In this document: piece after piece, positions 1 through 44,282 of the stretch
How the letters are laid out: every line of letters starts with the position of its first letter
How positions within the stretch are numbered: position 1 is the stretch's first letter
Source of the DNA: a virus
DNA: 44,282 nucleotides
Reading direction: 5' to 3' (one strand)
IMG/VR virus record: IMGVR_UViG_3300033145_000547
Coordinates: 1 to 44,282 of that record
Position numbers and translations under genes: made by a program
The notes under the pieces: generated by a model
Databases searched by the model: none
Told to the model about the DNA's origin: nothing
The model's input: the letters and a program-made list of their open reading frames with translations, nothing else

Positions 1-114
1 GGGCGGAACCATCTGGGGCGGAACCATCTGGGGCGGAACCATCAGGGGCGGAACCATCGAGGGCGGAACCATCAGGGGCGGAACCATCAGGGGCGGAACC
101 ATCAGGGGCGGAAC
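1..114. other. Terminal overlap: identical to 44169-44282
   Basis: Bases 1-114 match 44169-44282 exactly, including the order of variable triplets (W W R E R R R, then the start of the next unit). Merging the two copies keeps the reading frame and joins the N-terminal and C-terminal halves of one gene. The simplest reading is a circular, or circularly permuted, genome of about 44,168 bp whose assembly broke in the repeat. Because the array also has internal higher-order similarity (W W R E R occurs three times), the true copy number could be larger. Confidence 0.8.
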
Positions 115-119
115 CATCG
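1..119 (+). repeat. 15-bp tandem repeat, left end (coding GGTIx)
   Basis: Eight units of GGCGGAACCATC plus a variable triplet (TGG, AGG or GAG, with GAA in the last unit) fill this stretch. The twelve constant bases are the same in every unit. All variation is confined to the fifth codon. Confidence 0.95.
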
Positions 120-304
120 AATACATTGTCACGAATCTCCAATATCAAATCACGATCAATCTAACGGATTCAAGCGCACAAATCGGATGTTTTCACAAAC
201 CTCTATCGGATTGGCTCGATGTCACGCTCGAAGGTGCTGTCGAAATGGGGTTGGATAAAAAAAACTTTGAGCCGATTCGCGATCTGTTGGAGAAATTTGT
301 ATAG
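1..304 (+). CDS. C-terminal part of GGTIx-repeat protein (gene continues from the right end of the window)
   Basis: The frame is open from base 2. It encodes eight GGTIx pentapeptides (x = W, W, R, E, R, R, R, E) and then a non-repetitive domain of about 60 residues beginning YIVTNLQYQITINLTD and ending DLLEKFV before the TAG at 302-304. The repeats have five-residue periodicity with one branched aliphatic residue per unit, as in pentapeptide-repeat right-handed beta helices, although the motif here is G-T-I-x-G rather than A-(D/N)-L-x-x. Joined to the start at 43846 through the 114-bp terminal overlap, the whole protein is 208 residues. I do not recognise the C-terminal domain. A structural, fibre-like or DNA-mimic role would be inference only. 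Confidence 0.8.
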   Translation, partial: GGTIWGGTIWGGTIRGGTIEGGTIRGGTIRGGTIRGGTIEYIVTNLQYQITINLTDSSAQIGCFHKPLSDWLDVTLEGAVEMGLDKKNFEPIRDLLEKFV

Positions 305-343
305 TCGTTGTGTCGAGGTATCGAATATGAAAGGAGGTGAAAT

Positions 344-541
344 ATGAAAAAGGCAACTATAAATAGAATAGGGGTTATCCAACAGAATAAAACGGGGAAG
401 ATAGCTATTTCCGGGTGGGAATTTGATTGTCGTAATGATGTACCCTTTTATTCCATAGCTGATCCATTTGATGGCAAAGATCGCGTATGTGGTTTTACGG
501 TTGAAGAGCTACAAAGAATAGCAGCTTATCAAAGAAATTGA
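344..541 (+). CDS. Hypothetical protein, 65 aa
   Basis: This short protein starts MKKATINRIGVIQQ behind a strong ribosome-binding site (AAAGGAGGTGAAAT) placed directly before the ATG. It is soluble-looking, with a beta-rich first half (KIAISGWEFDC) and a short helical C-terminus (TVEELQRIAAYQRN). It belongs to the rightward small-gene cluster that runs through the contig ends, 39 bp after the repeat protein. No family is recognised. Confidence 0.75.
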   Translation: MKKATINRIGVIQQNKTGKIAISGWEFDCRNDVPFYSIADPFDGKDRVCGFTVEELQRIAAYQRN

Positions 542-556
542 GAAAGGAAAATATTG

Positions 557-670
557 ATGGACGATATGACCTTTTTGTTGTTACTTATTTTGTTATCATG
601 CTGGAATAGGTCTTCAAAATTATCCAAAATAGAAGATGAATTAAAATGGATTAGACGAAAGATCAAATAG
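557..670 (+). CDS. Small membrane protein, 37 aa
   Basis: The reading frame MDDMTFLLLLILLSCWNRSS... has one hydrophobic segment at residues 4-15, followed by a basic, helical tail ending in WIRRKIK. An AGAAAGGA motif precedes the start at normal spacing, and the fourth codon is a second possible ATG. It sits between two genes with clear ribosome-binding sites in the same direction, which supports it as a real small gene. The function is unknown. Short single-pass proteins of this kind in phages are often lysis or host-interaction factors, but nothing here proves that. Confidence 0.6.
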   Translation: MDDMTFLLLLILLSCWNRSSKLSKIEDELKWIRRKIK

Positions 671-704
671 CCTCAACTGATTCTGAACGAAAGGAGGTGT
701 GAAT

Positions 705-1052
705 ATGCCTATTATCAAGACAGAAGACTGGGAAAAATACATCGAAGCCAACAAAGACCCATACGGCAAAGCGTGCGTAGACACAGCGCGAGAAGTAATG
801 AGATTGCTCGACGAACAAGATGATTTTGATACTCATACGATCATCTGCGATGCTGATAAAAATATCGGCGCGGGTAGCATAACCGGATTCATGGCCGGAG
901 CCGTTGCGAGTATGGTTTCTCGATGCCACAGTCGCGGGGAAGAATTCCGCAAAAAGTGGAATGTCGATAACCAAATAAGCGATGAAGGCGAAACGGCTAA
1001 CGAAAGCGGCGGCACTCTCAATCCTGCATTGCTAACGGTTGAAATGAAATAG
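705..1052 (+). CDS. Hypothetical protein, 115 aa
   Basis: The start at the ATG MPIIKTEDWEKYIEANKDPYG is chosen because AAGGAGGTGTGAAT lies directly upstream. A GTG six bases earlier would sit inside that site. The first half is helical and charged. A glycine-rich stretch, NIGAGSITGFMAGAVASMV, follows at about residues 49-67 and could be buried or nucleotide-contacting, but no motif is definite. This is the last gene of the rightward cluster and is followed by the terminator at 1106-1132. No family is recognised. Confidence 0.75.
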   Translation: MPIIKTEDWEKYIEANKDPYGKACVDTAREVMRLLDEQDDFDTHTIICDADKNIGAGSITGFMAGAVASMVSRCHSRGEEFRKKWNVDNQISDEGETANESGGTLNPALLTVEMK

Positions 1053-1105
1053 CCCTCAAGCCCTCTATTCCACATAAGCCCTGCGCTCCGGCGTCCGGGC
1101 ACTGC

Positions 1106-1132
1106 GCCGCTCGAAAGGGCGGCTTTTCTTTT
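1106..1132 (+). terminator. Intrinsic terminator ending the rightward small-gene cluster
   Basis: GCCGCTC (1106-1112), a GAAA tetraloop and GGGCGGC (1117-1123) form a 7-bp GC-rich stem with one wobble pair, followed by TTTTCTTTT. It lies 54 bp after the last rightward stop codon and faces the end of the leftward operon at 1248. Confidence 0.85.
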
Positions 1133-1247
1133 CTGCGCGGGTAACGGCTTACACGCTTTTGATCGCTCTAATTGAGGATTGTGGGGCGCAAGAAACGTAT
1201 CGAGGGCATGCTTTGGACACTGCATTATTATTTTTCCCCGATCCTGA

Positions 1248-1766
1248 TTATTGTTGGCAAAGTTCATCACCACATTCACAGGCGTGTTTACATTTTGTTA
1301 CGTCTGGGGCAAATGACACTCCATCCTCATAGCGTACTCCCTGATCGCTACTATAGATTGGTTCTGTTGAACATTCATCGTAATAATACGGAGTTCCGCA
1401 TTGTTCGCAAATTAAATTAGGCGGATACAACAGCTTGTTGTGTCCTAATTTATACATGGCAATTCCATTAACCGCTCTCCGCCGCTCCGCCTTAGTAATA
1501 TTTTCCGGCTCTGTAGACACGTAATATGGATCGCAAACAAACTCACCCGCACAGTGATAGCCAGGGGCTTTCTCAGCCGTGCAACCGTGAAAATAAATCT
1601 TCCACGCCAACCAGCGGATAGCCTTCACTCTCGTATGAAACCATTTTGCCGAACCGCCAAATTCTGCATGATACATCGGCTTTGTTCGTCGCTCAATGTG
1701 ATATGCAGTTACTGGAAGATCGCTGTCCAAAAAGTGCGTTTCGCCGTGAATGTTTCTGTTTTTCAC
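1248..1766 (-). CDS. Cys-rich hypothetical protein, 172 aa
   Basis: This is the last gene of the leftward accessory operon. The C-terminal third carries clustered cysteines: CEQCGTPYYYDEC and then CKHACECGDELC, which suggests bound metal. I place the start at a GTG whose bases overlap the upstream stop (GTGA), with a G-rich SD about 8 bases before it. An ATG nine bases further upstream (MGKVKNRN) is the alternative. The N-terminal half has aromatic-rich segments such as KWFHTRVKAIRWLAWKIYFHG. No family is recognised. Confidence 0.7.
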   Translation of the reverse strand: MKNRNIHGETHFLDSDLPVTAYHIERRTKPMYHAEFGGSAKWFHTRVKAIRWLAWKIYFHGCTAEKAPGYHCAGEFVCDPYYVSTEPENITKAERRRAVNGIAMYKLGHNKLLYPPNLICEQCGTPYYYDECSTEPIYSSDQGVRYEDGVSFAPDVTKCKHACECGDELCQQ

Positions 1767-2272
1767 TTTTCCCATCCCTCGATCAATGCGCCGACCTTCG
1801 CGGCCAGCTTCTTGTAATCATTGTACAGCACAAGCTCCACATGCACATGCGGGAATAGTTTCGCCATGCGCTTCAGTTTCGTTTTTGATTTCGCGTCCAT
1901 GTAGCCTTTGGTTTCGACGTACCAAGTGTAGCAATCATTATCCCACACTTTGAAATCCGGCTTGTATGATGTCGTGCCTTTCGTGTGTTTCGGCCTGAAA
2001 TCGAACGCTTTCGGCTGGTATTCAAAGCCCAATATTTCGCCTTTGAGATCGAGCCAATGCAGATACCGGTAATAATTCGCTTCCATTTTGTTCGGAAAAT
2101 TAATCTCGACGCCGCCGATGGTGCGCTTCTTCCACTTGCAGCGGTTCCATGCCCGCGCTTCCTTTGCCGCTGAGTCCATGCGATTCTCCGCTGTGCCGCA
2201 TTTCGGGCACGTCGGGGTATCGGGATATCGGAAGCGTTCCCCGCAGTGCTGGCACGTCGCGTTATCGGTCAT
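1763..2272 (-). CDS. DUF1064-type PD-(D/E)XK nuclease-like protein with N-terminal zinc ribbon
   Basis: Residues 1-26 form a four-cysteine zinc ribbon (CQHCGERF...CPKCG). From about residue 58 the protein follows the DUF1064 pattern: NKMEANYYRYLHWL, then a GEILGFEYQPKAFDF segment, then YKPDFKVWDND and VETKGYMDAKSKTKLK. This gives the E, D and ExK arrangement of the restriction-endonuclease fold. DUF1064 proteins are common in phages and are thought to be nucleases acting in recombination or junction processing. The start overlaps the stop of the preceding 53-aa gene (ATGA). Family assignment is good, but biochemical activity is inferred. Confidence 0.75.
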   Translation of the reverse strand: MTDNATCQHCGERFRYPDTPTCPKCGTAENRMDSAAKEARAWNRCKWKKRTIGGVEINFPNKMEANYYRYLHWLDLKGEILGFEYQPKAFDFRPKHTKGTTSYKPDFKVWDNDCYTWYVETKGYMDAKSKTKLKRMAKLFPHVHVELVLYNDYKKLAAKVGALIEGWEK

Positions 2273-2430
2273 TTTTCTTTCATCCCCACGTAGCTAACAA
2301 CTTTCGTATCCTCGTCGCCGTCGCACAATTCTAAAACCTGATCGCGGAGAGTGTCGGTGTGGCAATAAATATCCCACGTTACGGCTGAGAGATATTCAAG
2401 AAATAGATTTAGCAGTGATAGATTAGTCAT
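2269..2430 (-). CDS. Hypothetical protein, 53 aa
   Basis: The frame starts MTNLSLLNLFLEYLSAVTWD and ends VVSYVGMKEK. AAAAGGAGCGAAATGA precedes the ATG, and the stop overlaps the start of the nuclease gene as ATGA, a sign of coupled translation. It is acidic in the middle (LCDGDEDTK). No homologue is recognised. The 80 bp upstream (2431-2510) show no gene or clear signal. Confidence 0.65.
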   Translation of the reverse strand: MTNLSLLNLFLEYLSAVTWDIYCHTDTLRDQVLELCDGDEDTKVVSYVGMKEK

Positions 2431-2510
2431 TCATTTCGCTCCTTTTGGGTTTTTATTCCCGAATTTTGACCGTTTACCAATCTTGAAAATCCTACTAACA
2501 CAAACCGTTT

Positions 2511-2852
2511 TTAGCCCTCATTGGGATCACTTTGGGGTTTTATTGGGTTTTCCCCAATGTTAGAATCTCCCCGCTTCCCCGCGTCGAGCGCGGCAAGCTT
2601 TTGTCTAACATCTCCGAGATAAGCACTTTCAACTTTTCCAACTTTGATAGTTGTCGAAAGATCAATTCTCTTAATTAGCAATTTCGCCGCCTCCGCGACC
2701 TCGCGCAGCTTCGCGTTCTCCGCTTCGAGCCCGGCGATATAATTCCCCGCGCAATCCTCGTTACAGAAGAACAGCGTTCCGATAAACAGCCCTTCCACGT
2801 AGTCGGTATCTACTGGTCTCTCGCAGCTATTACACATCATCATGCTCATCAT
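2511..2852 (-). CDS. Zinc-finger and coiled-coil hypothetical protein, 113 aa
   Basis: The N-terminus holds a likely metal site, CNSCERP at residues 7-13 with FFCNEDC near residues 28-34, a spacing typical of small treble-clef or zinc-ribbon domains. A predicted coiled coil follows (GLEAENAKLREVAEAAKLLIKRI), then a charged tail that looks disordered. The start lies in an ATGATGAGC run preceded by AAAGGGGCGGTGA. Its first 23 bases overlap the preceding DnaJ-like zinc-finger gene. No specific family is assigned. Confidence 0.7.
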   Translation of the reverse strand: MMSMMMCNSCERPVDTDYVEGLFIGTLFFCNEDCAGNYIAGLEAENAKLREVAEAAKLLIKRIDLSTTIKVGKVESAYLGDVRQKLAALDAGKRGDSNIGENPIKPQSDPNEG

Positions 2853-2988
2853 TCACCGCCCCTTTCGACTCCCCGATCTCCCCGGTGCCGCCGCAGCGTT
2901 CGCACCATCGCCGATCATATTCTAAAAGTTCCTCATTCCAGACGCGCGCATAGCCGGTGCCGCCGCAATCAGGGCATTTCTTTTTCAT
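2830..2988 (-). CDS. DnaJ-type zinc-finger microprotein, 52 aa
   Basis: The sequence has two CxxCGGTG knuckles, CPDCGGTG at residues 5-12 and CERCGGTG at 29-36. These are the pair that forms one zinc site in the DnaJ central domain. The protein has no J domain. AAAGGAGAAGCC precedes the ATG. The 3' end overlaps the next gene by 23 bp in another frame. Standalone proteins of this type are common in phages; the role is unknown. Confidence 0.75.
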   Translation of the reverse strand: MKKKCPDCGGTGYARVWNEELLEYDRRWCERCGGTGEIGESKGAVNDEHDDV

Positions 2989-3000
2989 GGCTTCTCCTTT

Positions 3001-3234
3001 TTAATCCTCTAACAAGATTCTCTTTTTCCCGTCATTATATCCCGCTACATATCGACGGCAATCTGTCCGCAACATTAATTCCACTCGCGGATCATTGTCT
3101 TCCAAATCGGTGTTTGTAAAAACGTATTCCGCTATGTCGCAGAATTCGGTCATTGTGAATTCTTCGCTTCCGATTCTTATAATATCTGGAACGTCGTGTG
3201 ATTTAATATACGTTCCGTTAATTTCTATGCTCAT
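3001..3234 (-). CDS. Hypothetical protein, 77 aa
   Basis: Starts MSIEINGTYIKSHDVPDIIRI with GAAAGGGAGGAACG upstream. The start overlaps the stop of the ASCH gene (ATGA). It is acidic overall, with DLEDNDPRVELMLRTDCRRYVAGYNDGKKRI in two helix-like stretches. No family is recognised. Confidence 0.7.
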   Translation of the reverse strand: MSIEINGTYIKSHDVPDIIRIGSEEFTMTEFCDIAEYVFTNTDLEDNDPRVELMLRTDCRRYVAGYNDGKKRILLED

Positions 3235-4145
3235 CGTTCCTCCCTTTCAAGCGTCGCCGCCACGACCCAGGGATTATCATTGACATGCAGCGGCTTGCCC
3301 TTCCATATTGTCAACGAGGCCGCGCCTTCTTCCCATCGTCCTATAAAATCCGCCACGGTCCCCGGCCAAGTGGTTTTTACAAAATCCCTTAAGCTCCACG
3401 GCCAGCACTGATAGCTGACGATCTCGCCGCCCTTTCTCATCGGGCGCGGAGCCGCATAGATGGAGTTCCAGAGTTTGCTAAATTCAAGGGCACCGCTTAC
3501 CCCCTCGGCGCGTGCATCATTACCGCTAATCTCCTGTACCCGCTGCACCCGCACGTCTGTAACGCGCAACCATAGCCGCGCAAGCTTTTTAGGCATGTAG
3601 ATCGAGGGAATTCTTTTGCTGAAAACAGCACTGTATCTTTTTAATATTGTATTCCCGGTTCCGGGAATAATTTTTATTTCCGCGTCATTGTCTGAAAAAC
3701 TCAGTTTGAACCCTTTTATCATTGAGGAAAATGCGGTTGTCGTTCTCGGTGAAGCATACTCCGATTTGTAGTCAGGCCACGGCCAACACGCCTCTTCTGA
3801 AAAAACCTCATAAACATCGTTTTCGTTTCGGCGAGCATAATATTCACCGCAATCGCTTACCCAAACTGTCTCTCGCACATAGACAGAATCGCCGATGCGG
3901 AGGGGGAGTTGCCCCCGGTTTGGGAGTTCAAATATTCTGTTGAATGTTATATCCTCTGAAACTTTTTCGGGGTACTGAAACGCCCATCCTTCACCCTCGT
4001 AACAATCTAACGTATCGTATATCGGCCATGCGCCTGGAGGCGGCTGCGGCTTCAGCGGTCTCCGATCCTGTGTCTGGCGCCCGTCCAGTATCGCGCGGAC
4101 TACATCATCCTTGAAACAGCGTCCTATCTCTCGCGGTTTGGTCAT
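3231..4145 (-). CDS. Phage ASCH-domain-like protein, 304 aa
   Basis: The sequence follows the phage ASCH pattern. An N-terminal element with VRAILDGRQTQDRRPLKPQ comes first, then a GDSVYVRETVWV segment (about residues 85-96), then LWLRVTDVRVQRVQEISGNDARAEG (about 190-214). The end is DNPWVVAATLE. ASCH domains are PUA-like folds thought to bind RNA or modified nucleotides. The RETVW and DVRVxRLQxIS motifs are the usual hallmarks. The central stretch around residues 110-185 is longer than in many relatives. It is coupled to both neighbours by 4-base overlaps. The substrate is not known. Confidence 0.75.
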   Translation of the reverse strand: MTKPREIGRCFKDDVVRAILDGRQTQDRRPLKPQPPPGAWPIYDTLDCYEGEGWAFQYPEKVSEDITFNRIFELPNRGQLPLRIGDSVYVRETVWVSDCGEYYARRNENDVYEVFSEEACWPWPDYKSEYASPRTTTAFSSMIKGFKLSFSDNDAEIKIIPGTGNTILKRYSAVFSKRIPSIYMPKKLARLWLRVTDVRVQRVQEISGNDARAEGVSGALEFSKLWNSIYAAPRPMRKGGEIVSYQCWPWSLRDFVKTTWPGTVADFIGRWEEGAASLTIWKGKPLHVNDNPWVVAATLEREER

Positions 4146-4360
4146 GGTCGGCCTCCTTTATCATCAAACCCTTTTAGATAAAACTCTGATTCAATAAAAT
4201 CCACGTTCGCCAGCCCGGTCATTTCAAAGTCCTCTATGATCTCCGGCTTGAATTCTATTTCCTTCCCGTTCTTGAACAAGTGCAAATCGGCAAGCGGTGT
4301 GCTGTTTATCCCCCGTCGTAATCCCTGCATGATTTTGAATGTTTCAAGATCAAGATTCAC
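4142..4360 (-). CDS. Hypothetical protein, 72 aa
   Basis: The start is a GTG preceded by AAAAAAGGAGGCCAACC, giving MNLDLETFKIMQGLRRG. The protein is acidic and mixed alpha/beta (EIEFKPEIIEDFEMTGL). The stop overlaps the ASCH start (ATGA), and the start overlaps the end of the gene before it. No family is recognised. Confidence 0.65.
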   Translation of the reverse strand: MNLDLETFKIMQGLRRGINSTPLADLHLFKNGKEIEFKPEIIEDFEMTGLANVDFIESEFYLKGFDDKGGRP

Positions 4361-4550
4361 GGTTGGCCTCCTTTTTTACCCGCTTAATCTCAACAGTGAC
4401 CGCATAACAGCTGTTGAAACAATACACTGTTCCTTCCGATTCGGCTCCCCTGCAAACTCGGTGGTTTGGGACCGTGCACAATAGCGCTTCTTGCTCCAAC
4501 AAGTCCATAAGTTTTTCTTCGTTTATGTCCGTATAAAATGTCTTTTTCAT
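4350..4550 (-). CDS. Cys-containing hypothetical protein, 66 aa
   Basis: The start is set at MKKTFYTDINEEKLMDLL, because GAAGGAGGCGGGGAA lies just before this ATG and it overlaps the upstream stop (ATGA). A longer frame exists upstream but lies entirely within the DUF1643 gene. Four cysteines (residues 25, 33, 44 and 48) could bind metal or form disulfides. The tail is basic (EIKRVKKEANRES). No family is recognised. Confidence 0.65.
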   Translation of the reverse strand: MKKTFYTDINEEKLMDLLEQEALLCTVPNHRVCRGAESEGTVYCFNSCYAVTVEIKRVKKEANRES

Positions 4551-5062
4551 TTCCCCGCCTCCTTCGCTTTCCCACAACCAAAGCTCTCGATCTTGACATT
4601 CTTTGGCAAATATAACGGATGTCGCGGGTGTCCTTCTTTTGTTTTCCCCAAACATATGGGTTGATGATATCTTTGTATTATTTGCAACACATCTTTAGAT
4701 CGGCACGTCGCCTGCTTAAAAGCACCCCACGCAACAACAACCGTTTCTGCTCTTTGTGCCGTCAGTTCAATCTCGCGATCGTTGCAAGTACCCACGGGAA
4801 GAACTGTAGATTCAAGCACTGTCGGATCGGGAGTGATTAAGGCAAAAAGATTTACAACTTCCAATGAACCATATCCCCAACGTTGCGCAAAGCCAACACA
4901 TCTTCTTATCGTAGGATCGTCTTTTGAAGCATTTGCCGTACTCGGATTAAGCATTACAAAACATACCATCTTTTTACGAACATCCCATATTCTGCTTAGT
5001 GAATATCTATACTCATTGCCGTTTTCCAAAATAATATCTGCCTTTCCGGCAAGCCAGCTCAT
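4547..5062 (-). CDS. DUF1643 family protein, 171 aa
   Basis: The sequence matches the DUF1643 pattern throughout. RYSLSRIWD is followed by VCFVMLNPSTANASKDDPTIRRCVGFAQRWGYGSLEVVNLFAL (about residues 34-75), then VVVAWGAF (about 108-115), then LGLTK-like LGKTKEGHPRHPLYLP near the end. The family is widespread in bacteria and phages and its biochemical role is unsettled. It is coupled to its neighbours by ATGA overlaps on both sides, so it is translated as part of the accessory operon. Confidence 0.85.
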   Translation of the reverse strand: MSWLAGKADIILENGNEYRYSLSRIWDVRKKMVCFVMLNPSTANASKDDPTIRRCVGFAQRWGYGSLEVVNLFALITPDPTVLESTVLPVGTCNDREIELTAQRAETVVVAWGAFKQATCRSKDVLQIIQRYHQPICLGKTKEGHPRHPLYLPKNVKIESFGCGKAKEAGK

Positions 5063-5265
5063 TCTCCCGCCTCCTTCCTTTCAACCTCATCGCAAATCTT
5101 ACGCGCATCCTCAACGCCAATCACCTCGGTTATGAAGCGGTACAAGGCGGGGAGATCGCGTTCGATGACAGGCACATTATCAGTTCTATAATTGTAACTA
5201 CTGATATAAAGTATTCCGTTTTTGAAAATCATCGTAAGGTCTTTAAGCCGTCTCGTTTTCTTCAT
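5059..5265 (-). CDS. Hypothetical protein, 68 aa
   Basis: The frame begins MKKTRRLKDLTMIFKNGILYI with AAAGGAGAAACCGAACG upstream. It has a short beta segment, then helical segments (LPALYRFITEVIGVEDARKICDEVERKE). It overlaps DUF1643 by four bases and the gene before it by 23 bases. No family is recognised. Confidence 0.65.
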   Translation of the reverse strand: MKKTRRLKDLTMIFKNGILYISSYNYRTDNVPVIERDLPALYRFITEVIGVEDARKICDEVERKEAGE

Positions 5266-5584
5266 CGTTCGGTTTCTCCTTTGCTATCTGTTTCGCCGCT
5301 TCACGCTTGGCGTGGTCTGTCCAGCAGTCGATTCGCTTTTCCTCTTCTGGGCAATCATCTTTATCAAAACAGCCCGGACATATCAGGTTGTTATTATTTG
5401 CAAGTCGTTCTGCCAGCACCCGCAACGCCGCTTTTGATTCCGCGAGTTGGGCTTCGAGGCGGACAATCTCAGGTTTGAGAATATCGAGTGCCATTTTTGC
5501 GCCTTTTCGTATTAAACTGCTCCAAAGCCGATCTTTTATAATAGACCGTTCAACCTTTTCGATCTGCTGATTCTGTTTCATCAT
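5243..5584 (-). CDS. Coiled-coil protein with a Cys pair, 113 aa
   Basis: A long helix with heptad-like character (ILKPEIVRLEAQLAESKAALRVLAERL) occupies about residues 35-62. It is followed by LICPGCFDKDDC...CWTDH, a possible small metal site, and a charged tail ending NDEENETA. The first ATG pair has a GAGG motif close by. An internal ATG (MALDILKPEI) with AAGG eight bases upstream is an alternative start. The overlap with the next gene is 23 bp. No family is recognised. Confidence 0.65.
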   Translation of the reverse strand: MMKQNQQIEKVERSIIKDRLWSSLIRKGAKMALDILKPEIVRLEAQLAESKAALRVLAERLANNNNLICPGCFDKDDCPEEEKRIDCWTDHAKREAAKQIAKEKPNDEENETA

Positions 5585-5602
5585 CGGCCTCGCTTTCGCT
5601 TT

Positions 5603-5668
5603 CTATGGGTGGGCAAGGAATCGAACCTTGCTTTCTCGGCCCACACTTCGCCGTCCCCCGCCCGTCAT
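5603..5668 (-). CDS. Possible 21-aa basic microprotein
   Basis: MTGGGRRSVGRESKVRFLAHP follows GAGGAGGAGGCGCA, a strong ribosome-binding site, and its ATG overlaps the stop of the 36-aa frame before it (CAATGA). The antisense of its 3' half resembles a tRNA T-arm (GGTTCGATTCC), which I judge coincidental. Coding is possible but rests only on initiation signals. Confidence 0.4.
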   Translation of the reverse strand: MTGGGRRSVGRESKVRFLAHP

Positions 5669-5775
5669 TGCGCCTCCTCCTCGGTTTTACCGGGTATCAC
5701 CAGCGCTCTAAGCGGCCACCCTTGTGCCCCGGTCACTCCACGAACCGGGGCTTCAAACTCTGTAAGGTTTCGCAT
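5665..5775 (-). CDS. Possible 36-aa protein
   Basis: The frame MRNLTEFEAPVRGVTGAQGW... ends TEEEAQ and follows GAAAGGAGTTG with the ATG overlapping the stop of the 73-aa gene (TGATG). Its message contains a perfect 8-bp inverted repeat GCCCCGGT/ACCGGGGC (5726-5733 and 5744-5751) that could slow or modulate translation. It fills what would otherwise be a 175-bp gap in a dense operon. No homologue is recognised. Confidence 0.5.
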   Translation of the reverse strand: MRNLTEFEAPVRGVTGAQGWPLRALVIPGKTEEEAQ

Positions 5776-5996
5776 CAACTCCTTTCGGCTTCACTTCTTT
5801 GTTCTTCGTCATTGTCTTTCAACATTGCTTTAGCAATAAGATAGCGTACAAGCGCAGCTTTGGTCGTGCCGTTTTTAACACAGGACTCAGTTATCCATTC
5901 GTTCTGTGCCACCGTTAATTCAATATGCACAGCACCTCTCGGCTTGGCCTGTAATAGCTGCCTATCTTCTAAAGGAATTTTCAACTCAATCACCAC
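5775..5996 (-). CDS. Ribbon-helix-helix-like regulator candidate, 73 aa
   Basis: Residues about 22-60 read AVHIELTVAQNEWITESCVKNG followed by TTKAALVRYLIAKAML, a short beta strand followed by two helices with a turn. This is the layout of Arc/MetJ/CopG ribbon-helix-helix repressors, which bind DNA as dimers through the strand. The start is uncertain: GTG codons at 5996 and 5993 or a TTG slightly downstream all lie near a GAAGGG motif. Assignment is by pattern only, and the targets are unknown. Confidence 0.55.
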   Translation of the reverse strand: MVIELKIPLEDRQLLQAKPRGAVHIELTVAQNEWITESCVKNGTTKAALVRYLIAKAMLKDNDEEQRSEAERS

Positions 5997-6189
5997 CCTT
6001 CACAAACTTCGGATTTTTGCAAATCCCCTCGCTTTTTCTCTTCGCCATCGCATCGCAGTCTTTTTTGCCGTCTCTTCCAACGCGATAACCTTTCATAAAA
6101 TTGGAATCAATAGCTTGCGATAACGACGGCCTTATGCCCTCGCGCCCCATTTCCTCCGCATAAGATTGTTCGTCTTCTTCCCATCCCAT
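5986..6189 (-). CDS. Hypothetical protein, 67 aa
   Basis: Starts MGWEEDEQSYAEEMGREGIRP, preceded by TTAGAGGCTAATT. The first half is acidic and helical; the second half is basic (GYRVGRDGKKDCDAMAKRKSEG). It overlaps the RHH candidate by 11 bases. No family is recognised. Confidence 0.6.
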   Translation of the reverse strand: MGWEEDEQSYAEEMGREGIRPSLSQAIDSNFMKGYRVGRDGKKDCDAMAKRKSEGICKNPKFVKGGD

Positions 6190-6204
6190 AATTAGCCTCT
6201 AATC

Positions 6205-6741
6205 TTAATTGAACGGATCATTGTCATCAAGTTCCGGCTCTGGGTCTGGTGGCCGCGCCGCCGTGATCTCATCAATCTTTTTAACGAGAGAATTGATCTG
6301 TTTCCATTTCAGCTTTTTGGTGTTATCAACACCGGCGAACTTGATAAGAAATTGTTTTATCCTGTTGTTATCATAGTCCAAGCCCTTGAGTTTTGCATAA
6401 ACCAGCTTTTGCTGCTTTTCCGAAGCCATATCGCCACCAGGTGACGGGGACGACTGCGCCGGTTGTCCGCCAGATGGGGCTGCTGTCTCCGCAGACGGCG
6501 GTTTAGCTATCTGCTTATGCTCCGGTATGTCTGTTCCTTCAAACGGGTCTGAATTAACGTCGCCTTTCTCTCGGTCACGGTCAATTTGGGCCGCTATCGC
6601 GTTGTGGGCGTGTGCCAGTGCCTTTTCCAACGATTCTTCGATCGTTTCGCCATTTACATCACCCTCGACAATAACTTCATACTCCCTGTTGGCAAAAACA
6701 CCCGTCGGGATTAGCTCCCTCACTCTCGCCTTGATCTTCAT
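6205..6741 (-). CDS. Putative ssDNA-metabolism protein with SSB-like acidic C-terminal tip, 178 aa
   Basis: The N-terminal 55 residues form a mixed domain (MKIKARVRELIPTG...HAHNAIAAQI). A Pro/Ser/Ala-rich linker follows (about 75-102), then a helical module MASEKQQKLVYAKLKGLDYD...WKQINSLVKKID. That module is like the one often found at the C-terminus of phage recombination or ssDNA-annealing proteins. The last residues, PELDDNDPFN, resemble the acidic SSB tip that ends in DDDIPF. A strong AAAGGAGGAAGAAAAAA precedes the ATG. The role in DNA metabolism is inferred from these features, not from a firm family match. Confidence 0.55.
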   Translation of the reverse strand: MKIKARVRELIPTGVFANREYEVIVEGDVNGETIEESLEKALAHAHNAIAAQIDRDREKGDVNSDPFEGTDIPEHKQIAKPPSAETAAPSGGQPAQSSPSPGGDMASEKQQKLVYAKLKGLDYDNNRIKQFLIKFAGVDNTKKLKWKQINSLVKKIDEITAARPPDPEPELDDNDPFN

Positions 6742-6958
6742 TTTTTTCTTCCTCCTTTTTATATTTTATCATCATTTCTTTTCTGATTTCTTCGTGGATG
6801 TAATCCAACATGCTGCCGTGATAGTTCTCAATTATGCGCTGACAGGCCAACTCGAAACAATCCTGCGCGAAGTTTAATTCTTCCTCAGTCCGTTCGCGCC
6901 TCTCAACTTCGAGAGAATACCTCTTCTGCCAATCTATGACTATCGCAGTTTCGCTCAT
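6677..6958 (-). CDS. Hypothetical helical protein, 93 aa
   Basis: The start MSETAIVIDWQKRYSLEVERR is chosen for the GAAGGAGGAAGAGGAAG before it. The frame is open further upstream but without signals. It is almost wholly helical and charged (RRERTEEELNFAQDCFELACQRIIENY). Its last 65 bases overlap the next gene in another frame, an unusually long overlap that leaves a low-complexity Lys/Glu tail and a final CFCQQGV. No family is recognised. Confidence 0.65.
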   Translation of the reverse strand: MSETAIVIDWQKRYSLEVERRERTEEELNFAQDCFELACQRIIENYHGSMLDYIHEEIRKEMMIKYKKEEEKNEDQGESEGANPDGCFCQQGV

Positions 6959-7049
6959 CTTCCTCTTCCTCCTTCGGTTTTGGTTTTTCCATCGCGGCGG
7001 CCAGCGCGTCAAACAACGCGACCGCGCCGCTCAATGTTTGCTCGCTCAT
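6903..7049 (-). CDS. Hypothetical protein, 48 aa
   Basis: MSEQTLSGAVALFDALAAAMEKPKPKEEEEDER... follows TAAGGAGGCGCAGG at good spacing. The first 20 residues form an amphipathic helix and the remainder is highly charged. It overlaps the next gene by 56 bases; that gene's ribosome-binding site encodes the KEEEE stretch here. No homologue is recognised. Confidence 0.55.
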   Translation of the reverse strand: MSEQTLSGAVALFDALAAAMEKPKPKEEEEDERNCDSHRLAEEVFSRS

Positions 7050-7060
7050 CCTGCGCCTCC

Positions 7061-8302
7061 TTATACGAATGACTTCCCGGTTGGGATGTAACCAGCATTG
7101 CCGCTTGTCTTAATAATATCTTCCCCCATTAGCCACTTGACAGCGATTCCTAATTCATTAAAACCTAATATTTCCAACAAGCCGACTAATTCAAACACAC
7201 TTATCAGCGCGTCATCCCCGAACACCGTCTCGATGTACTCCGCCCAGCAATCAGGAGTTTCTTTCAGACACCGCGCTTTCGAGATACGGGCCGCGCGGGG
7301 ATCGGGGGCGGGTTCGGCGTGGAGTTTGATTCGTAATCCGTTAACAGATTGAGTCGTAGAATAGTATTCGCCGCCGCCCCGATAAGCCATATTTCCCCCC
7401 TTCCTGTCTGCTATCCACTCAACTTCGTTTGTGTTATTTCTCCTTTGTGCGCGAAGTATCTTGAATTTATTTTCCCCGATCTCAAAATACCTGTCCGGGT
7501 TCTTACACCATGCCTCAAAAATCTCGGTCGGCGTTAAATACTTTCCCTCCATTTTCGCTTCCTCCTTTATCGTTGGATCGCATCTGAGATTACTAAGCTT
7601 TTCGATCATCCACGATGCGGATACCATATTCTTTTTCGGCTTTTCCTCCAGCGCATACCCCCACTCTTCGACGCCGACACGGATTATCTCGTTGAGTAGG
7701 ATATCGCAATGGTAGGCGGCCCCAGCCCAAAATCTCCCGTCAGCCTCGCGGATCGCTGTGAAGCCGTGGTTATCCCTGTGGTTGCGAGCGTGGCAATATA
7801 ACACACCGTACTTGCTCTTTCGAGACAACGGACACGAAGAGCAATTTGTTCCACCAGGGGTTTTAAATTTGGCGCAAAACGAGCAGGGCATCCAGTATTT
7901 TTCGTGATAGTTTATTTCGTTTTGGGCTATGGCGTCTTCCCTGAATCCCTGCCATTTCTTTACAGATTCCATCCACTGATCGCGTGTAAGTTTTTCCACG
8001 GTTTCCCCCTTTTTTAACCGCCAGTATGTGCCGTCGGCGAGCTTGTAAGTATCATCTACAACGGGGCTGACTAACCCCGTACAACGAACATAACATTTTC
8101 TTTTTTCACGGCTGTAAAACAAGTTCTCGAACCCCGCGCGGCGCATGTCGTCGGGGGTCGCGTGGCGGTACAGGTCTGATGTTTGTAGAAGAGAATCAAG
8201 CATATCGCTATTTCCTATGAGCGATTTCACCGCGTTGTCTGCGGCAACAACCATTATATTGTAATTGCAAAAAACCACCACATCGCCAACCTCGAATTTC
8301 AT
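7061..8302 (-). CDS. Large hypothetical protein with CxxC clusters, 413 aa; first gene of accessory operon
   Basis: This is the first gene after promoter 8433-8461 and its structured leader. ACAGGAGGCGGTTAAG precedes MKFEVGDVVVFCNYN. The N-terminus resembles small beta-barrel starts (GDVVVF). A cysteine cluster, MPCSFCAKFKTPGGTNCSSCPL, lies at about residues 138-159 and is likely metal-binding. There is also a charged central region and a helical C-terminus (LISVFELVGLLEILGFNELGIAVKWL). As the promoter-proximal gene of a phage accessory operon it may act early against the host, but that is inference. No family is recognised. Confidence 0.75.
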   Translation of the reverse strand: MKFEVGDVVVFCNYNIMVVAADNAVKSLIGNSDMLDSLLQTSDLYRHATPDDMRRAGFENLFYSREKRKCYVRCTGLVSPVVDDTYKLADGTYWRLKKGETVEKLTRDQWMESVKKWQGFREDAIAQNEINYHEKYWMPCSFCAKFKTPGGTNCSSCPLSRKSKYGVLYCHARNHRDNHGFTAIREADGRFWAGAAYHCDILLNEIIRVGVEEWGYALEEKPKKNMVSASWMIEKLSNLRCDPTIKEEAKMEGKYLTPTEIFEAWCKNPDRYFEIGENKFKILRAQRRNNTNEVEWIADRKGGNMAYRGGGEYYSTTQSVNGLRIKLHAEPAPDPRAARISKARCLKETPDCWAEYIETVFGDDALISVFELVGLLEILGFNELGIAVKWLMGEDIIKTSGNAGYIPTGKSFV

Positions 8303-8426
8303 CTTAACCGCCTCCTGTTAAAGAACGAACAACGGGGCCGCTTCCAGTACCCGCGAGAGCATGGTGAACGACCCCGCCGAACGCCCTTAAATTTTTAATT
8401 GGTGTGCTCTCGCGGGTCTTCATGAC
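8303..8426 (-). promoter_or_regulatory. Structured 5' leader A (stem plus downstream pairing, possible pseudoknot)
   Basis: Reading leftward from the predicted transcript start near 8426, ACCCGCGAGAGCA (8405-8417) and TGCTCTCGCGGGT (8349-8361) form a perfect 13-bp stem (P1) around a 43-nt loop. The loop segment CGGCGGGGTCGTT (8367-8379) can pair with AGCGGCCCCGTTG (8330-8342) just beyond the stem, giving up to 13 pairs including wobbles (P2). P1 and P2 interleave, so they form a pseudoknot or exclude each other. The loop starts CACCAATTAA. The same design recurs at 39444-39555 and 40946-41057. Confidence 0.7.
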
Positions 8427-8432
8427 AACTGC

Positions 8433-8461
8433 ATTTTACCACATTGCGAAAAGGCTGTCAA
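8433..8461 (-). promoter_or_regulatory. Sigma70-type promoter for leftward accessory operon
   Basis: TTGACA (8456-8461), a 17-bp spacer and TAAAAT (8433-8438) on the minus strand. It lies directly after the terminator of the virion/lysis operon and reads into the 413-aa gene through structured leader A. Confidence 0.88.
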
Positions 8462-8472
8462 GCAAAAAATAG

Positions 8473-8499
8473 AAAAAAGCCGCCCACGTCGGACGGCTT
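8473..8499 (-). terminator. Intrinsic terminator of the virion/lysis operon
   Basis: On the minus strand AAGCCGTCC and its complement GGGCGGCTT form a stem of about 9 pairs with one wobble, followed by TTTTTT and further U-rich sequence. It follows the 112-aa membrane protein gene by about 30 bp and insulates the accessory promoter. A second hairpin TCCGCC/GGCGGA lies at 8510-8524 without a U-run. Confidence 0.85.
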
Positions 8500-8531
8500 A
8501 ATATCTTTTTCCGCCGTTGGCGGATAAGGCT

Positions 8532-8870
8532 CTATTTGATCTTATCAGTCGTTACCTTCCTGAATCTGCGCTGAAATCGCTGAAACCAACCCTTCTTTAC
8601 CGTCTCTGTCGTCTCGCCAGCTTTTGCTATTTCAAGAACGGTGTCCAGTGTTTCAGCTACCTTGTTCGTGATTTCTTCCGGCGGCATGTTCTGGTCAAGC
8701 AAGTCCTGAATATACGACCGTTGCTTCGCGGTCAACATCTTGTTCCAGAACCACTTCGCGATAATCGTACAGAGAAAAACCGCGACCCCGACTATTGCTT
8801 TGCTTGTCGTTTCGTTTTCGAGAAGGCGGAGCAAAAGAGGGAGCAAAAACTCACTAAGAAATTCTGACAT
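8532..8870 (-). CDS. Single-pass membrane protein, holin or lysis accessory candidate, 112 aa
   Basis: MSEFLSEFLLPLLLRLLENE forms an amphipathic N-terminal helix. AIVGVAVFLCTIIAKWFW (about 25-42) is one clear membrane segment, and a charged basic tail follows (WFQRFQRRFRKVTTDKIK). Position directly after the endolysin and last in the late operon suggests a role in lysis. The gene starts 79 bp inside the endolysin gene, with GAAAGGAAGG upstream. It may be a second holin, an antiholin or a membrane regulator; the sequence does not decide. Confidence 0.7.
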   Translation of the reverse strand: MSEFLSEFLLPLLLRLLENETTSKAIVGVAVFLCTIIAKWFWNKMLTAKQRSYIQDLLDQNMPPEEITNKVAETLDTVLEIAKAGETTETVKKGWFQRFQRRFRKVTTDKIK

Positions 8871-9340
8871 GATTCATACCTTCCTTTCGGTTTCTGTTTA
8901 TTTTCTTCTTCTTCTTTCGGCTTCGGCTCGTACAGCACGCCCGGTATCAGGCCCGCTTCGCACCAGTCAGCCCGCCACGGCCATTTCCCTACCCTGCTGT
9001 AGGGACGCCCCCGCGCCTCCCATGTGCCATTTTCCCCAACTATCCCCACGTGGCACACACCTTTGGTTGTCTGCGACCGCATAAAGACCAACGCGCCTGG
9101 TGTGTGGGCGGCGGTAGCAAGGGAAATAAGCAGATTGTACCGCTTGCACATCAGATATTGATTGTAACTGCCGTCCGGGAAGTCCTCGTAACCGAGCGAT
9201 TCCATGACGTACTCGACCAACTCCGAGCAATCAAACGATGTCGGAGTCTCCGGGCACTCGAACTCCGCACCGTACCGATAAGGATACCCCCGGTACTTTT
9301 GTACCTCGCGTACAATGTCTTCACCATAGATTTTGTTCAT
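8792..9340 (-). CDS. NlpC/P60-family endolysin (peptidoglycan hydrolase), 182 aa
   Basis: The catalytic triad pattern of the NlpC/P60 papain-like fold is visible. SFDCSELVEYVM holds the nucleophile Cys38 at the start of a helix. GVCHVGIVGENG holds His97, with a third polar residue in the following strand (TWEARG, Glu108). RGYPYRYG before the Cys is also typical. These enzymes cleave peptide bonds of the peptidoglycan stem. The last 40 residues are a Lys/Glu linker and a Cys/Phe-rich tail, read through the overlap with the membrane protein gene. No signal peptide is seen, so export would need a holin. Confidence 0.85.
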   Translation of the reverse strand: MNKIYGEDIVREVQKYRGYPYRYGAEFECPETPTSFDCSELVEYVMESLGYEDFPDGSYNQYLMCKRYNLLISLATAAHTPGALVFMRSQTTKGVCHVGIVGENGTWEARGRPYSRVGKWPWRADWCEAGLIPGVLYEPKPKEEEENKQKPKGRYESCQNFLVSFCSLFCSAFSKTKRQAKQ

Positions 9341-9597
9341 TATGTCATCCTTTTGAAGAAGGCGAAGTAAGCTATCAACATTGCGATCAGGTTCGTTGCC
9401 AGCGTCGTGATGCCCGCTATTATCCCCGATCTCGCCCTCATCGCAACTACATCCTTCTCCGTATTATCTACGCGCTCATCGAGTTTTGCAACCGTTTTAC
9501 AAACTCTATTCACGTTATCCGTCTGAACATCTATCTTTTCATTAATGTATCCGATGTGTGTGTTTAACAGCGTTTCGATTGCCTCAAGATCGCTCAT
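9340..9597 (-). CDS. XhlA-like holin/hemolysin candidate, 85 aa
   Basis: A coiled-coil N-terminal region of about 50 residues (IGYINEKIDVQTDNVNRVCKTVAKLDERVDNTEKDVV) is followed by a C-terminal membrane helix, GIIAGITTLATNLIAMLIAYFAFF, and a short basic end. This is the layout of XhlA-type proteins, which work with holins and endolysins in cell lysis. The gene lies immediately upstream of the endolysin, overlaps it by one base, and is coupled to the gene before it (ATGA). Confidence 0.75.
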   Translation of the reverse strand: MSDLEAIETLLNTHIGYINEKIDVQTDNVNRVCKTVAKLDERVDNTEKDVVAMRARSGIIAGITTLATNLIAMLIAYFAFFKRMT

Positions 9598-9932
9598 AGT
9601 TCTGTCACCACCGCGTTGATATTTGCTCCTGATGATATTCCATAGATTTCCGCCGATGTCGGGCTGATTGGCTCGGCTCCGCCAGCATTGATTTTAATAC
9701 CAGCGGTAGCCATTGTTACTGTTGAGTTCCCGATATAAAGCTGCTCCGCGCCCGATGTGTTCCGTATTATGATTTTTGCTCTCGATTTGTTCTTCGCGGC
9801 TAACAATTTTGGAGCGCCACTCGTAACCTCAACAACAACCGGATCGAAAGTGTCACTGTTTTTCCACTTGACAGTTACAACGCCCTCGACCGCTTTGATT
9901 ATTGCCTTGACTATCTCGACAGGCTGTGCCAT
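9594..9932 (-). CDS. Small beta-rich virion protein candidate, 112 aa
   Basis: After a helical start (VEIVKAIIKAVEGVVTVKWKN) the protein is a beta-rich domain with SRAKIIIRNTSGAEQLYIGNSTVTMATAG and AEPISPTSAEIYGISSGANINAVVTEL. This pattern is common in small phage surface proteins such as fibre or decoration modules. It sits between the giant ejection-type protein (one-base overlap) and the lysis genes. Virion location is inferred from context. Confidence 0.65.
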   Translation of the reverse strand: MAQPVEIVKAIIKAVEGVVTVKWKNSDTFDPVVVEVTSGAPKLLAAKNKSRAKIIIRNTSGAEQLYIGNSTVTMATAGIKINAGGAEPISPTSAEIYGISSGANINAVVTEL

Positions 9933-12900
9933 TATTGCGACCTTTTCTTGTAATTATTATACGCATCATTGGCATTTTTAGCCAATCTGTTTATTTGCTC
10001 GGCAAGCCTGTCCATATATTCACGCTTCTGCTCCCGTGTCATATATGTATATTGATGCGGGTCTTGAATCGCCTTGTAAAGCCTTATGCTTTCAGCTATA
10101 TCGCGCGAAACATCCCTCATGTATCCTTCATATATAGCAGACTTCCATCCTTTGTTTTTAATAAGATTCTTATATTTATCATAGTCTCCTTTCTGTTCTG
10201 CTATCCTTATCGAATCGTAAGCGGCCTTTGTTGATTTCATGTTGTCGTAAAACTTCTGTATATTGCGAGAATAAGTTGTCTGAAGCGGGCTTTTTCTTAT
10301 TAGCGCCCTCGCCACGGGCATAGCTTCAAGACCTCTTGCCGGTTCAACCTTCAGCTTTTCGCGCTCTACAAGCATTTCGTCTACTGCCCGCGCCGCATAG
10401 CGTCCCACACCGCCAAAAAGTTCGCTTATGGTAAAATCAAGCATGGCGGGCGACAATCCCATAGGGTCAGTAATGGTCTGGAATTTTTCGGTTATTCCTT
10501 TTGCAAGTGCTGATGTTGATGGCTTTGCCCGTAGATGCGGCGGCAAATCTTGCATGTATGGTGTTTCGATATAAGAATCAAAGAACGGGTCTTTTTTTCC
10601 AATATATCCTTTGGCAAGTCCCGCCAGCGGTGCGCCGTAAAGCAAGCTCGACGCTTGTGCCGGATTCACAAGGCGCGAAAGCACGGCTGCCGTTTCAAGA
10701 ACGCCGTCCGGGTCTTGCTCGAACGCCTGATCGAACATCCGTTCTATCATTGAGCCGCCGATGATACCAATATCAAAAGGTTTCGGTATTCTGGTATATT
10801 CGTTTACGTGCCAGTACATATCGCGCTCGACGGGATTCAAAGCCCGATACCATTCTTTGTCATGGTTCCGCGCCCACAAATATATTGAAGGAATAGTTAC
10901 AAGCTGGAACACCTTTGCGCTTACGGCCAACGGGTCTTTGACAAAAGCCCTTCCGATGGTTCGCGGGCCAGCTATCCCGGCGGTAAAGAACGGGACATAG
11001 CGGCCAACCTCACGCGCCCACGAACCCATCTCTGAAAACTTCGCGGTCGATTCCCTGAACCGCGCGGCGAATTCTCTCAGCATTGCCGGTGTCGGCTCTT
11101 TTACGTTTGCCGCCTTCATAAGCTGATTAAGCTTGTTGTTTGCAACAATATAACGCGGAGCCTGCTCTATCACGTTTGCGGCTCGATCAATCCACCTGAA
11201 CGGATTCCTGACGCCTTCCTTGAATCCGACCGTCATTGTGTTCGTGCGTGTCATTTGATTTATCATTACTTTTATGTTTTGAGGGGTCGGGTGAAGCTCC
11301 GCGCCGAACGCACCCCCGCGCTCAAGCATTTTATACCTTGTGCTTTTCCTGAGTATATCATATACAGCCGTTGGATATTCGTATGCAAACCGCATAGCTG
11401 CTTTTGTGTAAAACACGCCGGGGATTGCGCTTACTGTGTCGTCAATCACAAGAGATTGCATCAAATCTCTGACCGGATTCCTTACAAGAAAAAATTCAGG
11501 CGTCATAGTTATTCCGGCTCGTTTGACGCCTTTCAAGGACATCATCATGGATTGAAACCAGTTCGGATCAAAATATTTATGCTGTAGAACATCGGACAAA
11601 AGCTCATCCTTTATTCTGAAAGCCTGTATCACATCGTTTTGCATATATGCTATTGCATCATCAGGGAGGTCTTCAAAGCGGCGCATTATCTGATAAGATT
11701 TATTCAACATGTTTTTGAATGTTTGCTGTTCTGCTTCTTCAACAAAATCTTTGTACCCCCCGGCCTCCAATACAGATTCAAGTTTTTTCTTCATTCCCGG
11801 TAACGGTTTTGTTATTGGTATTTTTTCAATTAGATGTCCGCGCCCTTCTTTTCGCAGTGTTTCTATTGCTGTTCTGTTAAAAACTTGCCGTTCGGCAAAA
11901 GCCGCCATTCTTATGTAGTTTTCAATTACATTGATACCGACATCTCTTATTTCAAGCTGACTACCCTTGCGGCGTTTTAACGCGCTGGCTCCTTTCCGCT
12001 TTACAAAAGCCGAATCTTCCAATACGCGCATAAGTGGCACGTGCATAGGATTGGCTTTTTTCATTATCTCCACAGTTTTTGCCTTGAGAATACCTAAAGA
12101 TACTAAATTATCTAAAGCCTCATCGGATACCTTATGATGCTGTCCCGCGAGATCAACAACATCACGCGCAAGATTCGGGTTTTCTACCAAAAGCTGGTCA
12201 ACCGCTTTCTTCGTGTTCTCGCTTTTCTTGATATAATGATTCCAGTTTATGATTTTCTTTGTCTCGGCTTCGCCGCGCTTTTTAATCAATTCTCCTATAT
12301 GTGTCATTTCCGCCACATCGGAAGCCAATTCTGATAATTCTTTGTTTACTCCATCGACAGTGATTTTGTTTTTCCCCGCTATCTTTTCATAATGCGGCCC
12401 AAGTCGTTCTCTTATCACGACCATTGCTCGCTGTGTCGCGCTGTCAAGGATTTCCCTTTTTCTATATAGTTCTGCGCTGGCAGCTTTTATCGTGTCTCTG
12501 TCGGATACCCACCTGTGCCACACGCGCCCCATTATGGCGTCAGAACTACCCATCCATGACGGTATCTTTGAGGGCGTTACGATGGCCGCTGCTTCCGCCG
12601 CAAGCGTTGTTTTGCCGATAACAACTACCTGTTCGGGATCAAGAGCAATTATTGTTGGGTTTATTTCTCCTTCACTTTTTTTGAACACAACAGAATCATA
12701 GCCCCTGCTCTTTAGCCATTTCCTTCCGCGTGGAGTTATTCCCTCGATTCCGTCTTTGAATTCAAATTCTAAATCTTTTAAATCAAATGATTCTTTTTCT
12801 GTAAATTCCAGATATTCTTTTGATAATTTTCTGTTTTCGGCACCAAATACAAATGGTTTTTTTGTTTTTATGCTCAATCTGTATAAATCTTTTTGAGCAC

Positions 12901-14272
12901 CTGTCGCAAGTTGTTCTGGCCCCATTGGCCTTATAAATCTGGCGGCATACGTTGGTCTTGTTGTCGCAAATGTCGCCCCGTAATGGAATCCTTCTTTTTT
13001 CCCTATAATTTCCTCTGCCGTTGACGCTCTATATACCTCGTAAGTTCCCGGCTTTCCCGCCAACATTGGTTTTTCGGCAATCCCCGGTTTTAATTGTCCA
13101 ATATACTCTTTTGCCACAACTCTTGCAGGTGCTTCAATTCTATGTGGGCCGGTTACAACATAAGTTTCAAGATTCGCTATGTGCGTGGTTCTTATTCCGT
13201 GTTCTAAAACGTTTAGAATTTCCATTGTTTCTTTGTCGAGGGCTTCGTTAAACGGCCCTGTTATCAAATATTCTCTAACATCTTTTGGCATTTCGGCAAA
13301 ATGTTTTTCGACATAAAGCGCGGTTCTTTTTGTCGGATATTCATTTTCATAAATTTGATTTAGATTTGTTTTGCGTTTTTTCTCTACAAATTTCAAAATC
13401 TTATCGTACATCATTTCGGCTTCTTTGTATTCGGGTTCAATCGGTAGCTCAGCTAATTTCGTTTCCCTAATCCCCTTTATTCTAAACGGCTTTTTCGCCA
13501 ACCGTATCTCGCCCTTCAATGCCCTGTATGCTGGCCCCACGACTTCACCCGCCGCTCCGAACAGCATCCACGCGGGAGCCGCTTCAAGCCCGGCAATTAT
13601 ATCGCCCTCTTTTACGGATTCAAATATAGTGCCCTCTATGCCCGCCCTGACCGCGCCCTTTCCAGCGTTTGATGCAACGTGCCGCGCAATGATATTTACA
13701 GCCTGTTTTCTGGTTGCGCCTTTCAGGGATTCGGCCAACGCTACCCTGCCCGCCGACTTCAATGCCGGAACCGCCGCGCCCACCGCGCCCGCCGTCAACA
13801 CTATGGCTACGGCGTCCGGTACAAATTCGCCGATACCGCCCCATACATCCCTGCCGCCCGTTGCTTCGTATGTTTCATCGAAAGCGGCCTTTGCCGCCGA
13901 CATTTTTTCGCCCATGAATTTCTGTGTCGGCTCTTCCCACGTTGCCGGTAAAATATTTGCACCAAGATATAAACCGCCTAAAAACAAATCTGTTAATCCC
14001 TCTGCCGCCCCAATCCCCAAACGAGCCACGCCGCCGCCAACACCACCAGCAGGATGCACAAGTTCATAAGCGCGCTCCTTTAGCCCGGCCCATGACAACG
14101 CCGATGCTTCTTCTTCGGGTATTCTTATTTGGGGTTCTTCGCCTATGAATTGCGGTTCGCCGGTATAGGCTCTATATATATCTATCGGAGATTTTCCATG
14201 CGGAATTACATCTATTTTTTTTTTAGCCTTCGCGCCCAAGTAACTGTGGTATATATCTATTGGCTGTGACAC
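9932..14272 (-). CDS. Giant polyvalent/ejection-type virion protein with ART-like and LPD38-like regions, 1446 aa
   Basis: The start is a GTG after AGGAGGAATCTTTTA. Two near copies of PIDIYxxYxG lie at residues 4-13 and 29-38. Gly/Ala-rich hydrophobic stretches follow (about 80-110, 152-176 and 225-248), as in membrane-penetrating ejection proteins. Residues about 410-555 resemble the ADP-ribosyltransferase-like domain of phage polyvalent proteins: TYEVYRAST, FHYGATFATTRPTYAARF, LYRLSIKTKKPFVF and GYDSVVFKKSEGE...ALDPEQVVVIG. Residues about 900-1120 match the LPD38-like pattern (RNPVRDLMQS at 931, PFFTAGIAGPR at 1094). It lies among core proteins in the late operon, so it is probably packaged and injected. 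Enzymatic activity is inferred. Confidence 0.75.
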   Translation of the reverse strand: MSQPIDIYHSYLGAKAKKKIDVIPHGKSPIDIYRAYTGEPQFIGEEPQIRIPEEEASALSWAGLKERAYELVHPAGGVGGGVARLGIGAAEGLTDLFLGGLYLGANILPATWEEPTQKFMGEKMSAAKAAFDETYEATGGRDVWGGIGEFVPDAVAIVLTAGAVGAAVPALKSAGRVALAESLKGATRKQAVNIIARHVASNAGKGAVRAGIEGTIFESVKEGDIIAGLEAAPAWMLFGAAGEVVGPAYRALKGEIRLAKKPFRIKGIRETKLAELPIEPEYKEAEMMYDKILKFVEKKRKTNLNQIYENEYPTKRTALYVEKHFAEMPKDVREYLITGPFNEALDKETMEILNVLEHGIRTTHIANLETYVVTGPHRIEAPARVVAKEYIGQLKPGIAEKPMLAGKPGTYEVYRASTAEEIIGKKEGFHYGATFATTRPTYAARFIRPMGPEQLATGAQKDLYRLSIKTKKPFVFGAENRKLSKEYLEFTEKESFDLKDLEFEFKDGIEGITPRGRKWLKSRGYDSVVFKKSEGEINPTIIALDPEQVVVIGKTTLAAEAAAIVTPSKIPSWMGSSDAIMGRVWHRWVSDRDTIKAASAELYRKREILDSATQRAMVVIRERLGPHYEKIAGKNKITVDGVNKELSELASDVAEMTHIGELIKKRGEAETKKIINWNHYIKKSENTKKAVDQLLVENPNLARDVVDLAGQHHKVSDEALDNLVSLGILKAKTVEIMKKANPMHVPLMRVLEDSAFVKRKGASALKRRKGSQLEIRDVGINVIENYIRMAAFAERQVFNRTAIETLRKEGRGHLIEKIPITKPLPGMKKKLESVLEAGGYKDFVEEAEQQTFKNMLNKSYQIMRRFEDLPDDAIAYMQNDVIQAFRIKDELLSDVLQHKYFDPNWFQSMMMSLKGVKRAGITMTPEFFLVRNPVRDLMQSLVIDDTVSAIPGVFYTKAAMRFAYEYPTAVYDILRKSTRYKMLERGGAFGAELHPTPQNIKVMINQMTRTNTMTVGFKEGVRNPFRWIDRAANVIEQAPRYIVANNKLNQLMKAANVKEPTPAMLREFAARFRESTAKFSEMGSWAREVGRYVPFFTAGIAGPRTIGRAFVKDPLAVSAKVFQLVTIPSIYLWARNHDKEWYRALNPVERDMYWHVNEYTRIPKPFDIGIIGGSMIERMFDQAFEQDPDGVLETAAVLSRLVNPAQASSLLYGAPLAGLAKGYIGKKDPFFDSYIETPYMQDLPPHLRAKPSTSALAKGITEKFQTITDPMGLSPAMLDFTISELFGGVGRYAARAVDEMLVEREKLKVEPARGLEAMPVARALIRKSPLQTTYSRNIQKFYDNMKSTKAAYDSIRIAEQKGDYDKYKNLIKNKGWKSAIYEGYMRDVSRDIAESIRLYKAIQDPHQYTYMTREQKREYMDRLAEQINRLAKNANDAYNNYKKRSQ

Positions 14273-15510
14273 TAAAAGATTCCTCCTGCGCCGGGTCGTT
14301 CTTTAATCCCGCGTATTAGTTTCTTCTTGGGCTTCATCTTTCTTTTTGCGCTTTTTACCCTTCTTGACGCTTCGTTCTTCTCGACGCCAGCATCCTGCAA
14401 TATCTTAACTATCACGTCTTCACGTGCAGTTGCATCATCCTCAAGTATTGATATTACAAATTCTTCTATTCGCGCTCTGTATTCATCCCATTCGGCTTGT
14501 GTACCTCCTTTCACAAGCGGGACAGGCTCAACAAATGTCGGCAATTCTATCCCGGCCCCGGCGGGCGCGGGCTGTCCTGCGCCGGGAGCCGCAACAGGCC
14601 CGAAAAGCATTTCGGTTTCGACTGGATATATTCCACGATATTTATTTATCAGGCTGTTTCTTACATCGGCCTCAACGGCAGATAAAGCGGCGGGTTTTTG
14701 CTCCGGCCCGATAAATGGATCATCGGTTATTCTTTTCTTTTCCGCCGTGATTCGTGTTTCATATTCTTTTGAAAACATTTTTCTAAAATCTTCAAATCGC
14801 CTTGCCCCCGGTGTTTCGGCGGCTGCCGGTGCCCTTCTTGCGCTTATTCTCAATCCTTTTTCCGCGCGTTCTTCAGCAGCTTTAGCCTTAAAAACATCAC
14901 GTATTTTTTGTTTAGCCTTCCCCCTTAGATCGCTGGGTAAATCTATAATTCCCGCCGCAATATCGTCTATCCCTCTTGACGCCTCTGCTCTTGTTTTGAT
15001 TTCGCCAGACCAGATACCGTTTATGATCGGATCGATAGCGCTTATGAATTTGTTTGCCGCCTCGGTTTCGGTTTCTGTCTCAAATTCTTCTATTTCTACC
15101 CGCGCACGCGCTTTTTCTCCGCGCTTTTCCGCCTCTTCCGCCCTGCCCCATACTTTTCTTTGCTCTGCTTCTTGTTCTCTTGCCCACTTTTCTTGTTCCT
15201 CTTTTTGTTTTATATCTGCTTTCCCCATTTCGTGTAATGTGCTTCCATATCCAGTAATACCAGTAAGTTCGTCAAGTCTGCCAAAAACAGTATTCGGCGC
15301 CTTCCCCGTAGCGGCAAGATTTGTTAATGCACCTATTTCTCGTTGTTCTAACTGAAATTCCCTGTTCTCTTGCCGTATCGCGTCCTGTCGCATCATAGCC
15401 TGTTCAAGGGTCTCCTGTTGTTGTCGCTGCTGCTGGCGCTGCATCAGGGCGTCTCTGAGGCTGTATGCAAAGCCTGTGCCGAATCCGTATGCGCTTTGAC
15501 CTATTGCCAT
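14272..15510 (-). CDS. Internal core/ejection protein candidate, 412 aa
   Basis: The N-terminus MAIGQSAYGFGTGFAYSLRDALM is followed by long Gln/Glu/Arg-rich helical stretches (QRQQQRQQQETLEQAMM, EQEKWAREQEAEQRKVWGRAEEAEKRGEKARARVEIEEFETE). A Pro/Ala linker lies near residue 310, and the basic end is KRKMKPKKKLIRGIKERPGAGGIF. Such elongated helical proteins, encoded next to giant ejection proteins in podoviruses, form the internal core. The stop TAG overlaps the GTG of the giant protein. Function is from composition and position. Confidence 0.65.
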   Translation of the reverse strand: MAIGQSAYGFGTGFAYSLRDALMQRQQQRQQQETLEQAMMRQDAIRQENREFQLEQREIGALTNLAATGKAPNTVFGRLDELTGITGYGSTLHEMGKADIKQKEEQEKWAREQEAEQRKVWGRAEEAEKRGEKARARVEIEEFETETETEAANKFISAIDPIINGIWSGEIKTRAEASRGIDDIAAGIIDLPSDLRGKAKQKIRDVFKAKAAEERAEKGLRISARRAPAAAETPGARRFEDFRKMFSKEYETRITAEKKRITDDPFIGPEQKPAALSAVEADVRNSLINKYRGIYPVETEMLFGPVAAPGAGQPAPAGAGIELPTFVEPVPLVKGGTQAEWDEYRARIEEFVISILEDDATAREDVIVKILQDAGVEKNEASRRVKSAKRKMKPKKKLIRGIKERPGAGGIF

Positions 15511-15519
15511 GATTGGCTC

Positions 15520-16131
15520 CTATCTCCAGGGGTCTAAGGTTATATCTTGCCATGCACCGGCTGATCCGCCGAATAACCCACCCCCGCCGCCGCTGCCGCC
15601 GCTGCCGCCGCTGCCGCCGCCAAAGCCCCCGCCGAAACCGCCGCCCGCCCACGTGCCCGCAAGGCTGCCAAAAGCACCCATCATCTGACCGCGCCGCGCT
15701 TGATTCGCCGCGCTCCGTCGCGCTTCCATCTGTTCATGTGTAAGGTTTATCCCGTGCCGCATCTGTATGTCTTGGAGATAAAGTTGCCAGTCGCGTTGTC
15801 CGAGACCATACACGTCACCCGCCATGCCATAACGCCCCATCTCTCCGGCATAAGCCGCCTGCCCCAATGCTTCTGACAATGACTGTGCGTGTAAGCCGCT
15901 TCCGCGCAATCCCCGCCGTTGAAAATCGCTTCTCATTCTGTCGGCCATTGTGCCAAACGCCTCTGTTTCAACGTATTCCCTCGACTGAAGAAGTTGGTTC
16001 ATAACGGACTGAAGGTTTTCCATGCTCGGACGCGGGATTGCTTGCGGCGCAGGTTGATAGCCGCCACCCGCCGCTTGCTGCTCCGCCCACAGCTTGTTTT
16101 GTCTGTCCATTTCTTCTAACGACATTGCCAT
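15520..16131 (-). CDS. Glycine-tailed internal virion protein candidate, 203 aa
   Basis: AAGGAGGTTTATC precedes MAMSLEEMDRQNKLW. The centre is helical and rich in Gln, Arg and Met (LQSVMNQLLQSREYVETEAFG, MRHGINLTHEQMEARRSAANQARRGQMM). The C-terminal 50 residues are mostly glycine (GGGFGGGFGGGSGGSGG) before a short end AWQDITLDPWR. It lies between the nozzle-region genes and the core proteins. The position suggests a small ejection or core protein. The glycine tract may be a flexible or membrane-active tail. Confidence 0.65.
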   Translation of the reverse strand: MAMSLEEMDRQNKLWAEQQAAGGGYQPAPQAIPRPSMENLQSVMNQLLQSREYVETEAFGTMADRMRSDFQRRGLRGSGLHAQSLSEALGQAAYAGEMGRYGMAGDVYGLGQRDWQLYLQDIQMRHGINLTHEQMEARRSAANQARRGQMMGAFGSLAGTWAGGGFGGGFGGGSGGSGGSGGGGGLFGGSAGAWQDITLDPWR

Positions 16132-16142
16132 GATAAACCTCC

Positions 16143-16769
16143 TTATGTGTTTCTAATAATTATGAAATCAAATTTACACTTTCCAGTAAATTGATTGTTT
16201 GCTATGTCTGTAAATCGAACATCAAATGTGGTTGTCGTTATCTTTTGGTTCACAATTAAAGGTATCATGTGTCTGATATAATCATATCCAGAAAACTTTT
16301 CATCTGCCGCGGGTGTATATCCCGCTGATGTCGAACCTGACTCCCAGGCCGATAAAATTACAAAATAACCTGTATCAGATTGCTCTGGTATAGAATGATC
16401 CGCAAGCGTTACCGTTATTTTTGTATGACCTGTCGCGTCGGTAGTAAATTCAGCACTCGTTTTTGTTCCGGTCCAAATATTTGTAATGCTTCCGACTATC
16501 ACCCCGACTTCCTGCAATGCCGCTTCAACCTCGTCTCCCGCATAATAATCACCCACGTCAGCAATATAAATCTCATCAGCGTCATGCTTATACGCACCTG
16601 TCCCAAGATCGCCGTGCTTCGTCGCGTTAAGCAATGCCTCGTTTTTGAGGTTGGTTGAATCAACATTGCCGTTAAGCACGTTCCGGAGAAGATTAAAATT
16701 ATACATAACATCGGCGGCTTTTGCCTTTGTCATCGCTACGAGTTGTCTGAACGCTGCTACCTGGCTCAT
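16143..16769 (-). CDS. Tail appendage/fibre-like protein, 208 aa
   Basis: The N-terminal 90 residues have the LLNATKHGDLGTGAYKHDADEIYIAD and GDEVEAALQEVG patterns often seen in phage fibre or receptor-binding proteins, ahead of a beta-rich second half. That half (ITVTLADHSIPEQSDTGYFVILSAWE) ends KCKFDFIIIRNT. The start overlaps the nozzle stop (ATGA). It is probably a small fibre or a component near the nozzle. The exact position on the virion is not deducible. Confidence 0.6.
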   Translation of the reverse strand: MSQVAAFRQLVAMTKAKAADVMYNFNLLRNVLNGNVDSTNLKNEALLNATKHGDLGTGAYKHDADEIYIADVGDYYAGDEVEAALQEVGVIVGSITNIWTGTKTSAEFTTDATGHTKITVTLADHSIPEQSDTGYFVILSAWESGSTSAGYTPAADEKFSGYDYIRHMIPLIVNQKITTTTFDVRFTDIANNQFTGKCKFDFIIIRNT

Positions 16770-18328
16770 TCTGGCTCATCCCTCACTCTCGGTTCAAACT
16801 TGCCTTCAACCGCAATTTTGAATACAGTTAAATCGTTCTGATCGTCTGACTCGACAACAACTGAAAATTCATTGAACTTTATCAGGTCGGCGCCGTGTAA
16901 AGCGGTTCCCTGCACAAGTCCTTCACCGGCCCACAGAGCATCGTCCCAGTCATCTTCGTCCCATGTCATGCCGACCAGTTGAACATTTACTTTCTGTGCA
17001 TCAAATTTGACACCATCATTCAAAACGATAGTTACGTCGTATGGCTGTGCTATATCCGCCGTAGTCAATACTTTCGTGCTGTGTACTTTCTTTTTCTCCG
17101 CAAAGCGGCTCAAATCTATCGTTTTGGTCTGAAGCCTGAAAAGTATGTTTTCGCCATTATCGCTTTTGCCGCTGTTCATTTCCCACAAATACGGCGAATC
17201 CCTGAATCCAAATACAATCTTGTTTGAATCCGAATTTGCCGGAAGCCGCAATCCACATGTAAAAGGAATATCCCATTCAGTCCATGACCGCAACGGCGGC
17301 TGGTCTATATCGCGCACCACGTTCCACACCAGCGTTCCGTTACGATGCCCTATAATTACGCAAGCATTTACAGCATCATATATACAGGTGGCGTTATCCA
17401 TATTGACGCCATCAAATTCAGGTTTTTCCGGTGTTCCTATCGGGGTTATTCTGCCACCGCTTTTTTCCCATATCTGATTATTCCCGACAAATATTAGATC
17501 GCCGTCTTCGGTTTCGATCATCCCGCGCGGCGATACAAAACCAGCCACGCCATGAATCTGCATGAGCCTGTAATCGGAAGCATCTACCCCCAACAACACG
17601 GCAAGATCACTGTCACGCCCGATAAGAAGTTCATCGGTTATGCCGTCGCGCTTCAGGCCGTTTATACCCGCGCCGTCTGCTGTTTGCCACGGTATCGGCA
17701 AATTATCGTTTGTCTTGAAATTCAAATCGGTTCCCGGATTAGTTGTATATCCATCTACTTCCGAGTAATAAAGCGTGTTATTATTTGTGTTATCCACCGC
17801 AAACAGCCTGTCGTCACACACTTCCATAACTTTGGGATCGACGCTTATGTATCCTGTGCCGCCTGTGAACCCACAATCATCTTTGTTATCAGTCGCCATC
17901 AACGTCACATCGGTATATTCAAACTGGTTGCCGTTATACATCAACAGGTTTTCACGGTACTGTAAAAACTGAACAGCCGAGCCGTTGTCGAAGACCGTCC
18001 CGCCGGTAAGCTCAATCCAATTCGTGCCGTCCCAATACACAATCTTGGTTTCGGCGGCTGTCAGCGCGGCTACCACATAAATCGAGTTCGCGCCATAATA
18101 ATATCGAGTCACGTTATCAATCCCGATCACGCCCGCTACGTCGTCAGCTATTGATCTTGATATTTCTTTGGCGTATCCAGCCCGCTTTTTAACCGCGCCG
18201 CGCTTCCTCAAGATGCCGTTCAAACATAGTTGCATCTGATCGTCGCGAATCTCAAGCGGCGAATCATTCTTGTTTACACCGCCAGCAAGGGACTCGATAT
18301 ATATGTAATCATAGGGCGATTCGCTCAA
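16766..18328 (-). CDS. Tail nozzle-like protein (P22 gp10 / T7 gp12 type), 520 aa
   Basis: The body has repeated propeller-like blades: YYYGANSIYVVAALTAAE, TLYYSEVDGYTTNPGTDLNF, GDLIFVGNNQIWEKSGGRITPIGTPE and ACVIIGHRNGTLVWNV. N-terminal ESLAGGVNKNDSPLEIRDDQ and RKRGAVKKRAGY segments are typical of the nozzle or stabilisation proteins that close short tails. I choose a TTG start (SESPYDYIYIES follows) because it overlaps the adaptor stop as TTGA and has GGAAGGGG upstream. A longer frame to 18436 would lie inside the adaptor gene. The location directly after the adaptor supports the call. Confidence 0.7.
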   Translation of the reverse strand: MSESPYDYIYIESLAGGVNKNDSPLEIRDDQMQLCLNGILRKRGAVKKRAGYAKEISRSIADDVAGVIGIDNVTRYYYGANSIYVVAALTAAETKIVYWDGTNWIELTGGTVFDNGSAVQFLQYRENLLMYNGNQFEYTDVTLMATDNKDDCGFTGGTGYISVDPKVMEVCDDRLFAVDNTNNNTLYYSEVDGYTTNPGTDLNFKTNDNLPIPWQTADGAGINGLKRDGITDELLIGRDSDLAVLLGVDASDYRLMQIHGVAGFVSPRGMIETEDGDLIFVGNNQIWEKSGGRITPIGTPEKPEFDGVNMDNATCIYDAVNACVIIGHRNGTLVWNVVRDIDQPPLRSWTEWDIPFTCGLRLPANSDSNKIVFGFRDSPYLWEMNSGKSDNGENILFRLQTKTIDLSRFAEKKKVHSTKVLTTADIAQPYDVTIVLNDGVKFDAQKVNVQLVGMTWDEDDWDDALWAGEGLVQGTALHGADLIKFNEFSVVVESDDQNDLTVFKIAVEGKFEPRVRDEPE

Positions 18329-19848
18329 AGCGTATAAACACCCCTTCCGTCGGTAATTGTTCCCGGCATAGTGCCGCCATATCTCGTAACATCTTTGATT
18401 GATCTCATACCGGGCGCGGTCTGTCTTTGTTCCCATTCAATTCTATGTTTTTCAATCGCTCCGAAATAATTAGTCCTGTGCATTGTTGCTACTTTTATTT
18501 CACTTCCTTTTGACCGCGATCTCCACATGATATATTCAACAACTATATCAATCAGCATGTCGTCGTCGAGTTCGGGATTCATAAACGCCCATTTACGACC
18601 GCTTTTCCCCTTCGCGGCGTCAGCAAGGATGCTTATGTCTTCAATATGTTCAAGATTGGTTACGGCCTGTGCGTCAATACAAAGACCGTTTTTCACGGCT
18701 GTAACATAAATTCCGGCAGCGTTAATCGCTGCAATCATCGTGGAAGCGGTCTGATAAGCCGCCAGAGCGAAGTTTGTAGTATATCCCGACAATACCGTCA
18801 CGGAGGACTCAAAACAGCTTGTGGCGGCAATGACGGTCAAATCGTCGGGGTCGCGCTCGGTAACTAACGCGGCTGTTATTCCTTCTGTTCCGGTATTGGT
18901 ATTTATATCGTCTACAAGTAACTGCATCGTAGCGTAAGAGGAAAGTGTATAGTCTTGCGTTCCGCCTGTGTCGCCAGTCACAACAGTTGTGAGCTTCGTT
19001 GCCGTCACCTGATACGTTGCCGCCGTGCCGACACCCGTATGAACAAGCGTCAACGCCCGTTCTCCGGTTGTTTCGACCGAAAGATTAGTAGCGTCCACTG
19101 AGAAAGTTACGGCAGTCGGTGATCCGGTATCATTATGGCGCAGACTGAACATATACATCGGAGCAATCCGAGTGCCGTAAAGATATATCGACGTTCCCGG
19201 CTCAAAATAAACCGATGCCGTTGTCTCGTAACATGTCGTTGCCGCCCATACTTCGAGATCACCCGGCGTTCCCTCTGTGCTTACGGCGGCGGTTATGCCC
19301 TGTGTTCCTGTGTCCAGATTGATCGCATCTACCAGAAGCGCGATTGTTGAATAAGTAGCAAGCGTGTAAGTTTCGGTTCCGCCACCGCCGCCCGTAACGA
19401 CCGTGACCAACGTCGTGTCGGTTACTTCATACGTTGCCACCGTGCCGACTCCGGTATGGGTCAACGTCAATCCCACTGACGCGCTTTCTTCGGGACAAAC
19501 ACCGAATTTACGCTTATCCTGTATCCACCAATTTGCAACCTGTGACGAAGTGTAATTAGCTATTTGTGGTTTTCTCTCAAGGGCGGCAAGGAAATTACTT
19601 GTTTCATAACGAATTGCCTCTATACCAAGACAATCTTCCGGCTGGTCATAGATCATCTGATCGCGCACAAGCTCAATCTCATATCCGGATTCACCATTAT
19701 AGGACAAACAGCCTATAGCGCGGGATGCTTGAAGCTGCGCGGTCGCACCCCATTGTTTTATGCGATTTTTTACAAAGAAATAATCATCGCCTGTGCAGTC
19801 CTCGGCCAGCACATCTTGTACAAGTTCAAAAATATCGTCCCAAAGCAA
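18325..19848 (-). CDS. Head-to-tail adaptor with inserted repeat domains, 507 aa
   Basis: Residues 1-120 (MLWDDIFELVQDVLAED...) and 420-507 (LDDDMLIDIVVEYIMWRSRSKG...KHRIEWEQRQ) look like the helical connector fold of podovirus adaptors (P22 gp4/T7 gp11 type). Between them lie two related modules of about 87 residues. Residues 127-213 start LTLTHTGVGTVATYEVT and 266-351 start LTLVHTGVGTAATYQVT; each includes TLxxYxTxxLLVDxIN and ITAAxxTE. A third, shortened copy is visible at 361-396. Adaptors are usually about 150-200 residues, so this one carries a large surface insertion. The start is a TTG after GGCGGTGGAATAA. Confidence 0.7.
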   Translation of the reverse strand: MLWDDIFELVQDVLAEDCTGDDYFFVKNRIKQWGATAQLQASRAIGCLSYNGESGYEIELVRDQMIYDQPEDCLGIEAIRYETSNFLAALERKPQIANYTSSQVANWWIQDKRKFGVCPEESASVGLTLTHTGVGTVATYEVTDTTLVTVVTGGGGGTETYTLATYSTIALLVDAINLDTGTQGITAAVSTEGTPGDLEVWAATTCYETTASVYFEPGTSIYLYGTRIAPMYMFSLRHNDTGSPTAVTFSVDATNLSVETTGERALTLVHTGVGTAATYQVTATKLTTVVTGDTGGTQDYTLSSYATMQLLVDDINTNTGTEGITAALVTERDPDDLTVIAATSCFESSVTVLSGYTTNFALAAYQTASTMIAAINAAGIYVTAVKNGLCIDAQAVTNLEHIEDISILADAAKGKSGRKWAFMNPELDDDMLIDIVVEYIMWRSRSKGSEIKVATMHRTNYFGAIEKHRIEWEQRQTAPGMRSIKDVTRYGGTMPGTITDGRGVYTL

Positions 19849-19861
19849 TTATTCCACCGCC

Positions 19862-22800
19862 TTATTGTGCTACTTTGTATTCCTTCACGGCTAAATCTAT
19901 ATGCTCAATCCCGGCGTCGCCCTCGGCGCCATCCACGAGCCCAGCCCGTATAAACTTAAAGCCGCAAACGTCACTCGCGGCCAAGACCGCTGCCGGAAGC
20001 GTAAACGTGTGCGAAACAGTGTCTTTTATCGCGGCTGGCAGGGCTATATCCCCGGAATCAATAGAACCTGTTGTCGCGTCTACGAGTTCAGTGTCAAGCT
20101 GGCAATCATATCCCAAACTAAATCTGATTTCTTCCCCTGCGGTTGGATCAGTATGTACCAACCTGATTATTATCTCTGCGTCACCCCCGGAATACTTGTC
20201 TGGCTTGTGTGTTGAAAAGAAAAGGTATTCCCCGATAGAACCTGCCGCATCCCATTCGTAAATACCAGTATTGGAAACCTCATATATGCCCGGTGCGCCA
20301 GCGGGGGGCGGTAGCATCGAAGTCATAAGATCATAGGTGCCGGTTGCGGTGTCGTCAAAAGTAAGCGTTGAACTCGACCACAAGCCGCCTGAATTTACCG
20401 TTAGCACTGTTGTGCCGCCCGGCGCAACCACCGTACCGGAAGAATACGTTATCCCCGTATTTCCTACCCGAAACGCCGCCTCCGTGTCGTCGCCTGTCGC
20501 TTCTATAATATCGCCGGTTCCTCTTTGCCTTACCAGAATCGACGGGCCTGACACCCCAGCCTCCATATCAATTTTCAAACCGGGTCCACTGCCCGCCCCG
20601 TTGACATCTATCACAATACCACTGTAGTCAGCAGTCTGAGCAGTCGCAACCACAAGCCCGAATCCCTCGCCGCCACCGTGCTGTAAATATGCAATAGTAT
20701 TCGTGCCGGTTGCATAAGCTATTATCGCTTTACCGCCGGTATATACCGTGGCACTCGCAGAAATCGTATCGCTCGCGTTTACAGTTCCCGTATGGCCAAC
20801 ACTGAACGCCGGGACACCGTTGTCTGTCATTTCTATCAGATTGCCGCCCGTTCCGTCGTGGTCGGCATTGATAACATCGCCCGTTCCGTCGTAATCTATA
20901 TCAAGCGCGTTGTGCGCCGCCGCATGGGTTACGTTCAAATAGATCGCCTTGCCGTTACCCACTTGGTTTACCCTTAAACCATTGCCGGTTGAACCCTGAT
21001 AAACCTCAATGGCGTTATCGAGAACAGTGGGGGCCACCTCGACGAAAAGTGCCGGGCCGAGAGTTCCGTTGTGATCAATATAAACACCATGACCATTGGC
21101 ATTGTCTGAATAAGTTTCAACGTGCAATCCGTCTCCCGCGCCGACGCCGTGATAGAGATAAGCAACATCATCCGTGCCGGTTGCGTATGCCTCTATGGCT
21201 TCGCCGCCGGTGTAACCAGCATCCGAATCGTCGATCACGAGTTTTTCGCTCATGCTAACTACGTTGTCTGTGCTTGCCCCCGCGTCAGTTACTTGTTGAA
21301 GCGTAAGCGTTGCCGACATAGGCCCGGTAAACGAGGTTGCGGTAATTGTTCCGCTCGACGATATATTACCGAAATTTGAATCTCCGTATACCAGCATCCC
21401 GCCGTGTATCTCGACCGGAGAGCCGCCAACAATAACCCCTTCAACCACAAGATCATGTGCTATTGTCGTGGTAGCCGCCGCACCGTTCATGTGAACATTC
21501 CCGGTAAATGTACTTGTTGCCGCTCCCGAAACGCCTGTAGCGTCAAAATAGTCAGCGGTTACGGAACCACTCGCGAAAACATCCCCGTCGTTTTCAACGA
21601 TAAACCTTGCCCCGTTACTCTTTTCAAGTTCCAGTAAATGACCGGCGCCGCTTGTATTCCCGCGTATAACTATGCCCGGCCCGGTGGTAGTAACATCGAG
21701 CATATAATCGCTGTTAGCCGCATTATTATTACTTATCGCCAGCACTCTCCCCGACGCGCCGGTATTATGAATAACAACGGTGTCGCTCCCGCTGCCAGTC
21801 ACAAAATACCCGGCGCGTCCGTTGGTACTGTTCGCAAACCCGGAAATAGCGTCTCCGCCACCTGCGCCTGAAAGCTGTGCGTATACTGCATCGCCCGTCC
21901 CATTGGTAAGCATAGTAAGTACGCGCCCACCATTTGCTACATTGTCGATCTGAAATCTGCCGGGCAGAGAAGCGGTCGAATCTGTATAGCTATAGATACC
22001 TATGCCCTGACTCGCGCTGTCAACTCTGAGTCCGTAATTACTTCCGTTATTATTGTTCGATCTGATATGTACGGCTGCCGTCGCTCCAACACTGCCGCTG
22101 TTGTCAAATCGCGCTACAACCCCACTGAGACCAGTATTATACACATGGAGCGAAGCTGTAGATGTATCGGCTCTTATATATAATGGCCCGGACATCGTAT
22201 CTCCGAGCTTTGCTACTCTCGACCAGTCAGCCGTTGTAATTCCGGTTAACAATGCGCCATCTCCTATATAGGTTGTAAAACTGGCCTGATCGCCGGATAT
22301 ATCGTCAACCGTGGACGTTCCCGCCGCCGACGTAAGAATACCGTCAGTGCCGATATTGCCGTCACAATCTATTACACCCGCCGCGCTCAATACGCAATTC
22401 GTCGTATGTCCGCCAGCCGTAATCGAGCCGGTTGCCATTGCGTTGCCGGAAGCATCCACGTCAAAAATCTGTGCACCCGCCGCGTTTACAACCAATGTCG
22501 GCGAAGCTACCACCCCGCCCGTAAACGTCGCAAGCCCGTCACAGCTTATCACCCCGGCGGTAGTGATCGTACATCCTGTCGAACCATACGCGCCGCCGAA
22601 TTCGCTTAATCCGGTCGCTTCAAGATCAACAGTCGTTATGCCGGTCGTAAAAGAGGCGGTGACGGCATCAATATCATCTACGTTCAAAATATCGTTGTTA
22701 TTCATATCGAGGTCGCCGCCCAAGCTAATCCCGCCCGCAATCGTATAAACTCCCGAAGCCCACAAGTTGCCGTCACAATCCACTTCTAAAATTGTATTGT

Positions 22801-24034
22801 TATCTGCCACCACAACGAAGCACTGCCTATCCGCGCCCGCTGTGCCGGACGCCACAAGCACTGAGCCGCCGGCCGTCAGCGCAGAGGCCATAAAGAGTGT
22901 TGACGTGCCGCTTGTGGTAGCGTCGTCGCCGGTCCACGATACGCCGGTCGTACTGTCGCCCTCATAAGTAGTACCGGATTCGTTGATCGTGAAAAAACAG
23001 GTTCCCTCGTCACAGATTTTGAAATCCGCGCCGCCCTTCAGATAACTGTGCATCCCCGAATTACCCGACCACATAGTCCGCGGGTATGTATCCGCGCTGT
23101 TCGCCCATGCGGTGAAGTTGTCGCCCGTAGTGTCGCCGCCGTAAACATAACCGTGAGTGCCGGACAGCCCGACCGTCAGCGTCCCGCTGGCCGTGACATT
23201 CCCCGTCGTATCAACCTTGAATGTCTCGACGCCGGGGAGCGTGGTCATTCCGAAATCGCCCGATATATCGAACGAATAAGAAGGCGTCGCCTTATTTATT
23301 CCCACTCGCCCCGTTGCTCCGGATGTTCCGGCATAGTCGCCCACGCCCACAAACAGCGCGGGAATGTCGCTGTCGAAACCAACCATGAGTGAGTGATTTA
23401 CGTCGTTGTCTAGCCTTGCGGCGTTTGAAATGCCTTCGCCCAAAACAATTGTATCCACTGTCGAGCTTGCCGTTACCCAATGGCCCAACGCAATCGAATA
23501 GTCCCCGCTCGCGGTTGTGCTGTCGCCCATCGCGATTGACTTATTACCGCTCGCTTTTGTATTGTAGCCCGCCGCGAAAGAGTATGCTCCCACGTTTGCA
23601 TCATTCCACTCCGTGCCCGTCACGCGGCCCACGCGAAAAGCTGACTTCGAGGCGTCCCAGAACATCCGGTTGCCTGTCCCGGCGTAGGTTCCGTAGAAGT
23701 TCACGTCCCATCCGGAAGTGCCGTTGTTGTGGCCGATAGTTAGTGGGCCGGTAGCGAAAATTCCTACATTGCCCTCTAAAAACAAACTCGGAAGCGAATC
23801 TACACTATTCGACAAAAGTGACAAGTCGTTTGTTGTGTAACGGCCACCATACAGGGTAAAATACCCAAGAGTATTGTTGTAGTCGCCGGTGTAGGTTTCT
23901 TGGTTGGTAAACAGGGCAGCACCCCAATGACTATCTCTCTTTCCTGCTGATTGCGCGTAGATCACATCGGCGCACACCAGAAAAGAAATTATAAATATAG
24001 AAAGAATCGCCCACAATCTTATGGGGTATTTCAT
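19862..24034 (-). CDS. Large tail fibre with N-terminal export signal and YadA-like repeats, 1390 aa
   Basis: A hydrophobic N-terminus, RLWAILSIFIISFLVCADV then IYAQSAG, looks like a Sec signal peptide with a cleavage site near residue 27. The start is supported by AGGGAGGCAAAACA. Residues 151-192 carry YadA/Hia-like head repeats (SFAAGYNTKASG, SIAMGDSTTASG, SIALGHWVTASS). The rest is long beta-repeat sequence with duplicated blocks such as YTGGEAIEAYATGTDDVAYLYHG and YTGGKAIIAYATGTNTIAYLQHG. The end is a beta-sandwich-like domain. It is likely a trimeric fibre. A signal peptide on a virion fibre is unusual. Confidence 0.75.
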   Translation of the reverse strand: MKYPIRLWAILSIFIISFLVCADVIYAQSAGKRDSHWGAALFTNQETYTGDYNNTLGYFTLYGGRYTTNDLSLLSNSVDSLPSLFLEGNVGIFATGPLTIGHNNGTSGWDVNFYGTYAGTGNRMFWDASKSAFRVGRVTGTEWNDANVGAYSFAAGYNTKASGNKSIAMGDSTTASGDYSIALGHWVTASSTVDTIVLGEGISNAARLDNDVNHSLMVGFDSDIPALFVGVGDYAGTSGATGRVGINKATPSYSFDISGDFGMTTLPGVETFKVDTTGNVTASGTLTVGLSGTHGYVYGGDTTGDNFTAWANSADTYPRTMWSGNSGMHSYLKGGADFKICDEGTCFFTINESGTTYEGDSTTGVSWTGDDATTSGTSTLFMASALTAGGSVLVASGTAGADRQCFVVVADNNTILEVDCDGNLWASGVYTIAGGISLGGDLDMNNNDILNVDDIDAVTASFTTGITTVDLEATGLSEFGGAYGSTGCTITTAGVISCDGLATFTGGVVASPTLVVNAAGAQIFDVDASGNAMATGSITAGGHTTNCVLSAAGVIDCDGNIGTDGILTSAAGTSTVDDISGDQASFTTYIGDGALLTGITTADWSRVAKLGDTMSGPLYIRADTSTASLHVYNTGLSGVVARFDNSGSVGATAAVHIRSNNNNGSNYGLRVDSASQGIGIYSYTDSTASLPGRFQIDNVANGGRVLTMLTNGTGDAVYAQLSGAGGGDAISGFANSTNGRAGYFVTGSGSDTVVIHNTGASGRVLAISNNNAANSDYMLDVTTTGPGIVIRGNTSGAGHLLELEKSNGARFIVENDGDVFASGSVTADYFDATGVSGAATSTFTGNVHMNGAAATTTIAHDLVVEGVIVGGSPVEIHGGMLVYGDSNFGNISSSGTITATSFTGPMSATLTLQQVTDAGASTDNVVSMSEKLVIDDSDAGYTGGEAIEAYATGTDDVAYLYHGVGAGDGLHVETYSDNANGHGVYIDHNGTLGPALFVEVAPTVLDNAIEVYQGSTGNGLRVNQVGNGKAIYLNVTHAAAHNALDIDYDGTGDVINADHDGTGGNLIEMTDNGVPAFSVGHTGTVNASDTISASATVYTGGKAIIAYATGTNTIAYLQHGGGEGFGLVVATAQTADYSGIVIDVNGAGSGPGLKIDMEAGVSGPSILVRQRGTGDIIEATGDDTEAAFRVGNTGITYSSGTVVAPGGTTVLTVNSGGLWSSSTLTFDDTATGTYDLMTSMLPPPAGAPGIYEVSNTGIYEWDAAGSIGEYLFFSTHKPDKYSGGDAEIIIRLVHTDPTAGEEIRFSLGYDCQLDTELVDATTGSIDSGDIALPAAIKDTVSHTFTLPAAVLAASDVCGFKFIRAGLVDGAEGDAGIEHIDLAVKEYKVAQ

Positions 24035-24059
24035 TGTTTTGCCTCCCTGTTATTACGCT

Positions 24060-24554
24060 TTAATAACACCACAAAACCGAAGCCGTCGCTTGTAACACCG
24101 CATCAGCGTTGTAAAACGTCACGACGGTTGCCTGTGCCGGTATGGAATAACTATCACTCTGCAAAAGCTCTATTCCGGTTGTCGCGCTCGGATCAGTGCT
24201 GCTCGGCAAAAAATATACCACATCCGGATTAGTTAATCTTGTCGTAACGACGAACCACTGCGAAGCCGTAGCCGTGCTTACCGAAGCTGTGGCGTTGGCC
24301 GCAATCGTAACAACATCGTATTCAAGACCGCTGCAAACGGCAGCGCCAACACCGCTGACATACCATGCTTTTGTTGTTGTATCCGCACCGATTTCAACCC
24401 ATTCCCCGGCTACGGGATCATATCCCATCGACGTTTTCTGCCCGTTATTGTCGGTATGCGATGAAGGTTGGGCGGTCGTGACGCCGACAAACACAGTGGC
24501 CGCAATCATATACACAAAAAACGCCACGCCTATAAAAATATACAGTTTTTTCAT
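24060..24554 (-). CDS. Beta-rich protein with N-terminal signal/anchor, 164 aa
   Basis: MKKLYIFIGVAFFVYMIAATVFVGVTTAQPSS has the basic start, hydrophobic core and TTAQ-type cleavage region of a signal peptide, or an uncleaved anchor. AAAAGGAGGACGCT fixes the start. The remainder is beta-rich and Thr/Ser/Ala-heavy (VTIAANATASVSTATASQWFVVTTRL) with two cysteines. It lies between capsid-region genes and the signal-bearing fibre. It may be a fibre partner or chaperone, or a surface protein of the infected cell. No family is recognised. Confidence 0.65.
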   Translation of the reverse strand: MKKLYIFIGVAFFVYMIAATVFVGVTTAQPSSHTDNNGQKTSMGYDPVAGEWVEIGADTTTKAWYVSGVGAAVCSGLEYDVVTIAANATASVSTATASQWFVVTTRLTNPDVVYFLPSSTDPSATTGIELLQSDSYSIPAQATVVTFYNADAVLQATASVLWCY

Positions 24555-24566
24555 AGCGTCCTCCTT

Positions 24567-24830
24567 TTACGATATTGCATAAAGCCCGCGCACTATCAGA
24601 TAACTTGTACCCGATGCGGTCGCGCCGGTAATTTTTACGTCAGAGCCGTCCCAGAACGCTTGCGCGACACCAGAAGTATCGGCATTGTCGAGAAAATGAG
24701 CTTCGTCCACGCTGTCCCATATTGTATCTACAAGCGTGTGGTCGTTGCCATCGGGTTTAAGCTCATATTTTCTCTCCATCGCGCCGGAAGATGTTCTTTT
24801 TTCCCTTACCATTTCTTCGCCCCAAGCCAT
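24567..24830 (-). CDS. Small virion-operon protein, 87 aa
   Basis: AAAGGAGGCCATAATA precedes MAWGEEMVREKRTSSG. The sequence has a charged start and a beta-rich end (QAFWDGSDVKITGATASGTSYLIVRGLYAIS), similar in style to small head or fibre proteins. It lies between the DUF115 gene and the signal-bearing 164-aa gene. No family is recognised. Confidence 0.6.
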   Translation of the reverse strand: MAWGEEMVREKRTSSGAMERKYELKPDGNDHTLVDTIWDSVDEAHFLDNADTSGVAQAFWDGSDVKITGATASGTSYLIVRGLYAIS

Positions 24831-24845
24831 TATTATGGCCTCCTT

Positions 24846-25688
24846 TCAGTTTGCGGATTCTATACCGCGAATCCATGACGGCAACATGCTTCCGCCTGAC
24901 ATATTTATAAACTCAATATCAGGATGATAAACAGGAAGCAGATTGAAATTTGTTGCCGCTGTATCAAAAACCGGATATGTATAAGTCCCGTTCCCAACAT
25001 CCCGCACCGGAATATGGGGATTGGTTATATAGTCTGCTGCCTCTTGCTTGCTCCGGAAACTTAATTCGTTCCCTATAACAATTATTTGGTCAAAACCACA
25101 CCAGATAGCAATATCCACAGCAGAGTATGTCACAACTCCGCCCTCTCGAACCATCGCTATGTGGTTGCCGAACTCTTGCTTCGCAAGAGACCAGAATGGA
25201 TTAAACGGATTCATGGCACCGAACCACAAAATTGTACCGACATGAACCTTTGTGACAACCAAACCGCTTGTAACCAGCGATAAAACCGCTGTGTCTTCCT
25301 TTGCGAAATCGGCATAAAAATCAGCCACCTTAGATTGCCAATCACACGTTACGGTAAAAAGCGGTTTGATACCGTTTTCCTTCAAGTAGCTTAACGATTT
25401 GTCAACAGAAATAATCGGTATACATGATTCGTGTTGCGCCTTCAGCCATTCTATATTGTTGGACAAAGAGGGGCCTGCCCCACAAACAATGACAGACCCC
25501 TCGTGTATTCCGTATTCGGAATTTATCCAGCCGTCAAAATCATCGGCAATCGACATGTTGAAGTTAACGTTATCAACGTATTCAGGCCAACGGGCCTTTA
25601 TCGTTGCGAGGTTTTCCTTCATGGACTCTCTCGCCACATTCTCGTTGAGTTGATATGCCTCAAATTTTGTCCATTCCCGATAATCCAT
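24846..25688 (-). CDS. DUF115 / MptE-like (Maf-type) protein, 280 aa
   Basis: The core pattern of the DUF115 family is clear. SVIVCGAGPSLSNNIEWLKA (about 65-84) is a Rossmann-like glycine loop. It is followed by IPIISVDKSLSYLKENGIKPLFTVTCDWQ (about 90-118), with later GGVVTYSAVDIAIWCGFDQIIVIGNELSF. The family includes archaeal 6-hydroxymethylpterin diphosphokinases and Maf proteins, which transfer nonulosonic acids to flagellin. The position among virion genes, next to decoration and fibre genes, makes virion glycosylation a reasonable idea, but the substrate is not shown by the sequence. Confidence 0.7.
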   Translation of the reverse strand: MDYREWTKFEAYQLNENVARESMKENLATIKARWPEYVDNVNFNMSIADDFDGWINSEYGIHEGSVIVCGAGPSLSNNIEWLKAQHESCIPIISVDKSLSYLKENGIKPLFTVTCDWQSKVADFYADFAKEDTAVLSLVTSGLVVTKVHVGTILWFGAMNPFNPFWSLAKQEFGNHIAMVREGGVVTYSAVDIAIWCGFDQIIVIGNELSFRSKQEAADYITNPHIPVRDVGNGTYTYPVFDTAATNFNLLPVYHPDIEFINMSGGSMLPSWIRGIESAN

Positions 25689-25700
25689 AAAAACTCTCCG

Positions 25701-26168
25701 CTACTCGATTTCTGCCCTTACGGTAAGCGCGGAAGCACCGGCGGTTTGGGCCGCGCGAACATAGCCGAGTATCTGATAAGTTGCGGCTACGCCCGAAGAC
25801 ATTGCGAGCACTTTGCCCACAGAGGCCGCGCCCGCGCCGATGACGGGTGCGCCGACGCTCGCGCTGCGCACGGTATCGTGAAAACACGTCACGTCGCCCC
25901 ATGTCAAGAACCAGCCATACTGCCCCGCCGTCATGGCTGCGGCTGCAAATCCGCCGCTGTCGTTGAAGCCAACCGTGTCCGTAACGATATTACTGTTCGC
26001 ATCGGTTTTGGTCACATGAGTGCCAGCAACACAAGCCGCGCTGGCCCCGCTGTCATACTGGCGGAAAAAATACTTTTTTCCACTGTCGTATGTCCACGAA
26101 CCGATGTTGTATTCGTCGTTATCATACACGGTTGTAATGTCTTCTCTTTCATGAATGTATCCTGCCAT
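25701..26168 (-). CDS. Head decoration protein candidate, 155 aa
   Basis: This protein is encoded directly after the capsid gene. It is rich in Ala, Gly, Ser and Thr, and has beta segments (QYGWFLTWGDVTCFHDTV, VGKVLAMSSGVAATYQILGYVRAAQ) like small capsid-decoration proteins. AAGGAGTAAAGATCA precedes the ATG. The call rests on position, size and composition. Confidence 0.6.
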   Translation of the reverse strand: MAGYIHEREDITTVYDNDEYNIGSWTYDSGKKYFFRQYDSGASAACVAGTHVTKTDANSNIVTDTVGFNDSGGFAAAAMTAGQYGWFLTWGDVTCFHDTVRSASVGAPVIGAGAASVGKVLAMSSGVAATYQILGYVRAAQTAGASALTVRAEIE

Positions 26169-26215
26169 TGATCTTTACTCCTTTCTTAAAATTACTGCCT
26201 CGGCCAACGTCATTC

Positions 26216-27253
26216 CTACCAGTGGAATATGCCGTTGAGATTCGGCATCGTAAGAATGTATTGACCATTCCAGTACATGTACTGGATATAAGTATGCTGC
26301 TCGGTTCTTTCCATCGGCCCCTCAAGCGCCATGTCTTCGCTGGGATCAACCATCCACGACATCCCATCCTTGGTGTTCAGAAAATAAATCCGGTCGATGT
26401 TCGCATCCAGCAATCCGCCGTCGTCCTTGATAGTCATGGCGGGCGTCGGAATAATGTTCGCATTCTTGAACTTGATGCTTTCCGGGAATGATAAATCCCT
26501 CTCCCGCTGACTCGCGTCGAACCACTTATCAGACTGCGCGATTACCTTGATGCGCCTGTAGCCCTCTGCGCTGCACACGATCAGGTCGGGACTCTTGCCG
26601 TCTCTCGAACATTTCCCGTAAAGCTGCTCCATCTTGTTGGTGTCGAGAGCGTTGAGATTTGCCAGCGTGGTATTCCACGGTCTGAGCCACCTTGTATCGT
26701 CTGTGGCGTCCCTGGTATGCCCCGCGTATGTTCCCGCCGTAGGATCGTCGGGAAGCCCGTACTGAAGCCCGTAGATGTGATGTCCGGCCGGGCCCACCAT
26801 CGCGGTTCCGTTGGCATCGTTGGTTCCGTTGCCGTGTAAATTCAGAGCAAGCCGTTTTGAAAAGCCATCTTTGGCGGCGTCTATTGCCTGTGCCACATAA
26901 TCAAGCTGTGCATCCGGCCCCTTGTTCTGAATCTTATCGGTTCTGTAATAAACGATACCGATACTCATAGCGCTTCGGGGAAGGGACAAGTCTTTGAAAA
27001 GCGGAGTCTTTTCGCTTTCAACGTCAGACGGCCCCCAATATCCTGTTGCGTCGGGAAGATTATACCTTATCTTCCATTCGACCAGGCCGCCGCCGTCAAG
27101 CGGCTCCTTGCAGTTGTCATTCATGTACTTGAGAATCGGATAGTTTTCTCCGACTGCATCTTTCAGACCGGCAAGCAATTTGGTAATTGGTGCCGAAACC
27201 TGAATATCGTTAAGCGTTGCCAAAAACGCTTGCGTTGTAGCATCTGAAGCCAT
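26216..27253 (-). CDS. Major capsid protein, 345 aa (HK97 fold expected)
   Basis: Order (portal, scaffold, this gene) and size fit a major capsid protein. The sequence has an N-terminal helical arm (FLATLNDIQVSAPITKLLAGLKDAVG), a spine-helix-like region (LDYVAQAIDAAKDGFSKRLALNLHG, about 128-152) and a later domain with SPDLIVCSAEGYRRIKVIAQ and IDRIYFLNTKDGMSWMVDP, a typical late-capsid pattern. The end is YMYWNGQYILTMPNLNGIFHW. It forms the icosahedral shell. No fused protease or delta domain is obvious, since a separate scaffold precedes it. Confidence 0.85.
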   Translation of the reverse strand: MASDATTQAFLATLNDIQVSAPITKLLAGLKDAVGENYPILKYMNDNCKEPLDGGGLVEWKIRYNLPDATGYWGPSDVESEKTPLFKDLSLPRSAMSIGIVYYRTDKIQNKGPDAQLDYVAQAIDAAKDGFSKRLALNLHGNGTNDANGTAMVGPAGHHIYGLQYGLPDDPTAGTYAGHTRDATDDTRWLRPWNTTLANLNALDTNKMEQLYGKCSRDGKSPDLIVCSAEGYRRIKVIAQSDKWFDASQRERDLSFPESIKFKNANIIPTPAMTIKDDGGLLDANIDRIYFLNTKDGMSWMVDPSEDMALEGPMERTEQHTYIQYMYWNGQYILTMPNLNGIFHW

Positions 27254-27275
27254 GTCGTATTACTCCTTTCTTGAA

Positions 27276-28088
27276 TTATCCATACTTCGCGGTATCTCCC
27301 GATTTTATATCGGCAAGAATATCGCTATATTTCGTTGAGGCTTTCGCCCCTGCCGATGGAGATACATCCGCTGGCGGTATCGCCGACCCCGCCATGTCTC
27401 TGACGGTTTTATCGGCTGCCTCCCGCTCCGGTGAAATCGCTGGCTTTTCGTTAACAAGCCTCACGGCCGTGCTGTGCATCTTCGCCACAAAAGAAGCCTG
27501 TTCTTTTGTCGCGACGCCTGAATTGATAAGCTTTAATGCCCCGCGGTAGCCGCCATAGTCGGATAGCAAAACATTAAGTTCGCCAATAACTTTATTCAAA
27601 AGTACGGGATCACCGGCGAGGTCCGGATTCTCTTGCTCAAATTTGCTTATGTCTTGAGCATAAGATTCCTGGACGTCTCGCGCTTTGTCGCGTTTCTGAG
27701 AAGCAGCAAACTCCTCAAATGCTTCGAGCTTCTTTGCCATCTTCTCAAGGGGAGGTGATTCGCCGTATTCTTCGCGCAACTCGTTTATCAAGTTCGGCTC
27801 AGAAGTTTCGGGTTGGCTTTCCGGCTTTGTTTCGGCAGCCTCAAGCTCCTCTGCGCGGCGTTTATAATATGCCGCCTCCTGAGATTTCCTTGTAAGTTCC
27901 GCTGCGCTATTCTTGTAGCCTTCTTCCAGTTTTTCAGGTGATTCGTAGATTCCAGCCCATTTCTTCGACTGTTCTGTAGAATCCTGTCCCTCTGGCTTCG
28001 GGCTACCTTCGGGGGTGTTCTGCGCGGGCGGTTGCACTTTTACCTCAGTGTCCGTCGTTTCAGATTGCACCGGTGCTTCTGCTGACAT
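27276..28088 (-). CDS. Scaffolding protein, 270 aa
   Basis: The protein is highly charged and helical, rich in Glu, Lys, Gln and Ala, with a Pro-rich disordered start (VQPPAQNTPEGSPKPEGQDS). Its central helices include KLEEGYKNSAAELTRKSQEA and LEKMAKKLEAFEEFAASQKR. It ends YSDILADIKSGDTAKYG. Composition, size and the place between portal and capsid are those of podovirus scaffolds, which direct procapsid assembly and then leave. A basic C-terminal helix-turn-helix for capsid binding is not obvious. Confidence 0.8.
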   Translation of the reverse strand: MSAEAPVQSETTDTEVKVQPPAQNTPEGSPKPEGQDSTEQSKKWAGIYESPEKLEEGYKNSAAELTRKSQEAAYYKRRAEELEAAETKPESQPETSEPNLINELREEYGESPPLEKMAKKLEAFEEFAASQKRDKARDVQESYAQDISKFEQENPDLAGDPVLLNKVIGELNVLLSDYGGYRGALKLINSGVATKEQASFVAKMHSTAVRLVNEKPAISPEREAADKTVRDMAGSAIPPADVSPSAGAKASTKYSDILADIKSGDTAKYG

Positions 28089-28103
28089 AATATAATCCTC
28101 CTT

Positions 28104-30035
28104 TTAGGATGGGCGGGCTGGCGCGGCAGCAGCCACGGCCTTTTCCCGCTGTGTTATTTTCGGCCCCGCAGGATTGTTGTCACGCCCAATCTCTGCGTTG
28201 CCCTTTGTTCCTTGATTGCCTTGTGCGTTTTGTGCAGCTACGGCTTCTCGCATCTGTTGAAGCCGCTGTTCGAGCTTTTTCTTTCCCCTTATTTTCAGGA
28301 CATCGTGAACAAACGGAGCATCTATTACCGGAACTCCGTATCCGTCTTTCATTTGCATTAAAAGGCTTACGAACTCAAGCCTTCCAATCGGATCAACCGG
28401 GAAATGCGTATCGTCGCCGATCTCACAATCAACACTGGCCGTAACCTCCAGAAAATCGAACGGCAAAACAGGCGGTATCTCGTCTTCTTCCTTGACCCTT
28501 ATCCTTCTGCCCTTTTTGTGCGTAAGTCTCATCAGGTCAAATATTTGTTTACCTGCCCGAATCTGTGACAGGCGGCCAGCCTCGGTAGACGGACCCAATG
28601 TTTGTTTTGTTCCGGCCTGTAAAGCAAGTATGGCTCGCCCGCTTGTGCCAGCAGACGGTGATTCACCGCGAGAAGGTTCAAAGATTCTCGTTATTCTTTT
28701 TGCTTTTTGATCAATTATTGCTAACATCTGGCCGATGTCGCCTATAGCTGGCTTTGCGCCATCTATGTGTACGCTCGCCATCGAACCCCTTATTTCTCTT
28801 ATCTCGACGTTTCTGCTGGTCCATTTATCCTTATTTACAGCAGAGCCTTCTCTGATATAAACTTGTGTGCTTGAATTTTCTTTTACGTTTATTGTTGCCT
28901 GTTGCATAAACAGTGATTCCATAGCCTGCAATGCCCTGAGCGGTGTCGCAACAGCTTTCCCGTAAATGCTTTTGGAGGTCCCGGTCGGCACAAGCGAATT
29001 ATACGGAAACCACGTAAACGGACTTTTGCTGTCTGTGTCTTCAAGCAATATATTCAGATCGGGAACAAATATTATTACTCTGCCGGTTGGATATTTCGGA
29101 ACCTCGATTGGCGTTTTGGCGGTAATAATCTCGCCTGTTTCCGGGTCTTGCTGCTCTATATCCTGATAATCCGTCTTTGTTGTGTTGTCGCGCCAGTAAG
29201 ACACAACGATCTTGACCATGTTCTTGTAATCATTATCCTTGCCGGAATCGCCGCCTTCTTTCGCTGTTTCTTTTTCGCCTTCCGTGGCGTGTATCTTTTT
29301 TCTGTGTTTCGGCCATCTTTTACGCGCTTCCCATACCCGCATAAACTTTTCTTGGAATATATATTTCGCGTCTTTGATATGCTTTGCAGCCGGATCAAAC
29401 ATTATGTGTTTCGCGGCCACAATATCGCTTCTTACATCAAATTCCTGCATTTCGGGATCGAACACTATGTACTGCTCGGTGAACGCCGCCCCGTCAATTC
29501 GGGCATCTGTCTTTAATTTATTTTGCTCCACGTTGTAACCGTTGCGCTCCATCCAGTCTTCAAGACATACTTCCCAATATTTTGTAACTATTTCCTGTGG
29601 GGTCATGTAGCCGGTGCCGCCAAATTCGGGCGAAAGTAATTCGACTATCCACGGCTCGGAATTATCGAGGAAGCCTTTCATGTTCACGGCTGGCATAGGA
29701 TATATACGCGGATTGCCTTCGTCTTCAATCGCGACCAAATCATCTATCTCATTGGCAACAAGCGTGCTGTTATATACTTCTTTGTCGTTTTCCTTGTTTT
29801 CGGATACCGTTGCCGCCCCGCCCCATATATCGTGATCCGCGCCCTCATAAGCCTTGCGGTTCTTTTGCCATATAATTTTTCTTGGCTTATGTCGTTCAAG
29901 ACATTCTTCATACATTTCAACAACGTAACCAAAGACATCTTTGCTGCCGACGCTTTCGTGAAATTCAATATCCGGCTCGGCATTTATGGCGTTCTTTGCA
30001 TCCATGCTTATGTTGAACGGGCCTACTTTAGCCAT
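28104..30035 (-). CDS. Portal protein, 643 aa
   Basis: The gene follows the large terminase directly and precedes the scaffold. The sequence has portal-like features: a helical N-terminus (VVEMYEECLERHKPRKIIW), TKYWEVCLEDWMERNGYNVEQ, a large beta-rich wing and clip region (GRVIIFVPDLNILLEDTDSKSPFTWFPYNSLVPTGTSKSIYGKAV), and a stem-like helix (ATPLRALQAMESLFMQQATINVKENSS). The C-terminus is long, helical and Gln-rich (RLQQMREAVAAQNAQGNQG), as in P22-type portals. It forms the dodecameric DNA channel. Confidence 0.9.
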   Translation of the reverse strand: MAKVGPFNISMDAKNAINAEPDIEFHESVGSKDVFGYVVEMYEECLERHKPRKIIWQKNRKAYEGADHDIWGGAATVSENKENDKEVYNSTLVANEIDDLVAIEDEGNPRIYPMPAVNMKGFLDNSEPWIVELLSPEFGGTGYMTPQEIVTKYWEVCLEDWMERNGYNVEQNKLKTDARIDGAAFTEQYIVFDPEMQEFDVRSDIVAAKHIMFDPAAKHIKDAKYIFQEKFMRVWEARKRWPKHRKKIHATEGEKETAKEGGDSGKDNDYKNMVKIVVSYWRDNTTKTDYQDIEQQDPETGEIITAKTPIEVPKYPTGRVIIFVPDLNILLEDTDSKSPFTWFPYNSLVPTGTSKSIYGKAVATPLRALQAMESLFMQQATINVKENSSTQVYIREGSAVNKDKWTSRNVEIREIRGSMASVHIDGAKPAIGDIGQMLAIIDQKAKRITRIFEPSRGESPSAGTSGRAILALQAGTKQTLGPSTEAGRLSQIRAGKQIFDLMRLTHKKGRRIRVKEEDEIPPVLPFDFLEVTASVDCEIGDDTHFPVDPIGRLEFVSLLMQMKDGYGVPVIDAPFVHDVLKIRGKKKLEQRLQQMREAVAAQNAQGNQGTKGNAEIGRDNNPAGPKITQREKAVAAAAPARPS

Positions 30036-31919
30036 TTAAGCTATCTCCCATTCGTATTCTTCCTGGTCGCCATGCTTGGCATATACAGCATGTTGCTGAT
30101 CTATAATTCTTTTTCTTTCCGCCCTCATATCTTGCCACTGTTCGTATTCTGATTTTTCCGATGGTTTTTTCTGGTAATCAACCGTGCTGATGTGCGCCCA
30201 TTCCGCTAATGCGGTCGCCATAAAATCATCGAGTCCGCCGCTATCGACGCCGCCCCGCTTGTTGTATCGAGCTTTCGACAACTCGCCTATTACATCGAGA
30301 TCAAATACCTGCATCTGCTTGTTTCGCACAGCCCGCGCAAAGTTATCGAGTAACAGAACTTTGGTTTTCTTGTTTGTTTGAAATCCGAGCCGGTCAGTAT
30401 CTTCCTGATATGCTATATTTTCGCCGCGCTCGCTTTTGTATGTTCTGTGATCAGGATAAATCTTCGCCAAAAATTTGAGCGTTGTCAGACCATGATTATT
30501 GCTTTCAACAACCGTATAGGCTTCATTGTACACAAATCCAATGGCGGCAATCAGTTCCGCAAACAGTTCGGGATCAATCTTGCCGCGGTATCGGAGAACA
30601 TAATTTCCGTTATCCCGCCGCCTCAGAGCAATCGCGCTGTCATCAGTTGAGCCGTCTATCGTTTCGATACCTTCCGCTACGTCACAGCCCATCTCATAAT
30701 CAACATACGCCACGGGCCATTCCCATATTTTTAAGTTGCCATGATTGTCCTCAATAAATCCTTTCTCGATTGTTTCCTCGGCCTGCTTGCCGCCGTCTGC
30801 TATTGTTTCCCACAGTGCGCTGCTCAGATAATTACACTCGCCGCGATATATGTGCGGTATGCCGCCCGACCCGTCTTCTTCCGCCTTCGCCGCCCGACGC
30901 CATTCGGCAAGCACTTTCTGCGAAAGCACCGGGCTTCCAGACCCCAAGAACGCTTCTTCCGGCGTTGTGGGATGCTCCTGGTGAAACCTGTCGAGTTTCG
31001 CATCCATGTCGGCACCGGGATATGACCTGATTTTGCGCCGACGCCAGTTAAGCATTTCAAGTGTTACCATACTGTTTTCTTGCAATTCTTTTTCTTCTTT
31101 GTCTAGTGTTTCAACAAGCCGCAACCGCGCTTTATCATTCCTGAACGGCGTTGTGTTGTCTTCCCGGTCATCAACCCATGCCGTGAAATGCGGCTGCCAC
31201 ATTGTCGGTTCGCCGTCTTCGTCTTCTCCAAGTTCGGCTTCACTCCACCTGTCATGAAATTCGGTTTTCATTCCGTTGGCGGTTGTTTCGATAAAGAAGA
31301 ACGTGTTTTCGGTGTCGATTACGGTGTCGAGCAATGCCGTCATCTGGTTTGCGGGATCAGGCCAGAACGCAAATTCAGTGGCAAGCACTATCTGGTTGGT
31401 CTGTGATCGCGCCATGTTGTCCCTGTCTGCTGTCGCCGCCCACACTTCGCCGCCGTTTGAAAACGATAGTTCGCGCTGGTTGCGCGTGTCTGGTTTTTCT
31501 GTCCACTTTGAATCTTTAAGATTAAATAAGCGAATCATTTTATACAAGGTTTTTGCGGCTGGTAAATCCTGCCCCACGATAGTTGCCTTATACCCGAAGT
31601 CACGCATCAGCAGGTACGTCATCGCGCAGTACAACGTAGACATACCGATTCTCCGCGATTTCAGCATCGTCATCCTGACCGGTACGCGAGCCAGCAGCAT
31701 TTCATTCACTTTGTCAAGGACTTTTATTTGCGCCGGTTTCAATATAAGCCTTATGAGATGCCTGTGTTTGTCCCTGATATAAAGCTTCTCAATTTCTTTT
31801 ATGTCGAAATATATGTCGTGGCGCTCTCGGTCTTCGCCTTTTATTTCGGCCAGCATCGAATTGGCTTCCGTGAGAAGGCCGTTGATGTCGTCAGCAATTT
31901 TGCTGCTAATTGCAGGCAT
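30036..31919 (-). CDS. terL: Terminase large subunit, 627 aa
   Basis: The ATPase part has a Walker A variant KSRRIGMST (87-95), Walker B with catalytic acid IVLATE (177-182) and the coupling motif ETTANG (211-216). The RNase H-like nuclease part shows acidic residues in GCDVAEG (Asp413), VVESNNHG (Glu472) and GLDDFMATALAEW (Asp564/565). The enzyme drives DNA into the procapsid through the portal and cuts genome ends. The adjacent portal gene begins immediately after its stop. Length is typical of large terminases. Confidence 0.95.
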   Translation of the reverse strand: MPAISSKIADDINGLLTEANSMLAEIKGEDRERHDIYFDIKEIEKLYIRDKHRHLIRLILKPAQIKVLDKVNEMLLARVPVRMTMLKSRRIGMSTLYCAMTYLLMRDFGYKATIVGQDLPAAKTLYKMIRLFNLKDSKWTEKPDTRNQRELSFSNGGEVWAATADRDNMARSQTNQIVLATEFAFWPDPANQMTALLDTVIDTENTFFFIETTANGMKTEFHDRWSEAELGEDEDGEPTMWQPHFTAWVDDREDNTTPFRNDKARLRLVETLDKEEKELQENSMVTLEMLNWRRRKIRSYPGADMDAKLDRFHQEHPTTPEEAFLGSGSPVLSQKVLAEWRRAAKAEEDGSGGIPHIYRGECNYLSSALWETIADGGKQAEETIEKGFIEDNHGNLKIWEWPVAYVDYEMGCDVAEGIETIDGSTDDSAIALRRRDNGNYVLRYRGKIDPELFAELIAAIGFVYNEAYTVVESNNHGLTTLKFLAKIYPDHRTYKSERGENIAYQEDTDRLGFQTNKKTKVLLLDNFARAVRNKQMQVFDLDVIGELSKARYNKRGGVDSGGLDDFMATALAEWAHISTVDYQKKPSEKSEYEQWQDMRAERKRIIDQQHAVYAKHGDQEEYEWEIA

Positions 31920-32425
31920 TATGTTTTATCTGCCATTTCTAATTTCGCCTTTAACCGTTCATTCTCTGCTTTAAGAACCTTGTTTTCGGCGAGTGCCGTC
32001 CTGCCGGCATCGGCGTATTTGCTTAAAGTCTTTTTTATTTTTGCGATTTTTTCTTCATAATCTTCACCGAGCAACTTGATGTTCTCGGCGCACATCTTTA
32101 CAATCTTTGTTCCGCCCTCTGCTATCCTGAGACTGTTCTTTGAACCGTCATTGATGGCCGCCGCGCTTCCCCTGATTATCTTCTGAATCGTTTCTTTGTT
32201 CCCCTGTACCGTATTAAGATCGTCGTCTTCGATATTAAAATATATAACCTTCTTTCTCGGTTTCGCCTGTAGATTAAGCCATTCCTTGATTTCTTCCCTC
32301 AGGCTCTTGTCTTTAATTTTTGCCAGTATTGCTTTCTGGCCGTCTTTGATGGCTTCTTCCGTGATCTCCCCGATAGTCATGCCGGTAACGCCGGGAACGG
32401 GGGTTTTCTTGCGATCATCGCTCAT
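31919..32425 (-). CDS. Putative small terminase subunit, 168 aa
   Basis: Located directly upstream of the large terminase (one-base overlap). It has an N-terminal helical segment (MTIGEITEEAIKDGQKAILAKIKDKSLREEIKEWLN), a central region and a long C-terminal coiled coil (YEEKIAKIKKTLSKYAD...ENKVLKAENERLKAKLEM). Small terminases combine a DNA-binding part with helical oligomerisation, so position and form fit. No explicit HTH is recognised, and the coiled coil would also suit another packaging or scaffold factor. Confidence 0.55.
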   Translation of the reverse strand: MSDDRKKTPVPGVTGMTIGEITEEAIKDGQKAILAKIKDKSLREEIKEWLNLQAKPRKKVIYFNIEDDDLNTVQGNKETIQKIIRGSAAAINDGSKNSLRIAEGGTKIVKMCAENIKLLGEDYEEKIAKIKKTLSKYADAGRTALAENKVLKAENERLKAKLEMADKT

Positions 32426-32628
32426 TATTTCTTTTTCTTTCTGGTCTTTTTCTTTTTCGGCGGCGGCAGCTTGTGGCCCGCCGCCCGCGCCTTGCTCATC
32501 GAGATTGCCGTGTGTTGTTTTTTCGCCTGTTTCTTTGTCCCGTTTACACTTGATTTGATCTTTTTGCCCTTCTGTGGGCCACTCCCATGAACGATAATAT
32601 ATTTTTTACCACGCTTTTTAACGGTCAT
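32425..32628 (-). CDS. Highly basic small protein, 67 aa
   Basis: About 40 percent of residues are Lys or Arg: MTVKKRGKKYIIVHGSGPQKGKK at the start and KLPPPKKKKTRKKKK at the end. This suggests nucleic-acid binding, for example histone-like or packaging-accessory. Its stop overlaps the start of the putative small terminase. Specific function is unknown. Confidence 0.65.
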   Translation of the reverse strand: MTVKKRGKKYIIVHGSGPQKGKKIKSSVNGTKKQAKKQHTAISMSKARAAGHKLPPPKKKKTRKKKK

Positions 32629-32640
32629 AATTCACTCTCT

Positions 32641-33003
32641 CTACCTGTTATGAATTGCACATCGGCCAAGTTCGTTGTCAAACCATTCGCATTTTTGACC
32701 AGCGCATGGAAAATTAGTTGCAAACAGCGGACAAAACCCACGTGCCGGATCGTCGAGCAAATCTTCGGGATCACGGTTATGCGGCTGTTCTTTTTCCGCT
32801 TCTGTTAATTCCGGCGTCGGGGGTTCAACGGGCGGCGCAGGCGGCTCCGGCGCGGCAGGGGCAGGCACGATAGGCGGAGCGGGGAAGCCAGGTATCGCAA
32901 TCGGCTTCATCCTGTCAGTAATCTTTTCTTCGAGGTCAGATTTTGGCGGGGCTTCATCCTTCTTTCCAGCTTCAAACGGCCTATTCTTTTTCTTTCTGCT
33001 CAT
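32641..33003 (-). CDS. Proline-rich protein with C-terminal Cys cluster, 120 aa; first gene of virion operon
   Basis: A basic start (MSRKKKNRPFEAGKKDE) is followed by a proline/alanine tract of about 45 residues (IPGFPAPPIVPAPAAPEPP) and a C-terminal domain with four cysteines (GFCPLFATNFPCAGQKCEWFDNELGRCAIHNR), likely a small metal site. ACAGGAGTTAATC precedes the ATG. It is the first gene of the leftward virion operon. No family is recognised. Confidence 0.65.
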   Translation of the reverse strand: MSRKKKNRPFEAGKKDEAPPKSDLEEKITDRMKPIAIPGFPAPPIVPAPAAPEPPAPPVEPPTPELTEAEKEQPHNRDPEDLLDDPARGFCPLFATNFPCAGQKCEWFDNELGRCAIHNR

Positions 33004-33114
33004 GATTAACTCCTGTGCTGTAGTTTTTTGAGGGAATCGTGTAATTGTTTACCCATGCTAATTTCACAAATAACACAGATTCAGACCACCGTATACACTT
33101 TTTGCCGAATACGA
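33004..33114. promoter_or_regulatory. Divergent control region between virion operon and HTH gene
   Basis: This gap separates the leftward virion operon from the rightward HTH promoter. No sigma70-type promoter for the leftward direction is convincing here, so the virion genes may depend on an activator or a distant promoter. A weak inverted repeat, CGTAT/ATACG, lies in about 33090-33112 and could be part of an operator. Confidence 0.35.
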
Positions 33115-33143
33115 TTGACAGGTCGGTAGACTAAATTTATAAT
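33115..33143 (+). promoter_or_regulatory. Consensus promoter giving a leaderless HTH message
   Basis: TTGACA (33115-33120), 17-bp spacer, TATAAT (33138-33143). Only six bases separate the -10 box from the ATG at 33150, so transcription should start at or next to the first base of the codon. Confidence 0.85.
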
Positions 33144-33149
33144 GCAAGC

Positions 33150-33401
33150 ATGAAAAGAAAAGATGAAATATCGCTTAAAGAACGAGTGCGCTTCGGAAAC
33201 CAGCTTGCCGCTTTGGTCGAAAAACGCGGTATTACACTTGGGTTGCTGGCCCAGATTACGGGCATATCGAAATCGCATCTGTATCTGATCCGGCGCGGTA
33301 AACGCGCACCATCCCCTGAATGCGCAAAGAAAATCCACGATGTTTTGAAATCGCCGCTTCGTTGCCCTCATTGCGGCCAATTCATAGGAAACGAGGAATG
33401 A
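33150..33401 (+). CDS. HTH (Xre/Cro-like) regulator with zinc-knuckle tail, 83 aa
   Basis: Residues about 12-60 give a helix-turn-helix pattern: RFGNQLAALVEKRGITLGLLAQITGISKSHLYLIRRGKRAPSPECAKKIHDVL. LGLLAQITGISKSHLYLIRRG is the two-helix core. A short C-terminal CPHCGQFIG knuckle could bind metal with a partner. No ribosome-binding site precedes the ATG, which agrees with a leaderless message as for lambda cI from its maintenance promoter. It may regulate the divergent virion operon or its own promoter. It is followed directly by the HExxE protein. Confidence 0.8.
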   Translation: MKRKDEISLKERVRFGNQLAALVEKRGITLGLLAQITGISKSHLYLIRRGKRAPSPECAKKIHDVLKSPLRCPHCGQFIGNEE

Positions 33402-33749
33402 ATGAAGCCAATTAAATTCTGGATGTGCGGCGAAAACCACACGCTGATTCTTAACAAAAAGAAAAACAGAGGCGGCGGAAGCGTTGACAAATTCGTCGTC
33501 ACTATAAACAACATCGAAGACCCACAACGACACTGGTCTGATACCCTCGTGCACGAACTAATCGAACAGGTGTATTGTCAGAATCTACTTGTGTATACAA
33601 ATTACGATTCGGCAAGCAAACAAGAATTGTTTTTCATGTTGCGCCACCGCGACCACGAAGTCGTCTGTATGGAAGTCTCCGGCGCACTACGACAGATTCT
33701 ACCGCAACTACCCGCCAAAATGTTGAAAGGCTTAACGGAATCAAAATGA
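33402..33749 (+). CDS. HExxE metalloprotein-like protein, 115 aa
   Basis: The ATG follows the HTH stop without a gap. After a beta-rich start, residues about 46-56 read DTLVHELIEQV, a helix with HELIE. A later helix, HRDHEVVCMEVSGALRQILP (about 78-97), could supply further ligands. Phage proteins of this layout resemble small zinc peptidase-like folds (SprT/ImmA style), but the usual second His is replaced by Glu. Beside an HTH gene it recalls ImmR/ImmA-type repressor and anti-repressor pairs. That parallel is inferred. Confidence 0.5.
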   Translation: MKPIKFWMCGENHTLILNKKKNRGGGSVDKFVVTINNIEDPQRHWSDTLVHELIEQVYCQNLLVYTNYDSASKQELFFMLRHRDHEVVCMEVSGALRQILPQLPAKMLKGLTESK

Positions 33750-34162
33750 TCCCCTGTCCCAAGTGCGCGCATCCAATGAATCGCATCCCCGGCTTACCAT
33801 CCTTCTGGAAGTGTAATAACTGCGGATACATCAAAAGAGACAACGACTACGAAACAGGCGCGGACACCGCCATCCCCGGCTCAGATAGTTCAAAGGTTCA
33901 AAAAATATGGCACGTCAAGGATGTTGACTTAAAAAATTTAACCCCTGATGAACTTAAAAGAATGGTTGGCGAATGTTCGACCAATCCACAATCACCGAAT
34001 TGTATTATAACCACGCCGGAAATTATCGACAGATTCAACTTGATGTTATTCCGCGGCGAAGCCTTGTGGCGGTTCCCGCGCATCATACGATGGCTTGTAC
34101 GCCCTGTTCTTGAAAAATATTGGGAATACGAAGACGAGGCAAGAAAAGAGGTTGAAAAATGA
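33746..34162 (+). CDS. Zinc-ribbon protein, 138 aa
   Basis: The start MIPCPKCAHPMNRIPG overlaps the previous stop (ATGA). A frame open further upstream lies wholly inside the preceding gene. Residues 4-28 form a zinc ribbon (CPKCAHPM...WKCNNCGYI). The rest contains an acidic linker and a helical C-terminus (FPRIIRWLVRPVLEKYWEYEDEARKEVEK). Function unknown. It belongs to the HTH-led transcript. Confidence 0.7.
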   Translation: MIPCPKCAHPMNRIPGLPSFWKCNNCGYIKRDNDYETGADTAIPGSDSSKVQKIWHVKDVDLKNLTPDELKRMVGECSTNPQSPNCIITTPEIIDRFNLMLFRGEALWRFPRIIRWLVRPVLEKYWEYEDEARKEVEK

Positions 34163-34623
34163 AGCTCACGAGATCACAAGTCCTTGAAGCGTTGAAACAA
34201 TGGGAGTGGGCGGACTGCCTCGACGGGGTTGGGCATTGTCCGGTTTGTGGCAATCACATCAAGCCGTGCGGCCTCTACAGGCCAGTCTACACGAACAATG
34301 TAGGCCACCGCAGCGACTGCGTACTCGCCGAACTCATCAAAAGACTGGAAGCGAAAGAGCAAAAAATTCAACTCCTTCCCCAGAAATACCCGAACATGAA
34401 AGTGCCTTCTGATTTCAACAAAGAAGACAAAACACATGGATATATACCAAAAGATAGTGCTATTCTTGCTGTACAATCATTGAAATTACAACATTCTAAT
34501 TTCGCACAACCGAGCGCATGTATGCCTTGGAGAAGCGCAAACGGATTTAACACCTGGCTTGCGGGAAGATACAACGAAATAATTCAGGCGCTTAAAGGAA
34601 TAAAAGAAACGAAAAGGAAATAA
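34159..34623 (+). CDS. Cys/His-rich hypothetical protein, 154 aa
   Basis: Coupled to the previous gene by an ATGA overlap. Residues 27-57 hold CPVCGNHIKPCGLYRPVYTNN and then HRSDC, a likely zinc site. A coiled-coil-like helix follows (LAELIKRLEAKEQKIQLL). The C-terminal part includes CMPWRSANGFNTWLAGRYNEIIQALKG. No family is recognised. Confidence 0.65.
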   Translation: MKLTRSQVLEALKQWEWADCLDGVGHCPVCGNHIKPCGLYRPVYTNNVGHRSDCVLAELIKRLEAKEQKIQLLPQKYPNMKVPSDFNKEDKTHGYIPKDSAILAVQSLKLQHSNFAQPSACMPWRSANGFNTWLAGRYNEIIQALKGIKETKRK

Positions 34624-34624
34624 A

Positions 34625-34774
34625 ATGACTGGCGACACCATAAAATGCTCTGCTTGTCCCGGCACAGATTTCAAGGTCGGTTCGGTATGGTTCAAAATAA
34701 CCTTCGAAGCTCTTTGCACCGAGCCGCTCAGGCGCGCTGCAATCACGTTCAAGGAAAACCAACAAAATGATTAA
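34625..34774 (+). CDS. Small Cys-containing protein, 49 aa
   Basis: MTGDTIKCSACPGTDFKVGSV... follows GAAAAGGAAATAAA and ends FKENQQND. CSAC plus a later Cys might form a metal site. It continues the HTH-led cluster with one base between stop and start. No homologue is recognised. Confidence 0.5.
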   Translation: MTGDTIKCSACPGTDFKVGSVWFKITFEALCTEPLRRAAITFKENQQND

Positions 34775-34820
34775 ATTCAAAACCAAAGTCATCCCCGGCC
34801 AAATCATCCCGCGAGCGTAG
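34767..34820 (+). CDS. Possible 17-aa leader-type peptide
   Basis: MIKFKTKVIPGQIIPRA starts inside the end of the 49-aa gene (AAAATGAT). No clear ribosome-binding site is present. Listed with low confidence as the last possible frame of the cluster. Confidence 0.2.
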   Translation: MIKFKTKVIPGQIIPRA

Positions 34821-34957
34821 TTGTTCAGAAAATGACCTGCCAGTAGAACCACGCGGCGAAAAGCGCGGTGATCCCGATAATGATGAGGGCTGCTTTGTCG
34901 TAGGCGTTCATTTTAAGCGAGCGGCGGGAATTGCACCCGCCTGATTGCTATTGCTCG
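34821..34957. other. Convergent gap with hairpin, tRNA-T-arm-like
   Basis: This stretch lies between the ends of the rightward HTH cluster and the leftward replication operon. A hairpin GGCGGG/CCCGCC with loop AATTGCA lies at 34924-34942 (plus-strand orientation), flanked by CGAGC/GCTCG with an 11-nt bulge. It lacks a U-run, so it is at best a weak bidirectional terminator. A possible 28-aa membrane frame also lies here. Confidence 0.4.
34825..34911 (-). CDS. Possible 28-aa membrane peptide
   Basis: MNAYDKAALIIIGITALFAAWF... is a single hydrophobic helix with a polar start, ending WQVIF. No good ribosome-binding site is seen, so the gene is uncertain. It would be the last gene of the leftward replication operon. 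Confidence 0.35.
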   Translation of the reverse strand: MNAYDKAALIIIGITALFAAWFYWQVIF

Positions 34958-35275
34958 TTAGTTGGCTTTTACCAGAGAGCGGGCCGTAACGCCGTTTTCG
35001 CTGTCTTCGGCGTCTATCTGGACTTGTACTCCCGGCACAAACGTCAGCGCTTCAGCGATGGAATACGAACCATCTATGTTTTTCTGCTGAGTCGTTACCT
35101 GTACGATACAACCGTTTGGAACCTCCATTGCTTTCGTGCTTTTCATCCAGCCCTCGGCTTCGGAAGATGCTTTACAGATAAGCTGAAAGGCATCGCTGTT
35201 TCCGAATACTTTCACATCGGGCACGTTTTTTGAAGTTCCGTTAATATCTGTGTTGTCAAGTGTTTTAGACTCCAT
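34958..35275 (-). CDS. Hypothetical protein, 105 aa
   Basis: AAAGGAGGTGAAAAATAGAA precedes MESKTLDNTDINGTSKN. After a polar N-terminus the sequence is alpha/beta (FQLICKASSEAEGWMKSTKAMEVPNGCIVQVTTQQ, then ALTFVPGVQVQIDAEDSENG). This resembles small phage proteins of unknown function found near replication genes. It is the last well-supported gene of the leftward replication operon. Confidence 0.7.
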   Translation of the reverse strand: MESKTLDNTDINGTSKNVPDVKVFGNSDAFQLICKASSEAEGWMKSTKAMEVPNGCIVQVTTQQKNIDGSYSIAEALTFVPGVQVQIDAEDSENGVTARSLVKAN

Positions 35276-35277
35276 TT

Positions 35278-35490
35278 CTATTTTTCACCTCCTTTCTTCT
35301 TCTTCCTTGTTTTCCTTTGCTGTTTAACCCACATCGGCTCTTGAACTACCGGGTATCCGAACTTTGCGCCGCAAGCGCGGCAGCGGAACACGTTGCAGTA
35401 GACGCCCTCGATGGTGCGGTTCTTCTTTATGTCGTATTTGACCGCGTGGGCGCAGTTGGGATCGCCGGGTTGGATGGGATATGGTTTCAA
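35278..35490 (-). CDS. Zinc-binding hypothetical protein, 70 aa
   Basis: The start is a TTG (KPYPIQPGDPNCAHAV follows) that overlaps the upstream stop as TTGA, with AAGGAAG upstream. The pattern C...H...C...CRACGAKFG (residues 13-45) suggests a small zinc fold. The tail is very basic (KQQRKTRKKKKGGEK), pointing to nucleic-acid contact. No family is recognised. Confidence 0.65.
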   Translation of the reverse strand: MKPYPIQPGDPNCAHAVKYDIKKNRTIEGVYCNVFRCRACGAKFGYPVVQEPMWVKQQRKTRKKKKGGEK

Positions 35491-35633
35491 TGTAATTTAA
35501 CTTCCTTCATTTCGTATTCTGCGATTCTTTTTTCGAGCCGTTGTATCTTGAGGTGCAATTCTTCGAACAAACCCCACAGGTCTTCGGTTACTTTGTGTTC
35601 AACTCCGTTCACAACAATGCTTTTACCCTCCAC
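35487..35633 (-). CDS. Small coiled-coil protein, 48 aa
   Basis: The start is a GTG (EGKSIVVNGVEHKV follows), chosen because AAAGGAGCGGAGC lies just before it. A longer frame upstream sits inside the DUF5662 gene. The C-terminal half is a heptad-like helix (LWGLFEELHLKIQRLEKRIAEYEMK). Probably a small oligomeric protein; function unknown. Confidence 0.6.
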   Translation of the reverse strand: MEGKSIVVNGVEHKVTEDLWGLFEELHLKIQRLEKRIAEYEMKEVKLH

Positions 35634-36168
35634 GCTCCGCTCCTTTCGCGTCTTCTGCATTCTGTATTCGTTCAAAAATCTCATAAATAAATTTAACAGC
35701 CCAATCGGGCAACTTTATCCTGTCCTTGTTTTTTTCATAATATAATTGTGCGGTATCGCCGAACTTTTTCCCCATAGCCATCCAGTCAATAACCATACAC
35801 ACACAATGCACTTCTGCCTCATAAGGATTGTAATATTTTGCCGATGTCCAATTTTCCCAATGATGCGGATTCTCTTTTTTATGGTGTTCCCACGCCGCCG
35901 CAAAAGCCTCCTCGGCTACATCGTCTACAATCGGGTAAAACTTAAAGCAATACGGAATAAATTCCTCAGCACTGAACTTCGAGACATCGTGCTGCTTTAC
36001 CAGTTCGTTCACCCACCAATACAGGTGGTCGTCCCATACAAAGTGCATGTCTTCGCACTTCTCTTTTAACACAGACCATGCCCATTCAACATTTTTTAGG
36101 TGTTCTTCTATGTAATCACAGTATTCTCGAATTTTTGCTAAATGTTTATATCCATTCATGGTTATCAT
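35623..36168 (-). CDS. DUF5662 family protein, 181 aa
   Basis: The characteristic pattern is present. HLYWWVNELVKQHDVSKFSAEEFIPYCFKFYP (about 50-80) is followed by FAAAWEHHKKENPHHWENW (about 92-110). The conserved His and Asp residues suggest a metal-bound, HD-like helical fold. The family is frequent in phages and its activity is unknown. The start (MITMNGYKHLAK) overlaps the stop of the 55-aa gene (ATGA). A longer frame upstream lies inside that gene and is rejected. Confidence 0.8.
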   Translation of the reverse strand: MITMNGYKHLAKIREYCDYIEEHLKNVEWAWSVLKEKCEDMHFVWDDHLYWWVNELVKQHDVSKFSAEEFIPYCFKFYPIVDDVAEEAFAAAWEHHKKENPHHWENWTSAKYYNPYEAEVHCVCMVIDWMAMGKKFGDTAQLYYEKNKDRIKLPDWAVKFIYEIFERIQNAEDAKGAERGG

Positions 36169-36332
36169 TCCGCTTCTTTCTCTTTCATCTCCTTGCGTTC
36201 TTCTCTCAGGGCGTGTTGTTTCGCGAGAGGCACCTGAGTGATCGTTACGCGGTAAAAAACAGTTTCGTCGGCACACATGTAAGCGAAGCCGTCGTCGCCG
36301 CGCACAAGCCCCGCGTCAATTATTGGTCGCAT
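36165..36332 (-). CDS. Hypothetical protein, 55 aa
   Basis: MRPIIDAGLVRGDDGFAYMCADE... is preceded by GGAGGCAAAGAAATC. Beta-rich first half (FAYMCADETVFYRVTITQV), charged helical end (LREERKEMKEKEAE). It overlaps its neighbours on both sides, as is usual in this operon. No family is recognised. Confidence 0.6.
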   Translation of the reverse strand: MRPIIDAGLVRGDDGFAYMCADETVFYRVTITQVPLAKQHALREERKEMKEKEAE

Positions 36333-36496
36333 GATTTCTTTGCCTCCAACCGCTCGATTATCACCAGCAGGTTCCGCACATCGGCAGCAAGCTTATCGCT
36401 TGCCATGTTCCCTTGTTCGCATTGAAATATTTCTGTCAGTTTGTCGCGTTCGGCCAGATGCTCTTTTGCGAGTTCTATCGCGATGGTGTCCTTCAT
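36320..36496 (-). CDS. Small helical protein, 58 aa
   Basis: MKDTIAIELAKEHLAERDKL... follows GAAAGGAGCGCGAAA and its ATG overlaps the previous stop (ATGA). The protein is helical throughout (TEIFQCEQGN, DVRNLLVIIERLEAKK). Function unknown. Confidence 0.6.
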   Translation of the reverse strand: MKDTIAIELAKEHLAERDKLTEIFQCEQGNMASDKLAADVRNLLVIIERLEAKKSCDQ

Positions 36497-36750
36497 TTTC
36501 GCGCTCCTTTCTCGTATTTCTTTTTTAGCTTTTCATACAACTCTTTTTCTTTTCTTTCTTCTTCTCTTTCTTCGTATTCACGTACATCTTTGTCGTATTC
36601 GCGCATTGCTTTTTCATACAATGCCTCAAAAAATTCTCTTACGCAATAATCTACCCCATCATGGGGACTCCAATTAACATCAAGCTTTATCTCGTCTTTG
36701 GTTCCCCAAAAATTCGCTTTAATTGTAATATCTGCTCTAAAATCACCCAT
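36493..36750 (-). CDS. Hypothetical protein with charged helical tail, 85 aa
   Basis: GAAAGGAGCGCGATA precedes MGDFRADITIKANFWGTKDEIK. The first 40 residues are beta-rich. From about residue 45 the sequence is a Glu/Lys/Arg helix (MREYDKDVREYEEREEERKEK) that could be a single alpha helix or coiled coil. The stop of the preceding gene joins this start as TAATG. No family is recognised. Confidence 0.65.
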   Translation of the reverse strand: MGDFRADITIKANFWGTKDEIKLDVNWSPHDGVDYCVREFFEALYEKAMREYDKDVREYEEREEERKEKELYEKLKKKYEKGARK

Positions 36751-37088
36751 TATCGCGCTCCTTTCAATGCCTCCTTGGCCACTTCCAGATTGTGCTCTTG
36801 GACTTTATCCATTACTGGTTTGTTAAACAAGGTTCTAAAAGTCCACCACCCACCAAGCTCTACCGAGAGAAGCTCGATTATTACGTCTCTGCCGTCTGTT
36901 CCGCCTCTCACCCACGTCACAATATCGCCTGATACAAAGTGGGCTTTCTCCGGCTCTTCCGGCAACATCTCCGCACACGTCGCGCGATCGCACGGCGGGC
37001 AATAAGGATACGGTTTAGAAAACCAACCGTACAAAAACGACAACACAAATACCGCGACAATAAGAATAGAAATTGCAAACTCTTTCAT
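36750..37088 (-). CDS. Membrane-anchored hypothetical protein, 112 aa
   Basis: An N-terminal membrane segment (FAISILIVAVFVLSFLYGWF, residues 3-22) precedes YPYCPPCDRATCAEML, with a possible metal site or disulfide, and a mixed alpha/beta domain (VSGDIVTWVRGGTDGRDVIIELLSVELGGWWTF). The topology suggests an anchor with an external or cytoplasmic domain. It lies within the replication operon; role unknown. Confidence 0.65.
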   Translation of the reverse strand: MKEFAISILIVAVFVLSFLYGWFSKPYPYCPPCDRATCAEMLPEEPEKAHFVSGDIVTWVRGGTDGRDVIIELLSVELGGWWTFRTLFNKPVMDKVQEHNLEVAKEALKGAR

Positions 37089-37104
37089 AATTTATTCCTC
37101 CCTT

Positions 37105-37251
37105 TCAATGCCTCAGATCGGCTATTTTTTCATCTCTCATCTGTGCTTCCCATTCTCTGATGAACGGCGCGGCCAGCTCGAGCGGCGTGCCGTGTTCGAG
37201 CATCATTACCCACGCCGGGCGTTCATTCGCTATCGGTATTCGTAGTTCCAC
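37105..37251 (-). CDS. Hypothetical protein, 48 aa
   Basis: The start is a GTG (ELRIPIANERPAWVMMLEHG follows) because GGAAGGAGTACAAG lies directly upstream. The frame continues upstream inside the helicase gene without signals. The 5' end overlaps the helicase by 29 bp. The sequence ends EWEAQMRDEKIADLRH. No family is recognised. Confidence 0.6.
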   Translation of the reverse strand: MELRIPIANERPAWVMMLEHGTPLELAAPFIREWEAQMRDEKIADLRH

Positions 37252-38515
37252 CTTGTACTCCTTCCTTGAAGCGGGTAAAAGCAGCTTCAAACGTGCATCT
37301 TATGATTTTTGTTTCTCCGTCGCGGTTTTTGCTGATTATCAGTTCTGTGTATGCTTTGTTCTGTTCTTTGTCGTATTCACCGGGCCGGTACACAAACATG
37401 ACGACATCGGCCTGTTCTTCGAGGTCGCCTGTTTCTTTGAGGTCTGACAGGCGCGGGCGGCGCGGCTTCTCGCTCACCATCTGGCGGTTGAGTTGGCTCA
37501 CCAGAACAAACGGGATGTCGAATTCAAGAGCCATGGACTTGAATAGCCCCGCGGCGGACCCGATCACTTCCCGGCGTTTTCCTTCGCCCCGGATACACTG
37601 AACATGATCCAGCACAATCAGGTCATACCGCTTTTCGAGCATTTCGGCGCGTATCTCGGCTTCCACGTTATTCAGATTCGGTCGCGGGTTTATTATCTTC
37701 CAGCCGCTTTCAACGAGATTTTCGATAGAAAACGAAAGACTGTTCCAGTAATCAGATTGCATCCTGCCGGTTGAAAGCACCTTGCCGGGAATGTCTGTCC
37801 TCTGGCTCAGAACGCGCTTCAATATGCCCTGAACGGTCATTTCGAGCGTCACGCACAGCACATTATGGTATTCGGCAGCCAGCCCGTCGGCAATCTGGAT
37901 AATAAGGCTGGACTTTCCCTGCCCCGGTCGCCCGGCCACAATTATCAGACTACCTTTCCGAAGCCCATAAATCACTTCATCGAGCTTTTTTAACCCGGTC
38001 GGCAGCCCCGGCACCGCCCCGCCCTGTTTCTGCAATCGCTCTATTTCGTCGTATATTTCACGCAATTCCTCTTTTAACGTCTTGCGCCGCTTCCACATCG
38101 ACGACTCAAGGAGTGCTTCCGAGACCACCTTCCCGGCCTCTGCAATAAAATCCGTCGGCTCCGTTTTATCCTGTTTGGCTCCCACGAGGCCCATGTAGCA
38201 CCGCCGGGCGCGGTAAACGTCGTCCAGCATCTTAATTAGCGCGTGTTCGTCCGCCGGCGGCAAACAGTCCGCAACTACACTTAACCACGCCAAAACGTCT
38301 TGTCTGCCGTCCATTTTGCTTATTGCTGAGATTGTATGTGCGTTTATCTCAGAACCCTTTGCCAGCAGCCTTCTCATACAGCCATACAGATACTTGTGCT
38401 TTTCGCTATAAAAGTGATCTTCTGTTATCAGGGTATGGTATATTTTTAGTTTCTCAGGATTGTATATAAAGAATCCGAGAACATCTTTTTCAATTTCTTC
38501 TGATACAAAATTCAT
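37223..38515 (-). CDS. Replicative DnaB-type helicase, 430 aa
   Basis: An N-terminal DnaB-like helical domain (residues 1-105) includes EEIEKDVLGFFIYNPEKL and HFYSEKHKYLYGCMRRL. It is followed by the RecA-like motor with GLPTGLKKLDEVIYGLRKGSLIIVAGRPGQGKSS (Walker A at 195-203), CVTLEM, LIVLDHVQ (Walker B at 299-304), FVLVSQLNR and LKETGDLEEQADVVMFVYRPGEY. These are family-4 hexameric helicase motifs. The start is set at MNFVSEE, which overlaps the initiator stop (ATGA). It unwinds DNA at the phage fork, with host polymerase likely doing synthesis. Confidence 0.92.
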   Translation of the reverse strand: MNFVSEEIEKDVLGFFIYNPEKLKIYHTLITEDHFYSEKHKYLYGCMRRLLAKGSEINAHTISAISKMDGRQDVLAWLSVVADCLPPADEHALIKMLDDVYRARRCYMGLVGAKQDKTEPTDFIAEAGKVVSEALLESSMWKRRKTLKEELREIYDEIERLQKQGGAVPGLPTGLKKLDEVIYGLRKGSLIIVAGRPGQGKSSLIIQIADGLAAEYHNVLCVTLEMTVQGILKRVLSQRTDIPGKVLSTGRMQSDYWNSLSFSIENLVESGWKIINPRPNLNNVEAEIRAEMLEKRYDLIVLDHVQCIRGEGKRREVIGSAAGLFKSMALEFDIPFVLVSQLNRQMVSEKPRRPRLSDLKETGDLEEQADVVMFVYRPGEYDKEQNKAYTELIISKNRDGETKIIRCTFEAAFTRFKEGVQGGTTNTDSE

Positions 38516-39213
38516 ACTATCTCCATGTCGGGCGCGCCCCATGTGTCGCTCTTTGTTTGAGTGCCGCCCTTTTCCTGACATCGTGAAAGCCAGTTGTTCA
38601 AAAATCTCTTATAATCCTTTTTTCGCTTCTTAGGATTCGCGGCCTGCCATGCAGCAGCTTTTCTTATTTCTGCGCTTACATCACAAGCGGGGTAAGCCTC
38701 ACTCCATATTTTAACCTGTGTTTTTTTAACATTCTCTATCTTTGATGTCTCCCAATTAAACGAGATTTTCACATCCGGTTCAGGATGATCGGTTTCATCG
38801 TCCTGAACAAAAGGTTTTTCTTTTAAATTCCCTTCTATTCCCTTCCCTTCAGAGGGAATTTCCCGGAATTTCCCGGAATTTCCCGGAATCTTTGGTTTTG
38901 TTCTTTTGTGAAGCCCCGTTTGGTGTTTCTCGAAATCTACTATCTGAATATATGGCCTCCCGTCGATCTTGTACCATTCGATGATTTTTTCGTTATTCAT
39001 ATCGGAAAGGCAATCTTTTACCTGTTTTTGAGTAAACTTTTCGAGCGTTGGTACAAGGTTGTGTTTTATCCAGAACGGAGTTCCGTCCAAGCGCCCGAAA
39101 TCATCTGAGTGTGGATGAAGAAGGCAATAAAGAAGCCGGGCGCTGTCAGTTTTCAGGTTGGTGAATTTTTCGCTCGTCGAAAGCGATTTGGATAACAACC
39201 GCGCTTTAGCCAT
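38512..39213 (-). CDS. Replication initiator / helicase loader-like protein, 233 aa
   Basis: The N-terminal about 100 residues look like a winged-helix phage replisome organiser. They include LSTSEKFTNLKTDSARLLYCLLHPHSDDFGR, KQVKDCLSDMNNEKIIEWYKIDGRPYIQIVDFEKHQ and TGLHKRTK. A low-complexity middle is followed by a C-terminal helical part with KRFLNNWLSRCQEKG, as in DnaD/lambda-O-like proteins. The helicase gene follows directly, as O is followed by P or DnaB-like genes in other phages. The gene contains 10-bp tandem repeats that resemble an origin (38855-38890). Confidence 0.75.
   Translation of the reverse strand: MAKARLLSKSLSTSEKFTNLKTDSARLLYCLLHPHSDDFGRLDGTPFWIKHNLVPTLEKFTQKQVKDCLSDMNNEKIIEWYKIDGRPYIQIVDFEKHQTGLHKRTKPKIPGNSGKFREIPSEGKGIEGNLKEKPFVQDDETDHPEPDVKISFNWETSKIENVKKTQVKIWSEAYPACDVSAEIRKAAAWQAANPKKRKKDYKRFLNNWLSRCQEKGGTQTKSDTWGAPDMEIV
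38855..38890. repeat. 10-bp tandem repeats inside the initiator gene (candidate origin iterons)
   Basis: Three perfect copies of GGAATTTCCC stand in tandem at 38855-38884, and a fourth partial copy follows. More AATTCCC/TTCCC elements lie just to the left at 38825-38850. The period is 10, not a multiple of 3, so it translates into non-repeating residues; selection is therefore more likely on DNA than on protein. Lambdoid origins lie at the same place, inside gene O. Confidence 0.65.
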
Positions 39214-39443
39214 TAGTATGTGCTTTCTTCTTCGTCTTGTTCTCGTTTGAAAACAGTCTCCTTGTAATTCTTTTCCAATTCTTTTTGGAGAATTTTAATA
39301 TCTTCGTCATCTCCTATTCTCACCGCTTTTTTGTAATCGCCCCCAAAGGCGCTGCCCATAAGTTCTGTGCGGTACCAACGCCCCTTTCTTGTTTTGATAT
39401 AACAATTTCCAGCAAAATAAATCACTATTTCTTCTATAAGCAT
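39213..39443 (-). CDS. Hypothetical protein, 76 aa; first gene of replication operon
   Basis: CAGAAAGGATTTGAT precedes MLIEEIVIYFAGNCYIKTRKG. It has a beta-rich start (IYFAGNCYIKTRKGRWYRTELMGSAFGGDYKKAVRIG) and a charged helical end (LQKELEKNYKETVFKREQDEEESTY). It is the promoter-proximal gene after leader B, one base before the initiator gene. No family is recognised. Confidence 0.7.
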   Translation of the reverse strand: MLIEEIVIYFAGNCYIKTRKGRWYRTELMGSAFGGDYKKAVRIGDDEDIKILQKELEKNYKETVFKREQDEEESTY

Positions 39444-39555
39444 ATCAAATCCTTTCTGAAAAAAGGACAACGCGGGGCTTGAAGCCGGGTAAGCTGGAAA
39501 GCCGCCGCCCTGTCCTTTTGTCGCAAAGTATTATTTGGTGATCCAGCTTACCCAT
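39444..39555 (-). promoter_or_regulatory. Structured 5' leader B (stem plus downstream pairing, possible pseudoknot)
   Basis: The predicted transcript begins close to GGGTAAGCTGGA (39542-39553), which pairs perfectly with TCCAGCTTACCC (39487-39498) around a 43-nt loop. The loop's 3' part (39499-39519, with AAGGACA and GGCGGCTT) can pair with 39461-39480 (AAGCCCCGC and TGTCCTTTT), giving about 18 pairs with a bulge and a small internal loop. The second helix is followed by a U-run, so it could also act as an attenuator. The loop starts TCACCAAATAA, like leader A. Confidence 0.7.
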
Positions 39556-39561
39556 ACCCGA

Positions 39562-39590
39562 ACTGTATCACACGCCGGGCGCGTTGTCAA
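39562..39590 (-). promoter_or_regulatory. Sigma70-type promoter of replication operon
   Basis: TTGACA (39585-39590), 17-bp spacer, TACAGT (39562-39567) on the minus strand. The GC-rich spacer and imperfect -10 suggest a weaker or regulated promoter. It feeds leader B. Confidence 0.8.
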
Positions 39591-39601
39591 GGATTAATCC
39601 C

Positions 39602-39630
39602 AAAAAGAAAAACCGCCCCTCTCGGAGCGG
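39602..39630 (-). terminator. Intrinsic terminator after the 90-aa leaderless gene
   Basis: On the minus strand CCGCTCC, a GAGA tetraloop and GGGGCGG form a 7-bp stem (39613-39630) with one wobble pair, followed by TTTTTCTTTTT. It lies just upstream of the replication promoter and separates the two leftward transcripts. Confidence 0.88.
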
Positions 39631-39710
39631 CTCTTCTCAATAGTGTTGCGTCTCTAACAGGCAGCACTCAGAGTTCGCGCCCTCTGTGGCCCGTCGGCCA
39701 GCGCACCGCC
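39631..39710 (-). other. Untranslated stretch with consecutive hairpins
   Basis: Between the 90-aa stop and the terminator lie TGGCC/GGCCA (39687-39700), CAGAG/CTCTG (39669-39686) and a GTGTTGC/GCAGCAC inverted repeat (about 39643-39667), almost without gaps. This could be a structured 3' UTR or a small RNA released with the terminator, but one stem has a C-A mismatch in the minus-strand RNA. Confidence 0.35.
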
Positions 39711-39983
39711 TTATCTCCTTACAATTTGATACTCCGTTTTTTCTAACCTATAAAAATTAACTTGGGGCGGTAGCTTACACTCTGTCATTGACACATGAAC
39801 GAGAGCATCAAATACAGCCACCTCTAATCTCTCATCGTATATTTTACCACCATGGCTTTGTCTTTTTACCCAATCCTCCCCTTTTGCGCCAATAATTAAA
39901 TTTTTACAATATTTTTTTATGGCTTCTATAACCTCTTCACCAAATCCAATAACGTGTCCTGTAACTTCATTGTTAATAGTCAT
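39711..39983 (-). CDS. Leaderless hypothetical protein, 90 aa
   Basis: MTINNEVTGHVIGFGEEVIEA... starts six bases after a perfect TATAAT, with no room for a ribosome-binding site. The sequence has GFGEEVIEAIKKYCKNLIIGAKGEDWVKRQSHGGK and ends KTEYQIVRR. It has its own terminator, so it is a single-gene unit, more AT-rich than its neighbours. That layout, beside a large control region and divergent from an operon promoter, suits a regulator or immunity-type gene. No DNA-binding motif is recognised. Confidence 0.75.
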   Translation of the reverse strand: MTINNEVTGHVIGFGEEVIEAIKKYCKNLIIGAKGEDWVKRQSHGGKIYDERLEVAVFDALVHVSMTECKLPPQVNFYRLEKTEYQIVRR

Positions 39984-39989
39984 GTTTCA

Positions 39990-40018
39990 ATTATATCAAA
40001 TTTTGTTTTATTTGTCAA
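39990..40018 (-). promoter_or_regulatory. Perfect consensus promoter giving a leaderless message
   Basis: TTGACA (40013-40018), 17-bp AT-rich spacer, TATAAT (39990-39995) on the minus strand. The ATG at 39983 follows after six bases. Confidence 0.9.
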
Positions 40019-40402
40019 ACATCCATAAGAGAGATAAATACCCCTAAAAGAATCCTGTCCCGATATAATGTATGATACCGGCCCCGCTTGGATGCCCGAC
40101 ACACCCTCCCCTTCTCTGATCTCAATTATTCAATTACCCTGATGCGTGATCCCTGATATGATACGCGCCGCGCAAATACAGGGGCGGACACCTAACGCTT
40201 GCCGCCAAAGCCCGCTCAATACAGCGGCCGGATAGCTAACACTCAAGCGATTACACAGCCATGGATCAATTACCAGGCTCTGTTCTCTTAACTACCAACG
40301 TCGCATAATCATTTATATGTTGCAAAATAAGATATTGCGATGAATACAGGGTTTTTTAATATGACGTGTTAAGATAGCGTTAAATTAAGCACTAAATTAA
40401 CC

Positions 40403-40436
40403 GCCTTGATAGTACCGCGCTCAAAGCCATCAAGGC
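40403..40436. repeat. Inverted repeat GCCTTGAT/ATCAAGGC
   Basis: Perfect 8-bp arms (40403-40410 and 40429-40436) with an 18-bp spacer inside the gene-free region. It lacks a U-run on either strand. Confidence 0.55.
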
Positions 40437-40480
40437 AAAAGTGATAACAAATATCCCTGTATCTATCACGCTTCTTGTTA

Positions 40481-40501
40481 AGTATAGATAACGTCTATAC
40501 T
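40481..40501. promoter_or_regulatory. 21-bp operator-like palindrome
   Basis: AGTATAGA (40481-40488), TAACG, TCTATACT (40494-40501) is a perfect 8-bp-arm palindrome, a size and symmetry typical for a dimeric repressor. It lies in the gene-free region. Related CTATC and CATAGATA elements lie close by. The binding protein is unknown; the HTH and RHH candidates are possible partners. Confidence 0.5.
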
Positions 40502-40604
40502 GCGCATAGATAAAAAAAATCCTGCCTCCTGATGCACAGATAACGAAAAGCCTTTGTATCCTTGCCCTCTCTCTAATATTAAATAAGAATATTAAATACT
40601 CTGA

Positions 40605-40710
40605 TAAAAGCAAAAGATAAAAGACAAAGATATAAAAGCAAGATATTAGTTAGTACAAAAAGCGGAATGTAGATATTAAAAGCTATATATAAAAGCTATA
40701 TATTAAAAGC
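40605..40710. repeat. AT-rich TAAAAGC repeats (iteron-like)
   Basis: Five exact TAAAAGC copies start at 40605, 40633, 40677, 40690 and 40704, within runs of TATATA and ATTAAA. The last three are spaced 13-14 bp. Easy melting and repeated short sites suit an origin unwinding element or a protein-loading site. Confidence 0.5.
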
Positions 40711-40910
40711 AAAGAATTAAATAAATAAATATAAAGCAAAAGAAGGTTATTGCTACGTGATAGGTATGCGCGTGTGCGCGTGATGCGCGGGCGCGCGGCG
40801 TTGCCCTTTTGGGCATGCTGTCGGTTTGTCCCGTGGTGGCGGGCAGTGCCAGACGTAGAAACTAAAAACGCTTGTGTTGATGGGCAGATATTTATTTATT
40901 CGCGGAACGC

Positions 40911-40939
40911 TTGACAGATTTTCGTTGATTTGTTATAAT
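40911..40939 (+). promoter_or_regulatory. Consensus promoter of rightward small-gene cluster
   Basis: TTGACA (40911-40916), 17-bp spacer, TATAAT (40934-40939). It is the strongest-looking operon promoter and feeds structured leader C. Confidence 0.92.
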
Positions 40940-40945
40940 TATTGC

Positions 40946-41057
40946 ATGGCCTGGCGACCACCACACACAAAATATTACGAGAGCGGAGCGGGAGCGCAAC
41001 CTGCCAGGTCATTGCTTCCGTTCTGTTCTCTTTTCTCTTTGAAAGGAGAATGTTATT
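40946..41057 (+). promoter_or_regulatory. Structured 5' leader C (stem plus downstream pairing, possible pseudoknot)
   Basis: The expected transcript start coincides with ATGGCCTGGC (40946-40955), which pairs with GCCAGGTCAT (41003-41012) in a 10-bp stem around a 47-nt loop. Loop segment AGAGCGGAGC (40980-40989) can pair with GCTTCCGTTCT (41014-41024), one base beyond the stem, with one bulge. The loop starts GACCACCACACACAAAATATT. Layout matches leaders A and B. A pyrimidine-rich stretch and the ribosome-binding site follow. Confidence 0.68.
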
Positions 41058-41279
41058 ATGAGAATCAAACTGATTAAAGAGAATTACCTCGGAGCTACAC
41101 TACATTCAAAGCTTACTGGTTTTATCCAGTTGGAGCTTGCAGACTGTGATTATGCTACAGCTTGTAAAATAGCTGATAGTGTCTGTAATAACTTGCAGAT
41201 GTATGATGGCATAGAATTACCGAATGCTACTACATTTGAAAAGACATTTGTACCGGATGCAGTTATGGAGAGTGTATAA
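41058..41279 (+). CDS. Hypothetical protein, 73 aa; first gene of rightward cluster
   Basis: GAAAGGAGAATGTTATT precedes MRIKLIKENYLGATLHSKLTG. Compact alpha/beta sequence with three cysteines (LELADCDYATACKIADSVCNN). It is the promoter-proximal gene after leader C. No family is recognised. Confidence 0.75.
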   Translation: MRIKLIKENYLGATLHSKLTGFIQLELADCDYATACKIADSVCNNLQMYDGIELPNATTFEKTFVPDAVMESV

Positions 41280-41462
41280 ATGACAACACACGAATATATC
41301 AGATGTCTTAAAGGCACTCAAAGAATAGCGTTAAGGCAGTGCGGTCTTAAAGACTGTGAAAAATGCTATGATTGTGATAAACTTAATTGCCGTGCTTTTG
41401 TTATTGGGATCGAGAACGCAATCTCAGAATTATCACAATTAGAAATTGATATGGCCGTTTAA
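41280..41462 (+). CDS. Cys-rich microprotein, 60 aa
   Basis: MTTHEYIRCLKGTQRIALRQ starts directly after the previous stop (TAAATG). Six cysteines lie between residues 9 and 37, in the pattern C..CxxCxxCxxC...C (CGLKDCEKCYDCDKLNC), likely binding zinc. The tail is helical (AFVIGIENAISELSQLE). Function unknown. Confidence 0.7.
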   Translation: MTTHEYIRCLKGTQRIALRQCGLKDCEKCYDCDKLNCRAFVIGIENAISELSQLEIDMAV

Positions 41463-41493
41463 CCTAAACTAATCTCTTTGAAAGGAGAATGTT

Positions 41494-41763
41494 ATGCGAG
41501 TAAAGACAGTAACAATAGCAACGTACAATCAGAATTGTTTAAGAGCAGGAGAGATTTGTAGGGATGAGGATATGATTGACACAGTGATAGAAGAATCAGG
41601 CGGTGAGGGCGGATGTTACGGAGATATTACGGTTGAGGTGGGTACGGTAGCAGAACTCATGGACTCCGCCGCCGCCACGACGTTGATTGAAGTCCACGAC
41701 TCTAATCAGATGTTTCGGTGGAAGCGCGCGCGGAACATCATCGAGGAGCTTGAAGCTGTTTAA
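41494..41763 (+). CDS. Hypothetical protein, 89 aa
   Basis: GAAAGGAGAATGTT precedes MRVKTVTIATYNQNCLRAGE. An acidic stretch (CRDEDMIDTVIEESGGEGGCYGD) precedes beta/alpha segments (ITVEVGTVAELMDSAAATTLIEVHDSN) and a helical end. The 23 bases around its ribosome-binding site are identical to those before 41058. No family is recognised. Confidence 0.72.
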   Translation: MRVKTVTIATYNQNCLRAGEICRDEDMIDTVIEESGGEGGCYGDITVEVGTVAELMDSAAATTLIEVHDSNQMFRWKRARNIIEELEAV

Positions 41764-41822
41764 CCTGAACCGTTCCCCGTTCGCGGGGAATGCTTGAGGT
41801 TAAATCTGAAAGGAGAATGATT

Positions 41823-42107
41823 ATGAAAACCGATGTGCACAAACGCTGCACAAACTGTGCAAAATCTGTCAGAATTGATTTAGCTAACGGCGAAGCTGAA
41901 TATTGCCCGTATTGTGGTACTGCCTTGCCACACAAATTTAACGAGCTACACTCAAGAATGTTTCATGATGCGGAAGACAGGGGCTGTGAAGGTGCGCTTT
42001 TGAACGCGCTCCAGTTTTCCCGCAACATGGATGATCTTAGAGCCTGTGTTAAACAAGCGCACGGCGTCGCATCTGAGGGTTTTATAAAACAATGGAAGAA
42101 TATTTGA
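41823..42107 (+). CDS. Zinc-ribbon protein, 94 aa
   Basis: The start MKTDVHKRCTNCAKSVRI is chosen for GAAAGGAGAATGATT upstream. Residues 9-31 form a four-Cys ribbon (CTNC...YCPYCGTALP). A helical part follows (HSRMFHDAEDRGCEGALLNALQ). Function unknown; one of many small zinc proteins in this genome. Confidence 0.72.
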   Translation: MKTDVHKRCTNCAKSVRIDLANGEAEYCPYCGTALPHKFNELHSRMFHDAEDRGCEGALLNALQFSRNMDDLRACVKQAHGVASEGFIKQWKNI

Positions 42108-42128
42108 TTGCGAATAGGGACTATTAAA

Positions 42129-42347
42129 ATGAGCGAGTTAAAGCTTGAACATTGCGGCCCGACCGCGACGAAGCCCAGAGCGTCACAGACTACCATGTTT
42201 GACGACGTGGTGAACGTTCAGCGCGGCGGGGTAGACAGGGAAATCCTGAAGGATTGCCGGGCCTGCCAGCGCGTTTATCCGGGCATGTACGCGGCATGTA
42301 AGCTGAGGCTGCAAAAAGGCGTAACTGGATGTCAGCAGTTATTTTGA
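42129..42347 (+). CDS. Cys-rich hypothetical protein, 72 aa
   Basis: The start MSELKLEHCGPTATKPRASQ has AATAGGGAC upstream; a TTG at 42108 is an alternative. Cysteines cluster near the end (DCRACQRVYPGMYAACKLRL, then GCQQLF). Probable small metal-binding protein of unknown role. Confidence 0.65.
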   Translation: MSELKLEHCGPTATKPRASQTTMFDDVVNVQRGGVDREILKDCRACQRVYPGMYAACKLRLQKGVTGCQQLF

Positions 42348-42361
42348 GAGGAGGTAATTTT

Positions 42362-42553
42362 ATGAAAGCTGTAATTGCTCATTCCTTACACAGCAACGCA
42401 TTTTTAAGGCGCGGTTCTGATGAACACACAAGGGCTTTTTATCCATTTGATGATAACACTATCATCATGCACAGTATGAAAGCTGCGCGAGACCTTATAA
42501 TAGAATTTGGATGTCCGTATGCCATTGCAGTACCGTTAAAAAACATACGTTAA
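42362..42553 (+). CDS. Hypothetical protein, 63 aa
   Basis: GAGAGGAGGTAATTTT precedes MKAVIAHSLHSNAFLRRGSD. It is a compact alpha/beta sequence (FDDNTIIMHSMKAARDLIIEFGCPYAIAVPLKNIR). An upstream ATG in the frame lies inside the preceding gene and is rejected. No family is recognised. Confidence 0.7.
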   Translation: MKAVIAHSLHSNAFLRRGSDEHTRAFYPFDDNTIIMHSMKAARDLIIEFGCPYAIAVPLKNIR

Positions 42554-42587
42554 ATAACCAGCCCTGCGGGGCGGAAAGGTTGAGAGG

Positions 42588-42701
42588 ATGGAGATTCCTA
42601 AACCGGAATGGTTTTTTGCTTTATCTGTATTTTTAATACTTCCAGCTATGTCATTTGCCGTGGGATATGTATTTGCGTGGGTAAAATTCGGGCGGTCTTG
42701 A
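42588..42701 (+). CDS. Small membrane protein, 37 aa
   Basis: MEIPKPEWFFALSVFLILPA... follows GGTTGAGAGG. One membrane segment covers about residues 9-31, with a short basic end (KFGRS). The stop adjoins the ribosome-binding site of the next gene. Function unknown. Confidence 0.6.
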   Translation: MEIPKPEWFFALSVFLILPAMSFAVGYVFAWVKFGRS

Positions 42702-42718
42702 AAGGAGGTGAGCGAGGG

Positions 42719-42949
42719 GTGAAACATTTTATATATTTTGTTACCGACGTTGGTGATTTTATCGTAGAAGGGGAATTGAACTGGTTTTACAATGACGGAA
42801 AAAACAAAAAAGACTTGGAATATCATTTATCATCACCCGGTGTTGATGTATATTTCAGGCCGAAGAATATAAGATCAATTATATTTAATTCGAGCGGGGT
42901 GCGACCGCCACTGGTTTCTATACTTATCAGAACGAAAGGCAGTGACTAA
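42719..42949 (+). CDS. Hypothetical protein, 76 aa
   Basis: The start is a GTG (KHFIYFVTDVGDFIVEGEL follows) nine bases after GGAGGT. Beta-rich sequence with YHLSSPGVDVYFRPKNIRSIIF and PPLVSILIRTKGSD. The frame is open upstream but lies within the membrane-protein gene. No family is recognised. Confidence 0.65.
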   Translation: MKHFIYFVTDVGDFIVEGELNWFYNDGKNKKDLEYHLSSPGVDVYFRPKNIRSIIFNSSGVRPPLVSILIRTKGSD

Positions 42950-42973
42950 CCGCAAGAGCGAAAGGAGAATAAC

Positions 42974-43210
42974 ATGGAACAACTACCGCGCGCTGACAAA
43001 CTGAAACAAGTCGGAAGAGAAAACAGGGCCATGATATGTGCCGTGAGCGGCTGGCGTGCTGTGCCCTACAGAGAAAAACCGGAAGACGAAACAAAGTATT
43101 ACTGCCTCCAGTGCCATAAATGGGTTAAAAACGGTGTCGGACACACACTAATAGATCACGAAATCGGGATGGCTATCATGGGCCCGAGAACAAAAGCGAA
43201 GGGGAAATAA
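42974..43210 (+). CDS. Zinc-finger-like protein, 78 aa
   Basis: GAAAGGAGAATAAC precedes MEQLPRADKLKQVGRENRAM. YYCLQCHKWVKNGVGHTLIDHE (about 42-63) has a Cys2-His2-like pattern for zinc. The basic tail is RTKAKGK. Function unknown. Confidence 0.7.
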   Translation: MEQLPRADKLKQVGRENRAMICAVSGWRAVPYREKPEDETKYYCLQCHKWVKNGVGHTLIDHEIGMAIMGPRTKAKGK

Positions 43211-43211
43211 C

Positions 43212-43511
43212 ATGCCACATGCGAAAGGGCCGATAGCGGAGATTAGGGAATTGATAGCAAAATTAGACGTAATTAACCACAAAACAAGCTTTGATGCAAT
43301 TACCGGGGATGCTCGGAGAACAGGATTGTTAAAAGCTCTCGACATCATCAAGGAGCCGTTCGAGGAGTTGCTGAAAGCGTGTGAAATGGTTGTGCCTGCT
43401 TTCGAGGACTCGCTTACATGGTGTCCTGAAAGAGACAAGTATATGATGATGAAGAAAAAGCTTGACGAATTCAAAGCCGCGATTGCGCGGGGGAAGGGAG
43501 AATCGGAATGA
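43212..43511 (+). CDS. Helical hypothetical protein, 99 aa
   Basis: GAAGGGGAAATAAC precedes MPHAKGPIAEIRELIAKLDV. The protein is almost all helix (ALDIIKEPFEELLKACEMVVPAF, YMMMKKKLDEFKAAIARGKG). It overlaps the next gene by four bases. No family is recognised. Confidence 0.7.
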   Translation: MPHAKGPIAEIRELIAKLDVINHKTSFDAITGDARRTGLLKALDIIKEPFEELLKACEMVVPAFEDSLTWCPERDKYMMMKKKLDEFKAAIARGKGESE

Positions 43512-43705
43512 AATACTATTTCAAAGACTTTGATACCGGTAAAACAAGATTTACTCGCGGTAAATTTGTGGGATTTACGCAGCCTACTGGACTGCTCGCC
43601 GCGCGATATGCAATATTTGCAAGAAAAAGCGACAATGTTTTAGTTCCTGAATATCTTCTAACGGCAAGAACAAAAGACGTATTAAACAAAGGAGCAACCC
43701 AATGA
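43508..43705 (+). CDS. Hypothetical protein, 65 aa
   Basis: MKYYFKDFDTGKTRFTRGKF overlaps the previous stop (ATGA). Basic, beta-rich sequence (GKFVGFTQPTGLLAARYAIFARK). It overlaps the following membrane gene by four bases. No family is recognised. Confidence 0.65.
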   Translation: MKYYFKDFDTGKTRFTRGKFVGFTQPTGLLAARYAIFARKSDNVLVPEYLLTARTKDVLNKGATQ

Positions 43706-43830
43706 ATCTTAAACCTATCACCCCGCAGCCCTACCGCTCGCCGTGGGCCGTTGCCCTCGATATCGCGTGGCCGTTCATCGCGGTTATGATTCTGATTACG
43801 ATAGTGGTAATTGCATTTTACAAAACATAG
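43702..43830 (+). CDS. Small membrane protein, 42 aa
   Basis: MNLKPITPQPYRSPWAVALD... has AAAGGAGCAACCCA before its ATG. A Pro-rich start precedes one membrane segment (about residues 18-39, IAWPFIAVMILITIVVIAF). It ends YKT. Third single-pass microprotein of the rightward cluster. Function unknown. Confidence 0.6.
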   Translation: MNLKPITPQPYRSPWAVALDIAWPFIAVMILITIVVIAFYKT

Positions 43831-43845
43831 AAAGGAGAAAAAATT

Positions 43846-44282
43846 ATGTATCCACAGTTTTTAGAAATTAAAACGGACGAACGAGGCTACGAATATTTTC
43901 TATGGCCGGGCGGAAATGCTAAGATTTACGGCGGAACCATCGAGGGCGGAACCATCTGGGGCGGAACCATCGAGGGCGGAACCATCTGGGGCGGAACCAT
44001 CTGGGGCGGAACCATCAGGGGCGGAACCATCGAGGGCGGAACCATCAGGGGCGGAACCATCAGGGGCGGAACCATCTGGGGCGGAACCATCTGGGGCGGA
44101 ACCATCAGGGGCGGAACCATCGAGGGCGGAACCATCAGGGGCGGAACCATCTGGGGCGGAACCATCAGGGGCGGAACCATCTGGGGCGGAACCATCTGGG
44201 GCGGAACCATCAGGGGCGGAACCATCGAGGGCGGAACCATCAGGGGCGGAACCATCAGGGGCGGAACCATCAGGGGCGGAAC
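43846..44282 (+). CDS. N-terminal part of GGTIx-repeat protein (continues at base 1)
   Basis: AAAGGAGAAAAAATT precedes MYPQFLEIKTDERGYEYFLW, then PGGNAKIY leads into 23 complete GGTIx units and a partial one. Closing the contig at 44168/1 yields 208 residues: a 28-residue start, 24 repeat units and a C-terminal domain of about 60 residues. The variable fifth residue is only W, R or E. Such five-residue periodicity suits a quadrilateral beta helix like pentapeptide-repeat proteins; the motif is a G-T-I-x-G variant. Several units are exchangeable at DNA level, so copy number may vary among phages. Confidence 0.8.
   Translation, partial: MYPQFLEIKTDERGYEYFLWPGGNAKIYGGTIEGGTIWGGTIEGGTIWGGTIWGGTIRGGTIEGGTIRGGTIRGGTIWGGTIWGGTIRGGTIEGGTIRGGTIWGGTIRGGTIWGGTIWGGTIRGGTIEGGTIRGGTIRGGTIRGG
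43931..44282 (+). repeat. 15-bp tandem repeat, right end (coding GGTIx)
   Basis: Twenty-three full units of GGCGGAACCATC plus TGG, AGG or GAG. Reading only the variable residue gives E W E W W R E R R W W R E R W R W W R E R R R. The block W W R E R occurs three times, a sign of recent multi-unit duplication. Confidence 0.95.

Follow-up and report, generated by a model that had tools for sequence, protein, structure and literature searches.

Three leaders anchored at promoters (A, B and C in the following) open three early operons of an uncultured phage and are probably an unrecognised RNA switch by which this phage shuts off its own early genes. The window, i.e. the complete stretch of DNA that we analysed, is a virus record of 44,282 bp that encodes a P22-like portal, TerL, DnaB and a RepO-like initiator. 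Whichever variant of the mechanism applies, we consider it highly probable that some control is exerted by pairing between two leader segments (b and b'). We put at about even the chances that the leaders are autogenous antisense/attenuator elements of the C4/CI type at the starts of early operons, a reading that rests on analogy and in which an RNA would also act in trans. More tentatively, they could represent a promoter-anchored class of self-targeting antisense immunity RNAs that is unrelated in sequence to C4, with three orthogonal copies at the early operons and possibly a non-proteobacterial (Bacillota-like) host.

The three promoters are strong, of the sigma70 type and have extended -10 elements. 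Promoter A (8433..8461, minus strand; TTGACA-17-TAAAAT) scores 11/12, promoter B (39562..39590, minus strand; TTGACA-17-TACAGT) 10/12 and promoter C (40911..40939, plus strand; TTGACA-17-TATAAT with a TG extension) a perfect 12/12. Downstream lie leaders of about 112-124 nt with a common layout: a 5' stem (S1), a segment b within its loop and a complement b' just downstream of the stem. Together these elements span positions 8417-8318 (minus strand) in leader A, 39554-39448 (minus strand) in leader B and 40946-41030 (plus strand) in leader C. The primary sequences diverge despite the same layout, and a CACCA motif is common to all three. S1 begins 7-16 nt downstream of the -10 element. The predicted +1 of transcript C (40946) is the first base of S1, so that the earlier note was right for this leader in placing the stem exactly at the mRNA start; S1 sets in at about +2/+3 in leader B, and as late as about +10 in leader A.

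The same note held that three of three operon promoters have this architecture, which is correct for the type of promoter plus leader described here and too broad for the genome, because two 12/12 sigma70 promoters have no S1/b/b' element and would yield leaderless transcripts, given that the predicted +1 is the A of the ATG. These are found at 33115-33150 (plus strand), in front of an HTH_3 repressor-like ORF (33150-33401), and at 40018-39981 (minus strand), in front of a 90-aa ORF (39983-39711) with no assigned function. Upstream of the structural operon no leader of the A/B/C kind was found within the window. In lambda, cI is transcribed leaderless from PRM and the early operons have control leaders; the phage resembles it in having a leaderless repressor transcript beside early operons with putative control leaders.

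The 5' arm of S1 in leader C, ATGGCCTGGCG (40946..40956, plus strand), begins at the predicted +1, and the 3' arm, TGCCAGGTCAT (41002..41012, plus strand), lies inside the loop of the b/b' hairpin. The stem of 10 bp with a loop of 47 nt that had been described here corresponds to the outer part of the structure; the full S1 comprises 11 pairs, including two G-U, and closes a loop of 45 nt. In leader B, TGGGTAAGCTGGA (39542..39554, minus strand) pairs with TCCAGCTTACCCG (39486..39498, minus strand) over 12-13 bp and in leader A, ACCCGCGAGAGCA (8405..8417, minus strand) pairs with TGCTCTCGCGGGT (8349..8361, minus strand) over 13 bp, with a loop of 43 nt in either case. The RNA closed by S1 would be formed by the first ~67-69 nt in all three leaders.

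The loop segment b of leader C, GAGAGCGGAGCGGGAGCG (40979..40996, plus strand), is a candidate antisense and forms 18 uninterrupted pairs with its target b', TGCTTCCGTTCTGTTCTC (41013..41030, plus strand). A pairing of 40980-40989 with 41014-41024 had been noticed before and is indeed present, as part of this longer hairpin. The view of the second pairing as a short one did not survive: b/b' is the dominant hairpin of 17-23 bp and not a short pseudoknot helix, and a short H-type pseudoknot was rejected as the main structure for this reason. In leader B the segment b (39505..39532, minus strand) is the 5' arm of the b/b' hairpin, and the target (39448..39475, minus strand) includes TGTCCTTTTTT and the Shine-Dalgarno sequence (SD) of the first gene; in leader A the segment b lies at 8367..8391 and the target, AGCGGCCCCGTTGTTCGTTCTTTAA, at 8318..8342 (both minus strand). 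Paired positions number 22/25 in A, 23/28 in B and 18/18 in C, with duplex energies of -36.0, -36.4 and -31.8 kcal/mol, respectively. S1 and b/b' have no base in common in any of the leaders. The b/b' hairpin runs into a U-rich tract ahead of the SD, which is found within about 0-13 nt of the end of b' and in leader B is covered by it. The tract of leader C, TTTTCTCTTT (41031..41040, plus strand), belongs to the 0.3% of the genome with the highest U-scores; the scores of B and C (4.2 and 4.0; top 0.2-0.3%) approach the 4.4-5.0 of the terminators that the phage has elsewhere, and that of A is weaker (2.55).

Prefix folding predicts that S1 forms first, from about nt 63-78, and that b/b' takes over as the fold of lowest energy once about 78-96 nt are made, in 3/3 leaders. 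The energies of the S1-enforced and the b/b' fold are close in leaders A (-34.0 vs -39.2) and B (-30.9 vs -33.9), and in leader C the b/b' fold is clearly the more stable (-19.9 vs -33.5). The predicted change from S1 to b/b' is a switch on paper. The own loop is the best partner of each of the three targets, by 8-18 kcal/mol; in a genome-wide comparison of duplex energies with bulges allowed a few other sites equal the own target, which is thus not singled out.

P1 and P4 have C4/CI RNAs with this arrangement. When three control genomes (P4, HK022 and lambda) were scanned with a descriptor of the interleaved order a-b-a'-b', the CI/C4 immunity RNA ranked first in P4, where Rfam recognises it independently (RF01695, 74.9 bits), and HK022 and lambda yielded nothing comparable. 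In P4 CI a 17-bp S1 closes a 44-nt loop with GCCGGTATTCTCAC, and the complement GTGAGAACTCCGGC is separated from S1 by about 9 nt and precedes the SD of the next gene, so that the order is that of the leaders: stem, loop b (seqB), stem, b' (seqC), SD and first gene. The S1 of P1 C4 has 18 pairs, those of PY54 and phiKO2 17 bp; the loops of P1, P4, PY54 and phiKO2 (40, 44, 44 and 44 nt) define a range of ~40-44 nt for C4, compared to 43, 43 and 45 nt in the leaders. The target starts 4-10 nt after S1 in these four phages and 0-11 nt after it in the leaders, where it likewise belongs to the same transcript and lies close to the ribosome-binding site (RBS) of the first gene. In the P1 record, the target a2 is annotated 4 nt beyond the end of the 77-nt C4 RNA, and icd 50 nt beyond it; P1/P7 C4 resembles the leaders in having its target just downstream, before icd.

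The RNA closed by S1 is likewise comparable, with 78 nt in P4 CI and 76-78 nt over the C4/CI range against 67-69 nt in the leaders. There are also differences. P4 CI is located deeper in its leader, where a seqA/isrK-like element and a terminator-like, T-rich hairpin precede it, and has two inner hairpins within its 17-bp S1. The leaders, in contrast, have S1 at the promoter, which itself gives the predicted 5' end near S1, a longer b/b' (18-28 nt) and no inner hairpins, the S1-constrained folds showing weak and unrelated inner pairs. P1/P7 C4, which acts on two short targets that lie apart (a and b), occurs at one locus per genome and controls an antirepressor operon, whereas the leaders occur at three loci before replication genes or genes without recognised function. 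The Rfam covariance model for C4 (RF01695) matched none of the leaders at the gathering threshold or at E<=5 and we therefore limit the claim to leaders that would work like C4/CI and do not call them C4 RNAs. A direct Rfam assignment was discarded, as it yielded matches at chance level only, mostly to microRNA models that fit a long hairpin. The earlier note knew of no named RNA family with this layout; no Rfam family matches the leaders, but their layout is that of the C4/CI RNAs.

The immunity RNA of P4 is cut from a longer transcript and ends transcription as an antisense RNA by pairing with the flanking seqA and seqC (PMC4825925). In P1/P7, C4 blocks the translation of the ant mRNA around the RBS (PMC12197685; PMC5320573) and RNase P cuts at the 5' end of the stem (PMC5320573). 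RNA immunity of the C4/CI type is known from Proteobacteria and their phages (PMC2864571; PMC5320573).

By analogy, we propose that the S1 hairpin folds first on the growing transcript, with segment b in its loop, and that the b/b' hairpin would overtake it once b' has been transcribed. The pairing of b with b', in cis or by an S1-hairpin RNA that is released and acts in trans, would then stop expression of the operon, either because the hairpin and the U-rich tract after it, which is clear in B and C and weak in A, act like an intrinsic terminator, or because the ribosome site is covered, or both. The S1-closed RNA may accumulate and target new transcripts of its own operon, either in the lysogen or early in infection, where it would act as a brake. 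As the promoter would define its 5' end, which is also that of S1, no cut by RNase P would be needed. As each loop prefers its own target, the three operons could be separately self-limited. A possible role in immunity or self-limitation is suggested by the comparison with P1 and P4, the products encoded downstream being mostly without recognised function. If true, the logic of C4/CI occurs thrice in one unrelated phage without a common sequence, and self-repression by RNA is wider than sequence and covariance models reveal; a search for promoters followed by the interleaved order a-b-a'-b' could detect such leaders, and the three compact and apparently orthogonal leader switches are candidates for reporters.

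We used a descriptor scan in place of a covariance search, because MAFFT aligns the three leaders by sequence and fails to match up their stems. Applied to 3.87 Mb of DNA from other phages and prophages, and with a promoter of at least 9/12 required, the scan recovered one further promoter-proximal element, L222 (IMGVR_UViG_3300034815_000010, about 2650-2540, minus strand), which opens a leftward operon; the remaining matches to the descriptor had no promoter and lay in stretches of 53-64% GC. An earlier scan by duplex energy alone, without promoter filter, was swamped by GC-rich coding sequence. L222 is like the leaders in its interleaved S1 (15 bp) and b/b' (23/24 pairs), which follow a promoter-like sequence and precede TTTTTT, and its competing folds are close in energy (-43.6 vs -44.6); its U-tract score, like those of B and C, resembles those of the terminators in the window. 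It is unlike them in that it belongs to an unrelated phage, lacks the CACCA motif, has a short linker and is followed by a Betaproteobacteria-1 RNA. At 79 loci where the neighbouring gene is related, no element of the L222 type was seen. The Betaproteobacteria-1 RNA (RF02932; 2344-2461, minus strand) is located about 80 nt downstream of the leader element and may belong to the same leftward leader, and an int-alpA RNA is found at 8753-8815 (plus strand) of that record.

Relatives of the phage itself were sought via its proteins. Single-protein searches of IMG/VR with the ORF at 41058, the ORF at 7061-8302 and TerL recovered no relative; the identity of TerL to anything found was at most 33% among the matches listed, and at least 80 loci aligned by TerL at <=33% identity showed no A/B/C-type leaders among the matches listed. 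The relatives of RepO (in phages, IMG/VR and GTDB, from Paenibacillus and others) had no such leaders, except for the unrelated L222, nor had the genomes of the Paenibacillus phylum and class, together with 19 prophage stretches, that were searched by TerL/MCP. A scan of IMG/VR for a promoter plus CACCA gave at least 118 loci, none with S1 plus b/b' among the matches listed, and the motif therefore provides no leads. No close relative of the phage was found in the collections searched; relatives may exist unseen in IMG/VR.

The main rival to the C4/CI-like reading, possible though on balance rather unlikely, is an attenuator that acts purely in cis without a trans RNA: S1, as antiterminator or as one half of a pseudoknot, would hinder the b/b' terminator and a protein, a ligand or the speed of transcription would decide. 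With intrinsic-terminator attenuators the leaders have in common a long hairpin between promoter and first gene, with a U-rich tract that is clear in B and C and weak in A; the U-rich tracts at the end of b/b' in B and C and the switch from S1 to b/b' in prefix folding agree with this, as does L222, where the hairpin, with its TTTTTT, makes a complete terminator and the linker of S1 measures only 4-6 nt, so that S1 and b/b' could not both be complete at once. Moreover, b/b' is longer than in C4 and clearly more stable than S1 in leader C, for which reason the cis hairpin might dominate and a trans RNA be unneeded. In the leaders, however, S1 pairs with the loop of the terminator and does not overlap its arms, and, unlike in the usual antiterminators, there are no bases common to both helices; the linker of 9-22 nt could let both helices form, the U-tract of leader A is weak and PHROGs/Pfam recognised no antitermination protein in the window.

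Improbable, in our view, is a 5'-terminal structure, made of a stem with a pseudoknot or of one long duplex, that sets mRNA stability or serves as an RNase III processing site without conditional control. S1 lies at or near +1 in leaders B and C, and RNase III can act on duplexes of 17-23 bp, the length of b/b'; such a function leaves unexplained, however, the complementarity of the loop to the segment before the SD in 3/3 leaders and the constant loop of 43-45 nt, since local stability needs no such pairing. Even less probable is an RNA like HK022 put, which makes RNA polymerase terminator-resistant: the position at the start of early operons and the strand-divergent copies would fit, but put consists of two adjacent hairpins of conserved sequence, whereas the leaders show no two consecutive conserved hairpins, their pairing is interleaved, their sequences diverge and no comparable element was detected in the regions of HK022 or lambda.

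Chance inverted repeats are hardly credible as an explanation of A, B and C, even though there are three copies only, in one genome, and no relatives were found, because 0/3000 shuffles and 0/30 randomised windows reach the layout and the leaders take the first three ranks by S1 score when 1815 promoters that reach 9/12 or more (1.06 Mb) are compared. Dinucleotide shuffling gave both S1 and b/b' in 0/1000 cases for each leader, and the randomised windows contained 0 elements, compared to exactly 3 in the real window; an S1 that is equal or better occurs at random sites of the same genome with a frequency of 0.00017 (A), 0.00033 (B) and 0.002 (C). The stem geometry is thus above chance, and the earlier note's suggestion of a structured leader class repeated within one genome is borne out by these statistics.

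Several further features of the genome were observed. In its N-terminal part, RepO is closest to proteins of Paenibacillus and related bacteria (47-53%). Inside the RepO-like gene, three iteron-like tandem copies of GGAATTTCCC with a spacing of 10 bp are found at 38855-38889. The first gene of operon C (41058..41279, plus strand) encodes 73 aa without family match and has the SD AAAGGAGA just upstream. An identical 23-nt ribosome-site context, TCTCTTTGAAAGGAGAATGTTAT, precedes two genes of this operon (41034-41056 and 41473-41495), and the SD within it sits in a local hairpin. Intrinsic terminators are located just upstream of promoters A (8499-8477, minus strand) and B (about 39640-39610, minus strand), and one at 1106-1123 (plus strand) closes operon C. 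A 15-nt tandem repeat that encodes GGTIx pentapeptide repeats occurs at both window ends (43930-44282 and 1-120); the genome is therefore probably circular or permuted and broken inside this repeat, with a join that is not in frame, and operon C would run through the end to the terminator at 1106-1123. The about 900 bp of noncoding DNA between the divergent promoters (40020-40910) contain 13-bp direct repeats at 40592-40735 (TAAAAGC...) and, at 40760-40800, a GC-rich part, and look like a replication origin.
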